A model generated the notes under the pieces. It was not told where the DNA came from and did not search any database. It saw only the letters and a program-made list of their open reading frames with translations. Both the position numbers and the translations under genes were made by a program. Shown here in pieces: positions 1-64,000 of a DNA stretch of 64,000 bases. Every line of letters begins with the position of its first letter. Within the stretch, counting starts at the first letter, position 1. Location: the NCBI GenBank assembly GCA_008933995.1, contig WARS01000007.1:3102230-3166229 (forward strand), read 5' to 3'. The DNA comes from Datnioides undecimradiatus. Taxonomy: Eukaryota; Chordata; Actinopteri; Lobotiformes; Datnioididae.

Positions 1-2600
1 ATGCACCAAACAAAGATGTAAAAATGTTAAAATATGAAATTGTTTGACTCATTGATATAATTTTTAATATTAGGTTGGTACTAATACTAGTACTTAATTA
101 AGCTTTGAGAGATCAAAGCAAATCAGGAGTTAAGACAAGTTACGTGTGGTGATTAACAGACTGTCAGTCACAGAACTTCCTAATGTGCCTGTACACAGTG
201 TGAGGTTTTAACTGGCAGGATGACATTTAGGGGGAAAATTCAAAATGACAGTAATCAGCTTCCATTTCCAGTATGTCATAATCGCTTTTAATATCTTAGC
301 ATTAAACAGACTTCATCAGGCTTGTTAGTGGTATATTTATCTGTCTTGCAAATTAAGTTATGACTGGGTTATTCATTTGTCTCCAGTCAAGTCTTTGTAG
401 TAAATCCACTATCTTCAGACGCAAATATAGCTTATGATCTCAAACAAATCAAAAAGTGTAATTCATATGAGTCACGCCTTTTGATCAACTCACACAAGCC
501 GCCGCCTACTATATTAAAAGTTTTTTATGAGGCTGCCTAAACTCCCAACAGACTTATTTCTGGGAAAAACAAAACAAAGCAAAGAAACAGTAACTGGACA
601 AAATCCTTTGGCAGAATCTACATCTTCTTGTTTTCTTCTTATAATGAAGATCTGGAGCTCTAGTTGACTCTCTGGCATGTTCATGTAGATTGCTTTCAGA
701 GAGAGTGTCAATTTCACTAAATGTGAAGTAGAAAGGATATCTGGCAATATCAAAATCTTATCTAACTCCCATGAGTACTGTACAAATACTTTGGGACCTT
801 ACTATTGCAGGGTAGATTACGTGATTGATTTGGATGGTAACACACCATTTAATATCTTGGCTTACTGTCAATAAGTGCAATAAATATCAACTCTATGACT
901 CTCCCCAAGAATGGGAAAAAGAAATACTTTTTTTGACAACTGATACAACAATACTGTCAGTTAGTGGTGATTTAGCAAACCTTTAACCTTTATAACTGCT
1001 CTACAAAGAACCTGAGCACAGACACCAGCCAAAGTCCTTCCCCCTCAACCATTTATGTCTTTTCAAAGTGACAGTTTGTGTATGATCAAACACACATACA
1101 CCATGACATGAATAGACATTTCTGAGAACCACTTGACCTGGAACCACATGACAGACCCTAGAAAGTATGTGACGAGTATGAACCTCTAATAGGATTGTCG
1201 TGGCCATGCATGTTTGGTCTTAGACTCACATATTAAAACACACAAATACACTGTGATGTCATCAAAATATGCTTCTGTTTTCTTCCTAAATGATGTGTAC
1301 TGCATACTGAAAAGCTTCTTCAGCAATGTCTGCACATGCATCTTCCATAGTTTGCAGACAAAAAAGTGCATGTGACGAGTGCAATCGTAGATCTCATCTC
1401 ATCAGAGATTCTGACTCCCTGGTCTCACTCCTCCTACCTCTCTCTTCTATGTTGCCATCCATTGTTTCATAATAGCGGAGCCAACCTGAGGGCGTTTAGT
1501 GCGCTGATGCTTAAGAGCTCTGACTGGGGTCAGAGTGCATTATGGGAACGTCATGTTTTGAATGTCAGTGTGTTCTACGTGTACACAAGAGGTATTCATA
1601 AAAACTGTGCTGAATGTTGACAATTGTGTGTCACGTTTAGAGAAAAAAAGAGTGCGGTTCAGAGCTGCAGTCTGGGTGTAAAACAGGAAATGTAGCTGTA
1701 TTTTAGCAGAACTGGTTTAGGGGGGTGGTAAGGTTACAGGTTGTGGCCATTGTGCCTCAAGTACCAGTATTGGTGTTTAAGCAATTAAGAAAAAATGCAA
1801 AGGCAAGTCGATTTAGACTTCACTTCAGCTTCCTCTTTTTGAAATCTGTCTATAAAAGAAGCAGGTCTTTTTGGATGTGCAGGCTGAAGTCTGCAGCGGG
1901 TGTAAAGGCTGTAAGTATAACGTTCTCTAAGTGTGATTCTCAATTTTATTATGAATGCATATATTATGCACACAATGAAAAATAGCAATGCAGGGCTGAG
2001 TTATCAAAAATGTCAAAATAGTAGGAATGCCAAGAATCATGTAGATGTCCTGGTTTTGCAGTTGCTATTATATTTTGCATTATTAAAGAAATAAACAAGG
2101 TTTAATTAAGAACGTTTTATGTTAATATTAAATTTGTCATGATTTAACTTTTATATACTGTATAAATACTGTGTTTTATTAGGCAAAAGTGCTTAGTTCC
2201 ATGGTGTGGTATTCAGATCCAAGTACAAGTAACAGAGGAATATAAATGTAATCCACTACAAGTCCTGTTTTCAAAAATGTTACCTTTTGTGAATATTATT
2301 AGCAAAATGTACGTAACGTGCCCTAAGCCACCTACAGGCTTCTCATTACAACAACAAGTCATGTAAGTGACATGTATTTTATTAGTGCAGTATTATAGGC
2401 ATAATAACTGATGACTTTCAATTAGTTATTATAAGAGTAGCCGTTACAGTCCAACTAACACAAATGTTCCCTATGACATGTAAAAACGACACAGCACTTT
2501 GCACTTTAGTACAGTATCTGAGTAAATGTACTCAGTTACATTTCATCAGTGTTTGATGTGTTCAGGGCTCGGTGTTTCCTCTGGTACTTTGAGAACTTCA
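1..2600. other. Intergenic region upstream of jak2, no gene seen
   Basis: AT-rich unique-looking sequence. Short open frames on both strands show no recognisable domain, splice structure or family similarity. A short CCA/CAT trinucleotide run lies just downstream, at 2729-2755. An RCL1-like neighbour would be expected upstream of JAK2 from human gene order, but nothing resembling it is visible here. Confidence 0.5.
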
Positions 2601-2639
2601 AAGAATTCCAGTATTATTTTTTTTTGTCAAGACAAGAAA

Positions 2640-3097
2640 AAAGCTTCCGTGTCAGACACGGAAGAAGCAAACCCCGAGTCGGTGGGTTACATTAGAGGCT
2701 TCGGAGGCATCCTGCTCCGCCCTCACTACCACCACCACCACCACCATCATCATCGTACAGCTTAGCCCTGTTTCCACTAACGAGGACACAGCCGAGGGGG
2801 AGCCAGAGCGGTAGTAGGTTGACTGTTGCGCTTTCCAAATAAACCAAGCTTCATAGCAGGCGGACAGTAAGGAGCTCAGTGAGAGGTCCAAATGAAACTA
2901 GTTAGGGAAAGATGTGAGGGCGACGGGATGACAATTAACGGAGTGAAGAACGACGCGAGGGTACTTTAGCTGACAGCGGACGTCAGCCGTTAGACCCACG
3001 GCTCAGCTAGCTGACGTTACCCGTGAAGTTAACGGACCCACAGACGTGTGCTGGCTTAGTTAAACTCCAGCAGCTCCAGAACGAGAGCAGACAACAG
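2640..3097 (+). promoter_or_regulatory. jak2: Candidate jak2 promoter and noncoding exon 1
   Basis: This stretch has more CpG than its AT-rich surroundings, notably 2930-3010 and the CG run near 3148-3158. It ends in a good splice donor, ACAACAG|GTAGGG, after position 3097. The first coding exon of jak2 begins at a splice acceptor (10575/10576) only 24 nt before the start codon, so at least one upstream noncoding exon must exist, and this is the best candidate seen. JAK2 in mammals also begins with noncoding exons. No TATA box is evident. The transcription start is not determined. Confidence 0.35.
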
Positions 3098-6000
3098 GTA
3101 GGGTGAGTTGTGTGTTGTGCGTGCTTGTGTTCGTCTGCGTGAGCGAGCGCGCGCGCGTATGCGTTTATGTGAGCGCTGTCGTGTCGCGAGCTCCTGCACA
3201 TCAACTGACCCCAGTTACAGTTAGCTTAGCACGTAGCAGCAATTAACGCCAACTGCGGGTCAGCTGATCTGCGATCCGCGAGAGGCCTCCTAAAGTTAAC
3301 ATTATGCAAAAAACACTTTCCGGTTAAAGTTAGCGGAGCGAACTTGTGTTTGTGTGAATAATAACTCAATAAAGCCAGAAAAAAGATATTCATAAACATG
3401 AACAAATGTACTACAGGTTTATGCCCAGCTGTTAGCTTACAGGTACATATATCTCCAGCTAATGCCATGCTATTACAACAGCCCTGAAAACACTCAAATT
3501 GATATTTGTGAGTTTAAGAACATGATGACCAAATATGTATTTCTTTAATAACATTAACAATCACTTCAATAAGGATCCCTTAAATTTAGTAAAGGATTGT
3601 CACCAAGTAGGACAAACAGGGCATTTTTGCAAGACAAACCACATAATGTATACAGTGTTGGTTGATTATGACATACACTATCTGTGTCATTTGTGCTTCA
3701 CTGTATTGTTAAATACTGTACATACCACTATCAGTATTGACTGAAGTCAAACTGTTTGGGGGGGGGGGGGGGTTGATTTGCCTTGCTGCTCATTTTGTAG
3801 CAAGCAGTTTGTGGTGCTGTTGAGTTACATTGCTAGCAACAGAGTGTGGAAAGTATTCAGACCAAAAATGAACATTACCACCGTCATACAACTGTCACAA
3901 TGCAGGGCTCTTATGTTTACCCAATAAACTGATTCATTCAGAATATAGTTTGCTGCCACATGATTTATATGGTTTAATATGCCATAGGTGGTTTTCTGAA
4001 TTCTCCTAAGCACAGGCAGTTATTTTCCAGTTCATTCATAAAGTTGACTTTATTCTGGTTTTGAGAAGAGAAGATGTGTTGTTTCTAATGTTTTAGTCAT
4101 CCCCAGCCACCAGTAATAATATGGATTCTTGAATTGACTGTAAATCCTGTTGAGGGGGATTACTGCACGGAAGGAGGAGATTCAATATTAACTCAACTCT
4201 GATCTCAAGACAATACTGAGTAGTGTATCTGTTTAGGATTAGACATGTTTTAAATGACTGTGTAAAGGCTTTGATGTTGCTTTTATGTTTCTATAGGCAA
4301 ATACATGTAATCCATATTTTTTCATGGTTTGTCGAATGTGCGTAGGCAGTGTTGATTCATTAGGCTACTTATCAAAGCACTTCAGCATTTCAGCATGTTT
4401 AGATCATTACTGGAAGAACATAACCAGTGTCATGTATGGGGAAAGTACATTACTCTTGCATCAGGGATCATGTGTAGCATTCTGCAAGTTTATCCAGGTC
4501 GCATACAGAGAACTGCACTGTCAGCTGCTGTGATGGAGAAAAATGATTTGGCTAGTTTAAAATGCAGCACATGGTGACATCAAAGCTACAGTTGTATGTT
4601 TTTCCATGTCAGTAGTTGCAGAAAATAATGTTCAGGGCAGACTGAGAAGCACCGGATTCCAGAGAGACCTGCAGTTGTGTCTGAACGCAACAGAGTCAAA
4701 TCATGTGTCAGTCACTTGTGATGCAGTCATACAAACCCCATCAAGAATGACTGACACGTTTCACAGTCTGTAATTTACCGTTCACAACTTGGGCTGCATA
4801 CGTGTGCGTGACACCACGCCTCTGTCCTTTGAACAGTGTAAGAGCCTGCATTGTTGTAACTCACACAAAACATTCACAAAAGCGTGCACTGAACTGTGCA
4901 GCAGGGAAAGGAAACCCCCATGTGTTCCCCATCTCACTTTCATTGCATTAATCTGTGGTGAATGTGAAAAAGACCTTTCATGAAAGTTAGGAGATGACAG
5001 TACAGTGAGACAGTTTGATGCATTGTTAAATTGTGTGCCAGGAGAGTTTTGGTAAAGCCTAAAATAGTGTTTTTCCATTCCTCGAGTGAAACCCCAGAAT
5101 CACAGGCAGCAGTAAGCAGTAGGCTGCTATCCGGCTACCGTTGTGCAATCGGGAAGCACCACAAAAGTCATCAATTTACTTGCGCATACAGTTGATTTCA
5201 AATCTTCACATAAAATTACAGTAGGTGAGCTGTCCATCTGTTCTTTTTGTAGACACTTTTGGAGAAGTGTTAAAGCCACAGTACATGAGAAGTGAGTGAG
5301 CAGTAACGCCAAGGACAATATGAACTTTACTCTGTTATTGTACTATTTGCTCAGTGACTAAAGATTACATTCCACAGTCAAACCAGGGGTTTTGGTCGTT
5401 TCCACCTTTTTAATAATTTCCATTTTTACTGTGTCAGAAAATGTATTAGTGGCCTTTTGTTAAAAGACAAACCTGGGTTTTCATATTTAACCTTATAAGA
5501 GATTCACAAGAGACAGCACATTTGCTTCAATGGAGTGTGCACTCTCAGGAGACTGATTATCTGACAAAACATCACTGTGTCTCTGTATGACACAGATTCA
5601 AATTATTCTTGAGTTCCTGGTACGAGATGAGCAAGAATTGTAACAAAAAGCACCTGAAAGCCATCTGAAGCCTCCATTCAGTCCACCAGCAGTGACTCAG
5701 GAGTATCTCATAGTATTGAATGACTGAAGGTGCCACAAACCAACAAATCCTGCTTGGCACATAGCAGCCAGCTCTCCTGGCCGGAGAGCATCAGTGTGGC
5801 CAGCAGCTGAACCCATTAATCGCGAAACACGAAAAGCCTGTATGAATTAGAAAATAAACACCTGCCTTTTGTTCTCTGGGATCTGTCCCGGGCTGCAAAA
5901 CTCTGTTGGTGTGTGTTTGCATCTTACATATGCCGCTCCCAAGGTTTTCCCCTTGTGTTCTGGAGAACTGAGAGCTGGTGATGGCCAAATGATTATGTGA

Positions 6001-9000
6001 TCTCTAACACAGAATACCTGCACAGAATGGAGCTGAGAAACCAGGAAATGTTGACACTGAGACAAGAGTAATGCGAAGCCCTAGCACTGACGTATAATTA
6101 ATCTGGAACCTCACAGTTCATTTTCGTTTTCCAGGGTGTGTCGTCAGCAGGTACAGAATGAAATGACTGTGGACGCAATTGGATATAGATTACATTTGGG
6201 GATATGGACAAAATGAAATATACAGTTTCAGGCTGTCTCTGCTACAGCACAGAGCAGCGCCGCTGGTAATCTGGAGCACCGAGCAGCCTGAACAACCTGT
6301 TATCCTCTTTACAGAGTGCTGGATCTCTGTGAGTGCAGATGTTTATTCCAAGCGTGGGTCATTTGTGTTGTATTAACATTTTGCACAGCTTTATAGCCAG
6401 ATTACATGCAGTTCTGATTTCAGTTTTTATTTCAGTCTCATGTTCAGTCATCTCACTGGAGAATACTAAGACTAATTTGATATAAATATTTATGTAGATA
6501 TTCAGATGACACAATATTTTCACTGTTCAGTTCAAGTGTATGTAAGTTACTACAGGTACTTCAGTTGAAATCATTGTTTTGACAGGCCTTTTTACAGTTT
6601 GTTGGCAAAAGCACCATGCCCAGAGGCTGATTAAAGACATGAAAGGCCAACAGTGGGACTGAACAGCCATTGGGGGCAAAATGTGGCCAAGCTGATAGCT
6701 CTGACATCAACTAACAGCAAGGCCCAGATAAGACACAGCAAGGAACTGGTCGCACTCTCTGCCTGCCTGCTCCGTGATAAACGTTTAGGGTGTGTAAACA
6801 CGCTGACAAAAAGTTGGGACAGCTGTGTTATCCTGTGTTCTTAAACCTCCTCCTTCCAACACTAAGAGTATACAACTATCTCTAATGTTCTGGCTAGTAT
6901 GTGTATGTGTGACGTTATATTTGTGTTCGTAGCGTTGCACTTCCTCTCTTTGGTTTTTGACTCTTGTCAGCTGATCATACCACCCTTGTTGTGCTGCACC
7001 AGATGAAAGCCTAAGTTTTCTCCATCTTGAGCATGTTACTGTACAACATTGTGCAGCCTAGAGTGTAGCTTTAGTTAACATTCACATTGTAGAGGACACT
7101 GATATGTGGGGCAGAATGCAAACAAGTCATGAAATGTATGATTTATTCAGGATTACTGAGTATCGAACTCCAAACACAGGAGTGTCTGATTTTTCCTCAT
7201 TATCAATAAGCCAGCTAAACCCTTGTAGATTGATTGAGATTGCCATAAAAACATGTGAGGCTGGAAGAGGATGAACCTCTGCCTCTGTACCACTGCTGTG
7301 ACTCGTAAGCAAACCTATAATCAAAAGCAGACAGTGCTGCGCAGTGCCACACACCAGGGGCTGTCTGTTTCTATTTGACATGAAAACAGCAACGGTCAGA
7401 ATTTTGTTTCACTTTCCTGCAGATCTTCTCTCAGATCTCAAAGATCAGTGTCATTATCATTAAGATGACATTATTAAAACAATTAATTGCGGTAGTTACA
7501 TTTGATAACTGTATGAAAACGGATTGCAGGAAAAGAAGTGGGAAGAAAAAGGTTTTAAAAAAGGCAAAAAAAAAAAAAAACAAAATAGAAAAAAAAACAT
7601 CTGCTATTGCTAAGCTAGGATGATGTTTCATGAATTCACCATCTTAGCTGACTGTTTCAACATGCCAAGAACTTAAGGAACCTGTCAACAAAGATTACTG
7701 AACACAGCGGAGTTGAGAAAAAGTCAATAATGTTGCAAATATTTGGTTTTAAACCAAAGAATTGCAGGAATTGAAGTGCTGACCTGGTGGTGGGTCTGGA
7801 TGAAATGTTAAGGTATTGCAGTTCATTTTGGGGGAGATATGAATTTGTCAAATGTCAGAGAAAGTCCATCCAGTAAGTGGGACATTTCACTCTAAACCAC
7901 AAATGTCAGTCTGCTCATGGGCCCTGAGTCAAAGAGCCATATCACCAGAAGTTTTCCACACACAGAATATGGAGATTAGACCTGCTGGGAGTCTGGATTG
8001 GAAGTCTTCTGCGCTGCAGCCCTGTGATAACTCATCTTCCATAGACATAATTGATGTGACACACTGCTTATCTTGTATCAGCTAACATTTTATGAATATG
8101 GGTACAATAACACGTCCGGCATCTGAATCAGTCACCCTTCCAAGGGGCTGTGGTCTGCTAAATTGTCATGTAATTGTGGTACTTTCCTCACTGATAGAAG
8201 CATTTCACAGTATTTCAGGGTTAAGTACAAGTTGGAGTGAACAGACCAAGGCAAACATGTCGAAGCTTTACTCTTCACATCCAAAACACGGAACACTTCA
8301 GTCTACACCGCAATGCTTTTAGTGAGACTGCTGCAAGCAAAGCTGTATTAGCAGAGATGTACAGTACAAGGCTGCCCGGCGGTTCATGTCTACTGGAGCT
8401 CATTTCAAGGCCCCGCTGTGTATTTCAGGAGAGGCGTGTCATCATAATTTCCGCCTCGCCTTCTTCCCTCCATGTATCCACCTTTTCCATTTTGCCTGCT
8501 GGGTACATTTGAGGGCTTGCAACATGATGACAATTTAAAGTTTCATCAACCTATTCAACTCCTCTTTCTGCATGTATAGAATCACAAATATCAAGGAAGC
8601 TTTATTTGGGTGTAGAGTACTGAGTATACATACACAAGGAGACAGATGGTGATGAGGAGGTTTCACTTGATTAGAAAAGGTTGAAGCCAGCAATTTTAAT
8701 TACAATTTGATCATAGATTTAAATACATGTAGATAAGACAAAGACATCACTTATAATAGACTATAGACATCACTTTTCTGTGACAGTGGCTAAACTGACT
8801 GATTGATTGAACATGTAAAGCCACTGTTTAATAAATGTTTGTGGTGCCATTGATGGCAGCGTTGGTCTTCTGATTAGCCACCCTGCCACTCTGGTCAATA
8901 TCTGTCTGCAGCCACATACAGAAACTGGGTATGTCGTGGTATTAAGCTAAACTATATGACAACTTAGAGCAGCAGTGGGCCCCAGAGATTCAATTCATTT

Positions 9001-10575
9001 CATTTCAGTATATTGCAAAATCACAACAAAAGTTATTTTAAGGCACTTATAGCTACAGTATTATTAATAATGGCAGCAAGAAAGAACTTTTCCTTAAACA
9101 GGCATAAACCCTGAGCAGAGCGTGGCCCTAGGTCGGCGGCCACCAGAGAGACATAAACAAATAGACAAAGAGACAGAAAGAGACAGAGAACTCAGCAGCA
9201 CAGTAATGTTCTGTAATGCAGTCTTATAAACAATAGAATAAATACTACCACCACTACTACTACTACTAATAATAATAACAACAAATTGTAGCAAAGGATG
9301 TTGAGCCTGATTTAGGGGCCAGTTTGGGGGCTGCGATCACAGATCCAGACTCTACCGCCCCAGAATACCTGCATGAAGTGACAGGAAGAGAGCTCAGTGC
9401 ATCGTGGGAAGTCTCCTGGCAGTCTAGGCCTATAGCAGCATGACTAAGGGCTAGCTCAGGGCTCAGCTGAGCTCACTTGAGCCAGCTCTAACTCTAAGCT
9501 TTATCAAAGAGGAAGGCTTTAAGAGTAACATTCAACATGGAGAAGGTGTCCATCCCTCCCATTCTACTTTGGAAACTCATGGAACAACAAGTAACATTCT
9601 GGGATCTCAGTGATCTAGAGGGGTAATATGGTACCCTGAGCTCCTTGAAGTAAGATGTTACCTGGCCATTAAAGCCTTTATAGGTGAGGAGAAGGATTTT
9701 AACTTCTATTCTGGATTTTACAGTGCAGGGAAGCTGAAATAGGAGAGATGTGATGTCTTCTCCTAGTTCTTGTCAGTACATGAGCTGTAGCATTCTGAGT
9801 CAGCTGGGGTTCTTTACAGACTTGTTGGGACAGCCTGATAATAAGTAGTTCCACTTACTCCAGCCTAGAAGTAAAAGCATGAACTAGTTTTTCTGCATCA
9901 TTTTGTGACAAGATGTTACTGAGGTGAAAGCAGCTGCAATGAAGGTGCACTGAAAAACATCCAGACCCACAGCCCAACTGTGTAGACACTCTCTGGCCCC
10001 TCTAACCCACTGTGGCAAAGGCTGAAAGAGGCCTAAACACACGATTGACCTGGCTGTGACCTGCAGCCAAGATGTGGGACTGGTCGCCCTGGGACCAACC
10101 AAACTACCGACCTCATTACTGTATATGTCACGCTGTGCAACTGGGGACTGTAGCTTTGAAGACTGTGTAACCTACTAGTGTCACATCACACTTGCCTCAC
10201 AATGAAATACCAGCAGCATAGCTAATGGTGTATGGTTACAATTATCCAGTGCCAGCTGCAGTGACTGGGGAATGAGATAAGGAAGCCCCCACGTCAGCTA
10301 ACCATAAGGGTCCTGTAAGGCCTGCAACACCATGGTTAGTGCTCAGCCGAATGCTTGAAGAAGCTCCACGAGGATCAGATGAGGAATGTGATGAGAAGTG
10401 CGATGTCTGGAGGGCTTTGCTGCTGGGGCGGGGTTTATGTGCTGGTGTGAACAAATTCAAGTCACACAAGCCCATTATTGATTTGTCCAGTCAGACAGAA
10501 CTATGGCTGACTGTAAGATGTAGTATATTCAGAAGTTTTCTACTCTCATTCTTACCTGTGTCTTATTCCTGACAG
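3098..10575 (+). other. jak2: Probable jak2 intron 1, mostly without features
   Basis: About 7.5 kb between the candidate noncoding exon and the first coding exon. It contains a 15-G homopolymer at 3758-3772, an A-rich run near 7566-7580 and a long diverged interspersed repeat at about 8985-9915. No coding exon was recognised on either strand. Confidence 0.4.
8985..9915. repeat. Diverged teleost interspersed repeat, about 0.9 kb
   Basis: Several segments in order resemble a very common dispersed repeat of fish genomes. First comes a start of the type 'caaaatcacaacaaaagt' followed by 'aaggcactta'. Next is an 'aacaggcataaaccctgagcagag' type block near 9100. Near 9770-9890 is a block containing 'gggacagcctgataataa' and 'ccagcctagaagtaa'. 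The copy is degenerate and interrupted by a short ACT/AAT trinucleotide patch near 9246-9285. The class is not assigned: I recognise the family by sequence memory, not by a library search. The ends are approximate. Confidence 0.5.
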
Positions 10576-10599
10576 GTGGATGTTTGCTTTAAGCAGCAC

Positions 10600-24886
<14,287 letters not shown>

Positions 24887-27029
24887 GCCACATTCACCCC
24901 TGAACCCTTGACCTTTAGGTGTTGACTCCCGGGAGTCAGCCCTCACAGATCTGAGCAGAACAATGGATGTGTTTGTGACGCGGCGTCTGAAGCACGCTAG
25001 CATGCCGTTGTTTTTCTGTTGGTGCTCCGCGGGCCTGCCTGAGAATGCTGATCTCTCACCTTTCTTAGAGGTTTCCCCACCTCTCTCTCTCTCTCTCTCT
25101 GGCGACAGCAAGTGTAGAAATGATCTGATTGGTTAGTACACTACATGTGACTCATGCACCATAAATAAGGTTGATGATGCCTTTAAGATCATTTCGTTAT
25201 AAGTTTGTGTAATTTGTACAAGTTTCTTGTAATTTATACTAACAATCAAAAGGTGTATTAAATGTTGAAGCATTCAAGTCAATATACGTATGAATAAGGT
25301 AAATAACAGCAACATTCAGGATTTTGTTTATGATCGTTCCTTTGATTTTGTACTTTTACTGCTGTAAAATGAGCAGCTTGTCTCGTTTGACCAAAGAGGC
25401 CACTGGACTCTCCACAGACTGTTCTGACTGCACACCTGAACCTCAGTGCACAGGTCACGTGTGGCCACTTTCTCTCAGAAGGACTCAAACTGAGCAAGGC
25501 TCCTCCTGCTGACACCCACGCAGACTTTGCCGCCACAGTTCAAGGCGGATGAAGGCCAGACGCAGGTGGAGGCGCCACGAGCGTCTCCACGAGCGTGTTT
25601 CTGGACTGTTGGTGTTCGAAAGCTGTGTGTCCCAGGATGATTCCGTGTTTTTCTGAGCAGATGACGCAACAGGAGGAGTCAACACACAACCTGTTATTTG
25701 TTTACATCATTTCATGCAACACGGAAACAATAAAATACATCGGAGAAAGGGCAATAACTGCATTTATCTCTTTAAACAATGGGTGTAATGGACTCACTCA
25801 GTATCAGTCTTGTTGAAGGAAACAAGCTCTGGGACTTTTAATTACTAACCTGTACATATGCCATAGATGCAGCGTGCGGTCGTCAGTGTTGGCCGCCTGC
25901 TCATGGCTAATCTGAAAAGATGAACAGTTTTGCTGCAGCTGCAAAACAGCTATTGTTCAATTACCTGCAGTAACTTGGTGTTGCACGCCATGATTTTATT
26001 TAAAATGCATTTCATTTTTGTTCGTATCGTCCATCCATCCAGCCGTCATTCTGCAAAGTGTTGCAGGTTTATTTCGTGCATTCATCTTTTTTCTATCAGA
26101 CTCCCGCAGCTATTATAGCCATGTATGTGCATTGAGGAGTGAGACCAAATATGATTATTTTGTAAAATATGTACCTTTTTTTTTTTATTCAGAGATTTTC
26201 AGGAAAACAGGATGTTTAACCAGACTAAACTGGTGCTTCTTTGTCTTATTTCACTGATGTTAAGCCTGGTTTTGTTGCAACATGCAGCTCCCATTTATTA
26301 CTTCTATGTGTAGATAGATGAAATATTATAAGACAGTCTGGACTGGTCCAGACTATTCCACATATGTACTTATATACTTTCATTAAATAAAACATGCAGC
26401 GGGATTCTGCTGCAGACATGAAAACTGTACTTTCTGAATCTACTGTTGTTACAGAACGCGTCAGTTTCACGCACAACGCTGATTTTTATATTCAGACCAC
26501 AGCTGGCATGGTGCATCGGACGTGGTTGAAGATAAACAGAATAAATGCTGTGCAGTCGGCTCCTCAGGGTGTCGACAGACGTAATGTTGTGAACGGAGGC
26601 CGGCAATAAGTTCGCAGCGGCCTTAATGACATTAATGCGTGATGCTGGCCTGTGTGAGGTCGAGCCTGCTTTAGTCAGACGGCTGCCGCTTGTTGCTCCA
26701 CGCACATAAACCTGTGTGAATATATGACACTGCGCAGCGATTCATATTAACACAGTATTTAAAATTTATTCGCAGTGAGGCTGAAAGGGTGACATACAGT
26801 ACATGATCATTTTAAATAAACTGCCAAACAAGTGAGGAGGATAAGGAAACTGTGACAGACAGAGGGGATTAATGAGGCCGATTAAACAGATGTGAACATG
26901 ACCTCCTGCGCATTTCGCCTCCCACAACTGCACACTGTCCGTTACCGCCCGTCGCAGCCACATCAAGACCCCTCTGCCATCACCCGTCCCTCCTCCCCGC
27001 CCTCCCCTCCCTGCCCTCCCCTCCCTGCC
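24887..27029. other. jak2 3' UTR and intergenic space before rln
   Basis: No coding exon is seen. The jak2 3' UTR begins at 24887; the first good polyadenylation hexamer after it that is not embedded in AT-rich sequence is at 25729-25734. A CT microsatellite is at 25081-25100. The lower end holds the rln 3' UTR on the minus strand, with a possible AATAAA at 26765-26770 (seen as TTTATT on the plus strand). Confidence 0.5.
25729..25734 (+). terminator. jak2: Candidate polyadenylation signal of jak2
   Basis: AATAAA about 840 nt after the stop codon, in plus orientation. An ATTAAA at 25257-25262 is an alternative. The cleavage site is not known. Confidence 0.35.
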
Positions 27030-27370
27030 TCAGCACAAGCGGCCGATGTCATTTTTGGTGCAGCCCTGGTTACAGCACTTCCCCGCCACTCCCAGAGAAA
27101 AGTTCCTCTTCTTCTTGCTCGGCGCGGGCCACTCAGCTGCAGCCGCGTTCCCATCTCGCTCGCTCAAAACCGAGGACGGCTGAGATGCCTCCAGCTGGGC
27201 CGGGTCACTCAGCGACTGCCGCCGCCCGTAAACAGCCAGGAGGTCTGCCAGGGAGTAAGAGGAGGTCATACGGAGTGGAGAGAGGTCATCTGTGAGCTCG
27301 GCACCAGACTGCCAGTTGTGCTGGTGGTCCTCCGCTGTAACGTCACTAAGGGAACTCCACTGGAAGGGAT
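27030..27370 (-). CDS. rln: rln exon 2: C peptide and A chain
   Basis: Acceptor (minus strand) CCCTCTCCAG|ATCC at 27371/27370. It encodes DPFQWSSLSD-type C peptide, the KKKR cleavage site and the A chain, ending IGRLC and TGA at 27032-27030. Confidence 0.93.
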
Positions 27371-28119
27371 CTGGAGAGGGTAAAATTAGAATCATGAACG
27401 CTAAGAGCAAGCAGGAATTAACAGAAATATCATTTGCCAAATGTACCGTTAATCGTTCTAAGAAGTTAATAAAAGGTGCTTTCTGTCTGGTTGTAATTAC
27501 TCACTGAAGTTACATCTTATGAGCAATTAGGACCATGAGCTGACCATGGTGCTGAAACAAGTGGCTGTCTGAGACGCCGGGGGAACTGTTGCCTGATTAA
27601 CACGCTGTGGAGGTGAAAGCTTCTCATGATGGAATGAGTCATCGTGTAACGTGAGCTCTGTGGTCAGTTTACATGTGAAGAAACTACAGATTCTTCTCTT
27701 CAATCCTCTTTAGCCTGACGGAAAAATCAATCCCTCACTCTAAAACACGGGCTCCCTTGCAATACGTTAAAAGACTAATTTACAAAATATGGTTAAAAGT
27801 AGATTTTTAAACACTATAATTTGAAATACATGCTTGTCAAAGTCTTCCATAATGCTGTTTTCAGATATACTCTTGTCCAATTAGTGCACTAATGAAGCCA
27901 ATAATGAAAGTGCAGGAACTCACCCAAGTCCCCGTCCGAGGATCGTCTCCACCGGGAGCCGCCGCAGGTGAAAATGACTGCTCTGATGAACTCTCTGCCG
28001 CACAGCTTCACCCCGTAGTCCCTCGGTATGATCAGTCTGCTCATCAGATCAGCCTGCACACAGTTGCATATGCCACCGACGCACACCACGGCCACGGCAA
28101 GAGTCAATCTCCACAGCAT
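27030..28119 (-). CDS. rln: Prorelaxin (relaxin family peptide precursor), complete, 2 exons
   Basis: Secreted peptide hormone precursor acting on leucine-rich-repeat or class A RXFP receptors. Joined exons give 537 nt and 178 aa. Signal peptide about 1-23. The B chain contains Cys40 and Cys52 and the receptor-binding cassette R-x3-R-x2-I as Arg42, Arg46, Ile49 (GREFIRAVIFTCGGSRW). A basic site RR at 58-59 starts the C peptide. KKKR at 151-154 precedes a 24-residue A chain with the insulin/relaxin pattern CC-x3-C-x8-C (Cys164, 165, 169, 178). The single intron lies in the C peptide (phase 1), as in all relaxins. Position between jak2 and plgrkt matches the human INSL6/RLN cluster, so I call it rln. 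The B chain is nearly identical to that of RLN3, so an rln3 label is possible, but gene order argues against it. Confidence 0.92.
27371..27923 (-). other. rln: rln intron, 553 bp
   Basis: Single GT-AG intron of rln. No other feature is seen. Confidence 0.85.
27924..28119 (-). CDS. rln: rln exon 1: signal peptide and B chain
   Basis: ATG at 28119-28117; hydrophobic leader, then the B chain. The donor GACTTGG|GTGAGT at 27924/27923 leaves phase 1. The codon joined across the intron is Gly. Confidence 0.93.
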
Positions 28120-29701
28120 TTTTCACTTGCCCTGACGGTGACTGCTGCTTAGCGCTGCACAAGGGGGGGGGGCAGGGGATCGGCTGAGCTCCACCTCAGG
28201 TCTGAACACTTCAGGTCCTGCTGGCTTCTCGGCTGCTTTGCTTCTGTCGGCAGAGTTCTGCTGCAGCCTGTTGAGCCGAATGCTGAAGTTGTGGAGATGC
28301 CTGGATGTGCCTCGTGTCGCAGAGCGGACTTTGGTTTCCTCTTCTTGTTCTCTCTGATGACCTAGTCCTAACTTATGTGTTCAACCCCAACCCTCTCCCT
28401 CCCATTCCCTCCCTCCTCCTCCCTCTCTCTCGCGCACACACGTCATTTAGATTGATGACAATGACGTACTTGAAGTTATTTCTTTATTGTGATACTGGGG
28501 CAATGGTTTTATGTGAAGAGTGTGCATGTGACTCACACACTGGCTGAAATAATCATTTTAAGACAAAATATATGAAGACGCGTATGATGTGCACAACGCT
28601 GGGTGGAACTGGGGACTGTAAATGGTTCGGGGCTTGTGTCCATGATGAAAACACATGCTTTGGTGTTTGCACAAGCTCCTGGCGTTAAAGCTTGGCTTCA
28701 CAGTACCACCAAGTCATTACAGATGATTGGACAGCAGGAAGTCTTTGTGGTGTTTTAATCAGATTTATAAATATTGTTTCCATGATGTCAGACATGAGTT
28801 AAAATGCAGGTAAATACATTCTGCATCAACATCAGCACCGTGTGACATTTTACATCCACTCAATACTTCAGTGACAGTAAAAATGAAAGGTGCACCATGC
28901 TAACTCTAGCTTTGGCTTAAAGCTCCTTAGCACTGAGATTTGATCTTGGCAAATGAACCAGTTGCTTTCGGTTACAATGGCTAACAGTTTTAGTGACACA
29001 ATTAAAACTCCTTTAATTAACATTTATCATAGTAACAGAATTGTCAGTCTTAGGCTTGAGCAGCTACATGTTCGCTCAACACAAATTCAGATTTTGGGTC
29101 TTTCTGCCCTCTAGAGGCCAAAGATCACACCCTGCTGCAGAAAATAAGAACATGATGAGCTGAGCTCAGACGTGACGCTGTGTCCCAATATCAGACTACA
29201 TCCTGAGTCAGAGTCCCTGTTTTAGTATGTTGTGTGACAAACCACACAACATGCAAACCAGATCCAAATTTCAGTGAGCTGTTGAGTCACATGACATAAG
29301 AAACGGAGCGGCGGTGAAGGAGTTCCAACTAAGACTGGAGAATAAAAAGGATTTTAATGTTCTTGTGAGGTGTAACTGGCAGTTACTCTCTCACTGTGAT
29401 GATTAGCACATGGGCAGGATGTAGCCTGAATGTGAGACACAGCGAGAGTTCCAGTGAAATGTAATTGATTCATACATCAGTGCTGAAAAAGTGTTGAGCA
29501 ACTCTAATAACAGTTACTACAAAACAACATCGTAAATACTGAGACTGATCTGACTCCGTCCATGATACAGAATTAGTGCAAACCGTGGACATAGTAGCAT
29601 CCAAAAAGGCAGGTGGTGTTTGTTTTCCATAATGAAGCAAAAGCGAAAGGAGTAAATGGATCAACCGGACGATTCGTATTCTGCCTTAAACGACCGACAC
29701 G
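28120..29701. other. Intergenic: rln upstream region and plgrkt 3' flank
   Basis: Contains a G homopolymer near 28165-28174, a pyrimidine-rich tract near 28388-28434 and an inverted pair of CRE-like words at 28440-28467. No coding exon was recognised. The plgrkt polyadenylation site should be in the upper part but no convincing hexamer was fixed. Confidence 0.5.
28440..28467. promoter_or_regulatory. Inverted pair of CRE half/core words upstream of rln
   Basis: ACGTCA at 28440-28445 and TGACGT at 28462-28467 face each other across 16 bp, about 320 bp upstream of the rln start codon. CREB/ATF proteins bind such words. Whether they act on rln is inference, and two 6-mers can occur by chance. 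Confidence 0.25.
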
Positions 29702-29829
29702 TTACTTCTCCAGCAGGGAGCTGAGGCTGCTTTTCGCCCGGCGGGCTTTCTCTATGCTTTCAAAAGTAGGAGTTCCGTTGGGCAAGTCCAGACGGTCGTG
29801 CTCTGACGCCATGATGCTCTCAGCCTCTC
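29702..29829 (-). CDS. plgrkt: plgrkt coding exon 4 (C-terminus)
   Basis: Acceptor CCTTTAG|GAGAGG (minus). It encodes EAESIMASE, the conserved TFESIEKAR and terminal Lys; TAA at 29704-29702. Confidence 0.92.
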
Positions 29830-32800
29830 CTAAAGGCCCGAGGGGAAACAAAGTGACGGTTTAATGTGTTTTATTGCGTATCGCTGATTTGGGCTGGTAA
29901 GGCGTGGACGCAGATTAATTCACGAGAAAACATTTATTGTTGTAACACAGCCTTCTTCATTTAATAAACGCTTGTTAATTATGGATCTGAGCCCCATTGA
30001 TTTTTTTTAATCTTCTTAATCTCTGAAGAGTGAGTCTGTTTGTGAGCCGGCACTGACGACCACAAGTCTTACCTCTCATCCGATAAATGAGAGTCCCGTA
30101 GGCGCTGTCCATCTGGTAGGCAAATATGAAGCCGAGGGGAATGATGGGAGCCAACAGGACTGGTTTCTTTCTTTTAATGGCACTGAAGAAGAATGTAGAA
30201 AGACGTTTAATATGAACCACTGATATGGAATAAAAGATTAAAAACTGCTCATATTTCCAGGCTGCGCGATTCTATGAGAGGTCAATCTGTGATTTGTTGT
30301 AAAATACAGCCCAATACAACCCCAATACAGCTGGTGATGACTCATGTCCCTGTGAATACTGGGAACATATTGATAAATTGTTCAACAGACTCACCCTTAC
30401 TGTTAAAGGGCTGCGCGGTTAAACTTGATGTGTCTAACGCTTTAAAACTACATTCAAGGAGCTTCATCAGTAAAGGCCACTGGACTCACACTGAAGCTGT
30501 GAACACTCAGGTCAGTGAGGATCACGGCACATAAGCTGGTACAAGTTCTGCTCTCAATGTGTGTGAGTGTGTGTGTGTGTGTGAGCGTGAATCTAGTGCT
30601 TAACAAAACAGCTGGGAGCGGAGCCCAATGAGCAGACGCACTCACCCCGCAGCGAGCCCCACAGCAGCCACTGTGAAGAAGGAGCCGAAGTATTTGAGGA
30701 ACTCTCTGGACCAGGCGATCTGCATCGCCATCTGCCTCTCTCTCATCTGGTTCTGCATCAGGATCTGACGCTCCATCTGCGTGTGCAACCGCACACACAC
30801 ACACGCGCGCGCACACACACACACAAACGACACAGAGGATGACATTTATAAACAAACGCGGACACATAACACCAGCACGTACTGTTTTCTGATCAGAAGG
30901 AGTTTCTGAAGACAAACAAACAAATTCCAAATAAATAAAGTAAAGCCCGACTGATATATCACAGCTTCTGTGTACACAACAAGACATTTTCAGTGCCAAA
31001 GATGTGTCTGGTTTAGAAACACCATCTTCATTTTGTAGTTTGTCCACCAGAGAGCACTGACAAGTTTAGTTTTCCACCGTGCAGCGTCGCTCAGCTCACA
31101 TCTGATCTCGTCCCTCTTTGTTTAAACAATAACATGTTTGTTGTGAGCGTGAGGAAATGGACATCAGTCGGGATTATGTTTTCAGATTATGTTTGTAGTT
31201 CTGCGTTCTCCGTGTTGCAATTCGTAACGCAGCACATAGTAAATATGTGGAATACATGGACAAACTCGTGATGTTACGCAACTGAAGTGAGAAGAGATAT
31301 AAAAGGTACAGCTGGACCTGAGAGCAGTGAGACAGGCAGGCGGAGACAGACGGGTCAAAGAGAGAGAGACAGCTTCAGGAGCAAGCTGGACCTCCGTCAG
31401 ATGAATCTTTTGTCTGCTGCTTCCTGTCTGACACTCGCTCACGTCTCCCTGAGCTGAAATACATGCTGCCTGCATAACAATTGCCGCTGAGTGACATTCT
31501 CGTTTAAAAGGCCTTTATTCTCCAAAAGTGAATGTGTCAAAGTTGAGCTTTTATTTCCACTTAACCACAGAGTGACACTAACTCACCGATGATGCAAAGG
31601 TTCAAAAAGTGACCACGGCGCCATTCAAATGCGTGCATGACGTGACGCGGATGACATAAATTACAACGTGTCTGAGAAGCATCGTTTTCATTTCAGACCC
31701 TCCCGTCCATTCGCCAGCAGCTCTGTACGGCGGCGTTAATGGCTCAGCGTTACGTCACGCTGAAGCTTCACTGGATGAAATTAGGAAGGTGGGGCCTGAA
31801 GCACCGACTGACTGAGACTCTACATTATGGAATTTGAAGGTCTGCATTCAAAAGTTTATTTTAAATAGAATGAGCGAGCTGTGCAATAACAGACATGTCG
31901 TCTGATTAACATCTCTACACGTACCGTACTACAATATGTAAAACTGGTGGCCTCTGCGGTACGACAGTGCAGCATCACCTACAGTTAATGTGAAAACCTC
32001 TATGAAACCCCTACCTCAGGACAGAACAGGCCTCCGGCGCGCAGCAGGCCTCTGAATAAACCAGCCAGAGTTCATTTAACATGTTTTATGAGGGAGTCGG
32101 CTTCATATGGACCAACTCCCAGTGTTAAATGTGTTTAACTTGTCAAGCAGAATGAATAAGGGCAAGAGTGATCAGTCACCCTCCCTCAGGGCCTGACAGT
32201 AGGCCTGAGAAATGATCTCCACTCACCAGCTGCTCATTGACAGCCATGCTGCTGGAGTGATAATGGTCCTAAGCTAATCGAATTCATATTCAACAGAAAG
32301 AGAAATTAGGAATGATTTGACATGTTTTAAACTAAAGAAATGTGAGGGCAACTTTTCTGTTTTTGCATTTTGCTGGAATCTGTGGGTGTGGGCCCTCACC
32401 CCAAGATAATATGGTTATCTTGGACGTGCAGGTGGAGGAGAGCGGATGTGGAGGTCCAGGGCTGGTGTGGTTACATGTGGTCCTCTGGCTGTGATGCACT
32501 CGGATGTACTAACAAATCGTTGGGTCGCCGGTGACATCTGTGACATCTTCTGTAATTAAACCGCGCATTTTAAAGTGGCCTTACATTGTGATCATCCCAC
32601 TGCACATCTGTGTAATAATCACAGCTGAATCAGCATCTTGGGGAGAGCTTATTGAAATGGATTTTAAGAAATGTGTGAGCAGAGTTTGCAGGAAAAACAT
32701 GTGTGTGGCTCTCTATAATCACTCATCTCCTGATCAAACTGGTTCGAACAGTGCGCACATTTTTCTCAGATGTTGTATCTACTTCACTTCCTCAGCGTGA

Positions 32801-34248
32801 TCCGGTCCTGTCTCTGAGGTGAAAAGCATAGAAAGTGTAATGTTTGCCTTGTAAATCGCGCTGAGGAACATGTAGCACGTATCTTTATAGATCCAATGTG
32901 ACGAAACTGTAATGAATCGCTTTTTGTGGTAAATACATGATGTAATTAGCGCTCCTGTTGTGACTGAGTGGGGTGATTTGATGACTAAAATGCGGGGCTA
33001 CTAATAAACCTCGGTGGTTGAGGGAAGGGAACGTGTTGAAGTGAGATGCTCAGGAGGGTTCAGGTGTAATCATCAGGCTGAGACGTCATTGGCTGGTTAA
33101 AGTACAGTAAAAAGCACTTACACTAATGTCGCGCAATCAACCCTTTAAATCTAAGCTAATATGGTTATTAAGCACGCTGTTAGGCTGATTGTGGTTCAAT
33201 CAACACGAACATTTAAAAGACTTATTTTAGTCAAACATCACTACAACTGTGTTGATGGGTTCATTATCGAACATTTTTCACTTTAGACGGTTGGCTGGAC
33301 CAAACCAATGGAAGACAATGGGCACATTTTTCATTATTTACACTTTAAAAACTGAATTTCTGACCAATGAATCAGCAAAATTATTGTCAGATTAATCAAT
33401 AACAGAAATAACTTTTAGTTTCAGCCCCACTGTATTCACAAAGTGTATTGACAGAAAAGCTGACGCCCTACGGATTAAAAAAAACTCTTTAAATACATTT
33501 AAGATGCAAATAGAGAAGAAAACCCATCCATTCACCTGGAACATGGGCATGAAATTCTGAGTGCACTGGGAACTTTAAACTGGGAACATGGGCAGAAATT
33601 GTGAGTACTTGAGAAGTTTCTGTGTACATTTTACTCATCTGTCATGAAACTGACTACGGTTACTGTAACCAAGCTGACTGCAGCCGTTACTCTCTCCAGG
33701 AAGGAGGAAGCTACACACTTTAAAGCCTCAGGGGCGAGTGTTTCATACACGAGACAGACTCTGGGTGGAGCGTGTGTCAAAGTAATGAAAATCACAGGAA
33801 CTCCCTCAGTAATCAACAGTTTGCCTTCTGATCACAGGTTTTTTGGAGCTAAATGTGGTGAACAACAGCGCACCAGTGGTTTCTCATCGAAATTAGCCGC
33901 AGTTCAAATAGAAACCACATTCAGCAGGTGAAGCTAATGACTCAAGAATTTAATAGTGTTTTGAATTAGATCCTTTTCCAAGGACAGTGAGGGGAAATTA
34001 CTGATCCATCCACAGAACCCCCCCCCCATGGTCCTCAGGAGCGAGAAATGTGTAATAAAGAGTTTCTGGTGACAGAGTTAAAGAGACGTCACCTCTCATC
34101 AAGCCATCGCAAAACAGGAAGCAGATCAGAGATACTGGATGTTTGATTGTAAAAACTACCTACTGATGGTCAGCGATAATTATTTTAACCCTTGAGTCAT
34201 CCGCTTGTCCATTTCTGTAAAAGAGAGTGTAAATTTTCCAGTGGACAA

Positions 34249-34296
<48 letters not shown>

Positions 34297-37200
34297 GGGA
34301 CTGTGTACGCGGAGGTGGAATCCAAATGTAACCGATATATTATGTTGTATATTTCTTATATTCAGAGTAAAACAGAGTCAACACCTGACTATTGATATGT
34401 GGTTTAAATGCACTGCTCTCATTGGCTCATATAAACTTCACCAGCAGCTGAACACATACTTGCTGTAATCTCTATAAACAGTTGAAGAACCATATTTCTG
34501 ATCCCTATTGGATCATTCGCACATGTATCTGTAAACAGAGAGTAACGGCTTCACCTCCGCCGTCCTCAGTCCCAGCATTGTCGGCGCAGATGCAGCCGAC
34601 ATGGAGCTGAGTCTCACATGCTTTGTGGGAATCCTGGTGGACGTTTGGCTCAGCTCATATGAACAGTCCAATGATATGATACGGAATCCGGAAACTAAAC
34701 GTCCCGAGTTGGACCCCACCTACGCTCCCCTTGGATCAAAGCATCAAAGAGCCGTTCCTCGTGCACTGCTCTATCTGCTGCTTCACTGCACTCACAGTCA
34801 CTAACAGGAATGAACTCATCAAAACCACAAACACATATAGCCCCTAAATCTGCTTCCAACAGCTGTGATCACAAATGCACCCGAACCGCTCAATGTCCTC
34901 TCACAACCCCAGGACGTGCAGGGGAAAGCCTGCTTTGCCGGATAATTTATGCCTCCTGTCGTGACTGGAAATTGGGTATCTTATGAAAGCAGATACAGTC
35001 TCTGAGTACATTAATACCTGCTATGGTGCCAGTACCACACAGGGGTGTGCTCAACTCTATCCTGAAGCTTCCTTGCACATCTGTGTCACAGTTCTTCCGT
35101 CGAACAGCCGAGAAAGGATGGACACCAGGAAAAAGGCATGCCGCGTGGAAACAACGCTCCTCATGAATCACCTGACAACCATGGACGGTTATTCTGCCGA
35201 AGTGAATCGATATGTACTGATTAGATGTTTCACGCCAACAGTCTTGGGTTAGGATCTGGGTTATAGTTAGACCCAATCAGTACGATTTCCACTTGGCAGT
35301 CAGAAAGGAAAACAATAAAATATATCTAATCTGTTCTATTAATAAATCTAATGTTAAACTACAAGTTGGGTAAAAGTTGGCTAGCCGCTGGGCTAATTAG
35401 ATTTAAGCTAACACCGGAGATAAACAGAAACTGGCTGTTTTGTCACTGAACGTCATCAACGACGTCTTAATCAGGACTTAATCAGGAGTTAAGGAGGAAA
35501 GAATGACTGAACAAGATTACAAATACAGACATCTGGTGTCAGGGCTTGACAGTTTTGGTAACTTGTGGTGAGTTGGTGTTTAAGTCTAACACGGAACCAG
35601 AACAATGACTGTAATCGTGCTTTCTACTTGGAAGATATTTCAGGGAAAAACACTTTATTTTTGACTGATACAAACTGTTTCCACAGGACTTTCCACCGTG
35701 ATGACACTGAGTTCTCAAACCCATCAGCTACAAGCGACATCATGTCTCTCTCATGGAAACATCACAAGGGATGACCAATAGATTTCAAAGGCAAGCTTGG
35801 ACAAGCAGTGGAGGATTACACAATGGCTGCGAGACAGTGACTGGAAAAGGCAGTGAAGAAAAAGTGAAAGAAAGAAATGAGCCATGATGAGTCCACTGTG
35901 AAGGTGACAAAGCGAGCAGCGCTGAGGCACTGAGCAGGAAATTCACTGACATTTTCTAAAGGCTGTGGACACACGGAGCAAAACAGTATTTGGAAATGTG
36001 ACACGCCGGAATCATCACGACAGCGAGACCCACGACACACACACACACAGCTACCATGGCTAGCACGTTAGCTGGGTGAAAACAAACTCTGAAATGTTCA
36101 ACTGAGCTGGAAAGGGATTTTGATGGTTCATTGACATGTATCAGGGGCTGCCACCAAACCTCTGTCCTGGTGCTATTTACTTATTACTATAAGGTAGTGT
36201 AATGCAGTGTGTAATGCTTATAATGCACTGCGTCACACACCACTGCTACTGGATCATATTTTACAGAGAAAATGTCCAGCTTCCCCTCTGACGTCCTCCG
36301 GCTGCTTGGCCTCAACTCGCATTTTGACTTACGAAGTTTCTTCACAGACACAGAGCTAAAAGAAAATTGTTGCTACAGTAACCATGAGCAGTTGTTGACT
36401 GGGGTTGCTGTTGGCTCGACAGTGCAGCAAACGGTCCAGACTGGGAGCACCGCTGTGACAGAAGCTCTGGAAAAGCACCTGAAACCCCCAAGGTTTTAAG
36501 GCGCTTGGCGCTGGCGGGGGAATCAGACTCAGCGGCCTCTACAGACATCATGACAGAGGAGGGACTGAACAGGAAGCTGACAGAGGAAGCTGAGAAGAGA
36601 GAAAGAGAGAGCGACCGAGCAAGAAGCCGGACAGGAAATCTCACATTGGCTTTCTGTGAAATATGAGTTCGCAGGAAAGACGCCTGGTTGGCCTCCTTGC
36701 TGTCGTAACTGTGTTGCACTGGCTTGATGTTCGGCTTTGTTAGCGGTTGTTGCCTCACTAGTTTATGATCATACATAATGCCATCATAACAACATCATGA
36801 CAACAGTGTCAGTGGTTCGAGCCTCTGAAATGACACCTTTCATCCATCAGTAATGACTTGTGAGGGCTCCTCAGGGTGCCACTGATGACCCCTTTCAGAC
36901 CAAACTAATACTGGATACTTGCTTTAACCATAACCAGGTATCAACTAAGGTCAAACTATGGCATGTGTACTTATATTCCAATTGACTTTATTAACCGATT
37001 TATTATGAGCTGGATTTCTGACGTGTCCCACAGTTTCCACCATCCATCATTTGATCGAGAGCTCTCAGATGTCCCACCAGCCTAGCATTCAGATGCAGCT
37101 CCGGCTGCACTGATGCACTGTAAGTCTGAGTCTGTTGAGGTGAAAAGTGTGTACAAAGGTGAGGAAACTGGTCAACTCTGCTTATTTTATTGAGTCCACT

Positions 37201-39201
37201 ATTTAGAAGTGTTACCAACACCTAGCAGACTTTATCTTTTTTATTGCCTCCCTGTGTCCAGCTGTGTCCAACTATGTGACTGTATAGTACCTGCAAATTT
37301 ATGGTTTTGAAAAGCGTAAACTTTATTTATCATTAGTGTTTGCATTAGATTTAGAAGGTGATGAAACAAATTAAAAGCATTGCGCTCTTTGTTCACCTTC
37401 TTCACACTCAACCCCACAAGTTCACTGGCAGCACAACCCTACTATTAGCAGCCGGGACCCGATGCTGAATATAAAGTGAATAAAAACATCTCATACGTCA
37501 TTTCACGGCTGTCATTTATCTCCAGGACATGTGTCATACATAACACACCAGCATCAATTTTCAAGTAATGTTAAAGATGGACCGTATGGTCTAAATACAA
37601 TGCCCATTGACTTTGACTTAAGAGGCCACAAGGCAAGAGCGGGGAAAGGATCAATTAGCTATGAATGATGTGACTTGAAAACATTGGCAAGCAATCATCT
37701 TTGACATCTTAATGCAGGGGGAGGCAACAGCTGCTGCTACACAGATATGCTGAAATTGCTAGGGTCAATCTCATTCATTAAACCTGCTGATGTAAAAATA
37801 CAGTTTCATTGTCGAAGATAAAAAAAGCAGCAAATGATTTCCTCTCACGAGTCGAAACGTAACGCTTGACCACAGGCGACCCCTGAAGACCCTGAGTGAG
37901 TTCTGCTCAGCCAAGATCTGAAAGGTTCAATTAATCCAAATTATTAACATAACAATACGAGCTAAAATAGAAGCTGTGGCCATTTCTGCTTTTAATCAAT
38001 CTAAGCAGACAGACAGATGATGATAAAATGAGAAATGTCATACTGCACTGTATTCAAAAACGATTTTCAACAAGTGTGAATAATAAATATGAATGCGCCT
38101 GTAGTACGTTACGTCAATCAAACAACGTAGATCAGCAACAGCTATGCTTAACCATGTACCTGAAATTTACCTGTGAGTCATCATCGAGGCCTAAATTAGG
38201 GCGCTATGGAACTCGATCGCCCAGCCTCAGCCATCACTGACTGATGTTAGTCATCGCCGACCACATTTACAGCGTGCAGAGCGCCAGAAAATTACAGAGC
38301 AGACAACGCAACAAAGCTTTTGGGCATATGTTGGATAATGTCATTGCAGTTATGACAGTCACACATCCCACCTGCTGCTCAGCAGCTTGCGGGCATGAAT
38401 AAATCACAACAGATTGGCCTCAAAAAGGGACAAAATACAATCCCTTTTTTTAAATGAACAAACAAACAATAATAATGGGTGCAATAAAACCCGTGCTCTC
38501 TAAATGGAAATGCTGAGATTGGAATCAAGGTTTGTATCCCTGGCCTTTACACTCCATGTGGGCCTGTGTGTGACTCCATGAGTTCAGCTCCATTTGTGCC
38601 GGCTGGTAATTTGATTAAAAAATATTGTTTTAATAATATGCAGTATGTGAGGACAGTATAAAAAGAAGTATTAGAGTTTGATGCTGGGACACAGTTTAAG
38701 ACAGCATTTCTAAATCAGGTCATACAGCAGGTCCTTAGTGTGTCAGCTGATGCTGTGCTCTCTTAGTGTAGTGAAAATTTCCATATTCCTCAAATAAACA
38801 AAGTGTCACACAGTGAGTTTTGGGTTGTTGGGACATTGGAGGCTTTTGTGGGTGATCCGGCCTTTACCTGTATCACATGCTTTACTTAGCAGTGGGACAT
38901 CTACACTATATCCAAAGCTGACAGATGCTTATGTGCAAAACCATAATCCAAAATGTGGTACACTCCAACCCACAGTGCATCAAGCACAAATCCCCCAGCA
39001 CATGGCTGCAACATTCCATACTCCACCTGACACAGGTACAGGTTTACAGATGCATGGGGAAATACCTGCTGCAGGGCAGATCAGATCTTTTGCACAGCGA
39101 TGTTATCCAGCTTCACTCACCTGCAGCCGTGAATTGTGGAGCATGAACTCCTGCTGCCTTTTAAAGTTTGCATCCATTGATTTGGACAGTAGAAACCCCA
39201 T
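29702..39201 (-). CDS. plgrkt: PLGRKT, plasminogen receptor with C-terminal lysine, complete, 4 coding exons
   Basis: Integral membrane protein that binds plasminogen through an exposed C-terminal lysine and promotes its activation on the cell surface (known for mammalian PLGRKT). Joined exons give 450 nt and 149 aa (human 147). The sequence starts MGFLLSKSMD, has the highly conserved block QMRERQMAMQIAWSREFLKYFG (residues about 37-58), and two hydrophobic segments at about 53-72 and 79-97 separated by a KRKK turn. It ends in LLEK, so the functional terminal lysine is kept. Exons: 39121-39201, 30646-30776, 30073-30182, 29702-29829, with phases that join cleanly. The first intron is 8.3 kb. 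The ATG exon starts at a splice acceptor, so a noncoding exon lies upstream. Confidence 0.94.
30073..30182 (-). CDS. plgrkt: plgrkt coding exon 3 (second membrane segment)
   Basis: Acceptor TTCTTCAG|TGCC; donor ATGAGAG|GTAAGA. It encodes AIKRKKPVLLAPIIPLGFIF and AYGTLIYRM. Confidence 0.93.
30558..30583. repeat. GT-rich microsatellite
   Basis: Interrupted (GT)n tract in the plgrkt intron. Confidence 0.85.
30646..30776 (-). CDS. plgrkt: plgrkt coding exon 2 (conserved core and first membrane segment)
   Basis: Acceptor CACGCAG|ATGGAG; donor GCGGG|GTGAGT. It encodes MERQILMQNQMRERQMAMQI and WSREFLKYFG. A CA/CG repeat (30791-30826) abuts the acceptor. Confidence 0.94.
30791..30826. repeat. (CA)n/(CG)n tract beside the plgrkt exon 2 acceptor
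   Basis: Alternating purine-pyrimidine run of CA, then CG, then CA units. On the plgrkt sense strand it forms the sequence just 5' of the splice acceptor, in place of a normal pyrimidine tract. Confidence 0.9.
33536..33610. repeat. Imperfect tandem duplication, about 43 bp period
   Basis: The words 'ctggaacatgggcatgaaa' (from 33537) and 'ctgggaacatgggcagaaa' (from 33580) start two similar units, each followed by TT(C/G)TGAGT. Two copies only. Confidence 0.6.
34251..34296. repeat. (GATA)n microsatellite
   Basis: About 11 uninterrupted AGAT units within the plgrkt intron. Confidence 0.95.
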
Positions 39202-39214
39202 GGTGCCGCTGTTA
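39121..39214 (-). CDS. plgrkt: plgrkt coding exon 1 (N-terminus) with 13 nt of 5' UTR
   Basis: Acceptor (minus) TATCCACAG|TAACAG at 39215/39214, ATG at 39201-39199, donor CTGCAG|GTGAGT. It encodes 27 residues, MGFLLSKSMDANFKRQ and on to HNSRLQ, matching the human N-terminus. Coding part 39121-39201. Confidence 0.92.
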
Positions 39215-42200
39215 CTGTGGATATAAACATACAGCAATTGAAACTCCTGCTGCAGTCTGAACATATTGAACATACAGGCACAAGTTTCTGTGTGGAGGTA
39301 AAACTGCTTAGCCTGCGTTAACACTATTCACGTTGATGAGAAAGCATTGATGCTAACACCGTCCCACATGTTGCTATAGCTAAATGATAGCAACACTAGC
39401 TGTGTCTCTGCTCTCCCGTTAACCTTGAGTAATTAGACTAATGATATGTGCCGATATGAGCATATCAAAATGCTTCCCGTGCGTCTCCTTCGGTCTTTAA
39501 CCTTGACTGTTAGCATTGCTAACTTTAAAATATAACTTTACATACCGAACACACTTTGAAGACGGTGAGCTAAGTAATGCAATAACACTGGTCACAAAGG
39601 CAGGGCTACTGACGGGTCATGGACATGTCTCTACCAAAACAAACGTGTGTGCGCCACCCAGAAAACCGCCAACTTCCTCCTTGGTTCTGTCAGTTACCCT
39701 GCTGCTTCGTGACTCATCAATGGAATACCCAAAGGATGTACTTCCGATAGGACTTTCAAAATAAGACAAAAACCTGCTATACATATTATGGACAGGAAAC
39801 ACGCTTTACATGTGGAAAAACCTATATAATAAAAGCATTGTTATTGTTTACAACCAAAACTAAAGCATGGCAAAGGCATATGATGGTGATTTTAATCAGA
39901 GGTCAAAGAGTTTACACATGCTTCTTGCCTTCAGGAGATGAACTGCTTGTCCCTGGCATTGTACAGTGAAACGCTCTTGTTTATGGGCCTGGTTGTTTTC
40001 AGTTAGATGAGAAATGGCTCCCTCTGTTGGTGTTTGTGAGTCACTTAAAGGTCTCATTCAGTATCATAATATAAAAGTAATATCACAGCCACAATCTGAA
40101 TTATGCAGAAGTGGGCTGTTTGAAGTTATGACCAAAACATTATAAAAGCAATATAAATTTGAATTGTTAGTTTCATGGCAGCTTTAGAAGTTTAAAGTTC
40201 TGCAGAGGGTTTTAATTTGGACAGAAAGATCTAAATCAAGTTCACTTTAACTTTGTCTAACAATAGTGCATTTGCAGCTTACAGAAAATATACCATGGTA
40301 TTGTTTTTTTCTCCATATTAAACTAAGATTATCTTTGGAACTGAATAATGCTGCAGGACAAACAGCTATCTCTTTGAGAGACCATATAAGTCACTTGACT
40401 TTTAACTTAGGTTACTCAAGTTACATTTGGTTTAGTCTTGATGTGTCAAAGTGGAAAATCTCAATGCCTCAGTCAACCGTGTCAAGCCAAGCTATCATCT
40501 TACATTGATGCATTTCAACAGCAGTGGGAACTCCTGGGTAACTTTCATATTTGTGGCTCGACAATATCTGATTTTCTATTTCCTTAAGTTCGCGGCCAAC
40601 TTAACATGACAGAGTCACTATGCATTTACTTATTTTCGGAAAATTACATACAATCTGTGTCTGACAGCATTTATACAAAAAGATAACCGATCCATTAAAG
40701 GGTAATAAATAGCATCATGCTCCATTATTGCCCCTGCCACAACTTTATCTTACCTCCCTAACTCTGTGTCTCTTGCTTTCAGTATTTTTACATCCTGGTT
40801 ACACCCCTATGGTAACACAGTGTGTGTACTTAATGTTTTACAAAACCTCACATGCTATTAACCAGCATTGGCACTCATGAAAATTATGTTTACATCAGAT
40901 CTGTGCCACAGGTGTTTCCTGTAGTAGCATTTTTCTCATCTGACTTACCTGTGAGGAATATTGCTAGTAAATTCCTTGACAAACTCAGAATTTTCAAGGG
41001 TTTTCCATACAATATGGTGGATATTAACTGTTGCTCAGGGGTTTGTTAAAAATAAACTCGGCAGTGACAACGAGAGCAATTAGATCAGCCATGATCATAT
41101 TTTTATGTTCTACAAAGTGATATTGGGCATGTGCATTCATGTAAATGAACTAATGGAAAATCCTCAAAGGGATCACACAGGCACACTAGATAAAATGGTG
41201 TCACATGCAGTAGGAATTCCACCTGGCAGCTTGGTATGGGAGTTGCATACAAATCTTCTCTGTGATCTGTTTCCAGGTTTTTCTACAAATGATGTGTATT
41301 TACCTGCTGTAGCTTATGCGAACAAGAACCTCTGTGTTCAGTAGTTGTTGTTCACTTTGGTACTTTCTTAGATCCACATCAACATATCAGCACAGACTGA
41401 AAATTCCAGTTTGCCTCCTGTACTGCAGCATGGTGGTAACAGTGTTTTATCATGAGTGAGAATGTGGTGAAGCGTTGGAATGGGGGATCTTTCCAGTGGA
41501 GAAAATGTGCCAGTCAGAACAAATGGCATCTGAAACTAGTGGGGTGCATTGGCACATAGTGGGGTTGTGGTAGGACTTATGTAACAACCATCAGTGAATC
41601 AAAAAAAAAAAGAAAAAGTTTTAACTTAAAAAACTTCTGTGTTTCCCCTCCCTGTGCTGCTCTAATGGCACACAAGTGGGTTATTTCTGCATTCGCTTTG
41701 TTTTTTCCTCTTTATGTGTTATTGCATGTATCTGTAAATTATAAGATTGCCAGCCATGAGAAACTATTATGAAAGTTGTAGAAAATGTGTCTAAATGGAT
41801 CCAAGTGGCAGACACCAATGTCTTCCTGTCAGACTAACAGACTAATTAACCTTGAATAGAGTTCAGTCCAGTCAGCTCTGAAGTACATAAGGAAACTGCC
41901 ATTCCTGGTACTGTACAGTGACACTTGTTGGTAACTCGTATAACAGGGTGTGTGATTTGGTTACGGAATAGATCTAACAACTGGAACTTGCTGTAAAATT
42001 GAGAGGTTTGGCAGAGTTTTCACTTCATGATGATTACATATACTGTTTGCTGCGAGAGTGAATAAGTACAGACAGTGTGTAGACACCATATAAAATCTTT
42101 CTAAGGCCAATGACGTTCTGTAATTCTACTCAGCTCTACTCTGTTGGTAACAATGTGTTGTATGTTTACTTGACTGGCGTATCTATCTTAACCAGATACT

Positions 42201-42436
42201 ACCTTAAAACCTGGTAATTCTACTCCAGGTTTTGATTGCGGTGCTTTTACTTTTGAACAGATTTTTGTTGGGATGTTATTTACACCACCACTGATTATTA
42301 TTATTATTAGTAGAATGATTGCTGTTGTTAGGCCATTGGCAGTAATTAATAGGTCGAGAAGCTGCCAGACAAGTTGTGTGCTGTTGGAAATCACTGAAGT
42401 AAAACTGTACAGTTGTCACGTGAGTGACACCACCAC
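39215..42436. other. Between plgrkt and the cd274-like gene, no coding exon seen
   Basis: AT-rich unique-looking DNA. It should include the upstream noncoding exon and promoter of plgrkt, which I could not place. Open frames here show no family similarity. Confidence 0.5.
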
Positions 42437-42692
42437 TGAATAAAAGCCGGAGGACACCTGATAGCTCGTACTGACAGAAAGACAGACGGGAAAAAAACAC
42501 AGCAGCCGTCAGTTTCAAATACTTTTGACCCACCGATCTCTAATAAACGTCTCCATAACGTTTCTGTCTGTTATTGCACGTGCGACGGACAGACGGCATC
42601 GGGAGCTCGGGGCTCGGATCTGAGTCTGTAATCAGCGGTGTGTTTAATGGATATTTACGGTACGGCCAGCCCGAGATAAGCCTGCCTTTACA
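42437..42692 (+). promoter_or_regulatory. cd274: Candidate promoter and noncoding exon 1 of the cd274-like gene
   Basis: A TATA-like GAATAAAAG at 42438-42446 lies about 30 bp before a possible start near 42470. The following CpG-containing stretch ends in a strong donor, TTTACA|GTAAGT, after 42692. The ATG exon of the gene begins at an acceptor 6 nt before the start codon, so an upstream noncoding exon must exist, and this is the best candidate. Confidence 0.4.
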
Positions 42693-43652
42693 GTAAGTGT
42701 TAACCTACATTGTCTTGGACTTCTTCCGTGTGTGTCAAAACAGCCGTTAATACAAAATCAGCGCGTTCTTTTCAGACAGAGGTGGTGATTGTTTTTGGTT
42801 ATTAATAAGATGGAATTAGATAATAATAAGATTGAAGATTGATTCATAATATTCTATTGTCTTTAAAATATGGATCTCATATTGGGCTGTGATTTATTTA
42901 TTATTTATTATTTTTTAAAATAATCGATTAACTAATATGTATTGTTTGATTTATATAGCAATTTACCAGAGTGTCGCTTTTATTTTGAAATACGTTTGAT
43001 ACGCTTTTTACCGTAATGTCTAGTAAAAACATGTCCTGCTCCAAAACTACGAGCGCTGCTTTGGTCGTGGTTTCCAAAGCGCGGGCTGCTCTAACCGCAG
43101 TCTCACCTGAAAGATGTCGAGCTGGTCCTTGAGCTGAGCCCTGGACTGCACATGAAACCGGACTTTAAGCTAGTTTACGGCTCCACCAGCTCGGGTCTGT
43201 GAAAGTCTCGCATGTGATGATGTTTAGAATGTGAGAAATATGGGGGCAAGCTTCTGTTACGGAGCCCAGAAATCTGTTGATCGCAGGGTAAACTATGACA
43301 TTTTAGGGCTGCCGTTAAGCCTAGCTCAGGTTTTGGATTGGTTTATACTTACGCTGGTTAGAGCTAAAGTATATTTATGGCTAGAGAACGATCATAAATC
43401 AGAATTTTGGAAGTCACACAAACAAGTAAGAGTGGGTGTATCTCTGTGATAGATAGAGGTGGGGTGACGAGCCCACAAGCTCCTCATACAGCAGCAGACA
43501 CAGCAGACACACAGGCAGAACTTAGGTCAGTGCGGTTCTGTCAAGGAAGGAGGAAACATCCGATGATTATACAAGTAGCTGTTTCATGACCTGCAGGTAA
43601 GAACACACTATTGACTGAAACAACAGTGTGCACAACTTAAAAGCAAACATTA

Positions 43653-43683
<31 letters not shown>

Positions 43684-44534
43684 CTACTTTACTGTACTTT
43701 TTGCCATTTATAACCTTTATGCCAAGTTCTGTAAGCCAGCACAGTTTTCCTAATCATAGTTCACACAAGAGGCTTTTATTATAACAACATTAAATTTCAC
43801 AACTGGCTGATTTTCATTAATATTCATTGTCTCCACCTGGGAGCCAAACAAACAATCAAACAAACAAACACAACTATTCATCAATGGCAGCTCACCCGCT
43901 TTCCAGAGCATGAATGTTCTGCAGAAGTGGAGTTTTCCTGTTAAATCTCAAAGGGAAATTAGCAGCGTGTCGCTTATCACGCCACGCCGCACTCCATAAA
44001 CAGCTGTAAACGTTGAGATTTTCATGATAATGTACATAAAGAACATGTTTTGACTGGAGGGCAGCGCTTGAACTTTGCACGATGTATAGCCAGGTTGATG
44101 TGCGGCAGCGTAGATTAGAGGAAATGCATGTGTCTGACTCAGGCTTTTCCACAGAAGCATGATAGACTGTGCCAGATAAAACTAATAGAAGAAAATCTGA
44201 TGTGTGTGTGCGTGTGCGTTTACACAGCTAGCCAAACAACAGCTTGCGTGTGCTATTTTTGTGTCTTTATCAAGAGTAAACCAACGGGGAAGTCGTTTTC
44301 CTTGTAGCAGAACTGAGTCATGCTTAGATAAGGAAAAACAGTTTTTGTCTTTTCAACATGTGATGTTTGTTTGTTCTCTGTCTCATCCTCATTTTCATAT
44401 GCTACACGAGAAAAGGCATAAACTAGACCATGTGCTTTGTGGCTCTGGAATTCTGCAGATAGATGAGTCATGATGCCGGTAAAGCAACCAAAAGATTTCA
44501 ACATCTGTAAAACTCCCCTTTGTTTCTTCCATAG
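42693..44534 (+). other. cd274: Probable intron 1 of the cd274-like gene
   Basis: About 1.8 kb with a (GTT)n microsatellite at 43652-43680 and a short AAAC repeat near 43848-43869. No coding exon was recognised. Confidence 0.4.
43652..43680. repeat. (GTT)n microsatellite
   Basis: About nine uninterrupted TTG units. Confidence 0.95.
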
Positions 44535-44595
44535 GTCTCAATGGACTGGGCCATTGTTGTAGTTTTGCAAGTCATATTTCAGCCGTCTCTCTCAG
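44535..44595 (+). CDS. cd274: cd274-like exon: signal peptide
   Basis: Acceptor TTCTTCCATAG|GTCTCA, ATG at 44541, hydrophobic MDWAIVVVLQVIF leader, donor CTCAG|GTGTGT, phase 1. Confidence 0.8.
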
Positions 44596-47500
44596 GTGTG
44601 TATTAAAGTGTACATCCGTGTATGAATGTATGAATAAATAACAGCTCAAACGGTGTATCCCCGTGAAACACTTTTATTTCTATGCGACTGGTAAAATCCA
44701 GCAAGCATAATCTGAAGTTGCTTCCCCCAGTCACCGTTTCATGGTGGTGCGCCAAAGTAACGTTAACCTTGACACGAGTCTTATTTCCCCCGCAGTCTTG
44801 TTCACCGTCGATTCGGAGCAAACCGTGTATGAGTCCGACTTTGGAGAAGATGTTGTGCTGGGCTGCAGATTTCACCCTAAACTGCCGAATCCTCACGACC
44901 AGCTCAAGGTGACCTGGCACTGGATCGCCAACCCCATGAGCCGGGAAGTGTACCGGATAGATGACGGGGTGGAGTACTTGGCATCCCAGGATCCGGACTA
45001 CAGGGGCCGCGTGAAGCTTCTTACTGAGGAGCTGGCGGAAGGCTGGGCCAGGTTACAGGTGGGGGGAATTGAATTCTCCAACTGGAGTCCTCGCTTATGC
45101 AAAATGTGATATCTGCCAAGAAAAGACAAAGCAATATGTGCTACTATCTTACCTCTGTGAGGCGTTTAGGTACACACTGTCTCTACCAGCATTCAGCACT
45201 CTCATTGCTGTCACTGTTGAGAGATGAAATAGGGGTTATTCAACAGAAGGAGTGATGGGAATAACCTTGTTTTGTTGCTTCACAGATCTCCAGGCTCAGG
45301 ATCAATGACTCCGGGGTGTACCAGTGTTTAGTGCAAACAGCAAAAGGAGCTGATTACAAAGAGATGACTTTGTCTGTTAGAGGTAAGCGCCACATCTGTG
45401 ACATCATGAAAGTAAAATTAGGCTTCTGGGCGATCGTATCAGGGGCTTCGTTCCAGGAATGGTGGTGCTCGTCGGACAAAGCATGTGGTCATTTACTGGC
45501 AGTTAGAGGGCCATTCAGTTCAAAAGTGAAACTAAGAATTGTGGCTTTTCTATCAACCAGAAGATCTGGTACATGAGAATCCTATCAAACTTCTAATTAC
45601 TAAATATTCTACATTCTTCCCATCTGATTCTCCCTCAGCACCATACAAAGAAGTGACTAAGCACATTCAGAAGGCAGCAGAGGGGGATGAGGTGCTGCTG
45701 ACCTGCCAGTCTGAGGGATACCCGGCGTCCTCAGTCACGTGGCAGGACAGACACCTGCGGAAACTGAATTCCAGCACCACAGCTGTCCCAACGCCGGAGC
45801 AGCTTTTCAAGGTCACCAGCGAGATCCGCGTCCCCTCATCGGACAGAAACAACTACACGTGTAACTTCACAAACGACGGCTACTCTGCAACGTTTCACAT
45901 TCCAGGTGAGTAGTTATTTCCTTGGAGGCTTTCCTTCAGAGACCACGCTCTGAATATTTAGTGGGGGGAGTTTGGGGGGGCTTCCAGATGCATTCCCATG
46001 TGAGGTCAGCCTGGGCAACTGTATTTTACATCATCCACCATCTCGCCCACCTTTTTTCCCAGCTCTCTGCTGCCTAAATGATCCAACTGAAACTGAGTGA
46101 GAACCAGCCACCCATGTCAACCTGCTTGCTTTACACAGAAAACTACATTTGACCCTGTAGGCTTGTATGAAGCCTTGGATATTCAGTTCCAAACAACAGG
46201 AAACAGAGTCATCACGTACATGCCTGCCAGCATGTCATACTGTTTCCTGTCACTGTGTGCTCATACTTTCTTTTTGTAGAGAATTCTACTGCCAAACCAC
46301 ATCAGATGTGAATACTTACAAATAGGAACTGCTGCACGTCACATTAGAGCATTTTGCTGTGCTGCGGAGAAGCTGTGGGAGGTGTTGGGGTTTGATATTC
46401 GAACAGATGTGCGCGTGGGCGTTGAAATCATCTCTGACATTCGTTTGTTGTTTGTGTGTTTGTGCAGGTGTGCATGCAGGCTGCTCATATTTCTGCTTAT
46501 ATATGTGCATGAAGGATTATTTGTTCTTATGGTACAGTACATTCAGACTTGGCTAGCTTGGCTCTCCGGGGTTGCAGCACTGCGTCAGGATACAGATAAA
46601 TCCAAGATATTCTAATGATTGAAAATGATAACAGAGGAAGGAAAAGAAAAAGTAAAAGAAGATTAACTGCGTGCACAGCTTTAAAAACATCCACCAAAGA
46701 AGTCAAAGTAAAAGCTGGTTTTTTTTTTAGATCTTGACCAGAAAGGGGAAGTTTGCAGTGGTTCATTATTGGTATATTTGGTTTTTTCCGTAGTGGTCAA
46801 ACATGGGCCTAACTCACAGAACGCCAACATTTATCCTGTTCCTTTCACTTGTGATGCTGGGATTCGCGGCCCGTATCGACACTAATCCCTCCTCACTCTT
46901 TTCACAGACGAGTTGCCCGCTCCCCAGGGGAAAAACACAGCTCTCATCGCTGCGCTGTGCATCGGGATGATCGTGTTAGTCGTCGTCATTGCCGTGCACC
47001 TGCATCAGCGGCGAAAAGGTAACCAATGGTGTGATTCCTCATGCGTGCAGAAATGTGGTTTTCGGGGCGCGCATCGGGTCTAACAACGCATAATAATTCT
47101 ACATACTCACAGCTAGGGTGAAATCTGAAAGTTACACATGTGCAGTGGTAGTTAAAAATGCAAGGCAGCTGCTTCGGACACCAGGGCTTCAGTCTGCAAG
47201 TGAAACTGGTCGGAGTAGGTGGTGACAGAGCGGGACAGCATTTCCCTTTGGGATGTGCGTTGAAAACAAATGCAGGAAACAGTGGATTCCAGTTGTTTGG
47301 AAGAGCAACGTTATATCCTAAAGCCCTTCCTTCTTTCCTCATTGTAACTACTTACAGTGAAGTCACTTGAGAAAACAGTACAGGTATGACTGGAGCGGAG
47401 AAGAATACAACAAAATCACCATTCATTCGTCTTTTCTGGCAGAGCTACGTCAGCCAGGAGGTTGTTTTCCTTTGTCTTTGTCTCACTGGCAGCAGAATTT

Positions 47501-50500
47501 GTGTCGCTTGTGACCGTGTCATTTCAACTGTAAAGACAGTTGTTTCATGTGATCAGTGCGAAGTATGTTGAGTCAAGTCATTCTGCCGCAGAAAGAGGAA
47601 GCATTTGTGAAACTCAACAGCATGTAAATGTTTGATTTGGCACCGTGATGTCGAAAATTTGGCCTGGTGGGGATTTTATCAGCATGTGACTCGTCCTGCA
47701 TGTTTTTGTGTGAGCATGACTAAGCGTTTTTGACCTGACTTTGTGTCATAGTCACCACATTTGGAAACACCCATCTTGGTCCTGGTTTGCGTGACTGGGG
47801 AATTTGAGGTTAATTGTAAATGCATGGGTGGTTTTTCACTTATAACACATGCCTGTTGATTGAATAAACCCTCAAACAAACACCTCCATCATTTCAATAG
47901 CTTGTACTGTAACGTGTTTCTCCATATATGAATGTGTGATCGTGATAAGAAGTCCTGCTTCAGTTACGGCTCCGGAAAACCTACGGACGCTAATTTTAAA
48001 CTGGTATCAGGCCGCGCACGCCGGGTGTGAATGACCTGCACTCTCATTCTTAGAAAGAAAGCAACGAATCTGGCGCACTGTCCACCTTTGGCGCCTGTGC
48101 TCATACCCCTGTTGATGCAGTGCCTTTCATAAACAGCAGATAAAACAATGAATGTGCTCACGGGAGCGCACAGAATGCATGATAAATGACCGATTAATAG
48201 CAGAATATGCTGCATGCAATAAAAACTAAAGCTGAATAAATAAAAAGATAAGGCATAAAATATATTCAGAGCTTAAATATTAGAAGATAACACCACCTCG
48301 TATGTGCCACCGTTCTGTCAAACATATTTACATATTGAGCTGCATGATTGACTCTGTGACAGTGCCAGACAAACTTCCTCCCTTCCATCCAGCAACGCCT
48401 GAATACATAAACAAACCCCGTGTCAGGGAGTAACTCTTCTGTTTCCGCAGGATCCAGCGTTCCCAGTACCAGAAACCTTTTGGACGCCGGTAGAGGCAGG
48501 TCTATATCTACTACTGACTGTGAGTCTAAACAGAGCTAAAAGCAGCAAACAAACAACACCCGCACGATGTTAATGTGACACACACATAACCAAAGCCACA
48601 ACCATGACTGCAGCAACAGGACAGCAAGAACAAGTTTAGAGGTAGTAAGGGCCTCTCAGCCTTAGTTCCAGGTGTGCCAAGAGTTTTTAAAAGCGCTGCA
48701 TGAGCTAAACATCCAAAAGAAGGTGGTAGCTATGGCAACAAATGATGATCTGCAGCAAATAAGTTAAACTGCTGATGGTGCATTTGTGAAACCGACTCTA
48801 ACTGAAAGACACCCACGGTTTCTCCACACGAAGAGGGCTGAGATCATACATTTAGGGCCATCCTGAAGCTCCAATCACAGTTTCCTCCAGCAGCACCGTG
48901 ATTCATCGCATCTGTGTCATTCATTCCTCAGCTGCTAAGTTGATGCGCTTTTCAGCTATGAATGGGAGCCACATTTGTCTTTGTCGTCACGTCTTAAATG
49001 CAACGTGCAGCGGTTTACTCATGCATGAAACTGGTCATCTGATGAATCTCCTTTAGCTGGAAAAAGGGGTCGCGCTACAGGCGACCGGTGAGGTTTCACC
49101 AAATAAAACCATTTACTGTGCAGTCACACATAAAAACACCTGGACACTTATTCTCCTGAATGCAGAGCAGAGAACACCTTACTGTGAAGCTGCATATCAT
49201 AAAGAGTATCTATTTTGTATTTGATGATTGTTGGTGGTCTACGCGAGTGGACCGACCCTGTAGCAATGACTGAAGTCTTCATTAATCAGCGATTGAGACA
49301 GTGGCTAATCCAGCACTGCTTTGAATGCGACCAGCTTGTGTGCTCCCATGCTAACGGTGCTTTTCCTCTCCGTCAGGCCTGCAAGTAAATACTGACTATG
49401 ACGAAGAGAAAACATTTTTTAATAACGGTAAGAGACTCTTGCGACTTGAAGAGCTCATTGTTTACACGGTTTCCTCAGCTGATGTATAAAATGATTAGGA
49501 ATGATACCTTAAGGCGAAGCTCATGTCTTAAAAAGCATTGTTTTGTCCAAATGCAGTTTAATATCACATGAGAGAGAACATTTCAGATATTTTCCTTAAA
49601 ACTGATTTGAGTTTTTTTAGGAATAGAGCAACAGTTCCCTTAGACACTGACTTTAAGACACGCACAAGGTTAAGGCCCTGAACAAACCCCTCGAAGACAA
49701 ATTCAGTAAGACACCTTAGTCCAGAAATCTCCAGGAGGGGGGGCTTAATGACATCATTTGAAAATGTCCTCTACTCATTGACATTTACACTGTGAACGCT
49801 CTTGGTCCCATGAACTCTCCAGGGAGTGATGGATTCCCCTCTTCTTACCCAAGGTTCTTGGATGAAACCAGCTCAAAGTCAAAAGAGAAAGTCAGTTTGA
49901 CAGAACAGAGCGAAGAGCCGGCGAGGAGGACGGCTTTGTTAGAGCGGCTTATCTCTGAGTGACACGAAGGCTAAATGTCACCGGGGGGGGGGGTATCAGA
50001 GCTCCTGCTGGAAATGCTAATATGCGACGATCCTGTTGACAAATGCTACTGTCCCATCCCCGTCCTCTCTGCACCGCATACCTTTTTTCTCGGTGGATGA
50101 ACATGAGATCTATTATTATTATGTCACATCACATTTTTAAAATGTGAGAATTGTTTGTAATGCGCTGATGTTTGTTCAAATACTGAATAAGCAGTGAACA
50201 GAATAGATACCAAACAGGAAGTTTACTGTGCGAGGCAGCAGAACAAAGAAACAAGAACAAATATCTGAGGGATTTTTTTTCCACGTTACTTGATTCCTTT
50301 TCATTAAGCGAAGCTGATTCAAATGTAATCGGCGCGGTTGTGTCTACGCAGGCGGCGTGGTGGAAAACCTGGGGGCATATGTGAAATCGCGTTATTCTGA
50401 CGTCTGCCTCAGCGAGAGAGCAAGATGCCACTTGGATCCTTTCAGTGTGGAGGAGATGTGTCAAAGGCTGCACAACAAGTGAGTCACAAACTCACATGTA

Positions 50501-51274
50501 TGGGTAGATCATAAGGATGAAGTCTAATTTCCGATTGCACCGAGAGTTTTTACCCAACCACTGAGGAAAATTTGAGTTACCTGTGATTCCACTGAGGACT
50601 GTGAGAAATGTCCGCGCTTTCGATTAAAATGATCGAGAATGTCAAGCTCGTTGTTTTATCTTTTGAGTTTAACCCATTTTGAACTCTCAAGTCGAGACAG
50701 CTTGATATTGGCCATTGAATACATATATTTGTTCAGGCCCGTGTTGTTGACACCATTCCTCTCTGTTATTTGTTTTTTTTCCAGTATCGGCCAGGCGGTG
50801 ACACTTCAAGCTTTACTGCCCGAGGCTGGGGAGACGCTTCTTCTTGAGGGACCCCCAGGAAGCGGGAAGACAACTGTAGCCCACATCCTGGTCGCTTGTT
50901 GGACTGAAGGACCCACACACGTCCATTCAAACGACCTCGACCTCAGCGCGCTCCGGCTTCTCCTGCGCATCGACTGCAGCAACGTGAAGGGCGACTTGTT
51001 TCAGGAAATAACGACACAACTCAATCTCTCGGAAAAGATTTTCACAGAGGATGAGCTGAGGACTATGTTAACCAGGACCAGCGATGTTCTGCTGCTCCTG
51101 GACGAGTACAAAGAGGGGAACCAATGTTTCGATGAGTCCTTAAAGAGGTTTCTCAGTGAAAAAGGAGGATGCAGGGTCCTGGTCACGGCCTGCCCGGGAC
51201 ACTGCCCCACACTGAAGGACACAGTTGGGACAGGAGGACTGCTGGAGCTCCATGCACAAACTGTGAAGTACTGA
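44541..51274 (+). CDS. cd274: PD-1 ligand-like protein (cd274-like) with cytoplasmic NACHT-type P-loop domain, 9 coding exons
   Basis: Joined exons give 1530 nt and 509 aa in one frame. Signal peptide 1-18. IgV domain about 19-138, Cys42-Cys120 with DSGVYQC and the PD-L1-like GADYKEMTL. IgC domain about 139-227, Cys161-Cys213 with LTCQSEGYP. N-glycosylation sequons at 113, 182, 210, 214. Membrane helix about 239-257, then the RRK stop signal. The tail (265-509) is unlike the roughly 30-residue tail of mammalian PD-L1. A 100-residue linker with five tyrosines leads to a P-loop domain with Walker A GPPGSGKTT (369-377), Walker B-like LLLLDE (449-454) and VLVTACP (478-484). Position beside plgrkt matches human CD274. 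The ectodomain should bind PD-1 on T cells; the role of the tail is unknown. The main doubt is whether all nine exons form one transcript, but every junction has good splice sites and matching phase. Confidence 0.8.
44796..45058 (+). CDS. cd274: cd274-like exon: IgV domain, first part
   Basis: Acceptor TTCCCCCGCAG|TCTT; donor TTACAG|GTGGGG. It encodes VVLGCRF (Cys42), VTWHW and RGRVKLL. The IgV domain is split over two exons, ending in phase 0. Confidence 0.88.
45286..45382 (+). CDS. cd274: cd274-like exon: IgV domain, second part
   Basis: Acceptor GCTTCACAG|ATCT; donor GTTAGAG|GTAAGC. It encodes LRINDSGVYQCLVQ and GADYKEMTLSV, close to PD-L1 GADYKRITV. Confidence 0.88.
45639..45905 (+). CDS. 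cd274: cd274-like exon: IgC domain
   Basis: Acceptor TCTCCCTCAG|CACC; donor ATTCCAG|GTGAGT. It encodes APYKEV, LTCQSEGYPASSVTW and NNYTCNF. A single phase 1-1 exon, typical of Ig domains. Confidence 0.9.
45906..46907 (+). other. cd274: Intron of the cd274-like gene, 1.0 kb
   Basis: Between the IgC and membrane exons. No additional coding exon or repeat family was recognised. Confidence 0.6.
46908..47018 (+). CDS. cd274: cd274-like exon: stalk and transmembrane helix
   Basis: Acceptor CTTTTCACAG|ACGA; donor CGAAAAG|GTAACC. It encodes ELPAPQGKN, the hydrophobic IAALCIGMIVLVVVIAV and the basic HLHQRRK. Confidence 0.88.
47019..48450 (+). other. cd274: Intron of the cd274-like gene with a possible internal 3' end
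   Basis: 1.4 kb intron after the membrane exon. Reading on from the exon, an in-frame stop occurs at 47081-47083. AATAAA hexamers are present at 47863-47868 and near 48235. These could support a short form, but no sequence feature proves use. Confidence 0.4.
48451..48519 (+). CDS. cd274: cd274-like exon: juxtamembrane tail, Ser/Thr/Arg-rich
   Basis: Acceptor GTTTCCGCAG|GATC; donor GACT|GTGAGT. Encodes residues 265-287, SSVPSTRNLLDAGRGRSIS. 69 nt, phase 1-1, so it could be skipped without changing frame. Confidence 0.7.
49377..49427 (+). CDS. cd274: cd274-like exon: acidic tail with NTDYDEE
   Basis: Acceptor CTCTCCGTCAG|GCCT; donor AATAACG|GTAAGA. 51 nt, phase 1-1. Residues 288-304 include CLQVNTDYDEEKTFFNN. 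Confidence 0.68.
50352..50478 (+). CDS. cd274: cd274-like exon: pre-NACHT linker
   Basis: Acceptor TCTACGCAG|GCGG; donor ACAACAA|GTGAGT, ending in phase 2. Residues 305-346 include LGAYVKSRYSDVCL and PFSVEEMCQRL. The pattern resembles the stretch directly before the P-loop in animal NACHT proteins (an alkyl-LKxxYxxxC helix). Confidence 0.72.
50785..51274 (+). CDS. cd274: cd274-like terminal exon: NACHT-type P-loop NTPase
   Basis: Acceptor TTTTTTTTCCAG|TATC, phase 2; stop TGA at 51272-51274. Encodes residues 347-509. Walker A is GPPGSGKTT, preceded by the hydrophobic strand TLLLE as in NACHT proteins. The second strand is DVLLLLDEYKEG. A third strand, CRVLVTACPG, aligns with the NACHT 'VTSRP' sensor, but with Cys in place of Arg. 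The domain stops about 25 residues later, so the winged-helix part and any LRR are absent. It is encoded by one exon. Confidence 0.82.
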
Positions 51275-51395
51275 GAGTGTGTGACTAACAAAGACGTTAA
51301 AGTACTTCAGCAAACATTTGTATGATTTATATATATATTTTTTTTACTGTGAATGTATTTGCTGCAAAATGCTATGAATGTAATACATAATACTC

Positions 51396-51401
51396 AATAA
51401 A
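51396..51401 (+). terminator. cd274: Polyadenylation signal of the cd274-like gene
   Basis: AATAAA 122 nt after the stop codon, followed by T-rich sequence. The close spacing supports this as the normal 3' end of the long form. Confidence 0.65.
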
Positions 51402-53281
51402 TACAGCTTATAGTCTTTACTTCAGTCCTGATTGCCATTTTGACTGAAAGTATTGTTTCTTGTATCTCAGCTGATATTAATAACTCATTTTAATAAGCTG
51501 TTTAAGGACAAATGATCATTGAACACACCCCCTACAGTACAGGATGAGAAACTCTCCTGTACATCATTTAATCCACCTTTGTCCACGTTATTCATGAAAC
51601 TCCTGAAACTGGTTTCAGCTACATGTCAAACTCTCTTCTTCGTCACCGCTAGCTCCAACCCTCCTATAACGATGTTTCTCTTTCTGTTCTGTCAGCCGGA
51701 GAGAGAGAGAGAGAGAAAAAGGTTGTCATCAGGGTCATTTGCTAGACTGCAAGCAAAGCAGCATCAGTTTCTGTGCTATTATTGAAAAGGGAAGTGACTC
51801 TCTCAGTATTCCTGTCAAGGGACCTCATCGATTCCAGTAACATTGAATAGAAAAGGGTGTTTTTTTTAAATCGCTCTATCTTCTTTATTCTCACCGAATG
51901 TCTGAGTAATTCAGATCACTCACGTTGTCATTGGCCTTCGGGCGTTTTCAGGGTGGAATCTTTAGGAAACGTGCGTGAGTTTCTAACCTCTGTGGTCAGC
52001 AGGGATCTACGTGGTGCTTTCTCTCTGAAAACCCTGCTGTGCGCGGTGTGAGAATGTGCCAAGTAGTGAAAGAAAACTATAAGGTAGAACGACCGGCTTC
52101 CAGATAATGTGATCAACATGTTGCAGCTAACAGGATACCATGCCCCAACAGAGGATGGCAGCGGCATGAGAGGGCAAACAGAAAAACCCTGCTGCTGCAT
52201 ATAAATAATCAAATTCCTCCTCTGCATATATTATATGAGTTTTGACAGACATGGATGCAAACTTCCAGTTAAAGTAAATGTAAATACTTGCAAGGAATAG
52301 AGTTCTGGTTAAGAACTGCCTTACTTACGAAGCTGCACAGAGCTCAAACTGTTGACATCCATGTGGAGCTGGGCAGGTAATGCACAGGGAGTTTATCAGT
52401 GCTCATAGCTACCTGCTACGACTAGAAGCGGGGTTGATGAGAGCTGTGAGACTGAGCCAAAACAGTGGGGTTGTTGGAGACAAAACAAAGAGCTGAAAGG
52501 CGTGAAAATGCTCCGTGCAGCTGCGATGATAACACAGTTATCTACTGCAGGCACAGGAAGAGCTCAGTAAGACTTGAAAGTTTGCTAGAGTTTTATCAGG
52601 CAAACGTGCAGATTCTGCAGAGACACCCAGGTCATGCTTCCACATTGTGTGAATGTGCTGCTCTGTAACGGAAAACTAAGACTAATTAGACCTGAAAGCA
52701 AAACCATCAGACTATATTAACGATTATTTTTCCCGCAACAGCTATCGATGACCTTCCTCTTTGAGCAGTGATGCTGCAGGGGTGATCTGCCTTGCTCTGC
52801 AAAGCTTAACATGCTTTAGTCTGGAATCTCAGGGGCCTGTCGGTTCACGAACTGGAGCTCAGATGTTCAGAGAGGATGCTGTCCATCAGCGTTAGGAGAA
52901 AAGAAACAGAAACTGTCAGATAAAAGAGTTAAGTTTCTTTTTGGTGAAATGTTTTGAGGGAAGTATGTGGCGTAGAGGCAGAGTGCGGCGGTTAGAGCTC
53001 GTCGCCTAAATCTGTACATCATCAACACATAACTTTAACACATTATTATTACACAACTATACGCTGCCACTTAGATCATTTATGAAAAATACTCCGGTCA
53101 GAGCAGTTACAGTACACGCCATGAATCTCAGGATTACTGTAAGATATCTGCATCATGGGGAATACCAAACATGTTGCAATATTCTGGAGAAGATGATGGG
53201 ATAGACAGAGGAGAAGTGGTTAGTGATGCAAGACTAGGATCACATCAGTATTGATACACAGTTATTATCATTTTTTTCTCT

Positions 53282-53436
53282 TTAACCCTTTCAGGAATGA
53301 ATTATGAAAGGAAAGAATTTTACTTTTTTCTTTTCCACATGTCCACTCAGGTGGGCAGTGTATACCCATACATATACAAGTAAATAGTTTTAGAATAGCT
53401 GTCCACTGCAGTGGCCACTGTGAGTGAAAGGGTTAA
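53282..53436. mobile_element. Candidate piggyBac-type MITE, 155 bp
   Basis: Flanked by TTAA at 53282-53285 and 53433-53436, the target duplicated by piggyBac elements. The inner ends form inverted repeats, CCCTTTCA on the left and TGAAAGGG on the right. Inside are two similar hairpin-like words, 'gtccactcaggtgggcagtg' and 'gtccactgcagtggccactg'. No coding capacity. Confidence 0.6.
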
Positions 53437-54209
53437 TACAAGCACTTTATTTTACACTCCAAGCAGGGGCATTGTGCTGTTTCTCTCCCTGCCTGCGCCG
53501 TGGTATCACTAGATGGTGCCATCGTCCTTTCATCCGTGCAGGCTCAGCGTGTCAGGGTGAGGGGCTCCGACGTTGGCTTGTTTTGAATCCATGAAGCTGT
53601 GTTCACTTATGCCGCTGAGCTTGGATTCAAAGGGTCACAGGGAAAAAACATTTTACTGTCTGTTTTCACAATAAACGAGAAGATTCTGCTTTTCCTTCTA
53701 TATCTGTCCTTCTCTCCACTGTCTGTGCACTGTTATCTTATCATAGTGGCCTATGATGTCTGTTTTATTGCCTCTCAGCCAGTTGTTTTGGTCAGAGTGA
53801 TTTCTTAATGCCATTAGATGTTAGATTATAGGATCACTGATCTGAAGCTGATCACCCTGCAGGTGCTGAACATCACAGACGTCAGCCAGGTTAATGTGGC
53901 GTGTGCATCTTTGTTTGCTTGTATGAATGCTCCCATATTTAATGTGGAAAGGGCCTCACTGACGCTGACGATATCTTTTATAGGAGCGTCACATGAAGCA
54001 CATTCATGAGCCGCCTTCTCTCCGTGCTGCTCTGCTCTGCCTGTGGAGATTTAATATTTGAAAGTGCCAAAGTACAACTGCTGCGTCCAGCTGTCCAAAA
54101 ATATCCTCATCAATGAGAAACGCTTCTCCCTGAAACTCAACTCCCCGACATAGCTGACGCTATGCCCCATCCCCATCGACCCCCTCCTGCCTCCCAACGG
54201 CACCGCAAA

Positions 54210-54210
<1 letters not shown>

Positions 54211-54263
<53 letters not shown>
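54211..54263. repeat. (CA)n microsatellite
   Basis: About 26 uninterrupted CA units. It gives artificial Cys-Val open frames on the minus strand. Confidence 0.97.
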
Positions 54264-54265
<2 letters not shown>

Positions 54266-55513
54266 AAAATGAGAGTTAACCCCATCAAACAGGACGGCCT
54301 CCTCCATGCGCGGCCCCCATTTCCTCCTTTAACCTCCCAGACCAAAGAGGTGGTTTCATCATTTGGTAATTAATATTCCGGGGAAGAGGAGAGCATCGGG
54401 AAACAATTATGCAATAATGTATGGATGTAAATGCACACTGTGTCCACACAAAAACACACAAATGCACAAGCACATATATATCACCATGATCAACTCTATT
54501 CCAAGATCAGGTTACTCTGATCCATGTTCCACAACTGGATTGAATGAACTTGAAGTCTTCCACTGGAAACATCCTTATTTTGTCTTTTACATTCATACTA
54601 ACATCTTACTGCAGCCATAAATTCGGCTTAAGCTCATACACTGATGCAACACATGCTGTGTGCGAGCCTGCTTCTGTGTCTGACTCGATCAAACAGAGTA
54701 AATAAACCAGCTGCTACAACTATAAAGATAAATAGGCCATAACAGAAAAGTGCATCAGACACAGAGACGGAGGAAAAACAGATCGGCTCGTTCACTGGTT
54801 ATTAAATGACACGGCATGAGAACATAAACAGGATCACAACATGATGTTACAGTGAGACACATTGTAAGACATTACAAGGCACGTGTCGCCTTGGCACTTA
54901 GAGTTCGAGCTGGCTTTGCGGTTTGATTCCTGTTGCAGCACAGTGGACCTGGAATTAAATGGGATTTTCGAGACTAGTCCCAATTTTCAAGGGAAAAGAA
55001 ATTCACTGATTACTGATACGGCAGCTGATCTAGTGAATGTTTGACCTGGGTCGCCAAGTGACGCCCAGATATCACCTCAGGCATTTTTGCTGCCTTTTGT
55101 AGTCCAGAAAATAGCAGTGTGTCTGTGAGATACAAATATCTGCTCCTGATATCAGCTCCTAACACACACCGCAGAGTGTGCACCGCACAGTGACAGCAGT
55201 GATGGGGTGCACTGGGGTGGCGATGTGTTGATTTAAGCTGAAAGGATGCCACACTCGGGTTATCACTAGACTCTCACACATGACTCCAGTCTGTATCCAC
55301 ATAGACTCCGCTGGCTCTGACCCAGTCTGCCTGGTAATTGGGATCAGATGAGTGGCAGCAAAAGCGAGGCGACCTCGGTTCTCCGGGACCCACGCTAACC
55401 TGGAAGCATTTATTTTATGGAAAAGATGTTTAGTTAAAGTGCAGCGCTGCAGCCTGCAGCCCAGCCCCTCTAATGACTCTCCAGTTCTCTTGCCCAGGCC
55501 TGGAGACAGAACC

Positions 55514-55538
55514 CTGTGATGGATAAGACTGGTGAAAC

Positions 55539-55574
<36 letters not shown>

Positions 55575-55631
55575 ACACACACACATGCATGCTTCCATCA
55601 CCGTGCACTGTGATGGATATGACTGGTGAAA
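55514..55631. repeat. 24-bp direct repeat flanking a (CA)n tract
   Basis: The word 'ctgtgatggata(a/t)gactggtgaaa' occurs at 55514-55537 and again at 55608-55631, differing at one base. Between them is a (CA)n tract (55542-55585). Confidence 0.9.
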
Positions 55632-56719
55632 GCTCTGAACACTGTTTCCTGAGTCCTTCACTTCCTTCCTCGCAGGCCTCAGTCAGCCAAGCTGAGCCGG
55701 GTTTCGCCAGACTCGGGCCGGATTGGATTGCAGATTAACTGGCTTCCTGTCCGATCCGTTGGCTGCGTTCATCTGCTTTCCAAACGGTCACTATTATTTA
55801 CGAGCAAGCGGTGACGTTATTGAGGATGAATGAGTCTCTTCAGGATGGATGAGATCCTGGAGGCTCGAGGGGGATGGGGTGGATTTACCGAGGGACAATT
55901 GTTTTTAGCAGTGCATTGTGGAAAGAATCTGGAAAGATATGAAAAACGTCCTGAACGATGACTCAATAAACTAATCCAAAGTATGTCTGTGCACGTGCAC
56001 ACATACGCTCTTCCCCTCACACCACAGCCTGTAATTCTGCAGTGTACAGACTCTCTGTGTGGACTGCAGCACAGGGGAGGTGGATTGCACGGAAATAATC
56101 TGCATCTTCAAATAATCCTTATCCATAACTGAGCCATGGAAATCTGCTTTTCTTTAAACAAATGAAATAATCTGGGAGATATTCCAGCGCAATTTAACAC
56201 GCTGCAAGAATTTTCTAGACCCAAGTGTCATTTTTTTCTGGATTCTCCTGCCGCCAGCGGCCTCGATTCAGTCCCGTTTCATTACACATATTTGGATTTT
56301 TACCGTAAATTTAAAGTCTTTTTGTAATTTACATTTTTTTTAACACATTTTATTTTAAAAAAAAACCCACACTATTTTTTTTCTCAATAAAAGAAGAAAG
56401 TTAGATAATAAAGATTAAAGGCTTAAAATATTTTAAGCCTTAATTTCCTTATTTAAATTTGCATGCTGATCATGTTGAATAATAATGCATAAATAACATT
56501 CACATAATAAAATGCAATTAATAAAATCACCTGTTGCAGCATTGACGCAAGATGTTTTCTTTTCTCTGTTATGATTTGGTCGTTGGAATATGAAAAAAAG
56601 GTGATTTTAACACAAAGGAGAGGATGTTACTTTGTAAAAATGTTCTCATATTTTCACTTAATGTAAAAATGTTTCATATTTTAATAAACAGCGGATCACG
56701 TGAGACACACTTTGTTCCG

Positions 56720-57720
56720 TGGTCTCTTCTTTATGTGACACCGGGCTCAGTTCTTGGGTATTCCTGGGGATTCAGATGGAGGGATGGATTTGTAAATTGG
56801 GTCCATTGTCATTCCCTCCACCATCCCATCACTACAGGTCTCCAACCCCACCCAGCCCACACCTCTCATCCTCCCTCCCTCTCTCCTGCTGGCAGCCCTT
56901 GATTACACTTGTCTCCTGGGGAAAGGTTTAAACTCCTCAGAGATAGTAATATCAAGGGCACTACTGGCTAGTCACTTCAGATCAGGGCAGGGGGAGGAAA
57001 TGGCGACGGACATAAAGCTAAATATATAATTCCTCCCATGCCGGTAATCACGATGTCCAGACGATTTGAAATGACAGTTTAACCACTTTAGACTGAGGAA
57101 CGCTTTGTTCAGATCGGAGAAGCGGGAGGTGTGTGTGTTGGAGCGTCTGGCTGGTCCATATGATGGTTGGGGAGCCTCCTCGTGGGTGTACAGGCCATCC
57201 AAAAGGGGCCCGTGTGGTCCTTCCTAAATACATGTAGGGCGGGCGGGGGTGGAGGGGGGCACGCGTTCCACTGAGTTAAAATGGCTCGCAGACCAGACAG
57301 GAGCAATTCTGCGAATGACTGACGTACCAAGAGCTCCGGAAGGAAACACTCTCGCTGCCCGGCATTAGTTTACCTGATTATTAGGATATCCAGCTTCCTT
57401 CTAAAACGGCCGGCCATTTCCCAGTTAGAGGCCGTAAGAGCACCCACCTGGATTAGGCCTAAACGTGGTCTGCATTACACCAGGCACCACAGGGCCTCGT
57501 GCCACAGACCTCAACCAATTACAGCTATAAATATTAATAGGCTAATCTGCACATATTCTTCTCCTGCCAGCCTGTTACTCCATCCCTGAAAGGGTCAGAG
57601 ATACTCTTATGAACACCAAATCCATTTAAATCTTTAGCTCAATTTGCATATGCAGAGATTTCTCGCTCCAGACGGGCTCTCTCAGCGCCTTTGCCCCATC
57701 ATCACATCGCAAGAGGAGTG
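56720..57720. promoter_or_regulatory. Candidate conserved noncoding cluster
   Basis: Low-repeat sequence with many developmental transcription-factor words: CAATTACAG, TATTAATAGG and TAATCTG near 57516-57546, and an octamer-like ATTTGCATATGC near 57640-57652. No coding frame fits a known protein. Conservation cannot be tested here. Confidence 0.3.
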
Positions 57721-57808
57721 CGCATTGCGTATTCACGTGCTGATTGGATCCTTGATGAGATCTTCAGGGTGGCTTCTCACACTCTCACGCTCTTCACACT
57801 CCAGAGGT

Positions 57809-57899
57809 GATGAGAAGAGAGAGAGAGAGAAAGAGAGAGGGAGAAGAGAGAGAGAGAGGAGGAGGGAATGAGAGGTGTGTGTGTGTGTGTGTGTGTGTG
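57809..57899. repeat. (GA)n followed by (GT)n tract
   Basis: Purine GA-rich run (57809-57864), then a GT run (57875-57899). Confidence 0.9.
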
Positions 57900-59269
57900 G
57901 GATTGATCCAATTCTGTGTACACTGAAGTGGTCGGCTCTGTCATCGCTCCCGGCTCAGCGGCCTCCTCAGAGGTTCAGCTGCTGCAGGAGCACCACGGCT
58001 CGATGTTCCGAGTGTAATCACAGGAAGACGGGAAGCAGAGTGGAATCACATATACATCCTCTCTTCTTCTTCTCTCATGCAGACACACAGTGGCTATACA
58101 ATACAGCGCAGGCAAACTAGTATTAGACCTCAGTTGTGGGCTTTTCTCAGATGAGGATGAATAATGCACGAGAGAAAACTACATGAAGAGCAGAGACAGT
58201 GAGGAGTGGAGCAGCGCTGAGTGACGAGAGGACGGAGGGACTGAGACAGAGGGCGACACTCAGCACACGGGTTTCATTCTTCCTTTCCCCTCAACACAAG
58301 CTTAAATCAGACTCTCCCATGGCTGTGTCTGATATCTGTGCTTTACGAACGCAGTCAGATAAATAACGCATTCTTCTACCCAATGAAAACACGAGTTCAT
58401 TAGATGTAACACACACAATCACACACAGGAGTTTAGCAGCATCAGCCTCATGTTCCCTGCCGCGTCCAGCCTCTAGTGTCAGCTAACCTTGGCTTGATGT
58501 TGCTGCATAACTGACATTAATGAGCCAGTTGGCTAATTATCACAGTTCTGTGCACGTGCTACTGTCGCATTACATTTCAGCATCCATCATAATCTCATAA
58601 ATGTCACTTTTGCAGCTAATTATTGACACCTTTAACGGAAAACCCTCAATGTAAACACGTTTTTACTTGCATTTCTGTCGCACAACAAGAGCAAGCGATG
58701 CTTCTCGGTGGAAGCAGCGTTACAAAGAGCCTGGTGTGGGTTAGAGCTGTAAGTTTAAAAAGTCTTGCGGCTCATCTTTCCTTAAAAGCACCAGCAGCGA
58801 ATAAAAGGCTCGACCATCAAATCAAACGTTTGCTGAACTAATTTGGACTTGTATATTTTTGCGAGGAATCGCCAAAGGACACAGCCGAACCTCTACAAAG
58901 ACAAAGCTCTGTTGCTGACTCGCTCGCACACACACAGCGCGCATATACACATGCGTACGTACGTCAAAAGGCGGTGCTAGTAGTAGTAAACATTTGAAAG
59001 GAACAGGGGTAATTCACTTGATAAATGTCAACCGAAATGAAGCTATCAGCTGAAAGCAATTTCCTCGTGCTTGCCTGTGTTCTGCGCCAGGGACTTGGGA
59101 GATTTTCACCCCTCCATCGATCATGAAGCCTCTGTTTTAGGCCAAGGTACACAATGCCCTCAAATTGCTGACATATGGACCCAGAATCACCACAGAAACC
59201 TGCCATTTCCACCCCACCCCCCCTCTGTCCCGGCCCAGCCACTCCTCTGCTAAACTCTTGTTTACCCAA

Positions 59270-60420
59270 TGACTCCGGTCTGTTTAGGCCATTAAAGCGA
59301 AGCCACTCAGGGAGACGGAGTGCCGCGGCAAACGTTATAAAGCCGCCGTCTGTAGCGTGCAACGCCGCGCTGCTACCAGCTAACACCAAATACAACAAAA
59401 CCCGCTGTGTAATCTGCGTCGGCACCGTGCCGCAGTTCGTTTTCTCCTTTCAGAAGAGGCGAGAAAGCGCTCTGACAAACGCAATTAGCAGTTTGCAGCG
59501 CTGCAGCCGTAGTTAATGACTGGGCTGGCAGTCAAACCCAAGCGTGTGGGCGAACTTTTCACACGAAACCCTTCTGCCGTGTGGGCCGCCTCAGACCAGT
59601 AGCAGAGGAAGCAAAACAAATCCCGATAAAGACGAAGACACCCACCACATAATAGTACGGAAAAACAAAAACCGCGGGCGTAAACAGCAGATGGATGAAA
59701 GCGGAGCCACGTGTGCGCCGCTGGTTAGGTCTCCTGTTCGAACGCATCTCGTCAAGTGATTGTCTTTGAACGTCTCGCTGCGGCTTCCTGACCGCGGCTT
59801 TGAAAGCGCGGCTATTTAAAGATGGAGAGGGCCGGGTGCACGACGATATGAAACCTCTCTTCCCAATGGACAATTGTGTCGCCGGCAGCCGCGGCCCGGA
59901 GATCTGTTCACAGGAAAGGTCCATTATCACTCTGACTAATGGGGGAGGAGGTGGAGGGGGATTTCAAACCGAGAGCGGAGGAAAAAGAAAAGAAAACACG
60001 AGCAAGAAAGATGACGCACAGGGTACAAAGAGTTTCTTTAATGGAGTCCATCAATAATGTTACTTCTTGACTGTATTGTCGGGAGAGCAGCTGGATTATC
60101 AATCGTGGATCAGACATGGGCAGAAATTAGAGGCCGAGTGCATTTTTAACAGACTCTGAATCAATGTGAAACAAATGTTTGGCAACGTGCTAATGACATC
60201 CTGCGTCTCTGGACCAGACTCTCTCTGCCTTTCTCCCTCGCTCTTGCCACCAACGCGAACCCGCAGCCAGTTTACATTCCGATGGGTGCGCTTGTTTTAT
60301 GTAAACAGACGGCCCTTGTGGCAAGGGGTCTGATTAGGAGGAGGCCCGCAAATCCCATTAAAAGTCCATTCGTCCCTCGCTCCGTGTTTGTTTGAAGACA
60401 GGAAGAGCATCAGGGGAGGA
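59270..60420. promoter_or_regulatory. CpG-rich noncoding stretch, candidate CpG island or enhancer cluster
   Basis: CpG dinucleotides are much denser than in surrounding DNA from about 59320 to 59900. There is a TATA-like GTTATAAAG at 59335-59343 and a TATTTAAAG near 59812. Further down, 60260-60400 holds TGTAAACA and CCATTAAAAG words. No open frame with a known domain is present. It lies just 3' of mrrf and could be a promoter of a noncoding transcript or a regulatory element. Confidence 0.3.
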
Positions 60421-60718
60421 GGGAGGTGACTGGCGGTCGGTTGGTCGGTCGGTTGTCGGCGTCGTCGCTTCCGTGCCAATTTCTGTTTATGCACTGACGG
60501 TTAAACATATCACCCAGCAGTGACGGGCGGATCTCTGCCAGTGATGTGGGCAGGAACCAAAACATAGAGAGAGACAGAGACAGAGAGACGTTTCTGTGCT
60601 TGGAACATACAGACAGCTCGTAATGCGAACAGGATTCATTCAGGATATCAGTGACATGTTGCTTCAGTAATGCGTGTCCGTCTGATGCGGGTACGGTTCT
60701 TCGTCACCGTCGCAGCGG

Positions 60719-60796
60719 TCAGCCTAACAGCTCCTTGGTCTTGGCTGCGAGCTGCTTGTCAATGTCCACCGCAATGTTGTCCGACAGCTGCTGAAT
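60719..60796 (-). CDS. mrrf: mrrf terminal coding exon
   Basis: Acceptor (minus) CCCCCACAG|ATTCAG; encodes 25 residues ending KTKELLG; TGA at 60721-60719. Confidence 0.92.
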   Translation of the reverse strand: MQQLSDNIAVDIDKQLAAKTKELLG

Positions 60797-62645
60797 CTGT
60801 GGGGGAAGATGGACAAAGATATTCTAGTACAGGACGACACGTGACAGGATGTGAATGGTGCCAATGAGTTCATGCTTCAGTTCAGTTTCCCTTCTGGCCT
60901 GTGATTACACCAGTTTCAGGTATTAGTAAACTCCAACTATCAGTTTCCTCCCTGACGCTCTTTGGTGACACATCTATCACACCTAAAACTCATCTCAGCC
61001 TTCCTTTAAACTCCCCTTCCTCTGTCCATTGCAGCAGTTATGAAGCTCTGCGAACTCGCCTGTTTTTCTACAAGTCGTATGGTGTCCTCAGAGTGTCCCT
61101 CCTTCGCCTTTTTGACCTGAGTGACGGCGTTAGTCCGCACTCTCCTCAGCGACTCTTTGGCCTTGTTGCCGAACTGTTTGGCCAGCTTTGCCAGGTTCTC
61201 CCGGTGTTCCCGGGTTACTCTGCGGAGGACGGAGGAGATGAGGGAAGAGAGAAACGAGTGAGACAGAAGCAAGGACAACAACAGCGGATTGTATCGAGCA
61301 AGGGTCGACGCGTGTCTGTGGGGTTTGTTCAAGGAAGTGTTTATTTAAAGGTGTTTGAGTTCCTGTGTTAGAAAGGCTCCTTCCTTCTCGTGAGAGCTGT
61401 CAAACTGCACGCAGACTTCGGCTGGTCCTGTAACACACATAACTGTGCAGAGACAGAATCCTATAAAAAAACCCCAACGTGCTCAGTTGTGCAAATGAGA
61501 CAGTTAAGTGCTTGGAGCATCAGGTCCAATCATGTCAGCTCTGGCTGGTAAACATCTAACAGTAATCACTTCCCGAGGTCTCAGGCCAGAGCCGAAACAT
61601 CCGTCAGCCCGACAACTTTGTATTCACTTTGCATTTGTTAATCACTGAGAAAATCCTACTTCCCATGTCACTCTCCCTCTTTGTCCTTAATTGGCTTTTT
61701 TTTTGTTGTTTTTGCCTCGGGGACTATTTGCAAACAATCCAAGTGCAGCGTCTATTTACCGCAAACAATACGGCCTAATTACTGATTCCAGGGCCAATCA
61801 AGGAGCGCCTTCTCTTTGGAAATGCAAATGGGGGCTCGGAGCGTGCCGAGACTGATTGCAGGGGGAAAGCTGTCTGACTCTTGTCTCCCTCCTCTGCCAG
61901 ACTAACACCTGCTGCTCCGCCGCACGCACGCGCACGCACATAAGCACGGGCCGGCGTTTGCTCATGTATGCTTACATGCACATGTGTGTATGTGTAAAAA
62001 AAAAAAAAACATAGTGTATATACACGGAGCGCTTTAGTGAGTGAGTGACGGATAGTTTTGTGCGAGCTTGTTTGACTTGGCACAGAGAAAGAAAGAGTGA
62101 GAGAGAGCGAGTGAGAGAGGTCTGGCCAGAATAGAGAGAGAGAGAGAGAGAGAGTGACCCGACCCTCACATCAACACACCGGGGGTCTCTATACATCTAC
62201 GGACCAGAGTCAATAAATCTGTCAGTTATAGCTCAGGCGGCGGGTTTGTTAAAAAAGGGGAATTTAAAACCATGGACGAGGTTAAGCTTTGATTATAACA
62301 TGATGTACTGATTATCTCACTGACTTATTGGGGGATTATTTAGTCTGTAAACTCTACATTAATACTGTGAAATGTCTGTCGCAGAGAGCAGAGAATAAAC
62401 TTATTGATTTGGTCTGAATCACCTTAATCTAACCATAAACCCTTAAACCTTATCTAACATTGATTATCTATTGATTGATTGATTGGCTGATCAATTCATA
62501 GAACAGTTTGGGCCTGTAGAAGTTACAGTACAATGTATGCTAAACAGTAGGAGGTGAAAACGACAGAGGAACGACAGAAGAAAAGGAAAAGTGGCCGAAA
62601 AAGATCGAAACGAAAAGCAGGAAAGTGTTTCTGCCCTTGGGGCTG

Positions 62646-62683
<38 letters not shown>

Positions 62684-62813
62684 CATGTGTGTGTGTACGT
62701 GTGTGTCTGAAAGAGACTCACTTGGGAACGGGCACCCTGATGATCGTCCCATCCACCTCTGGGTTAAGGTTCATGCTGCACTCTCTCAGGGCATGGGTGG
62801 CAGCCGCTGTAGC
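60719..62813 (-). CDS. mrrf: Mitochondrial ribosome recycling factor, last three coding exons (5' part outside window)
   Basis: MRRF releases mitochondrial ribosomes from mRNA after termination, with a mitochondrial EF-G paralogue. The three exons give 109 residues plus stop: ATAAATHALRECSMNLNPEV..., VTREHRENLAKLAKQFGNKA..., and IQQLSDNIAVDIDKQLAAKT.... These match the human C-terminal half, including the NLNPEV and VRTN motifs of domain I helices and the ending KTKELLG. All phases join. The middle-exon donor is GC rather than GT. The upstream exons, with the targeting sequence and domain II, were not found up to 64000 and must lie beyond the window. In human, MRRF is on 9q33 near RBM18 and LHX6. 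Confidence 0.9.
61060..61219 (-). CDS. mrrf: mrrf penultimate coding exon
   Basis: Acceptor CTCCGCAG|AGTAAC; encodes 53 residues with VTREHRENLAKLAKQ and SEDTIRLVEKQ. The donor is CAG|GCGAGT (61059-61054), a GC-AG type intron. Human MRRF continues EKQISQ at the same point, so the boundary is well supported. Confidence 0.92.
62133..62154. repeat. (GA)n microsatellite
   Basis: Eleven AG units inside the mrrf intron. Confidence 0.95.
62644..62706. repeat. (GT)n-rich tract beside an mrrf donor
   Basis: Interrupted GT repeat in the mrrf intron, within about 20 bp of the donor at 62721. Confidence 0.92.
62722..62813 (-). CDS. mrrf: mrrf coding exon with NLNPEVDGT motif
   Basis: Acceptor (minus) TTCCTCCAG|GCTACA; donor CCCAA|GTGAGT, phase 2. 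Encodes 30 residues, THALRECSMNLNPEVDGTII then RVPVP, matching human AIRESGMNLNPEVEGTLIRV. Confidence 0.92.
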
Positions 62814-64000
62814 CTGGAGGAACACGCACGCATACACACACACACACACGCACAGACAAATGTGTGAGCGCTGGTGCAAATGGAAAAGCAGCGCTACCAC
62901 TGCAGGTAGTGGCCCAACTCCAGCTGGCAATCATTAAGGTGTTGTGGTGTAGATGTATTTTGTGTGTGTGTGTCAGGGGAAGCCCACGCAGCGTGGAAGT
63001 GCCTCGGGCCACTGTCAGCACTGGGCCCTGTGGGACAGGACTGAGAGGTTGCAGGGCAGGGCGTTGACCCACGGTGACCTCACAGGAGAGTCTGTGTATG
63101 ATACATGGATACAGACGCACACACATGTGCTTCTGAGCTGGTACGGGTTCAATCTTGCATTAAATTTCTAATTTCTATATCTTTTAAAATATTAAAGAAG
63201 GCTAGTAAATATATTACGTTTTCATGCGTCCAGTTAATGATTTTACATGAGTGGTGATGGGGAGCTCTGAACAAACATGGTGGAGGACAGAGGTCAGGCA
63301 CACGGGTCATCACTGTCACAAATGAACCTGTGACTGCCTGTTGTCTGTTTCCATCCACTGAACAGCAGTGAAGACCGGCTGAAACATCACTTCCTTCCAT
63401 AATTATTAGAGTCATAACTATATTTAGGTTTAAGCAATCACTTCCTTTAGTTTTTTTGGACAAACAATTCTTGAGAAATAAGGGATAAAATAGTCACTGG
63501 TGTCGCTGCCTCACAGGGCCCATTAAAAAAAAAACATTTAAACATGTCACAGCAGAGCAGAGACTGCTGCTCAGACAAATTAGCCTCGTCCTGATGAGCA
63601 TCGTGTTGGTGGAGATGGCTGTTTGATATCTTGCAAAATCTGGGGATGTGCACACTAGAAAAACAGATGATCGAGCCATCTGCACGAGAAATCAGAAACG
63701 CGAAGGGGGAAACTGAAAACGTATCTTTCCGATCGTGCGCCGATTCTCAGATTGTGAGGACAGTGGCGGATCCAGGGACAGAGAAGCAGCAGTCTCTGCA
63801 AGTGTGGCAGAACTATCAGCAGGGATGAAGACATCTGCAGAAAGCGGCCTTCTCCTCAGTCTAAAACGTCTTATTGAGAAAGCTGGGGAAAAAAGAAACA
63901 AAACAACAAAACAGGCAAATAATATTTCCCAAACACCATCTGCCGTCTTTTTAAGGGACGGAGATAATCAGAGGGAAATGAAAGGAAGAGCGGTGAGGGA
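62814..64000 (-). other. mrrf: mrrf upstream intron, no exon found
   Basis: A CA tract at 62832-62850 sits beside the acceptor. The next upstream mrrf exon would encode a segment like SPQLILVNM; nothing like it is visible before the window ends. Confidence 0.6.

Follow-up and report, generated by a model that had tools for sequence, protein, structure and literature searches.

The window that we analysed, a stretch of 64,000 nucleotides from Datnioides undecimradiatus, holds exons of JAK2 and PLGRKT followed by a nine-exon gene on the forward strand (Table 1), and so presents the gene order JAK2-PLGRKT-CD274 that is likewise found in human. The PLGRKT reading frame at 39103-39327 matches PF10166 with 20.4 bits, under the 25-bit cut-off.

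Table 1. Features of the locus, in window positions. The homologue model is the predicted model of homologue P0001.
Feature	Position	Strand	Evidence or remark
JAK2 exons (SH2 and kinase pieces; gene extends further)	17473..22515	+	Syntenic neighbour
PLGRKT exons (PF10166, DUF2368, in three ORFs)	29975..39327	-	Syntenic neighbour
Exon 1, start codon and signal peptide	44541..44595	+	Exon rebuild; N-terminal helix 3-17 in homologue model
Exon 2, IgV first part	44796..45058	+	Exon rebuild, Pfam, PD-L1 alignment
Exon 3, IgV second part, GADYK motif aligning with solved PD-L1	45286..45382	+	Exon rebuild, alignment
Exon 4, IgC domain	45639..45905	+	Exon rebuild, Pfam, PD-L1 alignment
Exon 5, stalk, membrane helix and start of cytoplasmic tail (RRKG)	46908..47018	+	Helix 238-263 in homologue model
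Exon 6, linker, little conserved	48451..48519	+	Exon rebuild; linker predicted disordered in homologue model
Exon 7, linker	49377..49427	+	Exon rebuild; homologue model
Exon 8, helical lead-in to NTPase, conserved Tyr319	50352..50478	+	Exon rebuild; homologue model
Exon 9, entire NACHT nucleotide-binding core and stop codon	50785..51274	+	Exon rebuild, Pfam, fold
AATAAA, likely polyadenylation signal, 122 bases past stop	51396..51401	+	

A preliminary description of this DNA had proposed nine exons with consensus splice sites and fitting phases, and these could be rebuilt from the window as an open frame. All eight introns are GT-AG, the phases are compatible, and the joined sequence of 1530 nt has a single terminal stop and encodes 509 amino acids. 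With exons 1-4 fixed, an AG/GT scan for exons 5-9 returned seven alternative open joinings (1494-1527 nt) that all shift exon 5, 6 or 7; the linker residues are therefore less certain than the remaining protein. AATAAA also occurs within introns (47863, 48218, 48235 and 48239), and these sites would allow a short form.

The signal peptide, IgV domain, IgC domain and single membrane helix that make up the PD-L1 layout are all present, as judged from the exon rebuild, Pfam and the P0001 model. The ectodomain aligns with a solved PD-L1 chain over 237 residues in one stretch of 105 bits, and by sequence PD-L1 is its nearest solved B7 protein. CD276 comes top by total score among the solved B7 proteins (115.7), yet this total is a double match of about 57 bits each against the single 105-bit PD-L1 stretch, and CD276 was rejected as the true identity. 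The two-Ig ectodomain, the GADYK motif and the gene order are thus held in common with PD-L1/CD274. Together, the PD-L1 alignment and the adjoining JAK2 and PLGRKT genes bear out the earlier proposal that the gene is the true positional counterpart of CD274 beside plgrkt. The difference lies in the cytoplasmic part: mammalian PD-L1 has a short tail, whereas that of the fish protein contains a NACHT nucleotide-binding core.

This core is recognised by Pfam NACHT (PF05729) at residues 364-494 of the 509-residue protein with 29.4 bits, above the curated cut-off of 26.7 bits; the score is 31.7 bits for the tail alone and 31.9 bits when the genomic exon is scanned. The NCBIfam matches were all weak and stayed far below the cut-offs. 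Walker A (GPPGSGKTT) occupies residues 369-377 and Walker B reads LLLLDEYKE, in which Glu replaces the usual Gly. At the sensor-1 position the protein has Cys in place of the Arg that is typical of many NLRs, and which we do not treat as defining NACHT. The predicted structure of exon 9 has the nucleotide-binding core fold of NACHT, so that profile and fold agree with the initial assignment of the last exon as a P-loop NTPase. Helical domain 1 and the winged helix are absent after the core: the frame ends at 51274 directly past it, and the predicted model finishes with a helix (141-147) and a strand (152-154). Neither leucine-rich repeats nor an N-terminal effector domain were found in the exon model or in the 25 of 33 matched Pfam families listed. 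The label of NLR-type NTPase therefore stands for the NACHT core and for nothing beyond it, the winged helix being missing, and with a nucleotide-binding core only the protein is not classed as an NLR. The conserved Tyr319 (SRYSDV) in front of the core was considered as an ITIM-like motif and rejected, as none of 94 gap-free rows matches the ITIM pattern; Tyr occupies this position in 111 rows and each of the next letters occurs once.

The nearest solved relatives of the tail are the NACHT domains of NLRC4, NAIP, NLRP3 and NOD2. NLRC4 is top by sequence for the window tail and top by fold (24% identity), and when the tarpon tail is the query no other solved relative reaches E <= 0.001. With a profile of 14 tails, Midasin outscores NLRC4 through summed weak P-loop matches; as these are several short matches, none above 10 bits, we rejected Midasin as the true top relative. 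In contrast to NLRC4, the fish tail ends after the nucleotide-binding core and is carried on a membrane protein that has no CARD, winged helix or leucine-rich repeats. Such kinship raises the alternative that the tail is a decoy or sink, pairing with the NACHT domains of cytosolic NLRs and damping inflammasome assembly at the membrane, which would couple restraint of T cells with innate restraint within one cell. A core with no winged helix or effector domain could conceivably pair and not signal, but identity to NLRC4 is just 24%, and we regard both the decoy and the coupling as improbable.

The architecture is shared widely among fishes. A 509-residue protein of Symphorus nematophorus matches the query over 100% of its length with 72% identity and identical domain labels, which puts the architecture beyond chance. 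PF05729 was found in 104 of the 120 listed homologues, 103 of them with an Ig label alongside, and ten homologue rows have the entire frame on contigs of 1435-2223 bases, which are mRNA-like because the unspliced gene, at 6.7 kb, would not fit on them. That PD-L1 and a separate NTPase gene were wrongly joined is scarcely credible in the face of these single-protein homologues and short whole-frame contigs, nothing turned up that speaks for it, and we reject such an artefact for the family. Ig ectodomain and NACHT thus form one gene across many fishes, mRNA-like contigs included, as first described. The last exon is present in other fish cd274 genes, which for the family contradicts both its absence from orthologous loci and transcripts that always end early.

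Of 51 aligned homologues, 48 gave a NACHT match with E <= 0.001, and the three misses must be the tail-less models, since three such models were included in the set. Among nine homologues rescanned with the NACHT profile, picked mostly for missing the label, tarpon scored 47.6 bits and the other eight 18.0-24.4 bits, below the cut-off of 26.7. The B7-H1/DC proteins of Takifugu (P0103, 485 aa) and Paralichthys (P0086, 499 aa) have the same domain layout under names that give no hint of a NACHT domain; in the flounder protein the P-loop is degenerate and the NACHT score is below the cut-off. That the tail was captured recently from a local NLR exon is not favoured, because tarpon and bonefish already possess the tail and the tail profile is weak on genomic NACHT loci: across the first eight of 57 NACHT matches in the Datnioides genome, the best domain score was 15.2 bits (L001) and the other seven reached 3.0-9.7.

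Residues that contact nucleotide in P-loop proteins are strongly kept. The Walker A pattern [GA]xxxxGK[ST] is retained in 165 of 169 rows, the Walker B Asp in 167 of 168, and the second acid is Glu in 164 and Asp in 3 of 169 rows, both Albula proteins lacking it. The mean conservation of six nucleotide-binding positions is 0.991 versus 0.778 for random exon-9 positions, and none of 20,000 draws reached 0.991. Exon 9 identity exceeds ectodomain identity in 70.6% of 5565 pairs (means 0.658 and 0.624); this comparison used the 106 rows, out of 120, in which neither region is incomplete. An unlikely, though substantial, alternative is that the NACHT fold serves as a protein-binding scaffold, with no or incidental nucleotide binding and a P-loop conserved for folding. 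It would fit the natural Walker A breaks (4 of 169 rows, flounder P0086 among them), the G-to-E change in the Walker B of the window's protein (DG is the usual pair, in 160 of 168 rows), the missing winged helix, and a sensor-1 Arg that is mostly lost (Cys in 115 rows and Arg in 18, including tarpon, by a rough pattern that caught 168 of 171 rows). Against it, few positions of exon 9 are as well conserved as the Gly, Lys and Thr of the P-loop and the acids of Walker B, and a pure scaffold would hardly require the Lys.

An extended PD-L1 tail in ray-finned fishes is already in print: the main text of Kondo et al. 2025 (PMC12151841) credits it to Hu et al. 2023 and describes a highly conserved C-terminus that a single exon encodes and that many ray-finned fishes share, bichir among them. 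Of 13 ray-finned fishes in the same text, only 9 are shown with the extension, and salmonids are not among them; as 8 of our 179 collected proteins also have no tail, PD-L1 in itself does not depend on it. The conserved tail exon is numbered 8 there and is the ninth here; matched by description, the two very probably correspond. That main text never mentions NACHT, NTPase, P-loop or ATP; it portrays the stretch as carrying charged residues as well as hydrophobic patches, and as a possible membrane binder. A tail lying on the membrane and governing PD-L1 turnover, as those authors suggest from the patches, seems to us very improbable, since the homologue is predicted to form an alpha/beta domain (strands 364-368, 405-410, 448-453 and 477-482) in which the hydrophobic stretches would probably be buried, if the patches correspond to these strands. 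Among the open-access PMC matches listed, which did not cover Hu et al. 2023, none was seen to name NACHT in fish PD-L1 and none deals with the tail of flounder, tilapia or seabass PD-L1. Within those matches the extended tail is already known and its reading as NACHT is apparently new.

Architecture, orthology, predicted fold, nucleotide-residue conservation and mRNA-like contigs with all domains are computational observations; beyond them, we infer nucleotide binding, oligomerisation and an effect on PD-1 engagement. The tail would be a single-module NACHT P-loop NTPase, nearest NLRC4, tethered via a flexible linker some 40 residues long, whose P-loop on the cytosolic face may bind Mg-ATP or ADP. 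Nucleotide state could then alter self-association of the tail or its association with NLR proteins, which in turn might determine how PD-L1 clusters, how it turns over or how it signals into the bearing cell. The winged helix locks ADP in NLRs; as it and helical domain 1 are missing, a full ADP-locked switch is not expected and a simpler ligand-dependent adaptor is. We lean towards the combined reading of a CD274 orthologue with an ancient, selectively kept NACHT tail whose nucleotide-dependent association tunes PD-L1. More tentatively, and at somewhat less than even chance, PD-L1 of many ray-finned fishes acts as a PD-1 ligand outside while the nucleotide state of an NLRC4-like ATP-binding module inside gates clustering or signals back.

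Whether mammalian PD-L1 signals into the cell bearing it is still debated, and in fishes the tail is a recognisable, predicted-folded domain. The membrane-near part of the mammalian tail is poorly conserved outside mammals, according to the main text of PMC12151841. With an ATP-binding-type fold and conserved P-loop residues, the fish tail makes reverse signalling testable by single point mutants, and offers an alternative reading for what was lately taken as a hydrophobic, maybe membrane-touching stretch. The domain is missing in some fishes, which matters wherever fish serve as models of checkpoint biology. Nucleotide binding inside the cell may control the restraining signal to T cells. If this two-faced reading is true, fish PD-L1 would directly and physically connect the checkpoint with machinery of the inflammasome type, a connection maintained since before the deepest teleost splits and missing in mammals.

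The gene under study is PD-L1. Solved PD-L1 aligns with its ectodomain in one stretch of 237 residues that includes GADYK (105 bits), and a Foldseek search with the structure model of the closest homologue ranked PD-L1 first (5xj4), with a TM score of 0.87 by target length for 5grj. CD276 was rejected as its identity, outranking PD-L1 only through the sum of two matches of ~57 bits each. JAK2 and PLGRKT adjoin the gene, as in the human order, JAK2 - PLGRKT - CD274; with the ectodomain match, this upholds the preliminary description's claim of a CD274 counterpart at its true position.

Rebuilding the exons from the window, we obtained a 1530-nt frame (509 aa) from nine exons, with GT-AG introns and matching phases, as that description had proposed. 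A splice-site scan found seven other open joinings for exons 5-7, which makes the linker letters the least certain part of the model. Pfam places a V-set domain at residues 35-132, an I-set domain at 149-223 and a NACHT domain at 364-494, the last with 29.4 bits (Pfam cut-off 26.7); in a profile search of the 581-Mb genome, bare exon 9 reached 31.9 bits. A tail-less form is listed for Melanotaenia as isoform X2 (P0119).

Features of the cd274 locus (window coordinates)
Feature	Position	Strand	Detail
JAK2	upstream of cd274		one SH2 fragment and two kinase fragments, one fragment matching JAK2 over 72 residues, 130 bits
PLGRKT	upstream of cd274	minus	DUF2368, the PLGRKT family, in three ORFs, the third below the Pfam cut-off
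cd274	44541-51274	plus	nine exons
AATAAA, four copies	47863-48239		intron 5; a short-tail isoform could end here
AATAAA	122 bases after the stop codon		
Ribosome recycling factor exon, probably mrrf	61006-61344	minus	PF01765; downstream of cd274

The Ig-NACHT fusion is genuine and occurs widely. The 509-aa protein, used as query, returned 144 proteins, and among the best 120 of these, 104 carry PF05729, 103 of them with an Ig label alongside; the exception, P0115, has the NACHT label without one. The tail is present in 171 of the 179 proteins collected from three homologue searches, and a simple Ig cysteine motif occurs in 111 of the 112 tail-bearing proteins of at least 400 aa. Most of the shorter ones stem from a query with the tail alone and resemble frames of a single exon on genomic contigs. 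Ten homologues of 431-508 aa (P0012, P0017, P0026, P0027, P0029, P0060, P0061, P0076, P0090 and P0094) are encoded on contigs of which the longest has 1435-2223 bases; the 508 codons of P0017 leave ~75 bases of contig, and ~130 are left for P0029. At 6.7 kb, the unspliced gene of this fish would not fit on them, which leaves spliced transcripts or, with less likelihood across so many examples, retrocopies. Together with the paired labels, they confirm for many fishes a PD-L1 ectodomain and an NTPase joined in one gene. Takifugu and Paralichthys entries called B7-H1/DC have the same layout, as do, in a further homologue search, one protein from Megalops (tarpon) and two from Albula (bonefish). 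These elopomorphs are among the deepest teleost branches, fish placements here being made from species names. Proteins of this layout are variously named PD-L1, PD-L2, CD276, butyrophilin, IGSF11 and even coxsackievirus receptor; this mixture of names may be the reason that the tail went overlooked.

There is good support for reading the tail as a constrained NACHT core, in line with the NLR-type NTPase first read from the last exon. Of 51 homologues in an alignment, 48 have NACHT at E <= 0.001, and the three misses must be the three tail-less models in that alignment. The score rises to 47.6 bits in tarpon and falls below the cut-off, to 18 bits, in the two Albula proteins; six more homologues, rescanned because they lacked a label, also fall below it. 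Of 169 rows, made up of the window and 168 database proteins, 165 keep Walker A and 167 the second acid; the Walker B Asp is kept in 167 of 168. Mean conservation is 0.991 at six nucleotide-binding positions versus 0.778 in random sets. Over the 106 of 120 rows in which neither half is incomplete, mean pairwise identity is 65.8% in exon 9 and 62.4% in the ectodomain. Exon 9 is the better conserved half in 70.6% of 5565 pairs, and divergence in one half tracks divergence in the other (Spearman 0.65); since pairs share ancestry, these figures are a description of constraint, not a set of independent tests.

Other observations weigh against this reading. The window has DEYKE for DGYRE in Walker B, with a Glu, common to it and three other rows, where 160 of 168 have Gly. 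Both Albula proteins lack the second acid. Among 168 rows caught by a rough pattern, the sensor-1 Arg is absent in 150, mostly replaced by Cys, and kept in tarpon. Walker A is broken in four of 169 rows, including flounder B7-H1/DC (P0086, Paralichthys olivaceus), where it is degenerate and the remainder of the tail is kept. Eight of the 179 proteins have no tail. Two of these, from Antennarius striatus (P0110) and Brachionichthys hirsutus (P0113), both anglerfish relatives, have PD-L1 models that stop in the linker without NACHT, which could reflect lineage loss or truncated models. Tail-less proteins, and the lack of the extension in some ray-finned fishes, indicate that some lineages can do without the domain; hydrolysis may be weak even in tails that retain binding.

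Kondo et al. 2025 (PMC12151841) describe a long conserved extension, encoded by one exon, in 9 of the 13 ray-finned fishes that they take as representative, as early as bichir; they could not find it in salmonids, and they credit its first mention to Hu et al. 2023. NACHT, NTPase, P-loop and ATP have zero occurrences in their main text. Among the matches listed in open-access literature we found none that calls the tail NACHT, nor, in that literature, discussion of the Pfam label that automatic databases assign (P0115 is even named NACHT domain-containing). In the brain of grouper, according to a review, PD-L1 was triggered in the course of a persistent infection with nervous necrosis virus (PMC8875540); P0028, the homologue from Epinephelus lanceolatus, has the tail.

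By computational prediction, the product is a type I membrane protein whose PD-L1 ectodomain lies outside and whose NACHT core follows a flexible linker of ~40 residues. The preliminary description had suggested that the tail could sense nucleotide state or oligomerise, altering PD-1 engagement or signaling inward. Its interpretation as a whole is partly supported, in that the CD274 identity, the fusion and the domain identity stand; nucleotide binding is predicted from the conserved P-loop and acids. Without a winged helix, ADP locking as in NLRs would not be expected, and we infer that the module more likely acts as a ligand-dependent adaptor or clustering device. The tail might instead be a scaffold or an NLR decoy, or contact the membrane, as Kondo et al. 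proposed for the extension. As an adaptor or clustering device, it would raise avidity for PD-1 through clustering, or send signals into the bearing cell. Apparently unrecognised in the literature searched, this is a checkpoint ligand bearing a nucleotide-binding core of the NLR type that has been conserved among fishes only very distantly related, and the flounder protein offers a natural test of how important nucleotide binding is.
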